Positions 1 through 64,000 of a stretch of DNA of 64,000 nucleotides are shown one piece after another. How positions within the stretch are numbered: position 1 is the first letter of the stretch; every line of letters starts with the position of its first letter. The stretch comes from Demequina phytophila (GTDB lineage Bacteria; Actinomycetota; Actinomycetes; Actinomycetales; Demequinaceae). The notes under the pieces are model-generated. The model searched no databases, was not told where the DNA came from, and was given only the letters and a program-made list of their open reading frames with translations. The DNA lies in assembly GCF_000971135.1 (NCBI RefSeq), contig NZ_BBLW01000001.1:310001-374000 (forward strand), given 5' to 3'. The position numbers and the translations under genes were made by a program.

Positions 1-1761
1 GTCGAAGAACTTCTCCTTCAGGTCCGCGAAGTCGACCTCGGGGTGCTCGTACAGCAGCCACATGACCTTCGCCGCGTCCATCGGCGAGCCGCCGCCGACC
101 GCGATGATCGTGTCGGGCTTGAAGGCGCGCAGCACCTCGGCGCCCTTGCGGACGGTCGCGACGCTCGGCTCGGGCTCGACACTGTCGATGATCTGGACCG
201 ACACGTTGTTGCTGCGACGGTTGAGGACGTCGAGGACCTTGTCCACGATGCCGATGCGGGTCATGGTCGCGTCGGTGACGATGGTGACGCGCTCGACGCC
301 GTTCATGTCGTGCAGGTACTGGATGGCGTTGGGCTCGAAGTACGTCTTGGCCGGCACCTTGAACCACTGCATGTTGTTGTTCCTCCGACCGATGCGCTTC
401 ACGTTGATGAGGTTCACCGCGGTGACGTTGTTCGACACCGAGTTGTGGCCGTAGGAGCCGCAGCCGAGGGTGAGCGACGGCATGAACGCGTTGTAGATGT
501 CGCCGATGCCGCCGTGGCTCGAGGGCGAGTTCACGATGATGCGGATCGCCTTGCAGCGCTTGCCGAAGTCCTTGATCAGCGCGTCGTCGGTCGCGTGGAT
601 CGCGGCCGAGTGGCCGAGGCCGTGGAACTCGACCATGCGCTCGGCGTAGTCGAGGCCCTGCTCGGTGGAGTCGGCCTTGAGGACGGCGAGGACGGGGCAC
701 AGCTTCTCGCGGGTGAGGGGCTCGCTCTCGCCCACGGTCGAGACCTCGGCGAGGATGATCGAGGTCTCCTCGGGAACGGAGAAGCCGGCCTGCTCGGCGA
801 TCCACTGCGGCGACTTGCCCACCACGTTCGGGTTGAGCTTGGCGCCGGCGCAGTTCTGGCCGTCCGCGGTGACGCCGAAGATGAACTCCTCGAGCATCTT
901 CTTCTCCGCCGGGGTGACCTTGTACGCGTGGAGGCGGTGGAACAGCTCGAGGGCCTTGTCGTAGATCTCGGCGTCGAGGATGACGGCCTGCTCCGACGCG
1001 CACACCATGCCGTTGTCGAAGGCCTTCGAGATGACCAGGTCGTTGATCGAGCGCTCGAGCACCGCCGACTTGTGCACGTAGGCGGGCACGTTGCCCGCGC
1101 CGACGCCCAGGGCGGGCTTGCCGCACGAGTACGCGGCCTTCACCATGGCGTTGCCGCCGGTCGCGAGGATGAGCGCGACGCCGTCGTGGTTCATGAGGAG
1201 GTTGGTCGCCTCGAGCGACGGGGTCTCGACCCACTGGATGCAGTGCTCGGGGGCGCCGGCCTTGATCGCGGCGTCGCGCACGATCTTGGCGGCGGCGACG
1301 GAGGACTGCTGCGCGCTCGGGTGGAACGCGAAGATGATCGGGTTGCGGGTCTTCAGCGCGATGAGCGACTTGAAGATCGCGGTCGAGGTGGGGTTGGTGA
1401 CCGGGGTGACGCCGGCCACGACGCCGACGGGCTCCGCGATCTCGGTGATGCCCTTGATCGGGTCCTCGTTGATGATGCCCACGGTCTTCATGGGGCCCAT
1501 CGAGTGGGTGACGTGCTCGCACGCGAAGATGTTCTTCACGGCCTTGTCCTCGAACACGCCGCGACCGGTCTCCTGGACCGCGAGGACGGCGAGCTCGCCG
1601 TGCTGGTTGAGGGCGGCCACGGAGGCCTTCTTGACGAGCAGGTTGACGTCGTCCTGAGTGAACACGCTGTAGGCGTCGAGCGCCTCCTGCGCGTTCGCGA
1701 CGAGCTGGTCGATGGCGGCGGCGACGTCGGTGGTCGCGGTCTCCGGGGCGGTGGTGGTCAT
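1..1761 (-). CDS. adhE: Bifunctional acetaldehyde/alcohol dehydrogenase AdhE (3' end beyond window)
   Basis: Reduces acetyl-CoA to acetaldehyde and then ethanol, regenerating NAD+ in fermentation. The visible 587 residues hold the whole N-terminal CoA-acylating aldehyde dehydrogenase domain, with the catalytic Cys near residue 254 in the motif GMVCASEQ. The linker follows, then the start of the iron-dependent alcohol dehydrogenase domain (GGGSPMDAAKVMW). The family is about 860-900 residues, so roughly 300 C-terminal residues lie outside the window. The start is the ATG at 1759-1761 (MTTTAPET). Functionally it pairs with pflB/pflA at 20-23 kb: PFL makes the acetyl-CoA that AdhE reduces. A CsoR/CstR-like palindrome lies 135 bp upstream. 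Confidence 0.95.
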   Translation of the reverse strand, partial: MTTTAPETATTDVAAAIDQLVANAQEALDAYSVFTQDDVNLLVKKASVAALNQHGELAVLAVQETGRGVFEDKAVKNIFACEHVTHSMGPMKTVGIINEDPIKGITEIAEPVGVVAGVTPVTNPTSTAIFKSLIALKTRNPIIFAFHPSAQQSSVAAAKIVRDAAIKAGAPEHCIQWVETPSLEATNLLMNHDGVALILATGGNAMVKAAYSCGKPALGVGAGNVPAYVHKSAVLERSINDLVISKAFDNGMVCASEQAVILDAEIYDKALELFHRLHAYKVTPAEKKMLEEFIFGVTADGQNCAGAKLNPNVVGKSPQWIAEQAGFSVPEETSIILAEVSTVGESEPLTREKLCPVLAVLKADSTEQGLDYAERMVEFHGLGHSAAIHATDDALIKDFGKRCKAIRIIVNSPSSHGGIGDIYNAFMPSLTLGCGSYGHNSVSNNVTAVNLINVKRIGRRNNNMQWFKVPAKTYFEPNAIQYLHDMNGVERVTIVTDATMTRIGIVDKVLDVLNRRSNNVSVQIIDSVEPEPSVATVRKGAEVLRAFKPDTIIAVGGGSPMDAAKVMWLLYEHPEVDFADLKEKFFD

Positions 1762-1895
1762 CTTCGTCTGGCTCCTAGTGCCGGGTGCCGGCCCCCTCCG
1801 GGCCTCGATCCCCATGTCCTTCACGGTAGGGGCGGCTCGCGCCGATCTCGCGGGGCAGAGGTCCCGGGGACCATGGGCCTACTACCAGGCATTTT

Positions 1896-1911
1896 ATACC
1901 CATGGGGGTAT
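1896..1911. promoter_or_regulatory. CsoR/CstR-like operator 1
   Basis: Palindrome ATACCC-ATGG-GGGTAT. Family members (copper-sensing CsoR, persulfide-sensing CstR) bind G-tract inverted repeats of this form. It overlaps -10-like hexamers of both divergent genes. The same architecture recurs at 2044 and 3595. The regulator gene itself is not in the window. Confidence 0.6.
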
Positions 1912-2043
1912 AACGAACAGGGGTTTTCGACACCTGTCGAGGGGACGATGCGCGGGTCGCGGGGGTCCCGGAAGTCGCCGCGCGCGGGGTTGACGGCGCG
2001 TCGCGGGGCACGCGGAGGTGCACGCCGGTGCCATGCTGGGAGC

Positions 2044-2059
2044 ATGCCCCAGGGGGTAA
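2044..2059. promoter_or_regulatory. CsoR/CstR-like operator 2
   Basis: ATGCCC-CAGG-GGGTAA, a two-mismatch version of the palindromes at 1896 and 3595. It ends 23 bp before the start codon of the TDT carrier, so a bound repressor would sit in the 5' leader. Confidence 0.5.
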
Positions 2060-2082
2060 CACATCACGCCGAGGAGGCGCCC

Positions 2083-3081
2083 ATGCCGACCGTGCCAGCA
2101 GGCGCATCGTCCACCCCGACCGCGGGCGAGCGGAGCCTCGCCCATCTCCCGGTCGGCATGTTCGCCATCGTGATGGGCGTGGGCGGCATCTCGCTCGCAT
2201 GGTTCCGGGCCGACCAGGCGTTCGGGTGGTCGCTCGCGGTGAACGATGCGCTGGCATGGCTGGGCCTCGCGGCGCTCGCGGCAGCCGCGGTCGCGTACGG
2301 CGCGAAGGTCACGCGCCACCCGAGCGCCGCCGTGGCCGAATGGGGACATCCCGTGAAGGCGGCGTTCGTGGCCACCCTCCCGGTGTCGATGATGGTGCTC
2401 GCGGCCGCGTTCCTGCCGGCGTCGGACACCGTCTCCGCGTGGCTGTGGTGGCCCGGCGCGGCGCTGCAGTTCGTGGTGACGGTGCTGGTGATGCGGACGT
2501 GGATCGCGGACGCGCGGGTCCAGGCGGTGCACGTCCACCCCGCGTGGTTCATCCCCGTGGTCGGCAACCTGGTCGCGCCGCTCGCCGGCGTCGCGCATGC
2601 CCCCGCGGAGATCTGCTGGTACTTCTTCGGCGTCGGCGCGGTGTTCTGGGTCGGACTGCTGCCCGTGGTGCTCAGCCGGCTGTTCCTCGAGGGCGTGATG
2701 CCGTGGCGGCTCGCGCCCACGCTCGCGATCCTGGTGGCGCCGCCCGCCGTCGCGGCGTCCGCTTGGGTACGCCTCGGGGGCTCGTGGGAGGACCCGCTCG
2801 CGATGATGCTGCTCGGCGTGGTGGTCTTCCAGCTCGCGCTGCTCGCGTCTCAGGCGGCGGCGCTGCGAAAGGTGCCCTTCGCCGTGAGCGCGTGGGCGTA
2901 CACGTTCCCGCTCGCCGCGGCCGCCTCGGCGCTGCTCGCCGCCTACGAGGCGGGGGCCACCGCGTTCGCGGCATGGGTCGGGGCGGTGGCGCTCGTGGTC
3001 GCGACCGCGCTGGTGATCGGGCTCGGATGGAGGACCTGCGTCGCGGTCGCCCGCGGCGAGCTGCTTGCCGCGGAGGGCTGA
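2083..3081 (+). CDS. TDT-family (TehA/SLAC1/Ssu1-like) membrane carrier
   Basis: A polytopic membrane protein of 332 residues with about ten hydrophobic segments. The first (LPVGMFAIVMGVGGISLAW) is the conserved opening of the tellurite-resistance/dicarboxylate transporter family. Members export sulfite (Ssu1), C4-dicarboxylates (Mae1) or act as anion channels (TehA, SLAC1). The ATG at 2083 is chosen because GAGGAGG lies 5 nt upstream; longer upstream reading frames lack this. The CstR-like operators and a neighbouring rhodanese carrying the same operator favour export of sulfite or another sulfur oxyanion over tellurite or malate. That substrate is inferred from context. Confidence 0.8.
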   Translation: MPTVPAGASSTPTAGERSLAHLPVGMFAIVMGVGGISLAWFRADQAFGWSLAVNDALAWLGLAALAAAAVAYGAKVTRHPSAAVAEWGHPVKAAFVATLPVSMMVLAAAFLPASDTVSAWLWWPGAALQFVVTVLVMRTWIADARVQAVHVHPAWFIPVVGNLVAPLAGVAHAPAEICWYFFGVGAVFWVGLLPVVLSRLFLEGVMPWRLAPTLAILVAPPAVAASAWVRLGGSWEDPLAMMLLGVVVFQLALLASQAAALRKVPFAVSAWAYTFPLAAAASALLAAYEAGATAFAAWVGAVALVVATALVIGLGWRTCVAVARGELLAAEG

Positions 3082-3096
3082 CCCTGCGGGCGCCGC

Positions 3097-3142
3097 GGGC
3101 CACGGGCCACGGGCCGCCGAGCGGCGAGCGGCGAGCGGCGAC
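3097..3142. repeat. Heptamer tandem repeats
   Basis: About three copies of GGGCCAC (from 3097) are followed by just over three copies of GAGCGGC (3119-3142). They lie between the convergent TDT carrier and rhodanese genes. Both units are 7 bp, so slippage would shift frame if transcribed into a reading frame, but no gene is present here. Confidence 0.75.
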
Positions 3143-3152
3143 CCAGCAGAGC

Positions 3153-3584
3153 TCAGCCCGTGACCACCTCGCCACCCCACGCGCCGATCCCGCCCTCGAG
3201 CCCCACGGTGTGCTCGACACCGGCCGCGGCCATCGCCTCGAGCGCGACGCGCGAGCGGTTGCCGGACTGGCAGTAGACGGCGTAGTCGGCCTGGGGATCG
3301 AGGGTTGCGACCTCGGCGGGGAACGTCGCGGCGGAGACGTCGATGTTGACCGCGCCGGGCAGGTGGCCGGCGGCGAACTCCTCGGGCGTGCGCACGTCGA
3401 TCACGGTCACGCCCTCGCTCGCGGCCGCGCCCGCGAAGGCGTCCGCCGGCACGTGCGAGCCGTCGAAGGCGACCGCCGCCACCGACTCTGCGGGCGCATC
3501 GTCGCCGCCCGAGCAGGCGGAGACGGCGGGGATCAGGGCGAGCAGGGCGCCGGCGAGGGCGCCACGGAGGATGCGTCGGTTCAT
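3153..3584 (-). CDS. Rhodanese-domain lipoprotein
   Basis: A 143-residue secreted lipoprotein. It has an N-terminal signal (MNRRILRGALAGALLALIPA) with lipobox VSAC, a short Gly/Asp/Ala linker, then one rhodanese domain of about 100 residues. The active-site loop is CQSGNRS, with the catalytic Cys and the expected Arg-Ser, so sulfur transfer from thiosulfate or persulfide is plausible at the outer face of the membrane. The ATG at 3582-3584 was chosen because it gives a proper signal peptide; upstream starts run through the operator. A perfect ATACCC-N4-GGGTAT site lies 10 bp before the start, tying it to the TDT carrier. Confidence 0.88.
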   Translation of the reverse strand: MNRRILRGALAGALLALIPAVSACSGGDDAPAESVAAVAFDGSHVPADAFAGAAASEGVTVIDVRTPEEFAAGHLPGAVNIDVSAATFPAEVATLDPQADYAVYCQSGNRSRVALEAMAAAGVEHTVGLEGGIGAWGGEVVTG

Positions 3585-3594
3585 GCCCAGCAGC

Positions 3595-3610
3595 ATACCC
3601 CAGGGGGTAT
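3595..3610. promoter_or_regulatory. CsoR/CstR-like operator 3
   Basis: ATACCC-CAGG-GGGTAT, perfect in both arms and the same layout as the site at 1896. It lies in the 5' leader of the rhodanese lipoprotein gene. Confidence 0.6.
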
Positions 3611-3634
3611 CTGTGTCCGGCCCGCGGAGCCGGG

Positions 3635-3727
3635 TTCCACACACGATCCCGTCTCAGACCGGATTCACCTGCCCCTCACGTCGCATCGCCCGACCACCCC
3701 GGGCACAGTTGCAGATTCCGTGTGGAG
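3635..3727 (-). repeat. Miniature inverted-repeat element, intact copy A
   Basis: A roughly 93-bp noncoding element. On the minus strand it starts CTCCACACGGAATC and ends GGGATCGTGTGTGGAA, an imperfect terminal inverted repeat. Its interior (GGTCGGGCGATGCGACG and flanks) is closely matched by the two halves that flank the insertion sequence at 9.8-11.3 kb. It lies downstream of the dehydrogenase gene ending at 3841. Confidence 0.7.
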
Positions 3728-3760
3728 CGCGGTCGGCGAGCACGGGGCCCGCGGACGCGA

Positions 3761-3810
3761 CCGCGCCCGGTGCGCGCCCCCGGGAGAGCAGGGGCGCGGA
3801 CCGGGCGCGG
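3761..3810 (-). terminator. Strong hairpin downstream of the GABA operon
   Basis: Two 20-nt arms (3761-3780 and 3791-3810) pair with one mismatch around a 10-nt loop. The hairpin lies 30 bp past the stop codon of the last gene of the leftward gab operon. There is no U-tract, as is common in GC-rich actinobacteria. Confidence 0.6.
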
Positions 3811-3840
3811 TGGGTCCAGGGGCGGCCGGAGCCGCGGGCG

Positions 3841-5205
3841 TCAGGCGACGCGGATGAGCTTCTTGTTGACGAACTCGTCCGCGGCCAGCAGGCCCATCTC
3901 GCGCGAGGTGCCGGAGCGCTTCACGCCGCCGAACGGCAGCTCGGGGCTGTCCGCGAGCACGCAGTTGACGTAGACCATGCCGGCCTCGATCGCGTCCGCG
4001 ACGCGGTCCGCCTGCTCGGGGTCGGTCGTGTAGACGTAGGAGCCGAGGCCGTACGAGGTGTCGTTCGCCAGCGCGACGGCCTCCTCCTCGGAGGCGACCT
4101 TGTACACCGCGGCGGCGGGGCCGAAGAGCTCCTCGCGGTACACGTCCATGTCCGAGGTCACTCCGGTGATGACGGTCGGCTCGTAGAACGCGCCGTCGCG
4201 CGTGCCGCCCGCGACCAGCGTCGCGCCCTGGTCGACCGCGCGGGAGACCTGCGCCTCGAGGCGCTCGGCCGCGGCGAGCGAGGACAGCGGGCCGATCACG
4301 GAGTCCTCCGAGAACGGGTCGCCCGCCGTGCACTCCACCATGGCGGCGGCGAACTTCTCGAGGAACGCGTCGTACAGGGAGTCGATCACGATGAACCGCT
4401 TCGGGGCGTTGCAGGACTGGCCGGAGTTGTCCATGCGTGCCTCGACGGCGCCGGCGACCACGGAGTCGAGGTCGTCGGTCGACAGCACGATGAACGGGTC
4501 CGAGCCGCCCAGCTCGAGGGCGACCTTCTTGAGGTGCTGGCCCGCGAGCGACGCGACCGCCGAGCCGGCCCGCTCGGAGCCGGTGACGGACACTCCCGCG
4601 ATGCGCGGGTCGGCGATCATGGTCGCGGCCTGCTCGTTCGAGGCGTAGACGTTGACGTACACGCCCTCGGGGAAGCCCGCGTCGCGGTACATCTGCTCGA
4701 TCGCGGCGGCCGACTCGGGGCACTGCGGCGCGTGCTTGAGCACGATCGCGTTGCCCACCACGATGTTCGGCGCCGCGAAGCGTGCGACCTGGTAGTAGGG
4801 GAAGTTCCACGGCATGATGCCGAGCAGGGCTCCGAGCGCGCTGCGGCGGATCACCGCGGTGCCCTCGCCCAGGATCTCCAGCGGGGTGTCGCCCGTGATC
4901 CTCTCCGCGTTGTCCGCGTAGAACTCGGTGATGTCCGCGGCGAAGTCCACCTCGCCGAGCGCGTGCGACAGGGGCTTGCCCATCTCGCGCACGATGATCG
5001 CGGCGAGCTCGTCGCGGCGCTCGCGGTGAAGCTCGGCCACGCGGCGGATCTTCGCGGCACGCTCGGCGACCGACGCGGTCCGCAGCCACCCGCGGTACGC
5101 GCCGTCCGCGGCCGCGAGCGCGGTCTGGACATCCGCGTCGGACATCGTCGGGTAGTCGGCCAGACGCTCGCCGGTGGCCGGGTTCACAACTGCGTAACCG
5201 CTCAT
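3841..5205 (-). CDS. gabD1: Succinate-semialdehyde dehydrogenase, GabD1/Sad type
   Basis: An NAD(P)-dependent aldehyde dehydrogenase of 454 residues, short like the GabD1/Sad group. Catalytic Cys is near residue 265 (GQSCNAPKR), the general-base Glu is in ELGGSDP, and the C-terminus has the family motif ELPFGGVKRSGTSREMG. It oxidises succinate semialdehyde from GABA to succinate for the TCA cycle. The ATG at 5205 is preceded by AAGGAGAG at good spacing. It is the last of three leftward genes (gabT, gabD2, gabD1), separated from gabD2 by 50 bp that contain a GGACGATGC motif. Having two such dehydrogenases in one operon suggests different semialdehydes or cofactors. Confidence 0.88.
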   Translation of the reverse strand: MSGYAVVNPATGERLADYPTMSDADVQTALAAADGAYRGWLRTASVAERAAKIRRVAELHRERRDELAAIIVREMGKPLSHALGEVDFAADITEFYADNAERITGDTPLEILGEGTAVIRRSALGALLGIMPWNFPYYQVARFAAPNIVVGNAIVLKHAPQCPESAAAIEQMYRDAGFPEGVYVNVYASNEQAATMIADPRIAGVSVTGSERAGSAVASLAGQHLKKVALELGGSDPFIVLSTDDLDSVVAGAVEARMDNSGQSCNAPKRFIVIDSLYDAFLEKFAAAMVECTAGDPFSEDSVIGPLSSLAAAERLEAQVSRAVDQGATLVAGGTRDGAFYEPTVITGVTSDMDVYREELFGPAAAVYKVASEEEAVALANDTSYGLGSYVYTTDPEQADRVADAIEAGMVYVNCVLADSPELPFGGVKRSGTSREMGLLAADEFVNKKLIRVA

Positions 5206-5255
5206 GTCTCTCCTTGGGTTGAAACTGGTGGACGATGCCGGGGCCGGGCGGGTGC

Positions 5256-6722
5256 TCAGCCGTGCGGGATCAGGGTGTACTTGGTCGAGAGGTACTCGTG
5301 GATGCCCTCGGCGCCGCCCTCGCGGCCGATCCCGGACTGCTTGACGCCGCCGAACGGCGCCGCGGCGTTGGACACCACGCCCGCGTTGAGCCCCATCATG
5401 CCGGTGTCGAGCCGGTCGATCAGCCGCTGCCCGCGGGCAAGGTCGCTGGTATACGCGTAGGACACGAGGCCGTACTCCGTGGAGTTCGCGAGCGCGATGG
5501 CCTGGTCCTCGGTCTCGAATGTCGCGATGGCGAGCACGGGGCCGAAGATCTCGGTCGACAGGATCTCGGAGCCCGGCTGCACGCCGGTGAGCACGGTCGG
5601 CTCGACGAACGAGCCGACGCCGTCGATCGCCGCGCCGCCCGTGGCGATCGTGGCGCCCTTGGCCACCGCATCGTCCACCAGGGCCAGCGACGTCGCGACG
5701 GCGCGGTCGTCGATGAGCGGGCCGATGGCGACGCCGTCCTCGGTGCCGCGCCCGACCTTCATGCCCGCGACGCGGGCCGTGACGCGGCGCGCGAACTCGT
5801 CCGCGACGGACGCGTGCACGATGAACCTGTTGGCCGCGGTGCACGCCTGGCCGATGTTGCGGAACTTCGCCATGAGCGCACCCTCGACGGCCTTTTCCAG
5901 GTCCGCGTCCTCGAACACCAGGAACGGGGCGTTGCCGCCCAGCTCCATCGAGACGCGGAGCACGCCGTCGGCGGCCTGCTTCATGAGCGCGCGGCCCACC
6001 TCGGTGGAGCCGGTGAAGGACAGCTTGCGCAGGCGCGGGTCCTCGAGCAGCGGCGCCGTGACGGCGCCCGAGCGGGTGGTGGTGATGACGTTGACAACGC
6101 CGGCCGGCACGCCGGCCTCCTCGAGCACGCTCGCGAGCAGCAGCGTGGTGAGCGGCGTGAGCGCGGCGGGCTTGACCACCACGGTGCACCCTGCGGCCAG
6201 CGCGGGGGCGATCTTGCGCGTCGCCATCGCGAGCGGGAAGTTCCACGGGGTGATGAGGTAGCAGGGCCCGACGGGACGCTGCGAGACCACCATGTTCCCG
6301 GTGCCCTCGGGGTTCGACCCGTAGCGCCCGGTGATCCGGACGGCCTCCTCGGAGAACCAGCGCAGGAACTCGTTGCCGTACGCGACCTCGCCGCGCGCCT
6401 CGGCGAGCGGCTTGCCCATCTCGAGGGTCATGAGCAGGGCGAAGTCCTCGGTGCGCTCGCGCACCAGGTCGAACGCGCGGCGCAGGATGTCGGAGCGGAC
6501 GCGCGGCGCGGTCGCGGCCCACGCCTCCTGCGCGGCGACCGCCGCGTCGAGGGCGCGCTGGGCGTCCTCGGGCGTCGCGTCGGCGATGGTGGCGAGCACG
6601 TCACCGTTGGAGGGGTCGAGCACGTCGAACGTGCCGGCGGACGATGCGGCGGTCCACTCTCCCCCGACGTACAGGGACGTGGGGACGGAGTCGAGCAGGG
6701 TGCGCTCGGCGGTGGCGGTCAT
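5256..6722 (-). CDS. gabD: Succinate-semialdehyde dehydrogenase, GabD2 type
   Basis: A full-length 488-residue aldehyde dehydrogenase of the classical GabD group. Catalytic Cys is near residue 294 (GQACTAANR), Glu is in MELGGNAP, and the NAD(P)-binding ITPWNFP motif is present. The C-terminus reads APFGGVKQSGIGREGG. Its start codon overlaps the gabT stop (ATGA), so the two are translationally coupled. The role is oxidation of succinate semialdehyde produced by GabT. GGACGATGC motifs occur at 5668 and 6639; the latter falls in the N-terminal linker (TAASSAG). Confidence 0.92.
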   Translation of the reverse strand: MTATAERTLLDSVPTSLYVGGEWTAASSAGTFDVLDPSNGDVLATIADATPEDAQRALDAAVAAQEAWAATAPRVRSDILRRAFDLVRERTEDFALLMTLEMGKPLAEARGEVAYGNEFLRWFSEEAVRITGRYGSNPEGTGNMVVSQRPVGPCYLITPWNFPLAMATRKIAPALAAGCTVVVKPAALTPLTTLLLASVLEEAGVPAGVVNVITTTRSGAVTAPLLEDPRLRKLSFTGSTEVGRALMKQAADGVLRVSMELGGNAPFLVFEDADLEKAVEGALMAKFRNIGQACTAANRFIVHASVADEFARRVTARVAGMKVGRGTEDGVAIGPLIDDRAVATSLALVDDAVAKGATIATGGAAIDGVGSFVEPTVLTGVQPGSEILSTEIFGPVLAIATFETEDQAIALANSTEYGLVSYAYTSDLARGQRLIDRLDTGMMGLNAGVVSNAAAPFGGVKQSGIGREGGAEGIHEYLSTKYTLIPHG

Positions 6723-8095
6723 GCGGACACCTCCGCGGCGAAGGCGGCGGCGACCACGTCGAGGCCCTCGTGGAGCAGCGCGTCGCCGATGCTGAGCGGG
6801 GGAAGGAAGCGCAGCACGTTGCCGTAGGTGCCGCACGTGAGGACGATGACGCCTTCGGCGATGCATCGCTTGGCGACGGCGCCGGCGAGCGCGGCGTCGG
6901 GGGCCTGCGTGGCCGGGTCGACGACCTCGATCGCGACCATCGCTCCGAGACCGCGGACGTCGCCCACGCGGGGGTCGTCGGCCTGCAGCGCGCCCAGGCG
7001 GCCCAGCATGATCTCGCCGAGCTCGGCGGCCCGCTCGACGAATCCCTCGGTCTCGAAGGCGTCGATCGACGCGAGCGCTGCGGCGCAGGCGATCGGGTTG
7101 CCGCCGTAGGTGCCGCCCAGGCCGCCGGCGTGCGCGGCGTCCATGATGTCGGCGCGGCCGGTGACGGCGGCGAGCGGGAGGCCGCCCGCGATGCCCTTGG
7201 CGGTGGTGACCAGGTCGGGGGTGAACCCGAAGTGCTCGGACGCGAACATCGCGCCGGTGCGGGCGAACCCGGACTGGACCTCGTCGGCGATGAGGACCAC
7301 GCCGTTGGCGTCGCACCAGGCGGCGATCGCGGGCAGGAAGCCCTCGGCGGGAACGATGAAGCCTCCCTCGCCCTGGATGGGCTCGATGATGACCGCCGCG
7401 AGGTTCTCCGCGCCCACCTGCTTCTCGATCACGGAGATCGCCTTCGCCGCCGCGTCGGGGCCGGAGAGGCCGTCGCGGTACGGGTAGGACATGGGGGCGC
7501 GGTAGACCTCGGACGCGAAGGGTCCGAAACCGCTCTTGTACGGCATCGACTTCGCGGTGAGCGCCATCGTGAGGTTGGTGCGGCCGTGATACGCGTGGTC
7601 GAACGCGACCACGGCCTGGCGCTTGGTGAACTTGCGGGCGATCTTCACGGCGTTCTCGACGGCCTCGGCGCCGGAGTTGAACAGCGCGGACTTCTTCTCG
7701 AAGTCGCCGGGCGTGAGGCGGTTGAGCGCCTCGGCGACCGCGACGTAGCCCTCGTAGGGCGACACCATGAAGCAGGTGTGTGTGAACTGCGCGGCCTGAC
7801 GCTGCACGGCCTCGACCACCTTGGGGTGGGCGTTGCCCACCGAGGTGACCGCGATGCCGGAGCCGAGGTCGATCAGCGAGTTGCCGTCGGCGTCGAGCAC
7901 GACGCCGCCGCCCGCGGCGACCGCGGCGATCGGCGCGGTGTGACCCACGCCCTTGGCGACGGCGGCGGCCTTGCGGTCGAGCAGCTCCTGGGAACGCGGT
8001 CCTGGGATCGCGGTGACGAGCCGGCGCTCCTGCGCGAGCGCGGGTCCGCCGGGGATCGAGGGCGCGCCGTCGGCGGCGATGTCGAGGGTGGTCAT
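6719..8095 (-). CDS. gabT: 4-aminobutyrate aminotransferase
   Basis: A class III PLP aminotransferase of 458 residues. It transfers the amino group of GABA to 2-oxoglutarate, giving succinate semialdehyde and glutamate. Visible motifs are NSGAEAVENAVKIAR (cofactor phosphate region), the metal/PLP Asp in LIADEVQSGFARTG, and the Schiff-base Lys in TTAKGIAGGLPL. The ATG at 8095 is preferred over upstream frame extensions: a -10-like TAGCGT lies 7 nt upstream with no ribosome site, suggesting a leaderless transcript. The gene is divergent from the PucR regulator at 8188 and first in the gab operon. Confidence 0.93.
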   Translation of the reverse strand: MTTLDIAADGAPSIPGGPALAQERRLVTAIPGPRSQELLDRKAAAVAKGVGHTAPIAAVAAGGGVVLDADGNSLIDLGSGIAVTSVGNAHPKVVEAVQRQAAQFTHTCFMVSPYEGYVAVAEALNRLTPGDFEKKSALFNSGAEAVENAVKIARKFTKRQAVVAFDHAYHGRTNLTMALTAKSMPYKSGFGPFASEVYRAPMSYPYRDGLSGPDAAAKAISVIEKQVGAENLAAVIIEPIQGEGGFIVPAEGFLPAIAAWCDANGVVLIADEVQSGFARTGAMFASEHFGFTPDLVTTAKGIAGGLPLAAVTGRADIMDAAHAGGLGGTYGGNPIACAAALASIDAFETEGFVERAAELGEIMLGRLGALQADDPRVGDVRGLGAMVAIEVVDPATQAPDAALAGAVAKRCIAEGVIVLTCGTYGNVLRFLPPLSIGDALLHEGLDVVAAAFAAEVSA

Positions 8096-8187
8096 GGGTG
8101 CGACGCTAGGCCCGGGGGCGCCGGTCGACCACCCGCCGCTGCGTACAACCGCTTGCGCCTCACTGTCCACGGTGGCAGGCTCGCGGC

Positions 8188-9705
8188 ATGGCCTCACCGA
8201 CGATCCGCGCGCTGCTCGCGCGTCCCGAGCTGAAGCTGCGCCTCGCCACACCGGAGGAGGACGTCGGCCCGGGCGCGCTCGACGCGACGGTGCGATGGGT
8301 GCACAGCTCGGACCTGCTCGATCCGACGCCGTTCCTGGCGGGCGGCATGGTGCTGCTCACCACGGGCACGCAGTTCCACGACTCCGGGGACAGCCCGAAG
8401 GCGTATGCCGCCTACGTGAAGCGCCTGGCACGGTCGGGGATGCTGGGGCTCGGCTTCGGCACCGAGGTGGTGCGCGACGGCATCCCGGACGCGCTCATCG
8501 CGGCCTGTCGGGATGCCCGCCTGCCGCTGTGGGAGGTGCCGTACGACACCCCGTTCATCGCGCTCGCCCGCGCGAACGCGGAGGCCCTCGCGGCGGTCGC
8601 GTACGAGCGTCGCACGTGGGCGCTGGAGGCGCAGCGCGCCGTCGCGGTGGCGGCGCTGCGGCCCGACGGGCTCAAGGCGATGCTCGCCGAGCTCGCGCGT
8701 CGGCTCGGCACCTGGGTCGGGCTGGTCGACGCGGACGCCCTCCTCCACGAGCACCCGGGCGGCGGGGTCGACGCGGACGCCGTCACGGACCTGCAGCACC
8801 ACGCGGGGACGATGCTGGTGCGGGGCGTGCAGGCGACGTCCGGGGCCACCGTCGCCGGCAGGGACTTCCAGCTCCAGACGCTCGGCCAACGCGGTCGCCT
8901 CCGCGCCGTCCTCGCGATCGCCGCGGACGAGCTCGACGAGCAGCAGCGCGCCGTGGTCACCACGGTGGTCGCGATGGCGGCGCTCGCGCTCGAGCAGCGG
9001 CAGGACCTCGAGCTCGCACGCGACGCGCTCGCGGCCGGGGTGCTCGAGGCGCTCACGCGCGGCGACGTCGCGCTGGCGGCGTCCGTGGCCGCGGCCTCCG
9101 GCTCGCCGCTGCCCGCGGCGCCCGTGGTGGTGGCCGTGGCCGACGAGAGGCTGGCCTCGGTGGGTGGCGCGGGCCGGTGGCTCGACACGCGCGGTGTCGC
9201 GGTGCTGCACGCGCAGCGCGGCGGCGACCTGGTGATGGTCCTGACCGAGGAGGACGCGCCCCTGGTCGACGAGCTGGTGCTGCGCCACGGCGGCACGGTC
9301 GGGGTGTCCGCGCCGGCGCGGCTCGACGCCCTCGCGGAGGCGCTGGTGCAGGCGCGCACCGCACGCGAACGGCGCACGGGTCCCGTGACGCGGTTCGCCG
9401 ACCTGCCGGGAGCCGGGGTGCTCACGCTGCTCGACGGGCCGCAGGCGCGTGCGGTCGCGCGCGCGGCGCTCGAGCCGCTCGCCCGGCACGACGAGGAGCA
9501 GGGCACGGAGCTGGTGCCCACGGTGGCGGCATGGATCGCCGCGGACTGCTCGCACGACGCCGCGGCGCGGGCGCTCGGCGTGCACCGGCACACGGTGCGC
9601 GCGCGCCTCACCGCCGCACAGGAGCTGCTCGGTCAGGACCTCGCCACCGTGGCGGGTCGCGCCCAGGTGTGGGCGGCGCTGCGCGCGGCGGGGCTGCTCG
9701 ACTGA
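8188..9705 (+). CDS. PucR-family transcriptional regulator (putative GABA operon activator)
   Basis: 505 residues with the PucR family layout: an N-terminal purine-catabolism-like sensory domain (RALLARPELKLRL onward, with VRWVHSSDLLDPTPFL), a long central region, and a C-terminal helix-turn-helix (AARALGVHRHTVRARL). Divergent orientation to gabT across 92 bp suggests it controls the gab operon, as PucR-type GabR proteins do in other actinobacteria (Corynebacterium). The ligand cannot be read from sequence. It is followed by a GC-rich repeat and the interrupted miniature element. Confidence 0.85.
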   Translation: MASPTIRALLARPELKLRLATPEEDVGPGALDATVRWVHSSDLLDPTPFLAGGMVLLTTGTQFHDSGDSPKAYAAYVKRLARSGMLGLGFGTEVVRDGIPDALIAACRDARLPLWEVPYDTPFIALARANAEALAAVAYERRTWALEAQRAVAVAALRPDGLKAMLAELARRLGTWVGLVDADALLHEHPGGGVDADAVTDLQHHAGTMLVRGVQATSGATVAGRDFQLQTLGQRGRLRAVLAIAADELDEQQRAVVTTVVAMAALALEQRQDLELARDALAAGVLEALTRGDVALAASVAAASGSPLPAAPVVVAVADERLASVGGAGRWLDTRGVAVLHAQRGGDLVMVLTEEDAPLVDELVLRHGGTVGVSAPARLDALAEALVQARTARERRTGPVTRFADLPGAGVLTLLDGPQARAVARAALEPLARHDEEQGTELVPTVAAWIAADCSHDAAARALGVHRHTVRARLTAAQELLGQDLATVAGRAQVWAALRAAGLLD

Positions 9706-9716
9706 GGCGCCCACCC

Positions 9717-9763
9717 GCCCGGCCGGCCGGCCGCCCGGCCGGCCGCCCGGCCGCCCGGCCGCG
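9717..9763. repeat. CCGGCC/CCGCCC low-complexity tract
   Basis: A 47-bp run of alternating CCGGCC and CCGCCC units directly downstream of the pucR stop codon. It can fold on itself and may act as a terminator for pucR. It is not a CRISPR array because there are no distinct spacers. Confidence 0.7.
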
Positions 9764-9764
9764 A

Positions 9765-9797
9765 CCAGTCTCCACACAGAATCTGCAACTGCGCCCG
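9765..9797 (+). repeat. Miniature element copy B, left fragment
   Basis: Begins CCAGTCTCCACACAGAATC and continues into CTGCAACTGCGCCCG, matching copy A (3635-3727, opposite strand) nearly base for base. The matching remainder resumes at about 11324 on the other side of the insertion sequence. Confidence 0.7.
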
Positions 9798-9811
9798 TGC
9801 CGCGGGCGATG

Positions 9812-10837
9812 TCAAGCTGCGTGGAGTCGCTCGGCCTCTGCTTCGGTGCTTGGCGTGGGCAGGTTGATGCCGACCAGTTTCGCGGGTTGGGCGGTGCGCG
9901 GGCGATCACGGAATCGTTCGGGGAAGGCGTCGTAGTAGGCGTCCTGGACGATGCTGCGCGCGACCCAGCGGGCATGCCAGCTGCCGTCGTGGACCTCATT
10001 CGGGGTGAACAGCCCGATCCCTGAATGCCGGTGAGTGCCGTTGTACCAGGGTGCATACCAGTCGACGTAGGCGCGGGCCGCGTCGATGTCCGCGAAGGTG
10101 CCGGGGAAGTTCGGCCGGTACTTCATCGTGCGGAACTCGGACTCCGAGAACGGGTTGTCGTTGGACACTCGCGGCCGGTTGTGAGTGCGTGTGATGCCGT
10201 GCTCGGTCAGGAAATCGCCCAGCAGGTTCGACCGCATCGCCGGGCCCGAGTCGGCGTGGACCGTGTGGGGTGCGCCGTGCTCGGCGATCGCGGTCGCGAA
10301 CATCTCGACGGCCAGGTGGTCGGCTTCGCGTTCCTCAACCCGCCAGCCCACGAGCTTGCGGGAGTAGATGTCGATGATCGAGTAGGCCTTGAAGGACTTG
10401 CCCCGCCACAGCGAGTGCAGGTCGGTGATGTCCCAGCTCCACACCTGGTTCGGGCCGGTCGCGTACACCACCGGCGCTTCACGCGACTGCCGTGCCGTGC
10501 GACGCGTGGGCGCGACCGGACGAGCGGACTTGTCTGCAATCTCCTTCGTGATGCGCCACCACGACCGCCTGGACGCGACCATCACACCGTCGTCCCACGC
10601 AGCCGCGAACGAGTGATCGACTGAATGGCCCTGTTCCCAGCCGGCCGTGACCTGGGCCTCGACGACCGCCCTCTGCTCGGCAGTGATGCGCGACGGATAG
10701 GCGCGCTCCTTGTGCGGCTTGGGGCTAGCGACCCGCGGTCGTGGCTTCGCCCGGTAGTGCCACGTCGACCGCGACAGCCCCACCACCGTCAGCGCCTTGC
10801 GGACCGACCCCAACGCGTCAGCAAGCTCCACGACCAA
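9812..10837 (-). CDS. IS3-family transposase OrfB (DDE integrase)
   Basis: The catalytic subunit, 341 residues from a TTG that is probably not an independent start. The DDE triad is visible: D in VWSWDITDL, D in VHADSGPAM, E in NPFSESEFRTMK with the K seven residues after E as in retroviral-type integrases. A C-terminal segment (WYAPWYNGTHRHSGIG) is typical of the family. The frame overlaps the end of orfA in -1, so the active product is expected to be the OrfAB fusion made by ribosomal frameshifting just upstream of 10852. All motifs are intact, so the element may be active. Confidence 0.9.
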   Translation of the reverse strand: MVVELADALGSVRKALTVVGLSRSTWHYRAKPRPRVASPKPHKERAYPSRITAEQRAVVEAQVTAGWEQGHSVDHSFAAAWDDGVMVASRRSWWRITKEIADKSARPVAPTRRTARQSREAPVVYATGPNQVWSWDITDLHSLWRGKSFKAYSIIDIYSRKLVGWRVEEREADHLAVEMFATAIAEHGAPHTVHADSGPAMRSNLLGDFLTEHGITRTHNRPRVSNDNPFSESEFRTMKYRPNFPGTFADIDAARAYVDWYAPWYNGTHRHSGIGLFTPNEVHDGSWHARWVARSIVQDAYYDAFPERFRDRPRTAQPAKLVGINLPTPSTEAEAERLHAA

Positions 10838-10851
10838 AGAGTTCTCCAGCG

Positions 10852-11271
10852 TCAGGAATCCGTCGGCTCTTCCGACGGCGTCGACGTCGGCGGGGTCGAC
10901 TCGTCGGGCTCGTGCTCGCTCATCGCGTGCAAGAGCCCGATAACTTTTCCCAACGCATCGTTCGCGGCCTCCAGCTCACGCACCCGCGCCCGCAGCCGCT
11001 CCGTCTCAGCGGCGTGATCCGCACGCTCCTTGGCACGCCGCTGCTCAAGCGCACGCCGCTCTCCTGGGGGAACCGTCATCCGGCTACCCTCTCGCGGAAT
11101 CAGGCCCCTGGCGATATCTCCCTCGTACACGGCCTCACGCCAGCGTCGCATCGTCCACGACGAGATCCCATGCTCCTGAAGCCAGGCCTCCTTCGACCCG
11201 TACGCCACCAACGCGTACTCGTACACCAACTCCCGGATCTCCTCAGCGGAGTACCCCACCGACACCGTCAC
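10852..11271 (-). CDS. IS3-family OrfA (helix-turn-helix and leucine zipper)
   Basis: 139 residues from a GTG. The N-terminal half carries a helix-turn-helix (LQEHGISSWTMRRWREAVYEG) that binds the element's ends. The C-terminal half is a Leu-rich heptad region (AAETERLRARVRELEAANDAL) for oligomerisation. The tail (STPPTSTPSEEPTDS) reaches the stop at 10852-10854. OrfB occupies the -1 frame, as in other IS3 elements. Confidence 0.88.
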   Translation of the reverse strand: MTVSVGYSAEEIRELVYEYALVAYGSKEAWLQEHGISSWTMRRWREAVYEGDIARGLIPREGSRMTVPPGERRALEQRRAKERADHAAETERLRARVRELEAANDALGKVIGLLHAMSEHEPDESTPPTSTPSEEPTDS

Positions 11272-11323
11272 CCTCTACCTCCTGATCGTGAACTGACTCA
11301 CGACCAGCCTGGCGGAGAGGGCC

Positions 11324-11389
11324 GGTCGGGCGATGCGACGCGAGTGGCATGCGAATCCGGCCTCAGCCGGGATTCTGTGTGGAGACTGG
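11324..11389 (+). repeat. Miniature element copy B, right fragment
   Basis: Runs GGTCGGGCGATGCGACG through to GATTCTGTGTGGAGACTGG. The first 17 bases are identical to the interior of copy A. The last 19 bases are the exact inverted complement of 9765-9783. Together with the left fragment it reconstructs one roughly 100-bp element split by the IS. It lies 12 bp from the end of the downstream aminotransferase gene. Confidence 0.7.
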
Positions 11390-11400
11390 CCTCCGAGCGA

Positions 11401-12762
11401 TCAGGCGATGAGCGCGTCGATCTCGCTCAGCGCGTTGTCGATGACGGCGAGGCCTCGACGGAGCTCGGCCTCGGTGATGACGAGCGGCGGCGCGATGTGG
11501 GTGCGGTTGAAGTGCACGAACGGCCACAGGCCCGCGTCCTTGCACGCCTTCGCGAACACGCCCATGGGGGCGGCGTCCGCGCCGGCGGCGTTGAACGGCA
11601 CCAGCGGCTCGCGCGTCTCGCGGTCGCGGACCAGCTCGATCGCCCAGAACAGGCCGGTGCCGCGCACCTCGCCCACGCACGGGTGCGACTCGAGCCAGCC
11701 CTGAAGCGTCGGCTCGACCACCCGCGCGCCCAGGTCCTTGACCCGCTCGAGGATGCCGTCCCTGCGGAACACCTCGAACGTCGCGACGCCCGGGGCGCAC
11801 GCGAGCGGGTGGCCCGAGTAGGTGAGGCCGCCGGGGAACGCGCGCTCGTCGAAGGCCGCCGCGATCTCCGCGGAGATCACCACGCCACCCAGCGGCACGT
11901 AGCCCGAGTTGACGCCCTTCGCGAACGTGATGAGGTCCGGCTCGACGCCGTGGCCCTGGAACGCGAACCACTCGCCGGTGCGGCCGAATCCCACCATGAC
12001 CTCGTCGGCGATGTAGACGATCCCGTACTTGTCGCACAGCTCCCGCACGCCCGCGAGGTAGCCCGGCGGCGGCACGAGCACGCCGTTGGTGCCCACCACG
12101 GTCTCGATGAGGATCGCGCCGATGGTCGACGCGCCCTCGAGGATGATGGTCTGCTCGAGGTGCTCGAGCGCGCGCGCGGTCTCCTCCTCGGGCGTCGACG
12201 CGTGGAACGCCGAGCGGTAGAGGTAGGGCCCGAAGAAGTGCACCACGGAGCCGTCCGCGGGCTCGTTGGGCCAGCGGCGCGGGTCGCCCGTGAGCGAGAT
12301 CGCCGTGGTGGTGTTGCCGTGGTAGCTGCGGTACATCGCGAGCACCTTGCGCTTGCCCGTCACCAGGCGGGCCATGCGCACCGCGTTCTCGTTCGCGTCG
12401 GCGCCGCCGTTGGTGAAGAACACCTTGGTGAAGCGCTCCCCCGCCACGTCCGTGATGAGGCGCGCGAGCTCGCCGCGCACGTCGTTCGCGAAGGACGGCT
12501 GGATGGTCGCGAGGGTGCGCGCCTGCTTCTCGATGGCCTCGATGAGGTCGGGGTGCTGGTGACCCAGATTGAGGTTGACCAGCTGCGAGCCGAAGTCGAG
12601 ATAGCGGTTGCCCGCGTAGTCCCAGAACTCGGAGCCCGCGCCGCCGGCGATGGGCAGCGGGTCGATCATCCCCTGCGCGCTCCACGAGTGGAACACGTGG
12701 CCGCGGTCATCGGCGCGCACGCGTGCCTCCGCGCCGGTCATGGCGTCGCTGTCGAGGGTCAT
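11401..12762 (-). CDS. Class III aminotransferase (omega-amino acid:pyruvate type)
   Basis: A 453-residue PLP enzyme. PLP contacts are visible in TNGGADANENAVRMAR, the Asp in VYIADEVMVGFGRTG, and the Schiff-base Lys in DLITFAKGVNSGYVPLGG. The VNSGYVPLGG pattern resembles beta-alanine/taurine/omega-amino acid:pyruvate aminotransferases more than GABA aminotransferases. It lies 11 bp downstream of mmsA in the same operon, so a substrate yielding malonate or methylmalonate semialdehyde (beta-alanine or 3-aminoisobutyrate) fits. The substrate is inferred from this pairing. Confidence 0.85.
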   Translation of the reverse strand: MTLDSDAMTGAEARVRADDRGHVFHSWSAQGMIDPLPIAGGAGSEFWDYAGNRYLDFGSQLVNLNLGHQHPDLIEAIEKQARTLATIQPSFANDVRGELARLITDVAGERFTKVFFTNGGADANENAVRMARLVTGKRKVLAMYRSYHGNTTTAISLTGDPRRWPNEPADGSVVHFFGPYLYRSAFHASTPEEETARALEHLEQTIILEGASTIGAILIETVVGTNGVLVPPPGYLAGVRELCDKYGIVYIADEVMVGFGRTGEWFAFQGHGVEPDLITFAKGVNSGYVPLGGVVISAEIAAAFDERAFPGGLTYSGHPLACAPGVATFEVFRRDGILERVKDLGARVVEPTLQGWLESHPCVGEVRGTGLFWAIELVRDRETREPLVPFNAAGADAAPMGVFAKACKDAGLWPFVHFNRTHIAPPLVITEAELRRGLAVIDNALSEIDALIA

Positions 12763-12773
12763 GTCCGCGCCTC

Positions 12774-14261
12774 TCAGTGGTTGCTCGGGAAGCCGAGGTC
12801 GATCTGCGACTCGCTGGGCTCGGGCCAGCGCGTCGTCACCACCTTGCTCCGCGTGTAGAAGTGGATGGACTCGGGTCCGTAGATGTGCGAGTCGCCGAAC
12901 AGCGAGGACTTCCAGCCGCCGAACGAGTACGCGCCGATCGGCACGGGCAGAGGCACGTTGACGCCCACCATGCCCACCTCGATGTCGATCTCGAACGCGC
13001 GCGCGGTGGCGCCGTCGCGCGTGAAGATCGCGGTGCCGTTCGCGAACTGGTTCGCGTTGACCAGGGCCACGGCCTCGTCGTAGGACGATGCGCGGGTCAC
13101 CGCGAGCACGGGGCCGAAGATCTCGTCGTCGTAGACCTTCATGCCGGGCTTCGCGTGATCCACCAGCGAGGTCCCCACGAAGAAGCCGTCGCCCTCGAAC
13201 TCCTGGGTGGTGCCGTCGACCACCACGGTCGCGCCCTCGGCGGCCGCACCCGTGACGTACGAGGCGACCCTGTCGCGGTGCTCGCGCGTGATGAGCGGGC
13301 CCATCTCCGAGGCCGGGTCGGTGCCGTCGCCGATGGTGAGCGTCGCCATGCGCTCGGCCACCTTGGCGACCAGCGCGTCGGCGGTCTCCTCGCCGACGGG
13401 GACCAGGACGGAGATCGCCATGCAGCGCTCGCCCGCCGAGCCGTACGCCGCGGAGACCGCGGCGTCCGCCGCGGCGTCGAGGTCCGCGTCGGGCATCACG
13501 ATCATGTGGTTCTTCGCGCCGCCCAGCGCCTGGACCCGCTTGCCGTGCGCGGTGCCGCGCTCGTAGATCGCGCGGGCCACCGGGGTGGAGCCGACGAAGG
13601 ACACGGCGCGCACGTCGGGCGAGTCGAGGAGCGTGTCGACCGCGACCTTGTCGCCGTGGACCACGTTGAGGACGCCCGCCGGCAGGCCGGCCTCCTCGAA
13701 CAGCGCGGCGAGGAACAGGGACGCCGAGGGGTCCTTCTCGGACGGCTTGAGGACCACGGTGTTGCCGCACGCGATCGCGGAGGCCGCCATCCACAGCGGC
13801 ACCATCACGGGGAAGTTGAACGGGGTGATGCAGCCCACCACGCCCACCGGCTGCTTGGTCGAGTGCACGTCGACGCCGCGCGCGACCTGCTCCGAGTGCT
13901 CGCCCTTGAGGTGGTGCACCAGGCCCGCGGCGAACTCGACGTTCTCGATGCCGCGGCTGATCTCGCCCTTCGCGTCGGAGAGCACCTTGCCGTGCTCGCG
14001 GGTGATGATCGCGGCGAGCTCGTCCTGGCGCTCGATCAGCAGGTGGCGCAGGCGGAAGAAGACGTCCGCGCGCTTGATCAGGCCCGTCGCGCGCCAGGCG
14101 GGCAGCGCGGCCTTGGCGGCGGCGATCGCCTGCTCGACCTCCGCGACGGACGCGTAGGCGACCTCCGCTACGGCCTCGCCGGTGGCGGGGTTCCAGACCT
14201 GGCCGGTGCGCTCTGCGGCGCCGAAGGCCTCGCCTGCGACATGGTGACGGATCAGGCTCAC
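12774..14261 (-). CDS. mmsA: CoA-acylating methylmalonate-semialdehyde dehydrogenase
   Basis: 495 residues. It converts methylmalonate or malonate semialdehyde plus CoA and NAD+ to propionyl-CoA or acetyl-CoA with loss of CO2. Diagnostic features are the ITPFNFPVMVPLWM motif, catalytic Cys near residue 280 in GERCMAIS (this family uses ERCMA), and the C-terminal region with SFGGWKSSLFGDSHIYG. The GTG at 14261 is chosen because AGGAGA lies 4 nt upstream. It is first in a two-gene operon with the aminotransferase and divergent from a second PucR gene. Propionyl-CoA produced here could feed the AccD/AccA3 carboxylase in this window. Confidence 0.93.
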   Translation of the reverse strand: MSLIRHHVAGEAFGAAERTGQVWNPATGEAVAEVAYASVAEVEQAIAAAKAALPAWRATGLIKRADVFFRLRHLLIERQDELAAIITREHGKVLSDAKGEISRGIENVEFAAGLVHHLKGEHSEQVARGVDVHSTKQPVGVVGCITPFNFPVMVPLWMAASAIACGNTVVLKPSEKDPSASLFLAALFEEAGLPAGVLNVVHGDKVAVDTLLDSPDVRAVSFVGSTPVARAIYERGTAHGKRVQALGGAKNHMIVMPDADLDAAADAAVSAAYGSAGERCMAISVLVPVGEETADALVAKVAERMATLTIGDGTDPASEMGPLITREHRDRVASYVTGAAAEGATVVVDGTTQEFEGDGFFVGTSLVDHAKPGMKVYDDEIFGPVLAVTRASSYDEAVALVNANQFANGTAIFTRDGATARAFEIDIEVGMVGVNVPLPVPIGAYSFGGWKSSLFGDSHIYGPESIHFYTRSKVVTTRWPEPSESQIDLGFPSNH

Positions 14262-14345
14262 GGTTCTCCTCTCGGGACGCGCCGGACACTCTGCCGGACG
14301 CGATGGCGGTGCGATGGCACTCAGATTCACACATACGATGGCCCG

Positions 14346-15971
14346 ATGGAGCCCTCGGAACGTCGTCATCTCACGTCGGGACCTACACATCGTCCGGCCG
14401 GCACGGCGCTCGCCGCGCTGCCCACCGTGGCGGAGCTGCTGGAGGACCCCGCGTTCCGCGCGGGGCTGCCCGAGGTGGTGGTCGGGGGCGACGCGCTCGA
14501 CGCACCCGTGAGGTGGGTCCACACCTCCGAGCGGGGCGACATCGCGCGCATGCTCGACGGGCGCGAGCTCGTGCTGTCGATGGGGACGGCGTGGCCGGAG
14601 GACGATGCCGCGCTCGGCGTGTTCGTCGACAGCCTGGCGGACGTGGGGGCGTCCTGCCTGGTGCTCGAGCTCGGCACGCGCTACGACGCCCTGCCGCCGG
14701 CCGTCCGATCCGCCGCGGAGAGCCGCGGCCTCGCGCTCGTGGTGCTCCACCGCGAGGTGCGGTTCGTGTCGCTCACGGAGGCGGGGCACGGCCGCATCAT
14801 CGCGGGCCAGATGACCGCCCTGCGCGCCCGCGACGAGGTCCGCGAGGTGTTCACCTCGCTCGCGCTCAGGGGCGCGCCAGCCGACCACGTGGTCCGCGAG
14901 CTCGCCCGCGCGCTCGGGGCGCCCGTGGTCCTCGAGAGCTTGGCGCACGAGGCGCTCATCGCGGAGATCCCGGCCGGATCCGAGCAGACCGTGCTCGCCG
15001 ACTGGGAGCGCCGCTCGCGCGCCGCCCACCGCGAGGCGCAGGCCGGCGCGCACGGCGAGGAGGGCTGGCTGGTGGTGCCGGTCGACGCGCGCGGCAAGCG
15101 CTGGGGCTCGCTGGTCGCGCTGCCGGGTCAGGCACATCCGGCCGGACGCGCGAACGTGCTGAGCCAGGGCGCGATCGCGCTCGCGCTGGGCAGGCTGGCC
15201 GACGGCGGTCGCGACGAGTGGGCCGCGATCGCCCGACGCCACGTCCTCGACCCGCTGCTCGCGGGCCGCTTCGCCACGCCCGAGGCGATGGCGGCACGGC
15301 TCGAGGCCGCCGGCGTGCCCGTCGAGGGCCGGCTGCTCTACGGCCTCGCGCTGCGCGGCTCCGAGCCCTCGCCCGCCGAGATCGAGGCGTGGGCGCTCGC
15401 CGCCGGCGGACGCGCCCGGGCGCTCGCCATGCCCTCCCGGAGCGGGGCGGCCCTCACGGTGGTGCTGCTGTCCCTGCCCGCGCATCGTCCCCTCGACGAG
15501 GCGGCCACCGCGGCCCTCCAACGCGCGCTGCGCGACGGCGGCCGCGTCGCGATCGCGGTGGGTCGCGAGGCGCGCGACGTCGACGGCGCGACGCTCGCGC
15601 TGCACGAGGCGATCGACAACGCGGGCGAGCCGGCCGCCGGCACGGTGCTGTGGGTGGAGCGGCGGCCGCTCGCGCGGTTGCTCAGCTCGCTGCGCGACGA
15701 CCACCGGCTGCTCGACCACGGCGAACGCGTCCTGTCCCCCATCGTCGAGCACGACCAGCGCACGTCCGGCGACCTGCAGCGGGTGCTGCGCGCCGCGCTC
15801 GCGCACCCGGGCAACCGCACCGCGGCGGCGCGCGCGGCGCACCTGTCGCGTTCGGTGTTCTACCAGCGGCTGGAGCTCATCGAGACGCTCCTGGGCGTGG
15901 ACCTCGAGGACGGCGAGACGCAGACCGCGCTGCACGTGGCGCTGCTGTCGCGGCCCGGCGCGCGCGACTGA
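14346..15971 (+). CDS. PucR-family transcriptional regulator
   Basis: 541 residues with an N-terminal PucR sensory domain (VAELLEDPAFRAGLPEVVVGG, VRWVHTSERGDIARML), a GAF-like middle part and a C-terminal helix-turn-helix (RTAAARAAHLSRSVFYQRL). Its divergent position to mmsA-aminotransferase makes it the likely regulator of that operon. The start ATG has a TACGAT hexamer exactly 6 nt upstream and no ribosome site, consistent with a leaderless mRNA. It shares only family-level resemblance with the PucR at 8188. Confidence 0.85.
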   Translation: MEPSERRHLTSGPTHRPAGTALAALPTVAELLEDPAFRAGLPEVVVGGDALDAPVRWVHTSERGDIARMLDGRELVLSMGTAWPEDDAALGVFVDSLADVGASCLVLELGTRYDALPPAVRSAAESRGLALVVLHREVRFVSLTEAGHGRIIAGQMTALRARDEVREVFTSLALRGAPADHVVRELARALGAPVVLESLAHEALIAEIPAGSEQTVLADWERRSRAAHREAQAGAHGEEGWLVVPVDARGKRWGSLVALPGQAHPAGRANVLSQGAIALALGRLADGGRDEWAAIARRHVLDPLLAGRFATPEAMAARLEAAGVPVEGRLLYGLALRGSEPSPAEIEAWALAAGGRARALAMPSRSGAALTVVLLSLPAHRPLDEAATAALQRALRDGGRVAIAVGREARDVDGATLALHEAIDNAGEPAAGTVLWVERRPLARLLSSLRDDHRLLDHGERVLSPIVEHDQRTSGDLQRVLRAALAHPGNRTAAARAAHLSRSVFYQRLELIETLLGVDLEDGETQTALHVALLSRPGARD

Positions 15972-15974
15972 CCG

Positions 15975-16322
15975 CTACCCGGCGACGTAGACCTTCCGCA
16001 GCGTCTCCGTGACGGTCCAACGGGTCCGCATGCCCTCCTGGAGCCACACCATCGACCCCGGCCCGACCTCCGCCGGCGGCAGCGCGGGGTCGACGTACTC
16101 GATGGTCGCCCGACCGGACAGGACCACGAACACCTCGTCGGCCTCGACGTCGGTCGCGACCCCGGCCGTCATCTCCCACACGCCCACCTCGACCTCGCCC
16201 ACCTCGGCGAGCGCCGCGGCCCCCGCGACGGGGGTCCCGGCCTCCACGAGCTCGGCCTCGACCGGCTCGGTCTCGATGGCGACGGTGTGCAGGTCGACGG
16301 GGATGCCGGGTTCGAGGATCAT
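15975..16322 (-). CDS. Small cupin-domain protein
   Basis: 115 residues forming a single cupin barrel. Key stretches are EVGVWEMTAGVATDVEADEVFVVLSG and PGSMVWLQEGMRTRWTV, matching the Cupin_3/ureidoglycine-aminohydrolase-like group. Such proteins bind small organic acids or amines and may be sensors or minor enzymes. It is the last gene of a leftward operon after a PQ-loop-like membrane protein and an FAD amine oxidase. Its start overlaps the preceding stop (ATGA). Similar cupins accompany gamma-glutamylputrescine oxidase genes (puuB/puuR contexts), which supports an amine-catabolism link. Function remains inferred. Confidence 0.7.
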   Translation of the reverse strand: MILEPGIPVDLHTVAIETEPVEAELVEAGTPVAGAAALAEVGEVEVGVWEMTAGVATDVEADEVFVVLSGRATIEYVDPALPPAEVGPGSMVWLQEGMRTRWTVTETLRKVYVAG

Positions 16323-16987
16323 GCCTCGCACCCTAGCCCGGCGGCATCCACCCGCGGCCTGCGGCTCGCCCGCCACCGGTGCGCGATCGCGCGGGCGCAC
16401 CGCGGCACGTTCGACAGCAGCGCGAGCGCGCCGAACGCGAGGTAGCTGGGGATCACGGCCGTGCCGGTCCATCCGAGGCCGATGACCACGTAGATGACCC
16501 CTTCGGCCGCGCTGACCGCGGTCGCCAGCACCGAGATGCCGGCGACGTCGGCGGCGCGCATGCCCGACCACAGTGCGGGGATCGCGTAGGCGGCCGCCAC
16601 CGCGACGAGCGACATGCCGACCGACATGCGCAGGACGCCGGCAGCCTCCCCCACGATCCCGATGAGCGCGAGCCCCGCGACCGTCGCGCCCGCCGCGCGC
16701 GGCAGGACCACACGGAAGCCGGGATCGAGCCGGACGGCGTCGACGCACAGCCGCGCGTGGAAGTACGCCCACACCGCGGTCGCGACCACCACGCCCCACG
16801 CCTGCGCGAGCACCGCGACCGCGAACCACGCGGGGATCGAGCCGAGGAGCACGCCCAGCGAGACCGGCGAGAGACCGGCGACGCTGCGCGAGCGGCGCAC
16901 CCGCAGCCACGCGGGCACCGACCTGCCCAGCTCGACGGCGACGAGGCCGGCGCCGGTCGCCAGGGCCCCGACGAGCCCCGGGGTCAC
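16319..16987 (-). CDS. PQ-loop-like multi-pass membrane protein
   Basis: 222 residues with about seven hydrophobic segments. Two internal repeats resemble each other: one with RVRRSRSVAGLSPVSLGVL and one with SGMRAADVAGISVLATAV. Each places a basic residue, VAG[LI]S and a small-residue helix in the same order, as in SWEET/PQ-loop carriers. The canonical PQ dipeptide is replaced. The start is a GTG overlapping the stop of the upstream oxidase gene (GTGA). The operon context suggests transport of the oxidase substrate or product, but no substrate can be assigned. Confidence 0.55.
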   Translation of the reverse strand: MTPGLVGALATGAGLVAVELGRSVPAWLRVRRSRSVAGLSPVSLGVLLGSIPAWFAVAVLAQAWGVVVATAVWAYFHARLCVDAVRLDPGFRVVLPRAAGATVAGLALIGIVGEAAGVLRMSVGMSLVAVAAAYAIPALWSGMRAADVAGISVLATAVSAAEGVIYVVIGLGWTGTAVIPSYLAFGALALLSNVPRCARAIAHRWRASRRPRVDAAGLGCEA

Positions 16988-18372
16988 GAGTCGAAACCGA
17001 GGCCCACGGCGTCGAGGCCGCGAAGCAGCAGGTTGCGACGGCCCTCGCGGTGGTCCGCGCGGTCGAGCGACCAGCGCGTCGCGTTGATGCCCAGGCTCGC
17101 GACGGGCTCGGGCGGGAACGGCAGCGGCCGCTCCTGGACCATCCGCAGGCGCGTGCGCTCGGTCTGCTCACCCGCCAGCAGGTCGAGCATCACGTTGGCG
17201 CCGAACCGGGTCGCGCCCACGCCGAGCCCGGTGAAGCCCAGCGAGTACGCGACGTCGCCACCGCGCGCCGTGCCCCAGAACGCGCAGAACCGGGTGCTGG
17301 TGTCGATGGCGCCGGCCCACCGGTGCGTCGCACGGATCCCGTCGAGCTGCGGGAACGTGGTGAGGAGGTGGCTCGCGAGCTTCTCGTACGACTCGCGTCG
17401 GTCCTGGTAGGACGCCTTGACGCGGCCGCCCGCGTGGTAGATCGCGTCGTAGCCGCCGAACAGCAGGCGGTCGTCCGCAGTGAGCCGGTAGTAGTGGAAC
17501 TGGTTGGCCATGTCCGCGACGCCCTGGCGACCCTCCCACCCGATCTCCGCGAGCTGCGCGGGGGTGAGCGGCTCGGTCATGAGCGCGTAGTCGTAGACGG
17601 GCACGGTCATGAGCCGGTTGCGCTTGAGCAGCGAGGTGAACACGTTGGTGGCGAGCGCCACCTTGCCCGCCCGCACGTGCCCGTCGCGGGTCCGCACCAC
17701 GGGGCCGTCCTCGAGCGCGGTGACGGGCGAGCGCTCGAAGATCCGCACGCCCAGCTGCTCCGCGACGCGGGCGAGCTCGCGCGCGAGCTTGCCGGGGTGC
17801 ACCAGCGCGGTGTCGTCAGGGCTCAGCTGTCCACCCAGGTAGGTGGGCGAGTTCACGAGCGCGCGGGTCGCCTCGGCGTCGAGCACCCCGTCCCCCTCGA
17901 GCCACTCCAGCTGGTGCGGCTCGACCGCGACCGCGAGCGCGCCGGCGCGCTGCCAGTCGACATCCATCGAGTACCGCCCGACCGTCGCCTCGATCTGGTC
18001 GAGGTTCTCCATCCCCAGGCGGTCGAGCTCGTCGATCTCGTCGGGCCAGCGCGACTCGCCGTTCTCACGCCCGTGCGTGAGGCTCGCCTCGCAGAAGCCG
18101 CCGTTGCGGCCCGACGCCGCCCACCCCACGCGCCGCCCCTCGAGCAGCACCACGTCCAGGTGCGGGTCGCGCTCCTTCGCCAGCACCGCGGTCCACAGTC
18201 CCGAGTACCCGCCGCCGACGATCACCAGGTCGGCGCGGTGGCTCCCGCTGAGGCGCGGCCGCTCGGGGCCGGGCGCGTCGTCCGTCCAGAAGGGATCGAG
18301 GCGTGAGCCCTCGAGCATGGTGGCGATGGACGATGCGGCAGCCGGGTGGCGCTCGAAGACCGTGGTTCCCAC
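16984..18372 (-). CDS. FAD-dependent amine oxidoreductase (PuuB/DadA-like)
   Basis: 462 residues. The N-terminal dinucleotide fold is VIVGGGYSGLWTAVLAKE. Further features are GWAASGRNGGFCEAS, typical of the gamma-glutamylputrescine oxidase/glycine oxidase group, and the C-terminal FAD-binding GDVAYSLGFTGLGVGATRFG. It would oxidise a secondary or primary amine with FAD. The GTG at 18372 is chosen over longer frames because an AGGAG sits 8 nt upstream; a GTG at 18381 is the alternative. It heads an operon with the PQ-loop-like protein and cupin and is divergent from the aminotransferase at 18634. A GGACGATGC motif is in the N-terminal linker. Confidence 0.8.
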   Translation of the reverse strand: MGTTVFERHPAAASSIATMLEGSRLDPFWTDDAPGPERPRLSGSHRADLVIVGGGYSGLWTAVLAKERDPHLDVVLLEGRRVGWAASGRNGGFCEASLTHGRENGESRWPDEIDELDRLGMENLDQIEATVGRYSMDVDWQRAGALAVAVEPHQLEWLEGDGVLDAEATRALVNSPTYLGGQLSPDDTALVHPGKLARELARVAEQLGVRIFERSPVTALEDGPVVRTRDGHVRAGKVALATNVFTSLLKRNRLMTVPVYDYALMTEPLTPAQLAEIGWEGRQGVADMANQFHYYRLTADDRLLFGGYDAIYHAGGRVKASYQDRRESYEKLASHLLTTFPQLDGIRATHRWAGAIDTSTRFCAFWGTARGGDVAYSLGFTGLGVGATRFGANVMLDLLAGEQTERTRLRMVQERPLPFPPEPVASLGINATRWSLDRADHREGRRNLLLRGLDAVGLGFDS

Positions 18373-18633
18373 GGGTATCACTCCTGACGGTGAAGGGCTT
18401 GGCGGCATCGAACCGCACGCGTGGCCCGGATGCAAGGGACCTCGGACACTCGTGCACCTGCGGGGAGGGGTGACCGACGCATCGTCCGGACCCGGCATGG
18501 ACCGCGGCCCGGGCGATCGGCTACCGTGTGAGGTGCACTCCCCGGGTGTGCGACCCCAGCGCCAGGCCGGCGGGCGGTCGCGAACCTCACCTCATGAAGA
18601 TGCCCGTCGCCAGGCCGGTCGGGTGGAGGAGTC

Positions 18634-20007
18634 ATGCCTGTCACGCTCGACCGCGCCCGGATCGCCCAGTTGATCGAGGAGCAGACCGCCCTGCTCAACG
18701 AGCGCACCGTGAAGTCCAAGGCCATGTACGCCCACGCGTCGGAGCACCTCTCCGGCGGCGTCGCGTCCAGCTACCAGGGCCGCGACCCGTGGCCCATCTA
18801 CATCGACTCGGGTGCGGGCGACCGCATCGTCGACGTCGACGGCAACGAGTACTACGACTTCCACAACGGATTCGGCTCGATGGTCCAGGGCCACGCCCAC
18901 CCCGCCATCGGCGCGGCGCTCGAGAAGCGCTACCCGCTCGGCACCCACTTCGCCGCCGCCACCGAGGACGTCATCGACGTCGCCGACGAGCTCGCGCGCC
19001 GGTGGGGCCTGCCCAAGTGGCGCTTCACCAACTCGGGCTCCGAATCCACCATGGACGCGATCCGTATCGCCCGCGCCTACACCGGCCGCGACACCGTGAT
19101 GAAGATCTTCGGCTCGTACCACGGCCACCACGACACCGTCATGGTGTCGATCGGCGTCGAGTACGACAAGATCGGCGACCGCGAGAACTACGCGTCGCTG
19201 CCCTACGGCGGCGGCATCCCGCAGGCGACCGTCGACATGACCGTCGCGGTGCCGTTCAACGACGCGGGCGCCATGGAGCGCCGCATCATCGCGCTCGACG
19301 CCGAGGGCCGGAAGCCGGCCTGCGTCATCATGGAGGCCGCCATGATGAACCTGGGCGTGGTGCTGCCCGAGCCCGGCTACCTCGAGGCCGTGCGCGAGAT
19401 CACCAGGAAGCACGGCATCGTGCTGATCTTCGACGAGGTCAAGACCGGCCTCGCCATCGCCCCGGGCGGCGCGACCGAGAAGTTCGGCGTCACGCCCGAC
19501 ATGGTGACGCTCGCCAAGGTGCTGGGCGGCGGCCTGCCGTCGGGCGCGATCGGCGGCTCCGCCGAGGTGATGAGCGTGGTCGAGGACCACACCGTCTACC
19601 AGGTGGGCACCTATAACGGGAACCCGCTGTCGATGGCCGCGGCGAAGGCCTCGCTGCTCGAGGTGCTCACGCCCGCCGCGTACGAGCGGCTCGCGGAGCT
19701 CAACGACCGGATCGTCGCCGGCTGCCAGGCCGTCATCGAGAAGTACGACCTCGCGGGCTACGCCGTGGGCATCGGCTCGAAGGGCTGCGTGACGTTCTCC
19801 ACCGAGAAGATCACCGACTACGAGACCTTCAAGAACGCGCAGGACGTCGAGCTGTGCGACCTCGCCTGGCTGTGGAACATGAACCACGGCATCTTCATGA
19901 CGCCGGGCCGCGAGGAGGAGTGGACGCTCTCGGTGGTCCACACCGACGAGTCCGTGGACGCCTACATCAAGGCGTTCGACGAGCTGGCGGCGGCGCTCAC
20001 CGCGTAA
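18634..20007 (+). CDS. GSA-aminomutase-like class III aminotransferase
   Basis: 457 residues. The N-terminal half has FHNGFGSMVQGHAHPAI, NSGSESTMDAIRIARAYTG and KIFGSYHGHHD. The PLP-Lys is in TLAKVLGGGLPSGAIGG, the pattern of glutamate-1-semialdehyde aminomutase and its catabolic relatives. Heme synthesis is not suggested by the context; neighbouring amine-oxidase and cupin genes point to amine catabolism. GGAGG lies 4 nt before the ATG. Transcription ends at a perfect 12-bp hairpin at 20022-20060 shared with the convergent pflA. Substrate unknown. Confidence 0.8.
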   Translation: MPVTLDRARIAQLIEEQTALLNERTVKSKAMYAHASEHLSGGVASSYQGRDPWPIYIDSGAGDRIVDVDGNEYYDFHNGFGSMVQGHAHPAIGAALEKRYPLGTHFAAATEDVIDVADELARRWGLPKWRFTNSGSESTMDAIRIARAYTGRDTVMKIFGSYHGHHDTVMVSIGVEYDKIGDRENYASLPYGGGIPQATVDMTVAVPFNDAGAMERRIIALDAEGRKPACVIMEAAMMNLGVVLPEPGYLEAVREITRKHGIVLIFDEVKTGLAIAPGGATEKFGVTPDMVTLAKVLGGGLPSGAIGGSAEVMSVVEDHTVYQVGTYNGNPLSMAAAKASLLEVLTPAAYERLAELNDRIVAGCQAVIEKYDLAGYAVGIGSKGCVTFSTEKITDYETFKNAQDVELCDLAWLWNMNHGIFMTPGREEEWTLSVVHTDESVDAYIKAFDELAAALTA

Positions 20008-20021
20008 CCGCCCCGTGCACA

Positions 20022-20060
20022 CGGAAGGCCGGGTCCCGCTGAGGTGGGCCCGGCCTTCCG
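20022..20060. terminator. Bidirectional terminator hairpin
   Basis: Perfect 12-bp inverted repeat CGGAAGGCCGGG / CCCGGCCTTCCG around a 15-nt loop, between two convergent genes that end at 20007 and 20064. Confidence 0.75.
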
Positions 20061-20063
20061 CGT

Positions 20064-20885
20064 TCACATCACGGTGATGCCGCGCGCGGCGAACTGCCCC
20101 CTCACGCGATCGAGCAGCTCGTGCGACGGCGTGGGGGTGTCCTCGAGCAGGTACGGCTCCCCCGTCGCGGCCCACTTGTCGCGGCCCAGCTGGTGGAACG
20201 GCAGCACCTCGACCCGCGCCACCCCGTCCAGCGTCGCGACGAAGTCCGCGACCGCGTCGACGTTGTCGACCGCGTCGGTGAGCCCGGGCACCAGCACGAA
20301 CCGGATCCACATGGTCCGGCCCCGGTCGGACAGCCGCCGGGCGAAGTCGAGCGTGGGCTGGAGCGGACGCCCGGTCACGCGGGTGTAGGTCTCGGGGATG
20401 CCCGACTTGATGTCGAGCAGGAACAGGTCGATCTTTTCGAGGTCCTCGTCGGACAGCCGCGCGCCCAGCAGTCCCGCGGTGTCCAGCGCCGTGTGCACGC
20501 CCATCGCGTGGCAGCGGCGGAACACCTCCATGACGAATTTCGCCTGGAGCAGCGGCTCGCCGCCGGAGATCGTGATGCCGCCACCGGAGACCTTGAGGAC
20601 CTTCTCGTAGCGGCGGATCTTCTCCATCACCTCGTCGACGCTGTGGCGCTTGCCGTCGCGCATGCGCCACGTGTCGGGGTTCTGGCAGAACTGGCAGCGC
20701 ATCCCGCAGCCCGCCATGAACAGGGCCATGCGGGTGCCCGGGCCGTCGGCGCCGGTGACGAGGTCCCACGAGTGGACCGAGCCGGTGGTGTGGTCGACGA
20801 TGCGCTCGGCGGCGGCCATCTCCTCGTCGGCCACCTCCATGGGGGGCGACGCGAGAAGCGGGACGGGGACGGGCTGGTCAGGCAT
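20064..20885 (-). CDS. pflA: Pyruvate formate-lyase activating enzyme
   Basis: A radical-SAM enzyme of 273 residues that installs the glycyl radical on PflB under anaerobic conditions. The [4Fe-4S] CxxxCxxC motif is at Cys60, Cys64 and Cys67 (CGMRCQFC). The SAM-binding GGE motif is in ITISGGEPLLQ, with later conserved LLDIKS and FVLVPGLTD. GGAGG precedes the ATG at good spacing. It follows pflB by 91 bp containing a 12-bp hairpin that could lower its expression relative to PflB. Confidence 0.95.
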   Translation of the reverse strand: MPDQPVPVPLLASPPMEVADEEMAAAERIVDHTTGSVHSWDLVTGADGPGTRMALFMAGCGMRCQFCQNPDTWRMRDGKRHSVDEVMEKIRRYEKVLKVSGGGITISGGEPLLQAKFVMEVFRRCHAMGVHTALDTAGLLGARLSDEDLEKIDLFLLDIKSGIPETYTRVTGRPLQPTLDFARRLSDRGRTMWIRFVLVPGLTDAVDNVDAVADFVATLDGVARVEVLPFHQLGRDKWAATGEPYLLEDTPTPSHELLDRVRGQFAARGITVM

Positions 20886-20914
20886 GGCGGGGACCTCCTG
20901 CTACTGAGGATAGA

Positions 20915-20951
20915 AGCGGCGCCCCGCCCCCGGTGGGGACGGGGCGCCGCT
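20915..20951 (-). terminator. Intercistronic hairpin pflB-pflA
   Basis: Perfect 12-bp stem (AGCGGCGCCCCG at 20915-20926 pairing with 20940-20951) 25 bp past the pflB stop. It is either a partial terminator or an mRNA-stabilising 3' structure giving more PflB than PflA. Confidence 0.6.
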
Positions 20952-20976
20952 GGGTGTCCGGTCTGCGGAGAGCGGG

Positions 20977-23259
20977 CTACAGCCCGGCGTGGAACGTGCG
21001 GGAGAGCACGTCGAGCTGCTGCTCGCGGGTCAGGCGGACGAAGTTGACGGCGTAGCCCGAGACGCGGATGGTGAGCTGCGGGTACTTCTCCGGGTGCTCC
21101 ATCGCGTCCTCGAGGACCTCACGGTTGAGGACGTTGACGTTGACGTGGAAGCCCTGCGACACGTTGTACGCGTCGAGGATGCCCACCAGGTTCTTCACCT
21201 GGTCCTCGCGGGTGCGACCCAGTCCGGACGGCACGATCGAGGTGGTCAGCGAGATGCCGTCCTGCGCCTCCGCGTAGGGCAGCTTCGCGACGGAGAGGGC
21301 CGAGGCCATCACGCCGTGCACGTCGCGGCCGTTCATCGGGTTGGCACCGGGAGCGAAGGGCTCGCCGGCGCGGCGGCCGTCGGGGGTGTTGCCCGTCGCC
21401 TTGCCGTAGACCACGTTGGACGTGATGGTGAGCACCGACTGCGTGTGGGTCGCGTTGCGGTAGGTGGGCTGCTGGCGCACCTTCTCCATGAAGCGGCCCA
21501 CCAGGTCCACGGCGATCTCGTCGACGCGGTCGTCGTCGTTGCCGTAGCAGGGGAACTCGCCCTCGACCTCGTAGTCCACCGCGAGGCCCGAGGCGTCGCG
21601 GACGGGACGCACGGTCGCGTACTTGATGGCCGATAGCGAGTCCGCCGCGACCGACAGGCCGGCGATGCCGCAGGCCATGGTGCGGAGGATGGTGCGGTCG
21701 TGCAGCGCCATCTCGATGCGCTCGTACGCGTACTTGTCGTGCATGTAGTGGATGACGTTGAGCGCGTCCACGTAGGTCTCGGCGAGCCAGTCGAGGAGGC
21801 CGTCGAACGCCGCCATGACGGAGTCGAAATCGAGGACCTCGTCCGTGAGGGGTGCGCTCACCGGGGCGACCTGCTTGCCGGACACCTCGTCGCGGCCGCC
21901 GTTGATCGCGTACAGCAGCGACTTGGCGAGGTTGACGCGGGCGCCGAAGAACTGCATCTGCTTGCCCACGGCCATCGCGGACACGCAGCACGCGATCGCG
22001 GTGTCGTCGCCGTAGCAGGGGCGGATCAGCTCGTCCGACTCGTACTGGATGGCCGAGGTGTCGATCGAGACCTTCGCGCAGAAGTCCTTGAAGCCCTGCG
22101 GGAGGCGGTCCGACCAGAACACGGTGAGGTTCGGCTCCGGGGCGGGGCCCAGGTTGTAGAGCGTCTGCAGGTAGCGGAACGAGGTGCGGGTCACCAGCGG
22201 GCGACCGTCCTCGCCGACGCCGCCGATGGTCTCGGTGACCCACGTCGGGTCGCCCGAGAACAGGGCGTCGTACTCGGGGGTGCGCAGGAAGCGCACGATC
22301 CGCAGCTTGATGACGAAGTCGTCGATGATCTCCTGCGCCTGCTCCTCGGTGAGGACGCCCTCGGCGATGTCGCGCTCGAGGAACACGTCGACGAAGGTCG
22401 AGGTGCGGCCGAGCGACATGGCGGCGCCGTTCTGCTCCTTCACCGCGGCGAGGTACGCGAAGTACAGCCACTGGACGGCCTCGCGGCCGGACTGCGCGGG
22501 GCCGGAGATGTCGAAGCCGTAGGAGGCCGCCATCTGCTTGAGCTCCTTGAGCGCCTTGATCTGCTCGGAGTTCTCCTCGCGGTCGCGGATGATGTCCTCG
22601 GTCGAGCGCTCCATGTCGAGCTCCATGCGCTCGAGCTTCTTGCCCTCGATCAGGGCGTCGACGCCGTACAGCGCGACGCGACGGTAGTCGCCGATGATGC
22701 GGCCGCGGCCGTACGCGTCGGGCAGGCCGGTGACGATGTGCGAGGAACGGGCCGCGCGGACGTTCGGCGGGTACGCGTCGAAGACGCCGTCGTTGTGGGT
22801 CTTGCGGTACTTGGAGAAGGTCTCCTCGAGCTCCGGCTTGATCGGGTAGCCGTAGGTCTCGAGCTCCTTCACCACCATGCGCCAGCCGCCGAACGGCATG
22901 ATCGCGCGCTTGAGCGGGGCGTCGGTCTGCAGGCCGACGATGACCTCGTTCTCCTGGTCGATGTAGCCGGGGCCGTGCGAGGTGATGAGGGCCGGGGTCT
23001 CCCAGTCGACGTCGTAGACGCCCTTCTCGCGCTCCTCCGGGAACATCGCCGAGAGCTTGTCCCACACGCCCGTGGTGCGGGCGGTCGCGCCGGCAAGGAA
23101 GGAGTCGTCGCCCTCGTACGGCGTGTAGTTCTTCTGGATGAAGTCACGGACGTCGATGCCGTCGCACCAGGCGCCGGTGGTGAAGCCGCGCCACGCGTGG
23201 GCGCGGGGGTCGCCCGCGTCGTCCTGGATGGTGGTGCTGTCGACGGCTTCTGCGGTCAT
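20977..23259 (-). CDS. pflB: Formate acetyltransferase (pyruvate formate-lyase)
   Basis: Cleaves pyruvate with CoA to acetyl-CoA and formate using a glycyl radical. 760 residues, normal for the family. The adjacent catalytic cysteines are near 424-425 ([11 protein letters not shown]). The radical Gly is near 735 in RVSGYAVNF, in the C-terminal domain that PflA opens. The ATG at 23259 (MTAEAVDS) is chosen because the preceding frame extension carries no domain and a GAGAGGGAG lies upstream. With adhE it gives mixed-acid/ethanol fermentation. No formate transporter or formate dehydrogenase is nearby. Confidence 0.97.
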
Positions 23260-23353
23260 GGCCTGTACTCCCTCTCCCAATTGGATGGCCCTGTAGGGCC
23301 GATGCGTGGGGCTCGCTCCTGCCGGGATGGCGGTGTGGATTGCCTCGTGTTTC

Positions 23354-23363
23354 ACCGTACGGT
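23354..23363. promoter_or_regulatory. Palindrome upstream of pflB
   Basis: ACCGTACGGT, a perfect 10-bp palindrome about 95 bp before the pflB start. It is a candidate operator for a redox regulator, but it matches no Rex or FNR consensus I can recognise. Confidence 0.3.
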
Positions 23364-23425
23364 CGGGGAGGACCCTTTGCATGGGACCAAGTGCCCGCGG
23401 ACCTTCGGTCCTGGAATGGGAGGGG

Positions 23426-23851
23426 TCAGGGAAGCGCGCGCGCGGACGCGGTCGCGTCGAGGTTCACGGCGCCGGGCAGCCACGTCGCGCCGAACAGCAC
23501 GGGCGTGCGCAGCGCGAGCGCCACCTCGACGGTGACGCCGTCCGGGGACGATGCAGCGGTCAGGACCGCGCCTTCCAGCCCTTCGCGCGTGGCGGAGAGG
23601 GCCAGCTGGGTGCGCGCCGCGGCGTCGAGCGCGACGGGGTCGAGGCGGGTCGCCCCCGTGGAGTAGTAGGCGTCGAGGTCGAGCGCGTCGGCGGCCGCGA
23701 GCGCGACCTCGTCCGCCGCGTGGGCGAGGCGCGACCGTTGCAGCTGGACGTGCGTGACGGCGGCGACGGTGACGAGCGCGGCGAGCAGCACGGCCACCAG
23801 GCCGAGGGTGAGGACGGTGATCGAGCCCTCGTCGTCGCGCGGCACGGTCAT
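23426..23851 (-). CDS. TadE/G-like pseudopilin, Rv3654c type
   Basis: 141 residues. An N-terminal [33 protein letters not shown] segment is the short leader plus transmembrane helix of Tad-associated minor pilins; E in position after DDEGS resembles the TadE processing region. The helix is followed by [15 protein letters not shown] and a mostly beta/loop region. It is the last gene of the leftward tad operon and overlaps the previous gene by ATGA. The equivalent M. tuberculosis gene order (Rv3659c-Rv3654c) ends with a protein of this type. Confidence 0.7.
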
Positions 23852-24309
23852 GGCGCATACCCGTCGACCGGGCTGGACGCGGTGGAGTCGATGGTGATCC
23901 GCGCGGGGATCGCGGCGCGCACCAGGGCGGGCACCCCCGGCAACGGGACATGGAGCTCGACCCGCGCGATCACGGTCGACCCGGCGGCCAGGCAGGCGCC
24001 GTCGCAGCCCAGCTCGACGGCGGCGGTCCCGATCCCGAAGTCCTCCGCGGCGACCGCGGCAGCCGCGTCCGCGGCGGCACGCGACTCCGCGAGCGCCTCC
24101 TCCGGCGTGGCGCCTGCGTCGAGAGAGTCGAGCCCGGTCACCACCGCGGCGCGTGCGGCGGAGTACGCGGCGGCCTCGGCGGCGTAGGCCCCGGCCTGCA
24201 CGCGGGAGACGGCGACCACCAGGTAGAGGAGAGGCACGAGCAGCACGAGCGTGAGCGCGACCAGCTCGACCGTGGCGGCGCCGTCCTCGGCGCGGAGGTC
24301 ACGGCGCAT
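23848..24309 (-). CDS. TadE-like minor pilin
   Basis: 153 residues. The N-terminal region AEDGAATVELVALTLVLLVPLLYLVVAVSRVQAG is a prepilin-like leader and hydrophobic helix with the glutamate expected at +5. A globular part follows with two cysteines (ELGCDGACLAAG) that may form a disulfide outside the membrane. It overlaps the upstream TadE gene by 11 bp and the downstream one by 4 bp, so the three are co-translated. Confidence 0.7.
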   Translation of the reverse strand: MRRDLRAEDGAATVELVALTLVLLVPLLYLVVAVSRVQAGAYAAEAAAYSAARAAVVTGLDSLDAGATPEEALAESRAAADAAAAVAAEDFGIGTAAVELGCDGACLAAGSTVIARVELHVPLPGVPALVRAAIPARITIDSTASSPVDGYAP

Positions 24310-24682
24310 CGACGCCCTCGATCAGCGCGCGGCCGCTCGCCTCGACTCTGTGGGAGGTCCACAGCACCACCGACGCCTCGCCGGTCAGGGTGACCCGCAC
24401 CGCGGCGCGACCGCCCACGTCCTCGTGGGAGATCGCCGCCTGCGTGCCCATCCCGAGCGACGACTCGGCGCAGGTGGCCGCCCGGGCGACCCCCGCATCG
24501 TCCCCCTGCCGCGCGACGGCGGCGACGCGGGCGCCCTCGGACGCGCACGCGGTGAGCGTGCTCCGGACGTGCGCGGCGAGGGCGAGCTGGAGCACGCCGA
24601 GCGCGACCGCGGCCACGAGGACCGCGACCAGCACGAACTCGACGGCCGCGGAGCCCCGGTCAGGCGCCGGTGACCGATTCAA
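24299..24682 (-). CDS. TadE-like minor pilin
   Basis: 127 residues from a TTG start. The leader/helix is DRGSAAVEFVLVAVLVAAVALGVLQLALAAHVRST, the TadE family signature with Glu five residues after the cleavage-type Gly-Ser. It is followed by a short domain with two Cys (LTACASEGAR, AATCAESS). It overlaps the end of the Flp pilin gene by 23 bp in another frame, so translation is coupled. The TTG start is the only sensible one that keeps the prepilin leader. Confidence 0.7.
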   Translation of the reverse strand: MNRSPAPDRGSAAVEFVLVAVLVAAVALGVLQLALAAHVRSTLTACASEGARVAAVARQGDDAGVARAATCAESSLGMGTQAAISHEDVGGRAAVRVTLTGEASVVLWTSHRVEASGRALIEGVDAP

Positions 24683-24824
24683 GGGCCGTCGTGAACATCT
24701 CGCTGAGCGCGGGCCCGGCGAGCGCCCAGATGGTGGCCACCAACCCGGCGGTCATGAGCGTGATGAGCACCCAGCCGGGCACGTCACCGCGGTCTTCGCT
24801 CCAGTCCCTCTTCCACTTGTCCAT
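24660..24824 (-). CDS. Flp-type major pilin (DUF4244/Rv3656c-like)
   Basis: A 54-residue peptide: charged N-terminus (MDKWKRDWSEDRGDVPG), then a 20-residue hydrophobic helix (WVLITLMTAGLVATIWALAG) and a short tail. Size, position between tadC and the TadE genes, and the helix match the small pilin of actinobacterial Tad loci. GGGGGAG precedes the ATG at good spacing, the strongest ribosome site in the operon, as expected for a subunit needed in bulk. Confidence 0.75.
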   Translation of the reverse strand: MDKWKRDWSEDRGDVPGWVLITLMTAGLVATIWALAGPALSEMFTTALESVTGA

Positions 24825-24838
24825 CTCTCCCCCATCTC

Positions 24839-25729
24839 CTACAACCCCAGCCGGAGCGCGATGAGCCCCGGGTACAGCGCGAACAGCACGGTCACCGGCA
24901 GGATCAGGAGCACGACGGGCACGAGCATCGCGATCTCGCGCTTGCCGCCTTCCTCGAGCAGCACCTGGCGTCCGCGGTCGCGTACGTCGGTCGCCTGCGC
25001 GTGCAGCACCTCCGCGAGCGGTGTGCCGCGTTCGATCGCCGTCACCAGCGCGTCCGTGAACGACGTCACGACCGGCTCGCCCGCGCGGGCGGCGAAGCGG
25101 TCGAGCGCGCTGGCGACCGTGCGGCCTGCGCGGATCTCGGCGAGCGCGGTCCGGAGCTCGTCGCCGAGCGGACCCGGCGAGAGCGTGGCGACCCGGTCCA
25201 GGGCGGCCGGCACCGACTCGCCGGCGACCACGGCGAGCGCGAGCATCTCCGCGGCGGCGGGGAGCTCGTGACGCATCCGGCCACCGCGCGCGGCGGCGCG
25301 GCGGGACAGCAGCACGTCCGGAGCGAGCCCGCCGAGCACGGCACCGCACGCCGCGACGACGAGCGCCACCACGGGGCCGGTGCCACGGGCCACGCCGAGA
25401 AGAAGTCCGACCGCGAGGCCGGCCGCCAGACCCGCCGCCGCGCCCGCGAGCGCCTGCGCCCGATGCCGCGCGACCGCGGTGGCGGATCCGGCGCGCGCGA
25501 GGCGACGCTCGAGCTCCTCGGTGGGTGCTCCGAGCCGTGCGACCAGGCGCGACGCGTCGGCGATGACCGGCGCCACCATCCGGGCGAACGGCCCTCGAGC
25601 GACGGACACCGTGGAGGACCCGCGCAGGCGGGGCGCGAGGCGCCTCTCGAGCGAGAACCGGCGCGCGTGAGCCCAGGACCACACGAGGCCGAGGCCGGCG
25701 GCGAGGCAGAGGCACAGGAGGGCGATCAT
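24839..25729 (-). CDS. tadC: TadC-like pilus inner-membrane platform protein
   Basis: 296 residues of the GspF/T2SS-F type. There is an N-terminal helix, two central hydrophobic segments (GAAAGLAAGLAVGLLLGV and VVALVVAACGAVLGG), the conserved HELPAAAEMLALAVVAGESVPAALDRVA region, and a C-terminal helix (IAMLVPVVLLILPVTVLFALYPGL). It forms the membrane base of the Tad secretion machine with TadB. Its ATG overlaps the end of tadB by 4 bp. Confidence 0.82.
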   Translation of the reverse strand: MIALLCLCLAAGLGLVWSWAHARRFSLERRLAPRLRGSSTVSVARGPFARMVAPVIADASRLVARLGAPTEELERRLARAGSATAVARHRAQALAGAAAGLAAGLAVGLLLGVARGTGPVVALVVAACGAVLGGLAPDVLLSRRAAARGGRMRHELPAAAEMLALAVVAGESVPAALDRVATLSPGPLGDELRTALAEIRAGRTVASALDRFAARAGEPVVTSFTDALVTAIERGTPLAEVLHAQATDVRDRGRQVLLEEGGKREIAMLVPVVLLILPVTVLFALYPGLIALRLGL

Positions 25730-26583
25730 CGCAGCACCCGCTCCTCCGCCGGAAGCCTGCCGAGTCGTCGCATGAGCGCGTACGCGCCCACGCAGGCGAG
25801 CGCGCCGGCGACCAGGACGGTGGCGCCCGCGGCGGTGTCGAATGCGGCGAGCCCGCCGGGCCGGGTCGCGAGGAGCGCGAGCAGCAACCACGGCGCCGCG
25901 ACGGCGAGCCGTGCCCCGTTGACGGTCCACGACTGGCGCGCCTCGAGCTCTCCCCTGACCCGGGCATCGTCCCGGAGGAAGCGCGCGAGCGAGCGCAGGA
26001 CGGCGCCCACCTCCGTGCCGCCGACGTCGCGCGCGAGGCGGACGGCCTCGACGATGCGGTCGGCCACCGGGTCCGCGAGACGCGCCTTGAGCGCGTCGAG
26101 AGACGCGCCGAACGCGCCGCTGGCGCGATAGTCCTCGGCAAACGCGGCGAACGCTGGGCGCAGCGGCTCGGGTCCGCGGTCGCCGAGCGCCGCGAGCGCT
26201 TCCGGCAGCGCGAGCCCCGCGCGGATGCCCGACGCGATGGTGTCGACCGCCTCGGGCCAGGCCCCGCGGAGCCGCGCACGGCGTCCCCGCGCGCGGGCCG
26301 AGACGGCGGCGAACGGCGCGTACCCGCCGGCGGCGCCGGCGATGACCGCGACCGCGATCGAGCCGGTGAGCGACCATGCCAGCACCAGCGCGATCAACCC
26401 CAACCCGCACGCGGACGCCCCGAACACGCCCGCGGTCACGCCGTGGATCCCCGCCTGGACCAGCCGGTCCTCGAGGTCGCGCGCCCGTGATCGCGGGCGC
26501 GCGGGCCGCGCGGGCGCCTCCCAGCAGGCAAGCCACACCAGCAGGAGCCCCGTCCCCAGCACGAGCCCCAGCACGGCGTCCAT
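25726..26583 (-). CDS. tadB: TadB-like pilus inner-membrane platform protein
   Basis: 285 residues, GspF-type. It has an N-terminal helix, paired helices around residues 50-95, and the diagnostic cytoplasmic segment GAWPEAVDTIASGIRAGLALPEALAALG, followed by EVGAVLRSLARFLRDDARVRGELEARQ and C-terminal helices. It lies 1 bp after tadA and is co-translated with tadC. A GGACGATGC motif occurs inside (25964, minus strand) at the DDAR codons. Confidence 0.82.
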   Translation of the reverse strand: MDAVLGLVLGTGLLLVWLACWEAPARPARPRSRARDLEDRLVQAGIHGVTAGVFGASACGLGLIALVLAWSLTGSIAVAVIAGAAGGYAPFAAVSARARGRRARLRGAWPEAVDTIASGIRAGLALPEALAALGDRGPEPLRPAFAAFAEDYRASGAFGASLDALKARLADPVADRIVEAVRLARDVGGTEVGAVLRSLARFLRDDARVRGELEARQSWTVNGARLAVAAPWLLLALLATRPGGLAAFDTAAGATVLVAGALACVGAYALMRRLGRLPAEERVLR

Positions 26584-26584
26584 C

Positions 26585-27811
26585 TCAGGCCGCCAGGATC
26601 TCGGTGAGGACGATGCCGCGGCCGGCGAAGCGGTCAGCGTGCGGCGGGAAGCCCGTGCCGCGGGTGAGGACGCCGTCGCGCGTGGCGTAGATCTCGGACA
26701 GCTCGATCACGCCGGACTCGACGCGGCCGGACACGCCCACCACCTCGCGGACCCGACGCGACCCGTCCGCCTCCAACCCCACGTGGACCACGAGATCCAC
26801 GGCGGACGCCACGGCGGGCACCACGAAGCGGTCGGAGACGTTGTCGCCAGCCAGCAGCGGCAGCGTGCACATCTTCGCGAGCGCGTCGCGGGCGGAGTTG
26901 GCGTGGATGGTACAAAGCCCAGGTAATCCGGCGTTCAGGGCGATCAGCAGGTCGAGCGCCTCCGCCTCCCGCACCTCGCCCACCACGATCCGGTCGGGGC
27001 GCATGCGCAGCGCCTCCTTGACCAGCCGTCGCAGCGAGATCTCGCCCGTGCCCTCGAGCGACGCCTGGCGGCATTGGAGCGCCACCACGTCCCGCAGGCC
27101 GAGCGCCAGCTCGAACACCTCCTCGCACGTGATCACCCGCTCCCGAGCCGGGATCGCGCCCGCGAGCGCGCCGAGCGTGGTGGTCTTGCCCGCCTGCGTC
27201 CCTCCCGACACCAGGATGGTGAGCCCCGCGCGCACCGCGCCCTCGAGGAACCGCGCCGCTCCCGGGGTGAGGGTGCCGAGCGCGACCAGGTCGTCCACGT
27301 CCGAGGCCCGTGCGATGTACTTGCGGATGTTGACCGCCCAGTGGCGTCGCGTGACGTCGGGGATCGCGACGTGGAGCCGCTCGCCGCCCGGGAGCGCCGC
27401 GTCGACGAAGGGCGAGCTCAGGTCGAGTCGCCGGCCCGCGAGCGCGAGCATCCGCTCGACCAGCGCGCGCACCTCCTCGGCGCTCAGCAGGATGCTGGTC
27501 AGCTCGCTCACCCCGCGCCGTGCGACATACACCTCATGCGGGGAGTTGATCCAGATCTCCTCCACCGTCGGGTCGTCGAGCAGCGGCTGCAGCGGACCCA
27601 GGCCCGCGACGGCGTCGGTGATGGCGCGCGCGAGCGCGTCGCGGTCGGGCACGGGGGCGCGGCCGTCGAGCAGCGCGCGCTCGTCCCACGCGTCGATCGC
27701 GGCCGTCACGAGCGACTCGACGGCCCGCGCATCCCTCGCCGGGTCCACCCCGGAGTCGCGGATGCGTGCGCGGACGTCGTCCTCGATGCGCCCCAGCACC
27801 TCTCCCCCCAT
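26585..27811 (-). CDS. tadA: TadA/CpaF pilus assembly ATPase
   Basis: A hexameric secretion ATPase of 408 residues. Walker A is SGGTQAGKTTTLGAL. The Asp-box region ERVITCEEVFEL, Walker B RIVVGEVREAEALDLL and His-box CTIHANSA are all present and intact. It powers Flp pilus assembly. It is the first gene of the operon tadA-tadB-tadC-flp-tadE x3. The tadZ (Rv3660c-like) gene that precedes tadA in mycobacteria is missing here; the upstream gene is instead a divergent SRAP protein. Confidence 0.92.
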   Translation of the reverse strand: MGGEVLGRIEDDVRARIRDSGVDPARDARAVESLVTAAIDAWDERALLDGRAPVPDRDALARAITDAVAGLGPLQPLLDDPTVEEIWINSPHEVYVARRGVSELTSILLSAEEVRALVERMLALAGRRLDLSSPFVDAALPGGERLHVAIPDVTRRHWAVNIRKYIARASDVDDLVALGTLTPGAARFLEGAVRAGLTILVSGGTQAGKTTTLGALAGAIPARERVITCEEVFELALGLRDVVALQCRQASLEGTGEISLRRLVKEALRMRPDRIVVGEVREAEALDLLIALNAGLPGLCTIHANSARDALAKMCTLPLLAGDNVSDRFVVPAVASAVDLVVHVGLEADGSRRVREVVGVSGRVESGVIELSEIYATRDGVLTRGTGFPPHADRFAGRGIVLTEILAA

Positions 27812-27926
27812 GCCGGCGACGTTATCCCGATTCGGACAATTGGGACAAGGGGTGTGGAAAATCGAAACCGCTGGCAGGCGAGCGGATCACCGCCGGCAAC
27901 CGGCGCATCGTGCCTACGCTGGCTCC

Positions 27927-28607
27927 ATGTGCGGACGCTACGCGAACTTCCTGACCGAGCAGGAGCTGGTCGACGCCTTCGAGATCGCCGTGATTGCGGA
28001 CGACGCCCGGCTCGCCCCGCGCTACAACATCGGCCCGATGCAGGAGACGGCGATCGTGGTGGCCCGCAAGGAGGAGGGACGCTCGCTCGAGCTGGCGCGG
28101 TGGGGCCTGGTGCCGTCGTGGGCGAAGGACCCGGCGATCGGGTCGAGGATGTTCAACGCGCGCTCCGAGACCGTCGCGGAGAAGCCGTCGTTCCGGTCCG
28201 CGTTCGCGAAGCGGCGCTGCCTGGTGCCGGCGAGCGGCTACTACGAGTGGACCACGCGCGACGGCGTGAAGACGCCGCACTTCATCCACACCGAGGACGG
28301 CTCCCCGCTCGCGTTCGCGGGGCTGTTCGAGTTCTGGAAGGACAAGGCGCAAGGGGACGATGCACCGTGGCTCGCCTCGTGCTCGATCGTCACCACCGCG
28401 TCGCGGGGCGACATGCAGGAGATCCACGACCGGCAGCCCGTCATGCTCGTGCCCGACGAGGCCGACGCGTGGCTCGACGCCGCCTCGACGCAGGACGACC
28501 TGTTCGCCGCGATCGCGGCGCCCGCGCCGGAGCTCGCGTGGCACCAGGTGGGCCGCGAGGTCGGCAACATCCGGAACCAGGGCGAGGGGCTCATCGCGCC
28601 GGTCTAG
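27927..28607 (+). CDS. SRAP/HMCES-type abasic-site processing protein (YedK)
   Basis: 226 residues. Cys2 (MCGRYAN), which forms the thiazolidine crosslink with abasic sites in single-stranded DNA after Met removal, is present. So are the active-site Asn (APRYNIGP), Glu (SGYYEW) and His (EIHDRQPVML). It protects ssDNA abasic sites during replication. TACGCT lies exactly 6 nt before the ATG, with no ribosome site, so the mRNA is probably leaderless. Not operonic: divergent from tadA and convergent with birA. Confidence 0.94.
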   Translation: MCGRYANFLTEQELVDAFEIAVIADDARLAPRYNIGPMQETAIVVARKEEGRSLELARWGLVPSWAKDPAIGSRMFNARSETVAEKPSFRSAFAKRRCLVPASGYYEWTTRDGVKTPHFIHTEDGSPLAFAGLFEFWKDKAQGDDAPWLASCSIVTTASRGDMQEIHDRQPVMLVPDEADAWLDAASTQDDLFAAIAAPAPELAWHQVGREVGNIRNQGEGLIAPV

Positions 28608-28680
28608 CGTCGCTCAGCTCCCCCCAGCGAGGCGGGATCGGGCAGAAGCGTCGGTCAGTTCCCCATGCGAGGTTCGGCTG
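28607..28680. repeat. Imperfect direct repeat, period about 41 bp
   Basis: A unit beginning GCGTCGCTCAGCTCCCC at 28607 recurs as GCGTCGGTCAGTTCCCC at 28648, each followed by a related GCGAGG-TCGG segment. It fills the gap between convergent SRAP and birA genes. Confidence 0.5.
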
Positions 28681-28694
28681 CGGCGGAGGGACTG

Positions 28695-29540
28695 TCAGCC
28701 GCGGCGGACGCGCACGTCGCCGGCGTGGAGCACCTTCTCCTCGCCGCTCACGGTGCGCACCACGAGGGCGCCGTCCGGGGTGAGCCCGAGCGCGCGGCCC
28801 GCGACGGGCGGGCCCGCCGGGACATCGACGGCGACGTCCCAGCCCAGGGTCGCGGTCACCTGCTCGACCGCGCCGCGCATGTCCGCGCCGGCGTCCCACA
28901 TGCCGAAGGCGTCGCGCAGCTCCGCCGCGAGCGCGCGCAGCAGCGCCACGCGGTCCAGCGACGTCGCACCCAGCGAGGCCAGCGACGCGGCGTGCGGCAC
29001 GGGCAGCTCGGCCGACCCCTGCGAGACGTTGATGCCGATCCCGGCGACCAGCGCATCGTCCCCCGGGACCGTCTCGCACAGGATCCCGACCACCTTGCGC
29101 CATCGCCCCCAGCCGGGGATCTCGCGCGCGCCGGCCTCGACCACCACGTCGTTGGGCCACTTGAGCCACGCGCCCACGCCCAGGCGGCGGAGCGCGCGCA
29201 CGGTCGCGAGGCCCGCGACCAGCGGCGCCCAGCCGTAGTCCTCGCGCGCCACGTGGGCGGGCCTCACCAGGAACGATGCGGTGAGCGCCGCCCCCTGGGG
29301 CGTCACCCAGGCACGCCCCGCGCGCCCGCGGCCGGCGGTCTGATGGTCCGCGACCAGCGCGGACAGGTGCGGCCACTCCTCGGGCGCGGCGCCCGCGAGC
29401 GCCAGCAGCCGGGTGTTGGTGGACGGCGAGGCGGGGAGCACCGTGACGCGCGACAGCGTGCCGGGGACCAGGTCCGCGAGCGCAGCCTCCGTGAGCGGCC
29501 GACGCGACTGCGCGGCGTCGGGGGCTGCGGGCGTGGTCAC
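28695..29540 (-). CDS. birA: Biotin-[acetyl-CoA-carboxylase] ligase
   Basis: 281 residues. It lacks the N-terminal DNA-binding domain of E. coli BirA, so it is a monofunctional ligase. Motifs are the biotinyl-AMP loop [17 protein letters not shown], and GIGINVSQG, followed by a small SH3-like C-terminal domain. It biotinylates the BCCP domain of the carboxylase encoded at 36245. It starts at a GTG with TAGCCT exactly 6 nt upstream (leaderless type). That hexamer overlaps the -10 of the divergent accD. Confidence 0.93.
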
Positions 29541-29545
29541 CGGGC

Positions 29546-29552
29546 TAGGCTA
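29546..29552. promoter_or_regulatory. Shared divergent -10 for birA and accD
   Basis: The heptamer TAGGCTA reads TAGGCT on the plus strand (toward accD) and TAGCCT on the minus strand (toward birA, 6 nt before its GTG). The two transcription units that make and use biotin carboxylase share one melting region, so they are probably mutually exclusive or balanced. Confidence 0.5.
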
Positions 29553-29580
29553 TCGGGCAGTCATGACCCCAAGGAGAACC

Positions 29581-31170
29581 GTGTCACCCATGAGGCCGAC
29601 GAAGTCCACCGCCTCCGCGCTCGAGGACCTGCGCAAGAAGGTCGACGCAGCCGTCACCGCCCCCGAGGCGATCGCGCAGGAGAAGCAGCACGCGCGAGGC
29701 AAGAAGACGGCGCGGGAGCGCGTCGAGCAGCTGCTGGACGAGGGCTCGTTCACCGAGCTCGACCGGCTCACCCGTCACCGCAGCCGCAACTTCGGCCTGG
29801 ACAGGAACCGCCCCTACGGCGACGGCGTGGTGACCGGCTACGGCACCATCGACGGCCGCCAGGTGGCCGTCTACAGCCAGGACTTCACCGTGTTCGGCGG
29901 CTCGCTGGGCGAGGTGCACGGCCAGAAGATCGCGAAGATCCAGGACTTCGCGCTGCGCACCGGGGTGCCCCTCATCGGCATCTCGGACGGCGGCGGCGCT
30001 CGCATCCAGGAGGGCGTCGCGGGCCTCACGCAGTTCGCGGAGATCTTCCGCCGCAACGTGGCCGCGTCGGGCGTGATCCCGCAGATCTCGATCATCCTCG
30101 GCCCCTCCGCGGGCGGCGCGGTGTACTCCCCCGCGCTCACCGACTTCATCGTCATGGCCGACGGCACGTCGCAGATGTTCATCACCGGCCCCGACGTCAT
30201 CAAGTCCGTCACGGGCGAGAACGTCACCTTCGAGGAGCTCGGCGGCGGCCAGACGCACAACGCGAAGTCCGGCGTGGCGCACTACCTCGCGAGCGACGAG
30301 GACGACGCGATCGAGTACGTCCAGCACCTCATCCAGTACCTGCCGCAGAACAACCTCACCGAGGCGCCCACGTTCGACGCGGAGGCGGACCTCGAGAAGG
30401 CCGACACGGACCTCGCGCTCGACACCCTCGTGCCGGACAGCGACAACCAGCCGTACGACATGACCACGCTCATCGAGGCGATCGTGGACGACGGCGCGTT
30501 CCTCGAGGTGCAGCCGCTGTTCGCACCCAACGTGGTCGTGGGCTTCGGCCACGTCGAGGGCCACTCCGTGGGCATCGTCGCGAACCAGCCGATGCAGATG
30601 GCGGGCACGCTCGACATCAACGCCTCCGAGAAGGCCGCGCGCTTCGTGCGCACGTGCGACGCGTTCAACATCCCGATCATCACGCTGGTCGACGTCCCCG
30701 GCTTCCTGCCCGGCGTCAACCAGGAGCACCAGGGCATCATCCGCCGCGGCGCGAAGCTCATCTACGCGTACGCCGAGGCGACCGTGCCCCTGGTCACCGT
30801 CATCACGCGCAAGGCCTACGGCGGCGCGTACATCGTCATGGCGTCCAAGCAGCTGGGCGCGGACGTCAACCTCGCGTGGCCCACCGCGCAGATCGCGGTC
30901 ATGGGCGCCGGCGGCGCGGTCAACATCCTCCACCGCCGCACGCTCGCGGACGTCGAGTCCAAGGGCGGCGACGTCGAGGCGGAGCGCCAGGCGCTGGTCG
31001 AGGACTACGAGGACCGGATCGTCAACCCGTACGACGCGGCCGACCGCGGCTACGTCGACGGCGTCATCGAGCCGTCCGAGACTCGCGGCGAGATCGTCAA
31101 GGCCCTCCGCGCGCTGCGCACCAAGCGCGCCGCGCTGCCGCCCAAGAAGCACGGGAACATCCCGCTGTGA
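29581..31170 (+). CDS. accD: Acyl-CoA carboxylase carboxyltransferase (beta) subunit
   Basis: 529 residues, two crotonase-fold halves. The first half binds acyl-CoA with [13 protein letters not shown] and [16 protein letters not shown]; the second carries the carboxybiotin site with [31 protein letters not shown] and [12 protein letters not shown]. It resembles propionyl/acyl-CoA carboxylase (AccD5-like), making methylmalonyl- or malonyl-CoA with the biotin carboxylase at 36245. The GTG at 29581 is chosen because AAGGAG lies 4-5 nt upstream. It overlaps accE by GTGA. Confidence 0.93.
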
Positions 31171-31412
31171 CCTTCGACGAGCAGGTGAGCGCGGCCGCCG
31201 GCCTCAGGGTGGTGCGCGGCACCCCCGACGAGGCGGAGCTGGCGGCGCTCGTCGCCGCGGCCGCCGCCATGGCGTCCGCGGCGGGGGACGATGCCGAGGA
31301 GCCCGGGAGCCCGCGGTCGGCCTGGATGGACCGGTCCAGGACGCTGCGCGGCTATCGCGGCCCGCTCCCCCTCGCGCGCGGCGACGCGGCCTGGCGTCAC
31401 TCGCTGCGGTGA
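31167..31412 (+). CDS. accE: Acyl-CoA carboxylase epsilon subunit
   Basis: 81 residues from a GTG overlapping the accD stop. The N-terminal half carries the family core [22 protein letters not shown]; the C-terminal half is [19 protein letters not shown], typical of small actinobacterial AccE proteins that stimulate the AccA-AccD complex. The linker between them ([13 protein letters not shown]) is partly encoded by a GGACGATGC motif. The end overlaps the next gene by GTGA. Confidence 0.88.
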
Positions 31413-32029
31413 ACCCCGTGCCCCGCCCCGCCGCCGGCCTCGCCGCGGCGACCCTCGCGGCCCTGGCCGCTCCGCAGGTCTGGGCCCGCGCATCGTCCCG
31501 CGGGCTCATGCACCCCGCGGACGCCGAGGGCTTCACGCCGGCCGATGCGGCGCTGGTCCTGGGAGCGCGGGTGTACCCGGGCGGTCGGCCGTCGCGGTTC
31601 CTGCGCCAGCGCGTCGAGGCGGGCGCGGCGCTCTACCACCGCGGTGTGGTGCCGCGCCTGGTGCTCACGGGCGCCGCGCACAACCGCGAGGGCCTCGACG
31701 AGACCGACGCCATGGCACGCACCGCGCTTGAGCTCGGGGTCCCCGAGGACGCCCTGGTGCTCGACGGCTCCGGGCATGACACGCGGGCCTCGGCCAGGAA
31801 CGCGCTCGCGATGGGGCTCACGCACGTGATCGTGTGCTCGCAGGAGTTCCACGTGCCGCGCGCGATGTGGCTGTGCCGGTCCGTGGGTCTCGACGTGCAG
31901 GGCGCGTACCCTCCCGTGCTGGCGCGGCGTCACACGGCCTACGGGTACGCGCGGGAGCTACCCGCGACGTGGAAGGCGGCGCTGGAGATCACCCGCGACG
32001 CGGTGCATGGGGGCGAGCCGCCGCGCTGA
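31409..32029 (+). CDS. SanA/YdcF/ElyC-family DUF218 membrane-anchored protein
   Basis: 206 residues. A short N-terminal hydrophobic segment is followed by the DUF218 core: ALVLGARVYPGGRPSRFLRQRVEAGAALYHRG, VLTGAAHNREGLDETDAM, LDGSGHDTRASARNAL and VIVCSQEFHVPRAMWL. Relatives (SanA, ElyC) act in cell-envelope integrity. The hydrolase-like fold has conserved Glu/Asp, but chemistry is unproven. The GTG start overlaps accE. A GGACGATGC motif (minus strand) encodes ARASS in the N-terminal linker. Confidence 0.82.
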   Translation: MNPVPRPAAGLAAATLAALAAPQVWARASSRGLMHPADAEGFTPADAALVLGARVYPGGRPSRFLRQRVEAGAALYHRGVVPRLVLTGAAHNREGLDETDAMARTALELGVPEDALVLDGSGHDTRASARNALAMGLTHVIVCSQEFHVPRAMWLCRSVGLDVQGAYPPVLARRHTAYGYARELPATWKAALEITRDAVHGGEPPR

Positions 32030-32091
32030 GCGCCTGACGGGCGCCTGGCAGGCGCGTGGCGGTCCTCGCGCCGCTGCGTCACCATGGACGC

Positions 32092-32418
32092 ATGCCGTCG
32101 AAGTGGTCCCTCGCGTCCGAGGACTCGTTCCTGTCGATCGCCAGCAAGGGCTCGACCCTGTCGATCCTGTCGGTGGGGTCGTTCGCGTCGATCGGATCCA
32201 TCGGGTCCGCGTTCTCGGCGTTCAGCATCGCCAGCTCGGCGAGCGCCGGGTCGGCGATGTCGTTCGCGTCGCGCGGTGCGGTGATGGCCTCGGGCGCGGC
32301 GGGCGAGGTGATGGGCCGGCGCCGCCCGGACCCACCGGGGCGGTGGGCGATCATGCAGGGCCTGCTGATCGCGGGACTCGCCGCCGCCGCGATCGCGGGG
32401 ACCAGGCGCGGGCGCTGA
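32092..32418 (+). CDS. Ser-every-third-residue repeat protein with C-terminal helix
   Basis: 108 residues; I do not recognise a named family. From residue 3 there are twenty consecutive Ser-x-x triplets without a break (SKW SLA SED SFL SIA SKG ... SFA SRG). The other positions are mostly small or aliphatic. The serines use TCG, TCC and AGC codons, so the pattern is kept at protein level and is not a DNA slippage product. A basic, Pro-rich stretch (MGRRRPDPPGRW) and a hydrophobic segment (AIMQGLLIAGLAAAAIAG) end the protein, suggesting membrane anchoring. A period of three is compatible with a flat or triangular beta-solenoid. The ATG at 32092 starts the repeat; an upstream ATG at 32056 is less likely. 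Confidence 0.7.
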   Translation: MPSKWSLASEDSFLSIASKGSTLSILSVGSFASIGSIGSAFSAFSIASSASAGSAMSFASRGAVMASGAAGEVMGRRRPDPPGRWAIMQGLLIAGLAAAAIAGTRRGR

Positions 32419-32558
32419 GCCGTCCGGGCCTCCGTCCGCTGGCGCCTCTCCACACACTCCGAGCACCAGCCGCCCAGATCCGGGCATGCGGTGCGCTCAC
32501 ATCCGCCGCTCGTGTGGATGAGCGCCAGATCCGTGTGGATCAGCGATAGCGAGGGGTC

Positions 32559-33008
32559 TCAGACCTCCGCGCGGGCCTCGTCGAGGCCGTCGATGACGGT
32601 GTCGAGGATCGCACGCACCTGAGTGAGCTGGTCGTCGCCGAGCGCCTCGAGCTGACGGCGGCGCTGCACGCGCGCGTCGCCCACGACCTCGCCGGCGAGC
32701 TCGCGGCCCGACGGTGTGAGCGTGAGGCGACGGATGCGGCGGTCGATCGGGTCCTCGTGGCGCTCGAACAGCCCGCGCTGGACCATGCGCTGCACGATCC
32801 CGGTGGCGACCGACGGATGCACGCCGACGGCGTCGGCGAGGTCCGTGGTGGTGCAGCCGTCCTCGGCGTAGAGGATCACCAGCGCGCGGAACTGGTGGAG
32901 CGTGAGGCCCAGGCTCGACACCGTCTCAGGATTGCGGGGCGCCGACCGCCGCAAGAAGACCACCAGCGACTCCGTCGCCGCTTCTAAGAGTTCCTCGCGC
33001 TCAGCCAT
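32559..33008 (-). CDS. MarR-family transcriptional regulator
   Basis: 149 residues with the winged-helix core: LTLHQFRALVILYAEDGCTTTDLADAVGVHPSVATGIVQRMVQRGLFERHEDPIDRRIRRLTLTPSG. The DRR-R wing motif is intact. Start ATG at 33008; a TTG 15 bp upstream is an alternative. A TATAGT hexamer on the minus strand (33048-33053) is a likely -10. It lies 55 bp downstream of a second MarR gene to which it is clearly related in length and layout, suggesting local duplication. Confidence 0.88.
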   Translation of the reverse strand: MAEREELLEAATESLVVFLRRSAPRNPETVSSLGLTLHQFRALVILYAEDGCTTTDLADAVGVHPSVATGIVQRMVQRGLFERHEDPIDRRIRRLTLTPSGRELAGEVVGDARVQRRRQLEALGDDQLTQVRAILDTVIDGLDEARAEV

Positions 33009-33063
33009 CTCATTGCCCCCCAACCCTCAAATGTTCACGCAAGCCTCACTATACCGACGTTAT

Positions 33064-33507
33064 TCAGGCGTTTCGCTCATCCGCGCCGTCCGCGAGGATC
33101 GTCGCGAGGATCCCGTGCAGCTGCTCGACCTGCGCGTCGCTGAGCGCGCTCAGGTGGCCGATGAAGCCGCGCTCGGCCTCCTCGATCGCGGCGTCCACCA
33201 GCGTGATCCCGTCGGGAGTGAGCGACAGGAGCCGCACGCGGCCGTCCTCGGGCGAGATGTCGCGGGCGATCCACCCCCGCTCGACCAGGCGCTGGACCAC
33301 GCCGGTCGCGATGTTCGGGCGGAGCCCCATGGCCTCGGCCGCCTCCGCGGTGGGCACGCTCGCGCGGTCGCGGAGGAACACCAGCAGGTGGAACTGCACC
33401 GGCGTGAGGCCCTCGTCGACCATCGTGCGGGAGTGGTCCCGCATCGAGACGCGCATGAGCCGCCCCTGCAGCTCGAGGATCTCCGCGATCGTGGCCTCGC
33501 GCGTCAT
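33064..33507 (-). CDS. MarR-family transcriptional regulator (probable repressor of the adjacent exporter)
   Basis: 147 residues. Winged helix: [67 protein letters not shown]. The wing carries DGRVR in place of DRR. It is divergent from a DHA2 drug exporter across 115 bp that contain a perfect palindrome GCGAACT-TGAT-AGTTCGC overlapping the exporter -35, the expected arrangement for autoregulation plus ligand-inducible control. Start ATG at 33507 (a GTG two codons earlier is possible). Confidence 0.88.
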   Translation of the reverse strand: MTREATIAEILELQGRLMRVSMRDHSRTMVDEGLTPVQFHLLVFLRDRASVPTAEAAEAMGLRPNIATGVVQRLVERGWIARDISPEDGRVRLLSLTPDGITLVDAAIEEAERGFIGHLSALSDAQVEQLHGILATILADGADERNA

Positions 33508-33533
33508 GGTCACCGTCCAATATTTCGCGTCAT

Positions 33534-33551
33534 GCGAACTTGATAGTTCGC
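33534..33551. promoter_or_regulatory. MarR-type operator palindrome
   Basis: GCGAACT-TGAT-AGTTCGC, perfect 7-bp arms around 4 bp. It covers the -35 (TTGATA, 33540-33545) of the exporter promoter. Confidence 0.65.
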
Positions 33552-33568
33552 CCCACGTGAATTAGCGT
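33540..33568 (+). promoter_or_regulatory. Promoter of the DHA2 exporter
   Basis: TTGATA, 17-bp spacer, TAGCGT: a good housekeeping sigma match 55 bp before the GTG start, overlapped by the MarR-type palindrome. Confidence 0.6.
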
Positions 33569-33622
33569 AGCGGACGTCCCAAGGGCGGGACCTCCCCATC
33601 CCCCTCACCCCAGGAGACAGCC

Positions 33623-35308
33623 GTGTCCAAGCAACCCGCCGCGCCCGCGTCCAGCCTCGAGGACGCCCTCGCGGAAGGCATCGCGGAGTCGACGTACCGT
33701 CGCCGCTGGGCGATCCTCGCCACCCTCTGCTTCGCGCTCATGACGGCGATGATCGCCAACATGAGCCTCAACCTGGCGTTGCCCGACCTCGCGGTCGACT
33801 TCGAGCTCACGCAGCTCCAGATGACCTGGGTGGTCGAGGCGTTCGCGCTGGTGTTCGCCTCGCTGCTGTTCGTGGCCGCCGCGATCGCCGACCGCTACGG
33901 CCGCAAGCGCGTGATGATGATCGGCCTGGCCATCTTCATCGCCTCGTCCGTCTACGCCCCCTTCTTCGCGCAGACCGGCGGGGAGCTCATCGCGTCGCGC
34001 GCCATCATGGGCATCGGCGGCGCGCTCGTCATGCCCACCACGCTCTCGCTGGTCAACGTGGTGTTCCCGTCGAAGGAGCGCCCCAAGGCCATCGCGATCT
34101 GGTCCGCCGTCGCCGGCGTGGGCATGATGTTCGGCTCGGTCCTCACGGGCGTGCTGCTGCACTTCTTCGACTGGCACTCGGCCTTCCTCCTGGGCGCCGT
34201 GTTCGGCCTCGTCGCGCTGCCGGTGACCGCACGCATCGTCCCCGAGTCCGTCGACGAGAAGCGCACGCCGGTCGACTGGCTGGGCGGCTCGCTCATCACC
34301 GTCGCCCTCGCCGGGATCGTGTACACGATCATGGAGGTCCCGTCGCACGGCTGGGACGACACCCTCACGGTGGTCGCGGCCGTCGCCGGCGCCGTCGCGC
34401 TGGTCCTCTTCATCGCATGGCAGCTGCGCGCGAGATTCCCCATGATCGACCTCACGCTGTTCCGCAGCTCGCGCTTCTCGCTGTCCGTGATCTCCGTGAC
34501 CCTCACGTTCTTCGCGATGATGGGCGCGTTCTTCGGCATGACGCAGATCTTCCAGCTCGTGATGGACTACGACGCCCTCACCACGTCGGTCGCGTTCATC
34601 CCCTCGATGCTGCCGATGATGATCGTCGGCCCGATGATCCCCAAGCTCATCGAGAAGGTGGGCACCCGCTGGACCGTGGTCCCGGGTCTCGTGATCATCG
34701 CCGGCGGCTTCCTGCTCATGACCACGTGGCCCACCGTGCCGTCCTACTGGGACTTCCTCATCGCGATGAGCATCATCACGCTCGGCATGGCGATGGTGAT
34801 GACCCCCGCGACCAACATGCTGATGTCCTCGGTGCCGCGCAACCGCTCCGGCATGGGCTCCGCGATGAACGACACCACCCGTGAGCTGGGCGCCTCGCTC
34901 GGCATCGCGGTGCTCGGCTCGATGATCGCGAACGCGTACACGTCCAACATCACCTCCGTCGCGGACCAGCTCCCCGCGGAGGCCGCGGGCGTGGTCGAGG
35001 ACTCGCTCGCCGGCGCGATCGCGGTCACCGACCAGATGGGCGCCGCGGGCGCCGCGATCGCGGAGGCGGCCAAGGCAGCGTTCATGGACGCGAACCAGCA
35101 CGCCATGCTCATCTCCGCGATCATCGCGGGCGTCACCGCCCTGGTCATGCTCGTGGCGCTGCCGCGCGGCGAGAAGTCCCTCTCGGCGGAGCCGGTGGAC
35201 GATGCGGACGTCGCCTTCGAGGCCGAGCTCGCCGACGACGTCGCACGGGTCGAGGTGGCGCACGCCACCGACGCTGGCGAGTCAGGCGAGCCCACCACGC
35301 GGTCCTGA
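33623..35308 (+). CDS. DHA2-family (EmrB/QacA-type) multidrug exporter
   Basis: 561 residues with 14 predicted membrane segments. Visible motifs: LNLALPDLAVDFELTQLQMTWVVEAF in helix 1/2, motif A-like ADRYGRKRVMMIG, and motif C-like GVGMMFGSVLTGVLLHF. There is a hydrophilic C-terminal tail containing a GGACGATGC motif. It exports hydrophobic drugs or cations by proton antiport. GTG start with CAGGAGA 6 nt upstream. Regulated most likely by the divergent MarR protein. Confidence 0.9.
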   Translation: MSKQPAAPASSLEDALAEGIAESTYRRRWAILATLCFALMTAMIANMSLNLALPDLAVDFELTQLQMTWVVEAFALVFASLLFVAAAIADRYGRKRVMMIGLAIFIASSVYAPFFAQTGGELIASRAIMGIGGALVMPTTLSLVNVVFPSKERPKAIAIWSAVAGVGMMFGSVLTGVLLHFFDWHSAFLLGAVFGLVALPVTARIVPESVDEKRTPVDWLGGSLITVALAGIVYTIMEVPSHGWDDTLTVVAAVAGAVALVLFIAWQLRARFPMIDLTLFRSSRFSLSVISVTLTFFAMMGAFFGMTQIFQLVMDYDALTTSVAFIPSMLPMMIVGPMIPKLIEKVGTRWTVVPGLVIIAGGFLLMTTWPTVPSYWDFLIAMSIITLGMAMVMTPATNMLMSSVPRNRSGMGSAMNDTTRELGASLGIAVLGSMIANAYTSNITSVADQLPAEAAGVVEDSLAGAIAVTDQMGAAGAAIAEAAKAAFMDANQHAMLISAIIAGVTALVMLVALPRGEKSLSAEPVDDADVAFEAELADDVARVEVAHATDAGESGEPTTRS

Positions 35309-35329
35309 CGGGGCGCGGCCTCGGCCCGC

Positions 35330-35377
35330 TGATCGGAGAGTGCAGAGGTCTGCGCGGATCTCTGCACTCTCCGATCA
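35330..35377. terminator. 18-bp perfect hairpin
   Basis: TGATCGGAGAGTGCAGAG (35330-35347) pairs perfectly with 35360-35377 around a 12-nt loop. It lies 21 bp after the exporter stop codon and 60 bp before maf. There is no T-run. It is a terminator or a repetitive extragenic palindrome. Confidence 0.7.
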
Positions 35378-35437
35378 ATCACACGCGGACCCGCAGGCAC
35401 GGGGCACCCACCGCGCGCCTCCGGCTAGGCTCGCCGC

Positions 35438-36085
35438 ATGCCCGTCCCCCTGCTGCTCGCCTCCCAGTCCCCCGCCCGCCTCGCGACGCTGCGCTCGGCG
35501 GGGGTCGAGCCCGACGTGATCGTCTCCGACGTCGACGAGGACGCGGCCCTCGAGGCGGCAAGGGCGGCGGCAGCCGCTGCCGGCGAGGTTCTCACCCCGG
35601 CCGATGCGGTGCTCGCCCTCGCGCGGGCCAAGGCCGAGCACGTCGTGGGCGAGTACGAGTGCGAGGCGATCGTGCTGGGCTGCGACTCGATGCTCGAGCT
35701 CGACGGCGAGATCCTGGGCAAGCCCGCGGACGCCGCGGATGCGGTCGCCCGATGGCGCGCGATGCGCGGACGCACCGGCGTGCTCCACACCGGCCACTGG
35801 CTGGTGGACGACCGCGCCGCAGACCAGGGCGGCACCGCCGCCACGCTGGGCGCGACCTCCTCCACCGTGGTGCGCTTCGCGCGCCTGAGCGACGCGGAGA
35901 TCGACGCGTACGTGGCGACCGGCGAACCGCTGAAGGTCGCGGGGGCGTTCACCGTCGACGGGCTCGGCGGCCCCTACGTCGAGGCGATCGAGGGCGACTA
36001 CCACGGCGTCGTCGGGGTCAGTCTGCCGCTGCTGCGCGAGCTCCTGCTCGAGCTAGGCGTCGCGTTCCACGACCTCCGTTTGTAG
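35438..36085 (+). CDS. maf: Maf-family nucleotide pyrophosphatase
   Basis: 215 residues. Hallmarks: N-terminal LLLASQSPARLATLRSAG, central LGCDSMLELDGEILGKP with the catalytic Asp, and C-terminal KVAGAFTVDGLGGPYVEAIEGDYHGVVGVSLPLL. It hydrolyses non-canonical or modified nucleoside triphosphates (house-cleaning, or septum inhibition in Bacillus). TAGGCT exactly 6 nt before ATG and no ribosome site imply leaderless translation. It is followed at 160 bp by the biotin carboxylase gene. Confidence 0.92.
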   Translation: MPVPLLLASQSPARLATLRSAGVEPDVIVSDVDEDAALEAARAAAAAAGEVLTPADAVLALARAKAEHVVGEYECEAIVLGCDSMLELDGEILGKPADAADAVARWRAMRGRTGVLHTGHWLVDDRAADQGGTAATLGATSSTVVRFARLSDAEIDAYVATGEPLKVAGAFTVDGLGGPYVEAIEGDYHGVVGVSLPLLRELLLELGVAFHDLRL

Positions 36086-36132
36086 AGGCGACACAACCGC
36101 GGGGCCCACCCCCGCGCATCGTCCCGCGTGTC

Positions 36133-36151
36133 GTTGTGGGAAACCCACAAC
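36133..36151. promoter_or_regulatory. Palindrome upstream of the biotin carboxylase gene
   Basis: GTTGTGGG-AAA-CCCACAAC, an 8-bp stem with 3-nt loop. An ACAACCGCGGG string occurs both just upstream (36092) and immediately after it (36148). It is either a maf terminator or an operator for the acyl-CoA carboxylase gene. Confidence 0.4.
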
Positions 36152-36244
36152 CGCGGGCTGGCCCGCTTAGCGCCCTACACAGACTTAGGTCCCGGGAGGC
36201 CGACGCGCCGGGGGCCGCCATGGGCGCCGCGCTACGGTTTCGGG

Positions 36245-38041
36245 GTGACTGCCTTCTCCTCCGTGCTCATCGCCAACCGTGGCGAGATCGCCGTCCGCAT
36301 CATCCGCGCCTGCGCGGACGCGGGCCTGCGATCAGTGGCGGTGTACGCGGACCCGGACCGCGACGCCCCCCACGTGTCCCTCGCCGACGAGGCGTACGCG
36401 CTGGGCGGCTCGACGGCACGCGAGACCTACCTCGACATCGCCAAGATCGTCGACGCGGCGCTCCGCTCGGGCGCCGAGGCCGTCCACCCCGGTTACGGCT
36501 TCCTCGCCGAGAACTCCGACTTCGCACGCGCCGTCATCGACGCGGGCCTCACCTGGATCGGCCCCTCCCCCGAGGCGATCGACGGGCTCGGCGACAAGGT
36601 GAGCGCGCGCCACATCGCGCAGCGTGCCGGCGCCCCGCTGGTCCCCGGCACCCCCGACCCGGTCGAGACCGCCGACGAGGTGGTGGCGTTCGCCCAGGAG
36701 CACGGCCTCCCCGTCGCGATCAAGGCCGCCTTCGGCGGCGGCGGCCGCGGCCTCAAGGTCGCCCGCACCCTCGAGGAGATCCCCGAGCTGTTCGACTCCG
36801 CCACGCGCGAGGCCGTGGCCGCGTTCGGTCGCGGCGAGTGCTTCGTCGAGCGCTTCCTCGACAAGCCCCGCCACGTCGAGACCCAGTGCCTCGCGGACGC
36901 GCACGGCAACGTCGTGGTGGTCTCCACCCGCGACTGCTCGCTGCAGCGCCGCCACCAGAAGCTGGTCGAGGAGGCCCCCGCGCCGTTCCTCACCGACGAG
37001 CAGAACGCCCGCCTGATCGAGGCCTCCGAGGCGATCCTCAAGGAGGCCGGCTACCAAGGCGCCGGCACGTGCGAGTTCCTGGTCGGCGTCGACGGCACCA
37101 TCAGCTTCCTCGAGGTCAACACGCGCCTCCAGGTCGAGCACCCCGTGACCGAGGAGGTCACGGGCGTCGACCTCGTGCTCGAGCAGTTCCGCGTCGCCGC
37201 GGGCGGCTCGATCGCGGACCTCCACCCCGAGACGCGCGGCCACTCGATCGAGTTCCGCATCAACGGCGAGGACCCCGCCCGCAACTTCATGCCGGCCCCC
37301 GGACGCATCTCGACGCTCCGCTTCCCCTCCGGCCCCGGCGTCCGCGTCGACGCGGGCGTGGCCCAGGGCGACACCGTGTCGGGCAACTTCGACTCGATGA
37401 TCGCCAAGGTCATCATCACCGGCACCACCCGCGACCAGGCGCTCGCCCGCGCCCGCCGCGCGCTCGCCGAGATGACGGTCGAGGGCATCCCCACGGTCCT
37501 GCCGTTCCACCGCGCGGTGTTGGACGCACCCCAGTTCGCGGCCGCGGACGGCGAGTTCGGCGTCTACACCACGTGGATCGAGTCCGAGTACGCCGACACC
37601 GTCGCGAGCCTCGCCCCCGCGGGCGCGTCCGCCGAGGACGACGAGGCGGAGGCGACCGAGCGCGTGGTGGTCGAGGTCGGCGGCAAGCGCCTCGAGGTGG
37701 TCCTGCCCGCGTCGCTCGCGCAGGCGGGCCGCGCGAGCGCCCGCAAGGCGGGGCGCCGCCCCATGAGGCGCACGGGCAACGGGGGCGCGCGCTCCGCATC
37801 GACGGGCACCACGCTCGCGTCGCCCATGCAGGGCACCATCGTCAAGGTCGCGGTCGAGGAGGGCGTCGAGGTGGCCGAGGGCGACCTCGTGGTGGTCCTC
37901 GAGGCGATGAAGATGGAGCAGCCCCTCACGGCGCACCGCACCGGCGTGGTCCGCTCGCTCACCGCGGTGGTCGGCGGCGGCGTGTCCGCGGGCACCGTCA
38001 TCTGCGACATCGTCGACGTCGAGGTCACGCCCGAGGCCTGA
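36245..38041 (+). CDS. accA3: Acyl-CoA carboxylase alpha subunit (biotin carboxylase plus BCCP)
   Basis: 598 residues. Biotin carboxylase domain: [21 protein letters not shown]-grasp with [38 protein letters not shown] and [12 protein letters not shown] variable linker follows, then a biotin carrier domain with the biotinylated Lys near 556 in EAMKMEQPL. It carboxylates biotin with ATP and bicarbonate and hands it to AccD. The GTG at 36245 is chosen: TACGGT lies exactly 6 nt upstream, and the upstream extension has no domain. Partner accD/accE and ligase birA lie 5-7 kb upstream. Confidence 0.95.
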
Positions 38042-38138
38042 CCGGGATTCCGACACCCGCTGCCACGCGGGATGACGGCGTCAACCAGGGACGATGCTCC
38101 CGTCGGGTAGATTTACGCAACGTCGCCGTTCGCTATAT

Positions 38139-38168
38139 TTGACACCGCGTCGGCGTCGCCCCTACGCT
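38139..38168 (+). promoter_or_regulatory. Promoter of efeUOB
   Basis: TTGACA at 38139-38144, 18-bp spacer, TACGCT at 38163-38168. The iron box at 38181-38198 covers the expected start-site region. Confidence 0.6.
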
Positions 38169-38180
38169 CGCCTGGTCACG

Positions 38181-38198
38181 GGTAAGGCTCGCCTTACC
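38181..38198. promoter_or_regulatory. DtxR/IdeR-type iron box
   Basis: GGTAAGGCTCGCCTTACC, a perfect inverted repeat matching the TAAGG-N4-CCTTA core of DtxR/IdeR operators. It lies 23 bp before the efeU start and just after the -10, so Fe-loaded repressor would block the operon. Confidence 0.75.
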
Positions 38199-38221
38199 GT
38201 CCCCGACCGGAAGGCGACGCC

Positions 38222-39088
38222 ATGCTCGCGAACTACCTGATCGGCCTGCGCGAGGGCCTCGAGGCCGCGCTCGTCGTGAGCATCCTCGTCGCGTACCTGG
38301 TGCGCACCGACCGGCGCGCGCTGCTGCGCCAGGTGTGGTTCGGGGTCGGGATCGCCGCGGGCCTGTCGATCGGGCTCGGTGCGCTCCTCACGCTCGGGCC
38401 TCAGGGCCTGAGCTTCGAGGCGCAGGAGGCCATCGGCGGCATCCTCAGCATCGTCGCCGTCGGCCTCATCACCTGGATGATCTTCTGGATGGGCAAGAAC
38501 GCCCGCCACCTCAAGAGCCACCTCGAGGGCGCGCTCGAGAACGCGCTCAACGTCGGCAAGGGCGCCGTGGTCGCGATGGCGCTGCTCGCCGTGGGACGCG
38601 AGGGCCTCGAGACCGCGCTGTTCCTGTGGGCCGGCATCACCTCGGCCGGGTCGAGCTGGGCGCCCGTCGTCGGCGCGTCGCTCGGCATCGCCACCGCGAT
38701 CGCGCTCGGGTTCCTCATGTACCGCGGCGCGGTCAAGGTCAATCTCCGCACGTTCTTCCAGTGGACGGGCGTCTTCCTCGTGCTCGTCGCGGGCGGAGTG
38801 CTCGCGTACGGCGTCCACGACCTCCAGGAGGCCGGCATCCTGCCGGGCCTCCACACCCTCGCCTTCGACGTCTCGGACGCGGTGCCGGCCGGATCGGTCC
38901 ACGGCACGCTCCTCAAGGGCGTCTTCAACTTCTCGCCGCAGACCACGGTCCTCGAGGCCGTCGCGTGGGTCGCCTACGTGGTGCCCGTGATGTGGCTCTT
39001 CGTGCGCATGGCGTTCCGCTCCGGGCCGCCCGCTCCCGCCCGCCCGGCCGCCGCGCAGTCGCGCGACCTCGCCGCCGCCGGCGCCTGA
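38222..39088 (+). CDS. efeU: Iron permease EfeU (FTR1 family)
   Basis: 288 residues, seven hydrophobic segments. Two REGLE motifs (LREGLEAALVV near residue 9 and GREGLETALFL near 127) are the iron-coordinating signature of FTR1/EfeU. It moves ferric iron across the membrane together with EfeO and EfeB. GGAAGG precedes the ATG. It is first in the efeU-efeO-efeB operon behind an iron box. Confidence 0.94.
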   Translation: MLANYLIGLREGLEAALVVSILVAYLVRTDRRALLRQVWFGVGIAAGLSIGLGALLTLGPQGLSFEAQEAIGGILSIVAVGLITWMIFWMGKNARHLKSHLEGALENALNVGKGAVVAMALLAVGREGLETALFLWAGITSAGSSWAPVVGASLGIATAIALGFLMYRGAVKVNLRTFFQWTGVFLVLVAGGVLAYGVHDLQEAGILPGLHTLAFDVSDAVPAGSVHGTLLKGVFNFSPQTTVLEAVAWVAYVVPVMWLFVRMAFRSGPPAPARPAAAQSRDLAAAGA

Positions 39089-39134
39089 CAGCCGTCCCAC
39101 ACCCACCCATCCCCGACGAGACACAAGGACACCC

Positions 39135-40295
39135 ATGCCTCGCCCTGCCCTCGCACGCCCCCTCGCCGCCTCCGGTGCGGCCCTCGCCGCCCTGGCGCTG
39201 ACCGCGTGCGTGCCCAACGCCACCGCCGACGACTCCGCGATCGCGGTCGACTCCAGCAACGACGCCTGCGACGTCGCCGCCACGGAGGTCCCGTCCGGCA
39301 CGGTGGTGTTCGACGTCACCAACTCCGGCGACGACGTCACCGAGTTCTACCTGCTCGCCTCCGACGGCCTGCGGATCATCTCCGAGGTCGAGAACGTGGG
39401 CCCCGGCATCACCCGCCAGCTGGTGGTGCAGGTCGCGCCCGGCGACTACCTCACGCAGTGCAAGCCCGGCATGACGGGCGACGGCATCCAGGCCGCGTTC
39501 ACCGTGACGCAGGGCGAGGACGTCGCGACGGGCGACCGCGCGGAGGAGCTCGCGGCCGCCGGCGAGCAGTACCTCCTGTACGTGCGCGACCAGATCGAGA
39601 CCCTCGAGGACAAGACCGACGCATTCCTCGCCGCCTACACCGCCGGCGACGACGACGAGGCGCGCGCCCTCTACGCGGACGCCCGCGTGCACTGGGAGCG
39701 CATCGAGCCCGTCGCCGAGTCCTTCGGCGACCTCGACCCGATGATGGACGCCCGCGAGGCGGACCTCGCCGAGGGCGAGTCCTGGACCGGCTGGCACCGC
39801 ATCGAGAAGAACCTGTGGCCCCCGGCCGAGGGCTACGACCTCACGGACGCGGAGCGCCAGGAGCTCGCCGACAAGCTCGCCGCGGACACTGCCGAGCTCG
39901 CCTCGCGCGTCGAGGCGGAGGACTTCGCCATCGACGCGTTCCAGGTGGGCAACGGCGCGAAGGAGCTGCTCGACGAGGTCGCCGCGGGCAAGATCACCGG
40001 CGAGGAGGAGATCTGGTCGCACACCGACCTGTGGGACTTCCAGGCCAACGTCGACGGCGCCGAGGTCGCCTACGGCGTGCTCCACGACGTGGTCGCGGAG
40101 ACCGACCCGGACCTCGTCGAGGAGCTCGACTCGCGATTCGCCGAGCTCGACGACCTGCTTGCGCAGTACGGCACCATCGAGGACGGCTTCGTGCTCTACA
40201 CCGACCTCACCGAGGACCAGATCGTCGAGCTCGCGCGCGCCGTGGACGCGCTGGGCGAGCCGCTGTCCCGCCTCACCGCCGCGGCGGTCCTGTGA
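39135..40295 (+). CDS. efeO: EfeO iron-uptake lipoprotein (cupredoxin plus imelysin)
   Basis: 386 residues. Signal peptide with lipobox LTAC, an N-terminal cupredoxin-like domain (PSGTVVFDVTNSGDDVTEFYLLASDG), then an imelysin/M75 domain with the metal-binding HxxE in GWHRIEKNLW. It captures iron outside the membrane and delivers it to EfeU. The ribosome site AAGGA is 7 nt before the ATG. Its stop overlaps efeB by GTGA. Confidence 0.93.
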   Translation: MPRPALARPLAASGAALAALALTACVPNATADDSAIAVDSSNDACDVAATEVPSGTVVFDVTNSGDDVTEFYLLASDGLRIISEVENVGPGITRQLVVQVAPGDYLTQCKPGMTGDGIQAAFTVTQGEDVATGDRAEELAAAGEQYLLYVRDQIETLEDKTDAFLAAYTAGDDDEARALYADARVHWERIEPVAESFGDLDPMMDAREADLAEGESWTGWHRIEKNLWPPAEGYDLTDAERQELADKLAADTAELASRVEAEDFAIDAFQVGNGAKELLDEVAAGKITGEEEIWSHTDLWDFQANVDGAEVAYGVLHDVVAETDPDLVEELDSRFAELDDLLAQYGTIEDGFVLYTDLTEDQIVELARAVDALGEPLSRLTAAAVL

Positions 40296-41587
40296 CGCAC
40301 GAGGACCTTGCGATGGACGATGCGGCGGGCCGGTCCGGCCCGTCGCGTCGCCTCGTCCTGGGGACGGCCGGCGCGGTCGCGGGCGGCCTCGCCCTCGCGG
40401 GCGGCGGCTTCGCCGCGGGCCGGGCCACCGCATCGTCCGCCTCGACGGACGCGTACGACTTCTTCGGAGACCACCAGAGCGGGATCGTCACCCCGCAGCA
40501 GGACCGCCTGCACTTCGCGGCGTTCGACATCACCACGGACTCGAAGGCGCGCGTCGTGTCGCTGCTGCGCCGCTGGAGCGAGGCCGCCGCGCGGCTCATG
40601 GCGGGCTCCGAGCTCGGCTCCGGCGCGGCCGGCGGCGCGTACGCCGCTCCCCCGGACGACACGGGCGAGGCGCTGGGCCTGCCCGCATCGGGCCTCACCA
40701 TCACGTTCGGGTTCGGTCCCGGGCTGTTCGACGACCGCTTCGGGCTCGCGTCGAGGCGCCCCGACCAGCTGATCGACCTGCCGCACTTCTCGGGCGACAC
40801 GCTCGACGCGCAGTTCACGGGCGGCGACCTGTGCATCCAGGCGTGCGCGAACGACCCCCAGGTGGCGGTGCACGCGATCCGCAACCTGTCGCGCCTCGCG
40901 TTCGGCGACGCGGCGATCCGGTGGGCTCAGCTGGGGTTCGGGCGCACGTCCTCGACCACGCGCGCGCAGGACACGCCCCGCAACTTCATGGGGTTCAAGG
41001 ACGGCACCGCCAACCTGCGCGCCGAGGACACCGACCTGGTGGACCGCTGGGTCTGGGCGGAGCGCGGCGACGGCCAGGAGTGGATGGCGGGCGGGTCCTA
41101 CCTGGTGGCGCGCCGCATCCGGATCCTCGCGGAGATCTGGGACCGCACGTCGCTGCAGGAGCAGGAGGCGACGGTGGGCCGCACCAAGGGCTCCGGCGCC
41201 CCGCTGTCCGGGGGCTCCGAGTTCACCGAGCCCGACTTCTCCGTGAAGGGACGCGACGGCGAGGCGCTCATCCGCCCCGACTCGCACGTGGCGCTCGCCC
41301 ACCCCAGCGCGCACGGGGGCAGCATGATGCTGCGCCGCGGCTACAACTTCACCGACGGCGCCGACTCGCTCGGCCGCCTGGACGCGGGGCTGTTCTTCCT
41401 CGCGTACGTGCGGGACCCGCGCGAGCAGTTCGTGCCCGTCCAGAACGCCCTCTCGAGCTCCGACGTCATGACCGTCGAGTACCTGCGCACCACCGGCTCC
41501 GCCCTGTTCGCGGTGCCGCGCGGGCTCGCCCCCGGCTCCGTGCTGGGAACCGAGGGCGCGTACGTGGGTCAGGAGCTCTTCGGCTAG
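40292..41587 (+). CDS. efeB: EfeB DyP-type heme peroxidase, Tat-exported
   Basis: 431 residues. A twin-arginine leader (SRRLVLGTAGAVAGGLALAGGG) is followed by the dye-decolorizing peroxidase fold. Catalytic Asp is in the GxxDG motif GFKDGTANL; the distal region SHVALAHPSAHGG and a later Arg are present. It oxidises ferrous iron or processes heme for EfeU. The GTG at 40292 overlaps efeO; ATG at 40313 is an alternative. Two GGACGATGC motifs flank the Tat leader (40315, 40430). The stop codon overlaps the stop of the convergent lpdA. Confidence 0.93.
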   Translation: MTHEDLAMDDAAGRSGPSRRLVLGTAGAVAGGLALAGGGFAAGRATASSASTDAYDFFGDHQSGIVTPQQDRLHFAAFDITTDSKARVVSLLRRWSEAAARLMAGSELGSGAAGGAYAAPPDDTGEALGLPASGLTITFGFGPGLFDDRFGLASRRPDQLIDLPHFSGDTLDAQFTGGDLCIQACANDPQVAVHAIRNLSRLAFGDAAIRWAQLGFGRTSSTTRAQDTPRNFMGFKDGTANLRAEDTDLVDRWVWAERGDGQEWMAGGSYLVARRIRILAEIWDRTSLQEQEATVGRTKGSGAPLSGGSEFTEPDFSVKGRDGEALIRPDSHVALAHPSAHGGSMMLRRGYNFTDGADSLGRLDAGLFFLAYVRDPREQFVPVQNALSSSDVMTVEYLRTTGSALFAVPRGLAPGSVLGTEGAYVGQELFG

Positions 41588-42972
41588 GCCCCTGCCGCCC
41601 CCATGCCGTGCAACCGGCGAGCCGCCTCGGACACCGTGCCGCTGAGCGACGGGTACACCGTGAAGGCCGCGGCGACGTCGTCGACGGTGAGGTGCTTCGC
41701 GACCGCGAGCGACAGCGGGTAGATGTGCTCGCCGGCGCGCGCGCCCACGAGGACCGCCCCGAACACCTGGCCGGTCACGGTGTGCCCGAAGATCTTCACG
41801 AAGCCCTCGTCGATGCCGAGCATCTTCGCGCGCGGATTGCGCGCCAGGTCCAGGCGTGACACCTCGTAGAAGAGGCCGCGCTCCTGCAGCTCCGCCTCGC
41901 TCAGGCCCACCGAGGCGATCTCGGGCACGGTGAACACGTTGGAGGCGACCAGCTTGAGGTCGATGGGGGTGACGGCGTCGCCGAGCGCGTGCGCCATGGC
42001 GATGCGCCCCTGCGTGGCGGCGACGCTTGCGAGCGGCAGCACGCCCGTGCAGTCGCCCGCGGCGTAGATGCCGCGCGCCGTGGTGCGGCTGACCTTGTCG
42101 ACGCGGATGAGACCGCGCTCGTCGAGCTCGACGCCCGCCTCCTCGAGGCCCAGGCCCTCGGTGTTGGGCACCGAGCCGACCGCCATGAGGCAGTGGCTGC
42201 CCTCGAGCACGCTGCCGTCCTCGAGCGTGACCCGCACGCCGTCGCCCGCGCGCTCCACCGCGGACGCGCGGCCGCCCACCAGGTGCATGCCGCGCTCCTT
42301 GAACACCTCGGTGAGGTGCGCGGAGGCATCCGGATCCTCGCGCGACAGCACGCGGTCGCCCGAGGCGACGAGCGTGACGTCCGCGCCGAGCAGGCGGTAC
42401 GCGCCGGCGAACTCCGCGCCGGTCACGCCGGAGCCCACCACGATGAGGTGCTCGGGAAGCTCCGCGAGGTCGTAGAGCTGGGTCCAGGTGAGGATCCGCT
42501 CGCCGTCGGGCTCGCACCCGGGGACGATGCGCGGGCGGGCGCCCACGGCGACGAGGACCGCGTCCGCCTCGAGGACGGTGTCGCCGACCACCACGCGCTG
42601 CGGGCCGTCGAGGCGGGCCTCACCCTCGAGCACGGTGATGCCGTTGCGCTCCATGCGGTCCGCGATGTCGCCGGACTGCTTGGCGACCAGGCGCTTGACG
42701 CGGGCGTTGACCTCGGCGAGGTCGACGCTGAGCGCATGGGCGATCTCGCCGCCGTCGCTGCGACGGATGCCCAGCTCGGACGCACGCAGGGCGATGGTGA
42801 GCCACTCCGCGGTGGCGATGACGGTCTTGGAGGGGACGACGTCGGTCAGGACGGCATTGCCGCCGAGGCCGTGACGCTCGACCAGCGTCACCTCCGCCCC
42901 GGCCTTGACGGCCACCAGGGCCGCCTCGTAGCCGCCCGGACCGCCGCCGATGATGACGACGCGTGGGGACAT
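41584..42972 (-). CDS. lpdA: LpdA-type NAD(P)H quinone reductase (flavoprotein disulfide reductase fold without redox Cys)
   Basis: 462 residues with the dihydrolipoamide dehydrogenase fold: FAD motif VVIIGGGPGGYEAALVA, NAD motif LIVVGSGVTGAEFAGAY, second FAD motif GIYAAGDCTG, and a C-terminal dimer domain. Where true Lpd has a CxxxxC pair, this protein reads LGGNAVLTDVVPSKT (residues 36-50), with neither Cys. That matches the M. tuberculosis LpdA (Rv3303c) quinone-reductase group, not lipoamide dehydrogenase. GGAGG precedes the ATG. Divergent from punA. Confidence 0.88.
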   Translation of the reverse strand: MSPRVVIIGGGPGGYEAALVAVKAGAEVTLVERHGLGGNAVLTDVVPSKTVIATAEWLTIALRASELGIRRSDGGEIAHALSVDLAEVNARVKRLVAKQSGDIADRMERNGITVLEGEARLDGPQRVVVGDTVLEADAVLVAVGARPRIVPGCEPDGERILTWTQLYDLAELPEHLIVVGSGVTGAEFAGAYRLLGADVTLVASGDRVLSREDPDASAHLTEVFKERGMHLVGGRASAVERAGDGVRVTLEDGSVLEGSHCLMAVGSVPNTEGLGLEEAGVELDERGLIRVDKVSRTTARGIYAAGDCTGVLPLASVAATQGRIAMAHALGDAVTPIDLKLVASNVFTVPEIASVGLSEAELQERGLFYEVSRLDLARNPRAKMLGIDEGFVKIFGHTVTGQVFGAVLVGARAGEHIYPLSLAVAKHLTVDDVAAAFTVYPSLSGTVSEAARRLHGMGAAGA

Positions 42973-42990
42973 GCCTCCATTCAAGCGCAC

Positions 42991-43024
42991 GCCGGACGAT
43001 GCGCCGGTCGCCGCATCGTCCGGC
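42991..43024. repeat. Inverted pair of GGACGATGC motifs
   Basis: GCCGGACGATGCG and its perfect complement (43012-43024) form a 13-bp stem with an 8-nt loop, in the 95-bp divergent promoter region between lpdA and punA. Because both genes start here it cannot be an ordinary terminator. Confidence 0.75.
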
Positions 43025-43067
43025 CGCCCGACCTGCCCCGGCACGGCAGGACTACTAGGCTCGACGC

Positions 43068-43865
43068 ATGACTTCCGCCACTGAGTTCGCCGCGGAGGCC
43101 GCGGCCACCCTCGCCGCCGCCACGGGCGTCGCGCACCACGACATCGCCCTGGTCCTGGGCTCCGGATGGGGCGGCGCCGCCGAGCTCATCGGCGAGGAGG
43201 TGGCGCGGGTCGACGCGACGGACATCCCGGGCTTCGACGCGCACGTGGTGCCCGGGCACCACCCCGTGTTCCGCTCGCTGCTCACGCCCACGGGGAAGCG
43301 CGTGCTGGTGCTCGGCGCACGCCAGCACTACTACCAGGTGCGTGACGCGGGCAAGGTCGCGCACGCCATCCGGATGGCCGCGGCGGCGGGTTGCACCCAG
43401 CTGGTGCTCACCAACGGCTGCGGCTCGACCCGCCCGGAGGTGGGCCCCGGATCGGTGGTGCTGCTGGCGGACCACATCAACCTCACGGGCCAGACGCCTC
43501 TCGAGGGCGCGACGTTCGTGGACATGAGCCAGGTCTACTCGCCGCGGCTGCGCGGGATCGCGCACTCGATCGACGCGGAGCTGCCCGACGGGATCTACGC
43601 GCAGTTCACCGGCCCGCAGTACGAGACGCCCGCGGAGGTCCGCATGGCGGCCATCCTCGGCGCCAACCTTGTGGGCATGTCGACCGTCCTCGAGGCCATC
43701 GCGGCGCGCGAGGCCGGTCTCGAGGTGCTCGGCCTGTCGCTGGTGACCAACCTGGCCGCGGGGATCGGCGGCGACACGCTCGACCACCAGGAGGTGCTCG
43801 ACGCCGGCGCTGCCGCCGGCCCACGCATCTCGGCACTGTTGGCCGCGATCGTCAGGGAGATGTGA
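43068..43865 (+). CDS. punA: Purine-nucleoside phosphorylase
   Basis: 265 residues of the trimeric PNP class. Visible: LVLGSGWGGAAELI, PGHHPVFRSLL, QHYYQVRDAGKVAHAIRM, TNGCGSTRPEVGPGSVVLLADHINLTG, and GPQYETPAEVRMAAILGANLVGMSTV with the catalytic Glu/Asn region. It splits guanosine/inosine to base and (deoxy)ribose-1-phosphate. TAGGCT lies 6 nt before the ATG (leaderless type). Its stop overlaps the next gene by one base, linking it to the phosphopentose/hexose mutase. Confidence 0.94.
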   Translation: MTSATEFAAEAAATLAAATGVAHHDIALVLGSGWGGAAELIGEEVARVDATDIPGFDAHVVPGHHPVFRSLLTPTGKRVLVLGARQHYYQVRDAGKVAHAIRMAAAAGCTQLVLTNGCGSTRPEVGPGSVVLLADHINLTGQTPLEGATFVDMSQVYSPRLRGIAHSIDAELPDGIYAQFTGPQYETPAEVRMAAILGANLVGMSTVLEAIAAREAGLEVLGLSLVTNLAAGIGGDTLDHQEVLDAGAAAGPRISALLAAIVREM

Positions 43866-45571
43866 TGGAGGAGCTGCTGGCCCGCGCCGAGGCGTGGATC
43901 GAGGACGACCCGGACGACGCGACGCGCGAGGAGCTCGCCGCCGTGCTCGAGGCCGCCGTGGGCGGGTCCGCGCCCGCCCTGGAGGACCTCGACGACCGGT
44001 TCCGCGGGTTCCTCGAGTTCGGCACCGCCGGGCTGCGCGGGCGCATCGGCGCCGGGCCCAACCGGATGAACCGCGCCGTGGTGATCCGCGCGGCCGCCGG
44101 CCTGGCGCGCTACCTGACCGACGCGCTCGCCGCCCTCGGTGTCGAGGGCCCCGCGCGCGTGGCGATCGGCTACGACGCGCGCCACGGCTCGCACGACTTC
44201 GCGCTCGACACCGCCGCGGTGATGACCGCCGCGGGTCACGAGGCGCTGCTGCTCCCCCGCACGCTTCCCACCCCCGTGCTCGCGTTCGCGACGCGCCTGC
44301 TCGACGCCGATGCGGGCGTCATGGTGACCGCCTCCCACAACCCGCCCCAGGACAACGGCTACAAGGTCTACCTGGGCGGACGCGTGGTGTCGGACGAGGG
44401 CCAGGGCGCGCAGATCGTCCCGCCGTACGACGGCGAGATCGCATCGCGCATCGCCGCCGTGCCCGCAGTCGCGTCCGTCCCGCGCGCGACCGAGGGGTGG
44501 CGCGTCCTGGGAGACGGCGTGGTCGACGACTACGTCGCGCAGGTGGCCGCGCTCGGAGGCGACGTGGCCCCGGTGGCCGCACGGCGGGCCGCCACGCGCA
44601 TCGTCCTCACGCCACTCCACGGCGTGGGGGGCGAGACCGTCGAGCGCGTGCTGCACGCCGCGGGCTTCACGGACGTCCACACCGTCGCCGAGCAGGCCGA
44701 GCCGGACCCCGACTTCCCCACCGTCGACTTCCCCAACCCGGAGGAGAAGGGCGCGATCGACCTCGCGCTCGAGCTCGCGGAGCGGGTGGGTGCAGACGTG
44801 GTGATCGCGAACGACCCGGACGCGGACCGCTGCGCCGTCGCGACGCTGATCGATGGCCGGTGGACCATGCTCCACGGCGACGTGGTCGGCTCGCTGCTGG
44901 GCGAGCGCGTCGCGTCCCGCACCCCCGCCGGCTCGCACGTGCTGGCGAACTCGATCGTGTCGTCGCAGCAGCTCGCGGCGATCGCCGCGGCGCATGGCCT
45001 GGGGCATGCGAACACGCTCACGGGCTTCAAGTGGATCGGGCGCACGCCGCGCATGGCGTTCGGCTACGAGGAGGCGCTGGGCTACTGCGTCGCGCCCGAC
45101 CTGGTGCGGGACAAGGACGGCGTGTCCGCCGCGCTTCTCATGGCGGACTTCGTGTCCGAGCTCAAGGCGGGCGGGCGCACGCTGGCCGACGCGATCGACG
45201 ACCTCGCGCGGGCCTACGGCGTGTACCTGACGTCGCAGGTGTCCGCGCGGTACGCGGACCTCGCCCTCATCCCGGAGACCATGGCGCGCCTCATGGCGTC
45301 CCAGCCCGCGACCCTCGCGGGCTCACCGGTGGTGGCCACCGACGACATGTCGCAGGGGTTCCGGGGGCTGCCCGGCACCACCGGCCTGCACCTCGCGGCG
45401 GAGTCCGGCGCGCGCGTGATCGTGCGTCCCTCCGGCACCGAGCCGAAGGTGAAGGCGTACCTCGAGGTGGTCGTGCCGGTGGTCGGCGAGGACGTGGCGG
45501 CCGCGAAGGCCGCCGCGGCCACCACCATGGAGCTGCTCCGCGCCGACGTCACGGCGGCGCTGGGGATCTGA
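43865..45571 (+). CDS. pmmB: Phosphomannomutase/phosphopentomutase-type alpha-D-phosphohexomutase
   Basis: 568 residues, four-domain phosphohexomutase. FLEFGTAGLRGRIGAGPNRMN opens the fold. The phospho-Ser is in VTASHNPPQDNGYKVY, the Mg site is ANDPDADRCA, the sugar loop GYEEALGY, and the phosphate site RPSGTEPKVK. The length matches the PmmB/PGM2 type, which often acts as phosphopentomutase. Being translationally coupled to punA, conversion of (deoxy)ribose-1-phosphate to the 5-phosphate is the likely task, feeding DeoC. Confidence 0.9.
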   Translation: MEELLARAEAWIEDDPDDATREELAAVLEAAVGGSAPALEDLDDRFRGFLEFGTAGLRGRIGAGPNRMNRAVVIRAAAGLARYLTDALAALGVEGPARVAIGYDARHGSHDFALDTAAVMTAAGHEALLLPRTLPTPVLAFATRLLDADAGVMVTASHNPPQDNGYKVYLGGRVVSDEGQGAQIVPPYDGEIASRIAAVPAVASVPRATEGWRVLGDGVVDDYVAQVAALGGDVAPVAARRAATRIVLTPLHGVGGETVERVLHAAGFTDVHTVAEQAEPDPDFPTVDFPNPEEKGAIDLALELAERVGADVVIANDPDADRCAVATLIDGRWTMLHGDVVGSLLGERVASRTPAGSHVLANSIVSSQQLAAIAAAHGLGHANTLTGFKWIGRTPRMAFGYEEALGYCVAPDLVRDKDGVSAALLMADFVSELKAGGRTLADAIDDLARAYGVYLTSQVSARYADLALIPETMARLMASQPATLAGSPVVATDDMSQGFRGLPGTTGLHLAAESGARVIVRPSGTEPKVKAYLEVVVPVVGEDVAAAKAAAATTMELLRADVTAALGI

Positions 45572-45596
45572 GGCGCGACGGGCGCGGGGCCGCGGC

Positions 45597-46268
45597 TCAG
45601 TACGAGCCGGTGGCCTCGCCGCCGTCGAGGACCGCTGCGGTGCCGGACAGGCCCAGGCGCGTCGCGCCCGCCTCGATCATCGCGACCGCGTCGTCCCAGG
45701 TGCGGACCCCGCCGGAGGCCTTGATGCCGAGGCGTCCCCCGACGGTCTCGGCCATGAGGCGCACCGCGTGCACCGAGGCGCCGCCGGTCGGGTGGAAGCC
45801 GGTGGAGGTCTTGACGAAGTCCGCGCCCGCGGCCTCCGAGGCGAGGCACGCCCCCACGATCGCCTCGTCCGTGAGGGCGGCGGACTCGATGATGACCTTG
45901 AGGATCTTGCCGGCAGGCACCGCGGCGCGGACGGCCGCGACGTCCGCCTCGACCGCGGCGAAGTCGCCCGCGTTCGCGGCCGCCACGTCGATCACCATGT
46001 CGACCTCGTCGGCGCCCTGCTCGATGCTCAGCGCGGCCTCCGCCGCCTTGATCGACGAGTGATGCTTACCGGACGGGAACCCGCACACGGTCGCGACCGC
46101 GAGTCCCTCGGGCACGGTCACGGGGAGCATGGACGGCGACACGCACACGGAGAACACCCCCAGCGCGGCACCCTCCGCGATGAGCGCCTCGACGTCCGCG
46201 GGGGTGGACTCGGGCTTGAGGAGGGTGTGGTCGACGTAGCGGGCCAGCTCGGCGCGGGTGAGAGTCAT
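45597..46268 (-). CDS. deoC: Deoxyribose-phosphate aldolase
   Basis: 223 residues. Schiff-base Lys near residue 153 in DFVKTSTGF, with the second Lys in [12 protein letters not shown]-terminal [11 protein letters not shown] and [13 protein letters not shown] are typical. It cleaves deoxyribose-5-phosphate to glyceraldehyde-3-phosphate and acetaldehyde. It is convergent with pmmB across 25 bp. Leaderless-type start: TAGGCT exactly 6 nt upstream. Confidence 0.95.
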
Positions 46269-46345
46269 GGACCCAGCCTAGGCCGCCCGCGGAGTTGCCA
46301 CCCGCCGAGGGATGTGACACCCTCGCGGCAGGGCCCCTCCGGCTC

Positions 46346-46389
46346 CCGGACGAAGTGACGTACCCGGCGACTCGACAAGACGTCTCACT
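46346..46389 (+). ncRNA. Guanidine-III (ykkC-III) riboswitch
   Basis: The core reads CCGGACGA, then an AGTGACGTACCCGG block, a short spacer, ACAAGACG and TCACT. This follows the known class III fold: CCGGACGA... GUACCCGG... ACAAGACG, with the two CCGG strands able to form the pseudoknot and AGTGA pairing with TCACT. The ribosome site GGAG begins at the next base (46390), so control is probably translational. The downstream gene encodes a Gdx-type exporter, exactly the expected partner. Confidence 0.85.
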
Positions 46390-46401
46390 GGAGAGCACGT
46401 C

Positions 46402-46716
46402 ATGGCCTGGGTCATCCTCATCGTGTCCGGCATCCTCGAGGCCGTCTGGGCGACCGCCCTCGGCCGCTCCGAGGGCCTCACACGGATCGCGCCGACGGTC
46501 ACGTTCGGTGTCGCTCTCGTCGCCAGCATGGGCGGGCTCGCGCACGCGATGCGCACGCTTCCCCTCGGCACGTCCTATGCGGTCTGGGTGGGCGTCGGCG
46601 CAGCGCTCACCGTCGGCTACGCGCTGGCGACGGGCGCGGAGGCCGCGTCGCTCGTCAAGGTCGCGCTGATCCTCGGGATCGTGGGCTGCGTGGTGGGGCT
46701 CAAGCTCGCGCACTAG
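46402..46716 (+). CDS. gdx: SMR-family guanidinium exporter (Gdx/SugE)
   Basis: 104 residues, four membrane helices. The conserved membrane Glu is in SGILEAVWATALGRSEG (Glu13). The helix-2 to helix-3 region has PLGTSYAVWVGVGAALTVGYA, the Gdx/SugE pattern, as opposed to EmrE. It exports guanidinium by proton exchange as an antiparallel dimer. A guanidine-III riboswitch fills its 5' leader and the GGAG ribosome site is directly at the switch's edge, so it is expected to be induced by guanidine. Confidence 0.92.
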   Translation: MAWVILIVSGILEAVWATALGRSEGLTRIAPTVTFGVALVASMGGLAHAMRTLPLGTSYAVWVGVGAALTVGYALATGAEAASLVKVALILGIVGCVVGLKLAH

Positions 46717-46743
46717 GCGCGGCGAGCCCCACCACGCGGACGA

Positions 46744-47814
46744 TCACAGGTCGATGCCGTAGCCCTCGATCACCAGCTCCGCGAGGTCAGCCTTCTCGTC
46801 GTAGGGCAGGAACGCGCCCCATGCGGCGGCGAGGGTGGCCTCGAACAGGTCCTCCTTGGTCCAGCCGACCTCGGCGAGCGCCGCGAACTCGGAGGACATG
46901 GACACGCCCGAGACCAGGCGGTTGTCGGTGTTCACGGTGACCGCGAAGCCGAGGTTGCGCAGCTCGTGCATCGGGTGGCCCTCGATCGACGGCGCGGCCG
47001 CTGTCTGGACGTTCGACGTGGGGCAGCACTCGAGAGGGATCTGCAGGTCGAGCGCGTGCTGCGCGATCACGCCGAGCGTGAGCTCCTCGCCGCCGAAGCC
47101 GTCGATGTCCTCGTGGATGCGCACACCGTGGCCGATCCGGCGCGCGGACCCGAGCCCGAGCGCCTCGCCCACGGAGGCCGCGCCGTCGGCCTCGCCCGCG
47201 TGGATGGTGACGGGCATGTGGTGCTCGCGGAGCAGCTGGAACGCCTCGCGGTGGTTCGCCGCGGGGAAGCCCAGCTCGGGGCCGGCGATGTCGAAGCCCA
47301 CGCAGCAGCGGCCGCGGTTGGCGAGCGCGAGCTCGGCGATCTCGACGGAACGGTCGAGGTGACGCATCGCGTCGAGGATCGCGGCGGCGCGGATCGCGTA
47401 GCCCGCCTCGAGCGCCTCGGCGACGCCCTCCTCGATGCCGTCCTGAACCGCCTCGACGACCTCCTGGAGGGACAGCCCGCCGGACACGTGCTGCTCGGGC
47501 GCGTACCGCAGCTCGGCGTAGATGACGCCGTCGGCGGCGAGGTCCAGGACGGCCTCGCGGGCGACGCGACGCAGGTTGTCCGCGGTCTGCATCACCGCGG
47601 TGGTGTGGGCGAAGGCCTCCAGGTAGCGAACCAGGTCGCCCGAGTTCGCGTTCTCCGCGAACGTGCGCGCGAGGGCCTCGGGGTCCGTCGTGGGCAGCTC
47701 GTGGCCGATCTCCGCGGCGAGCTCGATGAGGGTCGACGGGCGCAGGCCGCCGTCGAGGTGGTCGTGGAGCACGACCTTGGGCAGGGCGAGGATGTCCTCG
47801 GAGCTGAGAGTCAT
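46744..47814 (-). CDS. add: Adenosine deaminase
   Basis: 356 residues. Zn ligands and catalytic residues: HDHLDGGLRP near residue 17, VTIHAGEADG (His and Glu), IGHGVRI, and the Asp of VNTDNRLVSG. The family's leading HxH is present. It converts adenosine/deoxyadenosine to (deoxy)inosine, the substrate for PunA. TAGCCT lies 6 nt before the ATG. It precedes no same-strand partner closely: the unknown gene upstream ends 20 bp before its start. Confidence 0.94.
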   Translation of the reverse strand: MTLSSEDILALPKVVLHDHLDGGLRPSTLIELAAEIGHELPTTDPEALARTFAENANSGDLVRYLEAFAHTTAVMQTADNLRRVAREAVLDLAADGVIYAELRYAPEQHVSGGLSLQEVVEAVQDGIEEGVAEALEAGYAIRAAAILDAMRHLDRSVEIAELALANRGRCCVGFDIAGPELGFPAANHREAFQLLREHHMPVTIHAGEADGAASVGEALGLGSARRIGHGVRIHEDIDGFGGEELTLGVIAQHALDLQIPLECCPTSNVQTAAAPSIEGHPMHELRNLGFAVTVNTDNRLVSGVSMSSEFAALAEVGWTKEDLFEATLAAAWGAFLPYDEKADLAELVIEGYGIDL

Positions 47815-47834
47815 GAGGCCAGGCTAGCCGCGCG

Positions 47835-48809
47835 TCAGGCGCGGCGCGGCACGGGCAGCACCAGCCACGCGGCGCGCGACCAGTGCCCGAGCGCGGGCAG
47901 CCGGCCGGCGCCCGGGTGGAGGTCCGCGTCGGCGAGGGGCAGCACGGCGCCCGCGCCCGGCTCGTAGACGAGGAAGCCGTCGCCGGTGTCGCCCACCAGG
48001 AGCACCACGTGCCGCGGGATCACGGAGTCGAGCCCGAGCGAGGAGTCGCCCGCCGTGAACATCGGCACCGGGATCCCGTCGCCGAGCGCGCGGCGCGCGT
48101 GCGCGAGGAGCGGCGCGAGGGCGTCCGGTGACGAGTCGTCCACCAGGGACCCGCGGAAGCGCAGCCCCGCGAAGCGCGTCGAGTCGTCCACCTTCCACGG
48201 CGGGGTCCCGAGCGAGCGCGGCCACGCGACCGGTCCGAGCGCGGACGCCGTGGTCTGCGCGTGGATCACGTGCTGAAGAGCGTGCCACCGCTCCTCGACC
48301 GTGAGCGCCTCGTAGCCCTCCGCCTCGGCGTGCATGGCCTCCGCGGGCTCGTAGTCCGCGAGGGTCCGTCCGGTCGCGACCCACAGCGCGACGAACGGGT
48401 CGCCCACCATGAGCATGACCCCCATCGTGGCGGCCCCGCACGTGGTCTGATCGACCTGACGCGCCCGGACCCCCGCCCACGCGAGCGGCCCTTCCGCGTC
48501 GCCGGCGGGATGGGAGACGATGCGCCGGGTCGCCTCTCCCAGGCCGTCCCAGCCGGCGGCGAGCGCCGCCACCGCCGGGATGGGCGCCCCGGAGGCCACC
48601 GCGCGGAACAGGACCGCGGCATCGTCCCCCATCTGGTCCCGGGAGACGGTGAGGGCCTTCGCGTCCGCCGCGGCGGCGCGGTCGACCGCGCGCTGGAATG
48701 CGCGCTCGAACAGGCCCTCGGTGCTCGCCGGCTCCTCGGGCGGGCGCCGCTCGGACAGCCCGACGAGGCCCGCCGCGCGGGCCGCGAGGGCGGTGAGCGT
48801 CCAGGCCAT
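47835..48809 (-). CDS. Unknown protein with a C39/papain-like cysteine-peptidase pattern
   Basis: 324 residues, no signal peptide or clear membrane helix. A Q-x4-C-G motif (RQVDQTTCGAATMGVMLM, Cys near residue 124) is followed about 145 residues later by PRHVVLLVGDTGDGFLVYEPGAG. This gives a Gln-Cys-His-acid order like peptidase C39-like domains. The rest is Ala-rich helix. It starts directly after the deoA stop codon (adjacent bases) and ends 20 bp before add, so it is co-transcribed with nucleoside salvage genes. I cannot name it and the peptidase idea is inference from spacing and motif. Confidence 0.6.
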   Translation of the reverse strand: MAWTLTALAARAAGLVGLSERRPPEEPASTEGLFERAFQRAVDRAAAADAKALTVSRDQMGDDAAVLFRAVASGAPIPAVAALAAGWDGLGEATRRIVSHPAGDAEGPLAWAGVRARQVDQTTCGAATMGVMLMVGDPFVALWVATGRTLADYEPAEAMHAEAEGYEALTVEERWHALQHVIHAQTTASALGPVAWPRSLGTPPWKVDDSTRFAGLRFRGSLVDDSSPDALAPLLAHARRALGDGIPVPMFTAGDSSLGLDSVIPRHVVLLVGDTGDGFLVYEPGAGAVLPLADADLHPGAGRLPALGHWSRAAWLVLPVPRRA

Positions 48810-50122
<1,313 letters not shown>

Positions 50123-50123
<1 letters not shown>

Positions 50124-50518
50124 CAGCCCTCCTCGAGGTGCTGGGGCCCGAAGGCCCAGGGAAGAAGGTCGTCCAGGGTGAGGGTGCCGTCTGGTCCGTC
50201 GATCAGCAGGCCCGGTCCCCCGAACTCGTACAGCAGCTGGCGGCAGCGGCCGCACGGCTGCAGGGGCGCGCCCGCCGCGTCCACGCACGCGAACGCGACG
50301 AGGCGTGAACCGAGCGCGTCGGTGTGCAGCTTCGACACCAGCGCGCACTCGGCGCACAGCGTGAGCCCGTAGCTGGCGTTCTCGACGTTCGCGCCGGTGA
50401 CGATCTCGCCGGTGTCGGTGAGGGCCGCGGCACCCACCTTGAACTTCGAGTACGGCACGTAGGCCCGCTCGTTGGCCTCGCGCGCCTTGGTGCGGAGGAG
50501 GTCCCAGTCGATGTCCAT
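50123..50518 (-). CDS. cdd: Cytidine deaminase
   Basis: 131 residues, homotetrameric type. Zn ligands Cys in LTLCAECAL with the catalytic Glu, and PCGRCRQLLYEF. N-terminal VPYSKFKVGAAAL and GANVENASYG bind the nucleoside. It deaminates (deoxy)cytidine to (deoxy)uridine, the DeoA substrate. It lies 4 bp after the ABC permease gene in the same operon. Confidence 0.96.
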
Positions 50519-50522
50519 GGCG

Positions 50523-51812
50523 TTACTTCTTGTACGGGATGCCCTCGGAGGCCGGCGGGCGGGCGTGGCCCACGAGTCCGGCGACCGCGAAGATCGTCGC
50601 GATGTACGGGAACATCGCGAGGAACTGCGACGGGATAGGCGAGCCGATGGCGCCGAGCTGGGCGCGCAGCGCGTCGGCGAAGCCGAACAGCAGCGCGGCG
50701 GCGAGCGCGCCGCGCGGGCTCCAGCGGCCGAGGATCATCGCGGCGAGGGCGATGTAGCCCTTGCCGGCGGTCATCTCCTTGCCGAACGCGAGTCCCGACG
50801 CGACGGTGAAGAACGCGCCGCCGAGGCCGGCGATCGCGCCGCCGAGCACGGTGTTGCGCACGCGGGTGCGGTTGACCTGGATGCCCACGGTGTCGGCGGC
50901 CTTGGGGTGCTCGCCGACGGCGCGCACACGCAGGCCCCACCGCGACCGGAACAGCATGATCTGGAGCACGGCGACGACCACGTAGAGGATGTAGACCAGC
51001 AGGTTCTGGTTGAACAGCACCGGGCCGATCACGGGGATCTTCGACAGCAGCGGGATTGCGAGCTTGGGCATGCCGAGCGGCTGGTTGAGGTCGCCGTTCT
51101 CCGTCATCACGGTGGAGAAGAAGAAGTTGGTGAGCCCCAGGACCAGCATGTTGAGCACCACGCCCACCACGATCTGGTTGACCCAGTACTTGGTCGCGAA
51201 GATCGCGAGCACCAGCCCGACCAGCGCGCCCGCGATCGGCGCGGCGATGAGACCCACGTACGCGTTGCCGACCATCGACGCGATCAGCGCGGCGAGGAAC
51301 GCGCCCGCGAGCAGCTGCCCCTCGATCGCGATGTTGATGATGCCGGAGCGCTCGCACAGCGTGCCCGCAAGTGCGCCGAAGACCAGCGGCACCGCGAGGA
51401 ACAGCGAGCTCGTCAGCAGTCCGGTGAGCTGGATGCTGGTGGCGTCGCGACCGGCGCCGGCCCACGTGAGCAGCGCGCCCATGATGGCCATGCCGTAGAC
51501 GACGGGCACCCACAGGCCCACCTTGCGGCGCTGGTTCGCGCGGTACGCGGTCCAGCCGGCCAGCGCGAGCCCGATCACCGAGAAGACGATCGCGGCCAGC
51601 TGCGACGGCAGCGTGAAGCTGGGGATCGCGAAGAAGTCGGTGGGACGCGCGACCACGAACGTGGTCGACGCGCCGGACGCGCTGCCGAACCCGAAGATCA
51701 CGAGCGACAGCAGCGCGACCACGCCGAGCGTGATCGCCGCGCCGAAGCGCTTGGGCGGGATCGGCGCGCTCGAGGCCGGGGCGGCGGGAGCGTCGGCGAC
51801 GGTCGCGGTCAT
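50523..51812 (-). CDS. Nucleoside ABC importer, permease 2 (BmpC/NupQ-type)
   Basis: 429 residues with about ten hydrophobic segments. The BPD_transp_2 core is visible: FGALAGTLCERSGIINIAIEGQLLAGAF and GIQVNRTRVRNTVLGGAIAGLGGAFFT. An unusually long N-terminal region with two extra hydrophobic segments precedes the core. It partners permease 1, with which it overlaps by 4 bp (ATGA). The operon with a BMP lipoprotein, cdd and deoA makes nucleosides the likely cargo. Confidence 0.9.
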   Translation of the reverse strand: MTATVADAPAAPASSAPIPPKRFGAAITLGVVALLSLVIFGFGSASGASTTFVVARPTDFFAIPSFTLPSQLAAIVFSVIGLALAGWTAYRANQRRKVGLWVPVVYGMAIMGALLTWAGAGRDATSIQLTGLLTSSLFLAVPLVFGALAGTLCERSGIINIAIEGQLLAGAFLAALIASMVGNAYVGLIAAPIAGALVGLVLAIFATKYWVNQIVVGVVLNMLVLGLTNFFFSTVMTENGDLNQPLGMPKLAIPLLSKIPVIGPVLFNQNLLVYILYVVVAVLQIMLFRSRWGLRVRAVGEHPKAADTVGIQVNRTRVRNTVLGGAIAGLGGAFFTVASGLAFGKEMTAGKGYIALAAMILGRWSPRGALAAALLFGFADALRAQLGAIGSPIPSQFLAMFPYIATIFAVAGLVGHARPPASEGIPYKK

Positions 51813-53031
51813 GCCGCCACCTCCTTCTCGTGGGCGGGCGACGGCAGGTGGAACATCCACCGCACCAGCGGCGGGGCGGCGATGAACAGCACGATCAGCG
51901 CCTGGATCACCACGACGATGTCGACGGGCAGGCCCGCATTGACCTGCAGCGAAGGTCCGGACGCCTGGAGGCCGCCGAACAGGATGGCCGCGAGGACGAT
52001 CCCGAGCGGGCGCGAGCGTCCCAGCAGGGCGACCGTGATGGCGTCGAAGCCGATGCTGCCGGCGACCGCGTCGGTGAGGAACTTCTGCGTGCCGAGCACC
52101 GGCGCGGAGCCGGCGAGGCCGGCGAGCGCACCCGCGATCACCATGGTGATGATGGTCGCGGTCCCGATGCTCATGCCCGCGGTGCGCGCGGCGCTCGGGT
52201 TCGCACCCACGGCGCGCAGGCGGAAGCCGAGCGTCGAGCGCTCCATCAGCCACCACGCGCCCCACGCGCAGGCCAGCGCGAGGAGGAATCCGAGGTGCAG
52301 GTTGAACTGCACGCCCAGGATCTTCGGGTACTGGGCGGTCTCCGCGACGATCGGGGAGATCGGGTTGTCGCTGCCCTCGCGCTGGAAGGCCTCGAGCGAC
52401 AGCAGCCACGCCACCAGGTGCAGGGCGACGTAGTTGAGCATGATCGTGACGATCACCTCGTGCGCGCCGCGACGCGCCTTGAGGATGCCGGGGATGAAGC
52501 CCCACAGCGCGCCGCCGAGCGCGCACCCGAGCACGGCCAGCAGCAGGTGGATGCCCCACGGCAGCTCGAACGCGAAGCCGAGGTAGGCGCCCACCGTCGC
52601 TCCGATGAGGAGCTGGCCCTGCGCACCGATGTTGAAGAGTCCGGCACGGAAGCCGATGCCGAGCCCGAGTCCCGCGAAGATCAGCGGGGTCGCGAGCGTG
52701 AGCGTCTGGGTGAACGGCTTGATCATGCCCGCGAAGGAGTCGGCGCCGAGGTTGAGCACGGCGCCGTTGAACATCGCGGAGTACGCCGCGCCGAGCGCGT
52801 CGCCGATCGCCGCGAACGTGTCGCCCGGACGCGAGAAGAAGTAGGCCGCGGACTCCCTCACCGCCTCGTCGGCGAGGATGACGAGGATGCCGCCGATGAC
52901 CATCGACGCGACGATCGCCATGAAGACGACCATGCTCGAGCTCTCGGCGATCTCCCGAAGGACCTGCCGCGACCGGGGCTCCTCGGGCGCGGGCGCCTCA
53001 GGGTTCTCCGCGGGGGTCTGGGTCTCGGCGC

Positions 53032-53035
<4 letters not shown>
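51809..53035 (-). CDS. Nucleoside ABC importer, permease 1 (NupP-type)
   Basis: 408 residues. A hydrophilic, Glu/Pro-rich start (TPAENPEAPAPEEPRSRQ) is followed by about nine membrane segments. Conserved core is ATPLIFAGLGLGIGFRAGLFNIGAQGQLLIGA and GANPSAARTAGMSIGTATIITMVIAGALAGLAG. It overlaps the ATPase gene by 4 bp. This is the usual order for BMP-type importers: lipoprotein, ATPase, two permeases. Confidence 0.9.
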
Positions 53036-54546
<1,511 letters not shown>

Positions 54547-54604
54547 AGGGGTCCTCCCACGTCTTTGCTCAGGACATTCCCGAGCCTACTAGCGGAGACA
54601 GCGA

Positions 54605-54639
54605 GGGGCGCGCCACAGGTGTGCCCTGTGGCGCGCCCC
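54605..54639 (-). terminator. 15-bp perfect hairpin between bmp and ATPase genes
   Basis: GGGGCGCGCCACAGG (54605-54619) pairs perfectly with 54625-54639 around a 5-nt loop, 15 bp past the lipoprotein stop. It is probably a partial terminator or RNA-stabilising structure that raises binding protein relative to the importer. Confidence 0.7.
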
Positions 54640-54654
54640 CGGAAAGGTGCTGTC

Positions 54655-55737
54655 TTAGGAGACGTCGACCGAGATCGAGCCGTCGATGATGCCGGCCTTG
54701 ATCGCGTCGAGCTCGGCGAGCACGGCCTCGGGCACGGCGCCCTCGGCGAAGTCCGCCACGCCCACGCCCTCGTTCTCGAGCGTGCCCAGGTAGGGCTCGG
54801 TCGAGAATCCGGCGTCGATGGTCTCGGCGATGGTGTCGAACACCGAGTTGCCGATGTTCTTGAGCACCGAGGTGAGGACGATGTCCGCGTAGTCGGTGGT
54901 GGCGGTCCAGTCGGAGTCCACACCGATCAGCCACGCGTCGCCGGCCGACTGCACGGCGGCGGCGGCGCCGAGGCCCACGGGGCCCGCGACGGGCATGACG
55001 ACGTCCGCACCCTGGCTGAGGAACTCCTCGGTGACGTTCTGACCCTTCGACTGGTCGGAGAAGTCGCCGGTGAACTGGCCGTCCTTGCCGTCCCAGCCGA
55101 GCACCTTGACGTCGCCGCCGTTGGACTCGTTGTAGTAGTTGGCGCCCGCGAGGAAGCCGTCCATGAAGATGGTGACCGACGGGATGTTCATGCCGCCGAA
55201 CGTCGACAGCGTGCCCGACTGCGAGGCGCCAGCGGCGGCGTAGCCCGCGAGGAACGACGCCTGGTCGGTGTCGAACGTGATGGGCTTGATGTTGTCGGCG
55301 TCGGTGGTGCCGTCGTAGTCGTTGTCGGCGAGGTCGTCGATGATCGCGAAGTGCACGTCGGGGTTGGCGAGCGCAGCGTCGACGGTGGCCTGCGACAGCA
55401 GGAAGCCGACCGTGATGATGAGGTCGCAGCCCGCGGCGACCTGGGCCTCGATGTTCGGGGCGAAGTCGGCGTCGGTGGTCGACTCGGCGGACGCGATCTC
55501 GATGCCGAGCTCGGCCTCCGCGCGGGTCAGGCCCTCGTAGCCCGACTGGTTGAACGACTTGTCGTCGAAGCCGCCCGAGTCCGAGACCATGCAGGCCTTG
55601 AAGTCGACGGTCTCGGTCGCGGTGCCGGTGGTCGCCTCGGCGGTCGCGCCGGTCTCCTCCTCGGGAGCGGACGCACAAGCAGCCAGGGCGAGCGCCGACA
55701 CGGCGGCGACGGCACCCACGCGGATGATCTTCTTCAT
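54655..55737 (-). CDS. BMP-family nucleoside-binding lipoprotein
   Basis: 360 residues. Signal with lipobox LALAAC, a Thr/Ala/Glu-rich linker, then the BMP fold: VDFKACMVSDSGGFDDKSFNQSGYEGL, CDLIITVGFLLSQATVDAALANPDVHFAIIDD, DTDQASFLAGYAA and VMPVAGPVGLGAAAAV. It captures nucleosides for the importer encoded downstream. The ATG at 55737 (MKKIIRVG) is chosen because it begins the signal peptide. The 5' leader holds GTACG...CGTAC and GCCCGG...CCGGGC inverted repeats of unknown role. Confidence 0.93.
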   Translation of the reverse strand: MKKIIRVGAVAAVSALALAACASAPEEETGATAEATTGTATETVDFKACMVSDSGGFDDKSFNQSGYEGLTRAEAELGIEIASAESTTDADFAPNIEAQVAAGCDLIITVGFLLSQATVDAALANPDVHFAIIDDLADNDYDGTTDADNIKPITFDTDQASFLAGYAAAGASQSGTLSTFGGMNIPSVTIFMDGFLAGANYYNESNGGDVKVLGWDGKDGQFTGDFSDQSKGQNVTEEFLSQGADVVMPVAGPVGLGAAAAVQSAGDAWLIGVDSDWTATTDYADIVLTSVLKNIGNSVFDTIAETIDAGFSTEPYLGTLENEGVGVADFAEGAVPEAVLAELDAIKAGIIDGSISVDVS

Positions 55738-55871
55738 CAGGTGATTCCCTCTGTCAGTCATGCCCGGCTGCCACCGGGCGGGGGTTGTACGGGTCATCGT
55801 ACGGACGCAATGTTACGAACAAACCCGCGTTGGTCTCGCCTCCGCAACAATCCGGCAACGATTCTCCCAGC

Positions 55872-56972
55872 TCAGGACGATTCGATCGCGGCCCCGGCGT
55901 CCTTGACGCGCTGCGCGGAGCCCCGCACCGTCACCAGGATGGCCTCGTCCGACTCGACCACCACCGCATCGTCCACCCCCACGACGACCACGGGCTTGCC
56001 GCCGCCGACCACGAGGGCGCCGCGCGCGGCGACCGTGCCCACCGGCGCGGCGCGGCCGATCGCGACGGGCCCCTCCCCCGCTCCGGACAGCTGCGCGAGC
56101 GAGTCGAAGTCGCCCACGTCGTGCCACTCGAACCTCGCGGGGACCACGGCGACGCCGCCCTCGGCGGCGACAGGCTCGGCGATCGCATGGTCGATCGCGA
56201 TCTTGGTGAGCGTGGGCCACACGCGCGCGAGCACCTCGGCGCGCGCCGGGCCGTCCCACGCCGCCGCGATGTCCCTGACGCCGGCGGCCAGCGTCGGCTG
56301 GAGGCGGTCGAGATGGCCGAGCAGGACGTCCGTGCGCACCACGAACATGCCGGCGTTCCACGCGAAGGAGCCCCGCGCGAGCATCGCGGCCGCGGTCTCC
56401 GCGTCGGGCTTCTCGGTGAAGGCGACCACGTGGCGTGCCTCGCCGTCGAGCGGCTCGCCCATCTCGATGTAGCCGAACGCGGTCGACGGCTCCGTGGGCG
56501 CGATGCCGAGCACGACCACCTTCCCGGAGCCGGCGACCCGCGCGGCCTCGCGCACGGTCGCGCGGAACGCGTCGGCGTCGGGGATGAGGTGGTCGGCGGC
56601 GAAGGAGGCCATCACGCGGCTGCCCCACCGCTGCTCGATGAGCGCGGCCGCGAGCGCGATCGCGGCCATCGAGTCGCGCGGGCTCGGCTCCGTCACCAGG
56701 TTCTCGCGGGGCACCCCGGGCAGCTGCGACGCGACGGCGTCCGCGTGCCGCTCGCCGGTGACGATCACGACGCGCTCCGACAGCGGGCTCACGCGCGCGA
56801 CCGTGTCCTGGATGAGCGTCGCGCCCGTCCCGAGCAGGTCCAGCAGGAACTTGGGCCGGTGCGGCTGCGACAGCGGCCACAGGCGGGACCCGACCCCGCC
56901 CGCCGGGATCACCGTCACCAGATCCTCTAGGAAATCGGACATGATCTGCGGGTCGGTGTGCTCAGCCGTCAT
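55872..56972 (-). CDS. manC: Mannose-1-phosphate guanylyltransferase
   Basis: 366 residues. Nucleotidyltransferase start VIPAGGVGSRLWPLSQPHRPKFLLDLLG, with FAADHLIP, VAFTEKPDAETA and FAWNAGMFVVR, then the C-terminal region WHDVGDFDSLAQL. It makes GDP-mannose for glycans and mannosylation. The isomerase domain of long ManC proteins is absent. The ATG at 56972 has TAATGT 7 nt upstream (leaderless type). Divergent from sdhC across 53 bp. Confidence 0.92.
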   Translation of the reverse strand: MTAEHTDPQIMSDFLEDLVTVIPAGGVGSRLWPLSQPHRPKFLLDLLGTGATLIQDTVARVSPLSERVVIVTGERHADAVASQLPGVPRENLVTEPSPRDSMAAIALAAALIEQRWGSRVMASFAADHLIPDADAFRATVREAARVAGSGKVVVLGIAPTEPSTAFGYIEMGEPLDGEARHVVAFTEKPDAETAAAMLARGSFAWNAGMFVVRTDVLLGHLDRLQPTLAAGVRDIAAAWDGPARAEVLARVWPTLTKIAIDHAIAEPVAAEGGVAVVPARFEWHDVGDFDSLAQLSGAGEGPVAIGRAAPVGTVAARGALVVGGGKPVVVVGVDDAVVVESDEAILVTVRGSAQRVKDAGAAIESS

Positions 56973-57025
56973 GGCGACCACATTAGGATGGCCGTCAAGC
57001 CCGCTGTAGTGCTCTGAGGAGGGAC

Positions 57026-57397
57026 GTGTCCCCGACAACGCTGTACCGAGGCCATGAAGGCATGTGGATGTGGGTAGTCCACCGTGTCACTGGCGTCGCG
57101 ATCTTCTTCTTCCTGCTGGTCCATGTGCTCGACACCGCGCTCGTGCGCGTCTCCCCGGAGGCGTACAACGAGGTGATCGGGAGCTACAAGACGCCCCTCT
57201 ACGGCCTCGTCGAGGCCGGCCTGGTCGCCGCGATCCTGCTGCACGCCTTCAACGGCCTGCGCATCATCGCCGTGGACCACTCCACGTGGGCGCTGCGCCA
57301 CCAGAAGCAGCTGGTGTGGGCGGTGTGGATCATCTTCGCCGTGCTCATGGCGGGCTTCCTGCCCCGCCACCTCATGCACGTGTTCGGAGGTGCCTGA
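57026..57397 (+). CDS. sdhC: Succinate dehydrogenase cytochrome b subunit
   Basis: 123 residues, three membrane helices. Helix 1 carries [19 protein letters not shown], with the quinone/heme-associated Ser/His-Arg pattern; later [12 protein letters not shown] has the heme-ligand His region. It anchors SdhAB and passes electrons to quinone. GTG start preceded by GAGGAGGGA. The stop overlaps sdhD (TGATG). Confidence 0.92.
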
Positions 57398-57863
57398 TGA
57401 CCGCGTCCTCCCCCGAGTTCGTGCCCGGCCCGAAGATCAAGGAGCCCCGCATCCGCTCCGGCCGCGTCCGCCCCGGCGCCGAGCAGTGGTCGTGGCGCTT
57501 CATGCGCATCTCCGGCCCGATCCTCGTCATCCTCATCCTCACGCACCTGTTCATCAACCTGGTGACGGGCGACGGCGTGAGCCAGATCGACTTCGCGTTC
57601 GTCGCCGGCAAGCTCGCGAGCCCGCTGTGGCAGGTGTGGGACCTCACCATGCTGGTCCTCGCGCTGCTCCATGGCGGCAACGGCATGCGCCTGCTCATCA
57701 ACGACTACGCGCACCGCCCCGCGCTCAACAAGGCGCTGCACGCCGCGCTCGGCGTCGCGGTGATCGGCATCATCGTGCTCGGCGCGCTCGTCATCTTCAC
57801 GTTCGACCCGTGCCCCGCGGGCGCGGACGCCAGCCTTCTGCCCAGCTTCTGCAAGGACCTCGC

Positions 57864-57867
<4 letters not shown>
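57397..57867 (+). CDS. sdhD: Succinate dehydrogenase membrane anchor subunit
   Basis: 156 residues, three membrane helices after a basic N-terminus. Conserved segments are [23 protein letters not shown] and [17 protein letters not shown], with heme/quinone-site His residues. The short C-terminal tail [17 protein letters not shown] has two Cys on the outer side. Overlaps sdhA by 4 bp. Confidence 0.9.
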
Positions 57868-59632
<1,765 letters not shown>

Positions 59633-59633
<1 letters not shown>

Positions 59634-60397
59634 TGACGGCCGTTGCCGAGTCCCCCGCCGTCGGCGAGGTCACCGCCCTCACCGTCACCCTGAAGATCCT
59701 GCGCACCAACCCGGAGGGGACCGCGGACCACGCCGCCGGCGAGTCCTACTGGGAGGAGTTCCAGGTCGAGGCGCACGCCACGGACCGCGTCCTCGACGCG
59801 CTGCACAAGGTGAAGTGGGACCAGGACGGGTCGCTGTCCTTCCGCCGATCGTGCGCGCACGGCGTCTGCGGTTCCGACGCGATGCGCATCAACGGGCGCA
59901 ACCGCCTCGCCTGCAAGACGCTGCTCAAGGACCTCAACCCGGCCCGCCCCATCACGGTCGAGCCCATCAAGGGGCTTCCGGTGGAGAAGGACCTGATCGT
60001 CGACATGGAGCCGTTCTTCGCCTCCTACCGCGAGATCATGCCGTTCCTCATGACCACGGGCACCGCGCCGGAGCGCGAGCGCCTGCAGTCCCCCGAGGAC
60101 CGCGCCCGGTTCGACGACACCACGAAGTGCATCATGTGCGCCGCCTGCACCACGAGCTGCCCGGTGTTCTGGACCGACGGCCAGTACTTCGGCCCGCAGG
60201 CGATCGTGGGAGCGCACCGGTTCATCTTCGACTCGCGCGACGAGGGCCAGTGGGACCGTCTCGAGATCCTCAACGACAAGGCCGGCGTGTGGAAGTGCCG
60301 CACGGCGTTCAACTGCACCGAGGCCTGCCCGCGCGGCATCGAGGTCACCAAGGCGATCTCCGAGGTCAAGAAGGCGCTCACCTCCGGCGACGTCTGA
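59633..60397 (+). CDS. sdhB: Succinate dehydrogenase iron-sulfur subunit
   Basis: 254 residues. [2Fe-2S] ligands in SCAHGVCGSDAM and the later NRLAC; [4Fe-4S] in CIMCAACTTSCPVF; [3Fe-4S] in FNCTEACPRGI. It transfers electrons from SdhA to SdhCD. It overlaps sdhA by one base, completing a tightly coupled sdhCDAB operon. Convergent with yihY across 18 bp. Confidence 0.97.
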
Positions 60398-60415
60398 GAC
60401 GCGATCCGGAGGCGC

Positions 60416-61444
60416 TCAGTCCGTGGGCGCCTCCGGGTTGCGCAGGGTCGCGCGCGCGGTCGAGACGGGTGTGCCCAGGCGCCCCTTGCGCCCCGTCACC
60501 GTCACGGTGGGCGGCTCGATGCTGTCGGGGTGGATCTGCCCCTGGTGGTGCTCGCGGTGGTGGGCGCCCAGCCACGCGGCGCCCATGAGGATGAACCTGT
60601 TGACGTAGTCGACGAAGATCATCAGCGTGATGATCGCCGCGAACGGCGCGAGCACCTTCGAGTCGGTGGTGCCGCTCACCACGAACGTCACGCCGATCCG
60701 CAGCACCCCGATCGCGACCGCGGCGACCAGGATGATCCACGACACGCGCCAGGACAGGCGCGCGCCGCCGAGCAGCATCAGCACGAGCGCGACGTACAGC
60801 ATGTCCGCCACGAGGCCCGCGCCGTAGCCGATGAGCCGGATCTCCCATGTGGGCACCGTGACGCCCACCGCGTCCGCGACCGCGCGCGCGGCGCTCGACG
60901 CGACCACCTGGATGGCGAGCCCCACGAACGCGATGACGGCGAGCGCGATCAACGCGACCACGTCGCGGAGCTTGCCCAGCACGGGCGAGGCGACCTCGTT
61001 GCCCAGCATGGTGCGCGTCGAGGTGCGCAGGCCCGCGATGAAGCGCGTGGCCGTGTTGATGAGGATGAGGAACGACACGATGCCCACCACGCCCGCGACG
61101 GTGGTGGCGCTCCCCGAGCCCAGGTCGTCCGGCTGGATCAGCCCGGTCCCGCCCGGCTCGGCCGCGATGAGCCCGGGCACGGCCTCGGACAGGTACTCGA
61201 CCAGGGAGTCGCGCAGGTCGTCGTTGCCCGCGAGGAACACCGTGGCGAGCGTCGTGGCCACCACGATCCCCGCCGCCACCGAGGCGAGGGAGAAGTATGC
61301 GATGCCGGCGGACAGCACGTTGCCGTTCTGCACCGAGAAGCGCTTGAGGCCGCGGCCCCAGGACGAGCCGTCCCACCAGGCCTTGAGCCCCTTCCCCCGC
61401 GCGACGACGTCGGAGGCCTTGGCCTTGACGTCGTCGGTGGTCAC
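60416..61444 (-). CDS. YihY/BrkB-family membrane protein
   Basis: 342 residues with six predicted membrane helices. The family opening RFSVQNGNVLSAGIAYFSLASVAAGIVVATT is clear, and GLRTSTRTMLGNEVASPVLGKLRDVVAL and AAIITLMIFVDYVNRFILMGAAW follow. Once annotated RNase BN, the family is now an uncharacterised membrane family with virulence-factor (BrkB) members. GTG start at 61444. It follows trpS on the same strand by 29 bp, an arrangement common in actinobacteria. Confidence 0.88.
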   Translation of the reverse strand: MTTDDVKAKASDVVARGKGLKAWWDGSSWGRGLKRFSVQNGNVLSAGIAYFSLASVAAGIVVATTLATVFLAGNDDLRDSLVEYLSEAVPGLIAAEPGGTGLIQPDDLGSGSATTVAGVVGIVSFLILINTATRFIAGLRTSTRTMLGNEVASPVLGKLRDVVALIALAVIAFVGLAIQVVASSAARAVADAVGVTVPTWEIRLIGYGAGLVADMLYVALVLMLLGGARLSWRVSWIILVAAVAIGVLRIGVTFVVSGTTDSKVLAPFAAIITLMIFVDYVNRFILMGAAWLGAHHREHHQGQIHPDSIEPPTVTVTGRKGRLGTPVSTARATLRNPEAPTD

Positions 61445-61473
61445 GGGGCTCCTCGGGGCTCGGCGGGTCCGGT

Positions 61474-62481
61474 TCAGCGGTGCAGCGGGGGCAGCAGTCC
61501 CAGTCTGTCGTAGATGCGGTCCAGCGTCTCCTGCGCCAGCGCGGACGCCTTCGCGGCGCCCTTGGCGAGCACCGCGTCGAGCTTGTCCGGGGAGGCGATC
61601 CACTCGTTCGCGGCGTCGTGGAACGGCGTGAGGTAGTCCACGACCACGTCGGCGAGGTCGACCTTGAGGTGGCCGTACATCTTGCCCTCGTAGTCCGCGA
61701 CGATCTCGTCGACCGTCCGGTTGGTGAGCGCCGAGTAGATGGTGAGGAGGTTGGACACCCCCGCCTTCTCCTCGCGGTCGAAGCTGATGACCGAGCCGCT
61801 GTCCGTGGTCGCGGACTTGATGTTCTTCGCGACCTTCCGCGGGTCGTCGAGCATCTCGATGATGCCCTTGGGGTTGCCCGAGGACTTCGACATCTTCTTG
61901 GTGGGATCCACCAGGTCGTAGATCTTCGCGGTCTCCTTGACGATGTGCACGCCCGGCACCTTGACCGTGCCCTCGCCGAACCGCCCGTTGATGCGCTGCG
62001 CGAGGTCGCGCGACAGCTCGAGATGCTGGCGCTGGTCCTCTCCCACCGGCACCACGTCGGTGTCGTACAGCAGGATGTCCGCCGCCATGAGGATCGGGTA
62101 CGTGAACAGGCCCACGTTCGCGCCGGACTCGCCGGTCTTCTGCGCCTTGTCCTTGAACTGGGTCATGCGCGCCGCCTCGCCCATGCCGGTGAACGTCGAC
62201 AGCACCCACGCGAGCTCGGCGTGCTGCGGCACGTGCGACTGCACGAAGCACAGCGAGCGGTCCGGGTCCACCCCGGCAGCGAGGTACTGCGCGGCGGTAC
62301 GGCGCGTGCGCGCCCGCAGCAGCTCGGGGTCGGGCTGCACCGTGAGCGCGTGGAGGTCCACCACGGAGTAGATCGCGTCGTGGGTGTCCTGGAGCTTCAC
62401 CCACTCGACCAGAGCGCCCAGGTAGTTGCCGAGGTGCAGGGAATCGGAGGTGGGCTGCATGCCCGAGAACACACGAGTCAT
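61474..62481 (-). CDS. trpS: Tryptophanyl-tRNA synthetase
   Basis: 335 residues, class I synthetase. The HIGH equivalent is [10 protein letters not shown]; the KMSKS loop is intact in [40 protein letters not shown] is typical of bacterial TrpRS. It charges tRNA-Trp. The ATG at 62481 is chosen as the usual [12 protein letters not shown] start. A hairpin made of two GGACGATGC motifs separates it from tatB. Confidence 0.96.
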
Positions 62482-62527
62482 GGCCCCATTGTTCCAAACG
62501 TTGGCGCGTGCGCCTGACCCGCCCCCC

Positions 62528-62568
62528 GCATCGTCCCCTGGCATCGGCGTGTCGCGGGGGGACGATGC
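62528..62568 (-). terminator. Hairpin made of an inverted pair of GGACGATGC motifs
   Basis: GCATCGTCCCC (62528-62538) and GGGGACGATGC (62558-62568) form an 11-bp perfect stem with a 19-nt loop, starting one base after the tatB stop. It probably acts as the tatB 3' terminator. Confidence 0.7.
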
Positions 62569-62569
62569 C

Positions 62570-62896
62570 TCAGGTGGCCTCGGCGTCGAACGGCGCCTGG
62601 CCGGGGGGCGCCTCGGTGAGACGACGGACCGACGCCGCCCTGGTGGGCGGCGTCGGCTCGTTGAGCGCCTCGCGGACGATCCGGCGGGGGTCGTACTGAC
62701 GCGGGTCGAGCTGCGACCAGTCGACCTCCTCGCCGACCTCCTTCTTCAGGGTGTTCTTGCCATCCTGAAGCATGTCGCGTCCGCGCACGACGAGGGACCG
62801 CAGCTGCTTCGCGTACTCCGGCATCCTCTCGGGGCCGATCACCACGATGGCGACCAGCACGAGGATGAGGAGCTCCCCGCCGTTGATATCGAGCAT
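62570..62896 (-). CDS. tatB: Sec-independent translocase component TatB-like
   Basis: 108 residues. N-terminal membrane helix [30 protein letters not shown], with the Gly-Pro hinge and following amphipathic helix of TatA/TatB. A longer charged C-terminal tail ([21 protein letters not shown]) fits TatB better than TatA. It recruits twin-arginine substrates such as EfeB. It follows the HtrA gene by 5 bp, the arrangement HtrA-TatB seen in mycobacteria. Confidence 0.88.
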
Positions 62897-62901
62897 GGAC
62901 C

Positions 62902-64000
62902 CTATTCTGACGGGTCCGGGAAGGGCAGGCCGCCACCGTCGCCCAGACCGCCCTGGTCCTGCTCGCCCGAGTCGCCGTAGGAGACGTCGGTGTTCGGCAC
63001 CAGGGTGACCGAGATGTCCTGCGAGTCGCCGCCGCGCTCCACCGTGAGGACCACGGTGTCGTCCGACGCCTTCGCACGGATCGCGACGATCAGCTCCTCG
63101 CTGCGCGTGATGGGCCGGCCGTCGATCGCGGTGATGATGTCGCCGGGCTCGATGCCCGCCTCCGCGGCGGGACCGCCCTCCGCGACGGCGCCGTCGGTCT
63201 CCGCGACCTTCACGCCCTCGCCGGTGTAGGACGAGTCGAGCATGACGCCCACCACGGGGTACGTGGCCTCTCCGGTGGCGATGATCTCCTCGGCAGTGCG
63301 GCGCGCCTGGTTCGACGTGATCGCGAAGCCGAGGCCCACGGAGCCGGCCTGCGAGCCCGAGGACGAGCCGAGCGATGCGATGGCCGAGTTGATGCCGATC
63401 ACCTGGCCCTGGGAGTTGATGAGCGGGCCGCCGGAGTTGCCGGGGTTGATGGCCGCGTCGGTCTGGATCGCGTCGATGAAGGCCGTCGAACCGGTCTCGC
63501 CGGCCGTGACCGGGCGGTGCAGCGCGGAGACGATGCCCGTGGTCACCGTGGACTCGAGGCCCAGCGGGGAGCCGACGGCGACGACGTCGTCGCCGACCAC
63601 GAGCTCGTCGGAGTCGCCCAGCACCAGCGGGGTGAGGCCGTCCTTGTCGATCTTGACCACCGCGAGGTCGTAGTCGGCGGTGGCGCCGACCACCTGGCCG
63701 TCGTACTCGGAGCCGTCGCTCATCACCACGGTCACGGTGTCGTTGTCGGAGCCGTCGACCACGTGGTTGTTGGTGAGGATGTAGCCGTCCTCGCGGATGA
63801 TGAAGCCGGAGCCCTCGGCGGCCTCCTGGCCGCCCTGGATGTTCTCGATCGACACCACGGACGGCATCACCGCGGAGGCGATCGCGGCGACCGTGTTCTC
63901 GTCCGTGCGGGCGATGGTGGAGGAGCTGCTGGTGGGCAGCGTCGAGGTGCCGCTCCCGGTCGAGGACGACGCGGCGCTGGAGGAGTCCGTCGAGAAGGAG
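62902..64000 (-). CDS. HtrA/DegP-type serine protease with PDZ domain (5' end beyond window)
   Basis: The visible 365 residues comprise a Ser/Thr-rich extracellular linker (up to about 63900), the trypsin-like domain with catalytic His (LTNNHVVDG), Asp (DYDLAVVKI) and Ser (NPGNSGGPLIN), and one PDZ domain (GIEPGDIITAIDGRPITR). The C-terminus is Gly/Asp-rich. The N-terminal cytoplasmic part and membrane anchor lie outside the window. It degrades or refolds damaged exported proteins. It heads or belongs to an operon running into tatB. Confidence 0.93.
   Translation of the reverse strand, partial: SFSTDSSSAASSSTGSGTSTLPTSSSSTIARTDENTVAAIASAVMPSVVSIENIQGGQEAAEGSGFIIREDGYILTNNHVVDGSDNDTVTVVMSDGSEYDGQVVGATADYDLAVVKIDKDGLTPLVLGDSDELVVGDDVVAVGSPLGLESTVTTGIVSALHRPVTAGETGSTAFIDAIQTDAAINPGNSGGPLINSQGQVIGINSAIASLGSSSGSQAGSVGLGFAITSNQARRTAEEIIATGEATYPVVGVMLDSSYTGEGVKVAETDGAVAEGGPAAEAGIEPGDIITAIDGRPITRSEELIVAIRAKASDDTVVLTVERGGDSQDISVTLVPNTDVSYGDSGEQDQGGLGDGGGLPFPDPSE

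Follow-up and report, generated by a model that had tools for sequence, protein, structure and literature searches.

Fixed-length palindromes near gene ends in Demequina and their association with genes for AbiEi-Vsr-type proteins

The locus examined here raises the question of which of two nested structures owns a repeat. Within the 64,000-nucleotide stretch of Demequina phytophila DNA that was analysed (the window), a 19-bp inverted repeat, CCAGTCTCCACACAGAATC ... GATTCTGTGTGGAGACTGG, encloses an insertion sequence (IS) at 9765-11389, and could represent either the ends of the IS or the target that it entered. An earlier note had argued for the target, pointing to an IS-free copy at 3635-3727 on the opposite strand, and our analysis bears this out, since the palindromic element is found at many places without the IS and the halves on either side of the IS rejoin to exactly 93 bp, the usual element length and that of the copy at 3635-3727, given an IS of 1519 bp with imperfect ends at 9803..11321 (minus strand) and a CCG duplication. 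The left 33 bp of this second alpha element (9770..9802, plus strand) end in the first CCG and are separated by the IS and the second CCG (11322-11324, 3 bp) from the right 60 bp (11325..11384, plus strand); CCAGT at 9765..9769 (plus strand), which forms the outer portion of the motif at the left end, has its inverted partner ACTGG at 11385-11389. The rejoined target matches the copy at C7:41431 at 81 of 91 positions. Judged by its sequence, the inserted element is of the IS3 family, with two reading frames on the minus strand, the first at 10852..11271 and the second, a predicted IS3 transposase, at 9812..10837. NF033516 is the best match for both (second frame E 1.7e-44, 152.6 bits; first frame 25.9 bits), each frame alone scoring below its curated cut-off of 160. 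Target duplications of 3-5 bp are typical of the IS3 family, and the CCG on both sides of the probable IS ends agrees with this. We infer its exact ends from the rejoined length together with two partial copies at contig ends: similarity to the 86% match L030 breaks off at GAGAGGG on the right, and the 74% match L045 begins at CGGGC on the left. These two partial copies were the only other IS copies that could be checked for the 19-bp repeat, and neither matches it. In the 10 plasmid records listed out of 32, IS3 relatives stop short of the IS ends. The locus is empty in G023 and carries elements in G024 and G014, that of G014 being, by reading, in the opposite orientation. The arrangement is best explained by an IS3 element that merely used one palindrome copy as a landing site; it resembles the REP-targeting IS elements described in PMC1525189, which also sit inside a repetitive palindrome, and with a single IS3 copy here we claim no preference. 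Relatives of the IS3 element also coincide with assembly breaks (G000 contig ends C12:553718-553828 and C8:259374-259466), and in five relatives (L124, L125, L126, L127 and L130) the gap orthologous to the IS locus is occupied by a different conserved hairpin, with the sequence GCTGCGAGGTGCTCAGTGC..GCACTGAGCACCTCNCAGC or a near variant of it.

The nature of the target itself was addressed through its other copies. The intact 93-bp alpha element at 3635..3727 (minus strand), with ends GACCNNNNCTCCACAC or similar, lies between two genes on the minus strand, and a pattern scan revealed a third window element, absent from the earlier note, that belongs to a beta/gamma family and occupies 32449..32539 (minus strand), with the stop codon of a predicted gene (32559-32921) 19 bp away. 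Two instances of the exact pair TCCACAC..GTGTGGA lie in the window (3636-3726 and 32449-32539), a count reached in 0/100 shuffles (mean 0.01), and the whole genome has 52, the reversed-pattern control giving 0. A BLAST search for further copies, as had been suggested, returned 28 matches in the same genome (query 3600-3760), the right half being variable and the length nearly always equal. The interior-free pattern, TCCACACN{62,92}GTGTGGA, allowed spans of 76-106 bp, and the 51 of 52 places whose sequence was examined spanned 90 (9 elements), 91 (23), 92 (17) or 93 bp (2); their interiors differ despite this near-constant span. Pairing extends beyond the heptamers for five positions (158/250 paired in 50 elements versus 126.9 in shuffled flanks, 0/2000 shuffles), and positions 6-12 and 13-20 of the same 50 elements show no excess over shuffled flanks. 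These properties are best explained if each element consists of a pair of inverted end motifs, each ~15 bp long and separated by a constant distance, and if the interval is filled with shorter modules that are either conserved or exchangeable; the start-to-start distance of ~84 bp would be close to eight turns of the helix. A tandem duplication contains two identical alpha elements at a distance of 172 bp (G000, C7:41431 and 41603), and a further sequence, GGGACGATGCG / CGCATCGTCC, recurs in many Demequina intergenic gaps both inside and outside the elements.

The elements have a marked location relative to genes, which were predicted with a codon-usage gene caller built for this analysis. Overlap with a gene never exceeds 15 bp among the 51 elements, a single one of which extends 15 bp into a gene end, and most lie no more than 50 bp from stop codons, in agreement with the proximity to gene 3' ends that had been noticed in the window. 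Their neighbours are convergent in 29 cases, tandem in 18 and divergent in 3, with 1 element at a contig edge, as compared with 13 tandem, 6 divergent and 1 convergent among window gaps of at least 100 bp.

Across the genus the design is wider than any one sequence. An exact 22-mer was found in four stretches, all from D. maris and D. silvatica, BLAST with 3600-3760 as query gave matches in 9/44 Demequina genomes, and the TCCACAC pattern had at least one place in 23/44, some single matches of which may be chance; copy number per species ranges from 0 to 52. An inverted-repeat scan of fetched loci and orthologous gaps identified relatives that carry a like design with different ends, among them TTCGCTCAGCACGG (G024), GGACACTGCGCACGGA (G018), TTGCTCCGCACGGA (G009) and GCGGCTCCGCCACAC (G042), and the pattern TCCGCACGGN{52,82}CCGTGCGGA matched in 15/44 genomes with 0 in every control. 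By reading, an inner CGACACGCC stands at a fixed place between variable spacers of fixed length in most of the elements listed, those of G032 and G037 departing from this layout.

A candidate for the protein partner of these elements emerged from their genomic neighbourhood. In D. phytophila, beta elements bracket the gene C7:34771-35634 and alpha elements bracket the gene C7:40480-41367; the protein of the former scores above all three Pfam cut-offs (AbiEi_4, REase_MTES_1575/DUF559), and that of the latter above the DUF559 cut-off only, the other two domains falling below theirs. A genus-wide search matched such proteins in 44/44 genomes. We scored bracketing as the best inverted match between the left and right 450-bp flanks, with a threshold of at least 14, for 83 full-length AbiEi-Vsr genes, drawn from 43 genomes (95 genes found, less two duplicates, L173 and L174, and ten weak matches; the broken gene of G022 and weaker search matches stood outside the gene set). 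Inverted matches were present in 47/83 genes, compared with 10/249 mismatched pairs whose flanks came from different genomes and 2/53 control genes, all from the window and hence from one genome (Fisher p 2e-11 against the control genes). In either orientation the figures are 56/83 versus 5/53 control genes, leaving 27/83 AbiEi-Vsr genes with no match of at least 14, and the best-scoring band reaches 20/21; at least one gene is bracketed in 39/43 genomes, and the matched flank sequences vary from gene to gene. At the ftsH-gene-hpt locus an element was read in 13/13 genomes examined and the gene in 12/13, the thirteenth, G014, having lost the gene and retaining an element with unpaired ends. 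By inspection, 14 aligned proteins fall into two sequence types that match the end types CCACAC/CCACGC and GCACGG/CAACGG; D208, D220 and H225 (numbered by the first aligned protein) are invariant. The association of the palindromes with AbiEi-Vsr genes is well supported. Copy number shows only a weak relation to whether a gene carries the exact motif on either flank alike (TCCACAC, 2 versus 42 genomes, p 0.007; CCGCACGG, 4 versus 40 genomes, p 0.024), and several many-copy genomes have no analysed gene with the exact motif on both sides, both for TCCACAC (G018 with 49 places, G024 with 20, G023 with 13, G014 with 11) and for CCGCACGG (G018 with 18, G028 with 10, G026 with 8, G037 with 8). By reading, a further DUF559-type gene, between valS and clpX in D. 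phytophila, is flanked to left and right by GGGGAACT-type repeats. Nine of the ten weak matches, more distant DUF559-type genes (L249-L257), were assessed with wider windows and without a control of their own, and 7/9 had an inverted match of at least 14, L249 scoring 46; the tenth, L165, was read by eye.

The protein is predicted to combine an AbiEi-like, DNA-binding winged-helix half with a half that resembles Vsr and homing endonucleases. In a structural model (pLDDT 89), residues 1-173 match the AbiEi chain 6y8q_A (Z 9.5, rmsd 4.2, 168 aligned), and residues 175-274 match 3hrl (Z 11.4, rmsd 2.3, 88 aligned), the homing endonuclease I-Bth0305I 3r3p_A (Z 11.0, rmsd 3.0, 93 aligned) and Vsr 1cw0_A (Z 9.8, rmsd 2.5, 97 aligned), with TnsA 1f1z_A aligning to the nuclease half at Z 6.4 (rmsd 2.3, 84 aligned); Foldseek matches at E <= 0.001 were two AbiEi chains only. 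PMC3710099 places MTES_1575 among the Vsr-family REases. The modelled N-terminal part matches the fold of the AbiEi antitoxin of the AbiE type IV toxin-antitoxin system, which binds inverted repeats cooperatively according to PMC7319586, and the protein differs from that antitoxin by an extra C-terminal Vsr-type domain. The nuclease fold appears to be that of I-Bth0305I and TnsA, from which the present nuclease differs in being linked to dispersed palindromes. Plasmids searched with one nuclease protein gave no match at 1e-12, viral contigs contained 12 relatives, all of them partial and most related to the nuclease half, and NCBIfam gave no name for the four AbiEi-Vsr/DUF559 proteins tested.

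Joint change of the two ends was seen at one locus, and it bears on a protein-based as well as on an RNA-based explanation. The C1 alignment took six of 13 elements (G024, G008, G009, G018, G035 and G006, with GCACGG or AACGG ends), excluding elements of the CCACAC/CCACGC types as well as that of G014, and it is gap-free over 97 columns. Of its 15 end pairs, 10 have changed on both sides, 4 are invariant, 1 departs by an unpaired cell only and 0 have changed on one side only. No shuffle of 500 reached 10 jointly changed pairs, a result inflated because the six rows are a selection out of 13 and share ancestry. Since the element centre is alike in 5/6 of them (G008 being the exception, at 27-38% identity), five C1 elements look orthologous, with ends that appear to have changed jointly. 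If the elements acted as bidirectional terminators or structured RNA, with end pairing as the selected property, joint change of both ends, their strong predicted folding and their gene-end location would all be accounted for. Against such a reading count the same end sequence recurring at many loci, the inner module, which shows no compensating change in the six C1 elements, and the 0/90 end cells with a one-sided G-U step. Folding energy shows no strand bias either, the long-arm-first strand being lower in 17/28 alpha and 7/19 beta/gamma elements (4/51 not orientable), and this, together with the lack of any Rfam match at the gathering score for the window copies, rules against an RNA family, so that we regard an RNA function as very unlikely. 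Elsewhere in the window, at 46328-46389, a Guanidine-III riboswitch scores above its Rfam gathering score.

Close species differ in which of the elements they carry. Eight elements of D. phytophila could be aligned to fetched syntenic stretches of G023: four have no counterpart there (net 128, 133, 168 and 133 bp), one is conserved, and a different element or other sequence is found at three sites. At C12:429297 an identical 25-bp stretch lies on either side of the element and occurs once, slightly different, in G023; it is the sole clear target duplication, the three other empty sites showing no clear one. Orthologous copies are retained in G015 and, at C7:5070, in G023. The earlier note had called the palindrome a miniature inverted-repeat element, a term that suits the inverted ends and many copies and sits poorly with a fixed length around exchangeable interiors, with linked AbiEi-Vsr genes and with end sequences that vary between species and between two families of one genome. 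Ordinary MITE families, mobilized by a standard transposase that is absent or has escaped recognition, with the nuclease genes as passengers or as sharing insertion hot spots, would account for those ends and copies, for the insertion differences and for the 25-bp duplication. They would leave the fixed length and unrelated interiors unexplained, the parent transposon for which a search had been suggested did not appear as any long copy with these ends among the BLAST matches, and the bracketing statistics weaken any version without a linked gene; we consider this explanation improbable.

These observations lead us to favour, by a modest measure, a system like the REP/RAYT 'REPtron' in which an AbiEi-Vsr protein stands in place of the Y1 transposase and its nuclease would drive movement. 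Within such a system the AbiEi part would bind both end motifs, and the nuclease half could nick or cut DNA and thereby let copies enter gaps close to gene ends, in the manner proposed for RAYT and REPs; a role of the protein in binding, cutting or spreading the elements is inferred from the bracketing, the joint change and the domain make-up. To our knowledge, the Y1 transposase is the single kind of enzyme with which protein-linked REP repeats have been associated. Dispersed palindromes outside genes, a repeat-bordered protein gene (here 47/83 inverted and 56/83 in either orientation, for another protein family) and protein groups that match repeat groups are shared with the REP/RAYT (TnpA-REP) systems as described in PMC8266576. 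The present system differs in using an AbiEi-Vsr protein rather than a HuH Y1 enzyme, and in its ~15-bp end motifs at a fixed 84-bp spacing within elements of ~93 bp, REPs being 20-40 bp according to PMC3733652. RAYT itself was rejected as a candidate, there being no Y1 protein: the Y1 HuH transposase (PF01797) was detected at E <= 0.001 in 0/44 genomes and in 5/14 control genomes.

Those copies that lie upstream of the gene might simply be operators, and this idea may be extended to the whole family, such that the protein is a regulator, the elements are its dispersed binding sites, maintained for some role in the host, for instance to insulate or terminate convergent transcription or to organise the chromosome, and the nuclease has a by-role. 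A spacing of ~8 helix turns fits a bound complex, and the spacers of fixed length and free sequence, AbiEi binding to inverted repeats, the position near stop codons and the orthologous copies kept in other species agree with it. The strong differences in copy number between species and the variable presence among close relatives fit this poorly, and the spread of the elements would be left without an explanation, so that we hold it rather unlikely. Returning to the REPtron-like reading, we put forward more tentatively that it represents a second, independently evolved class, in which vertically inherited AbiEi-wHTH/Vsr-type nucleases would spread fixed-length bipartite palindromes near gene ends while their DNA specificity drifts in step with the end sequences at dozens of sites in each genome, amounting to rapid protein-site coevolution in bacteria. 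If true, such a parallel system would suggest a role for the AbiEi_4 and DUF559/MTES_1575 domain pair, and its gene-site pairs, with their numerous naturally occurring specificities, would allow study of how a DNA-binding protein changes together with dozens of sites. The open part of PubMed Central yielded no paper on the palindrome, which had been thought undescribed, no description of its link to AbiEi-Vsr genes and no functional paper on the domain pair. The BIME and IHF-binding RIP elements of E. coli are likewise intergenic, ~100 bp long and composed of two inverted parts around a centre, a likeness by layout alone from which we claim no relation. A more elaborate arrangement was seen in G018 (L112, 7638-7856), where four CTCCACAC units 21 bp apart, hairpins and then inverted GTGTGGA units 21 bp apart follow one another between convergent genes.
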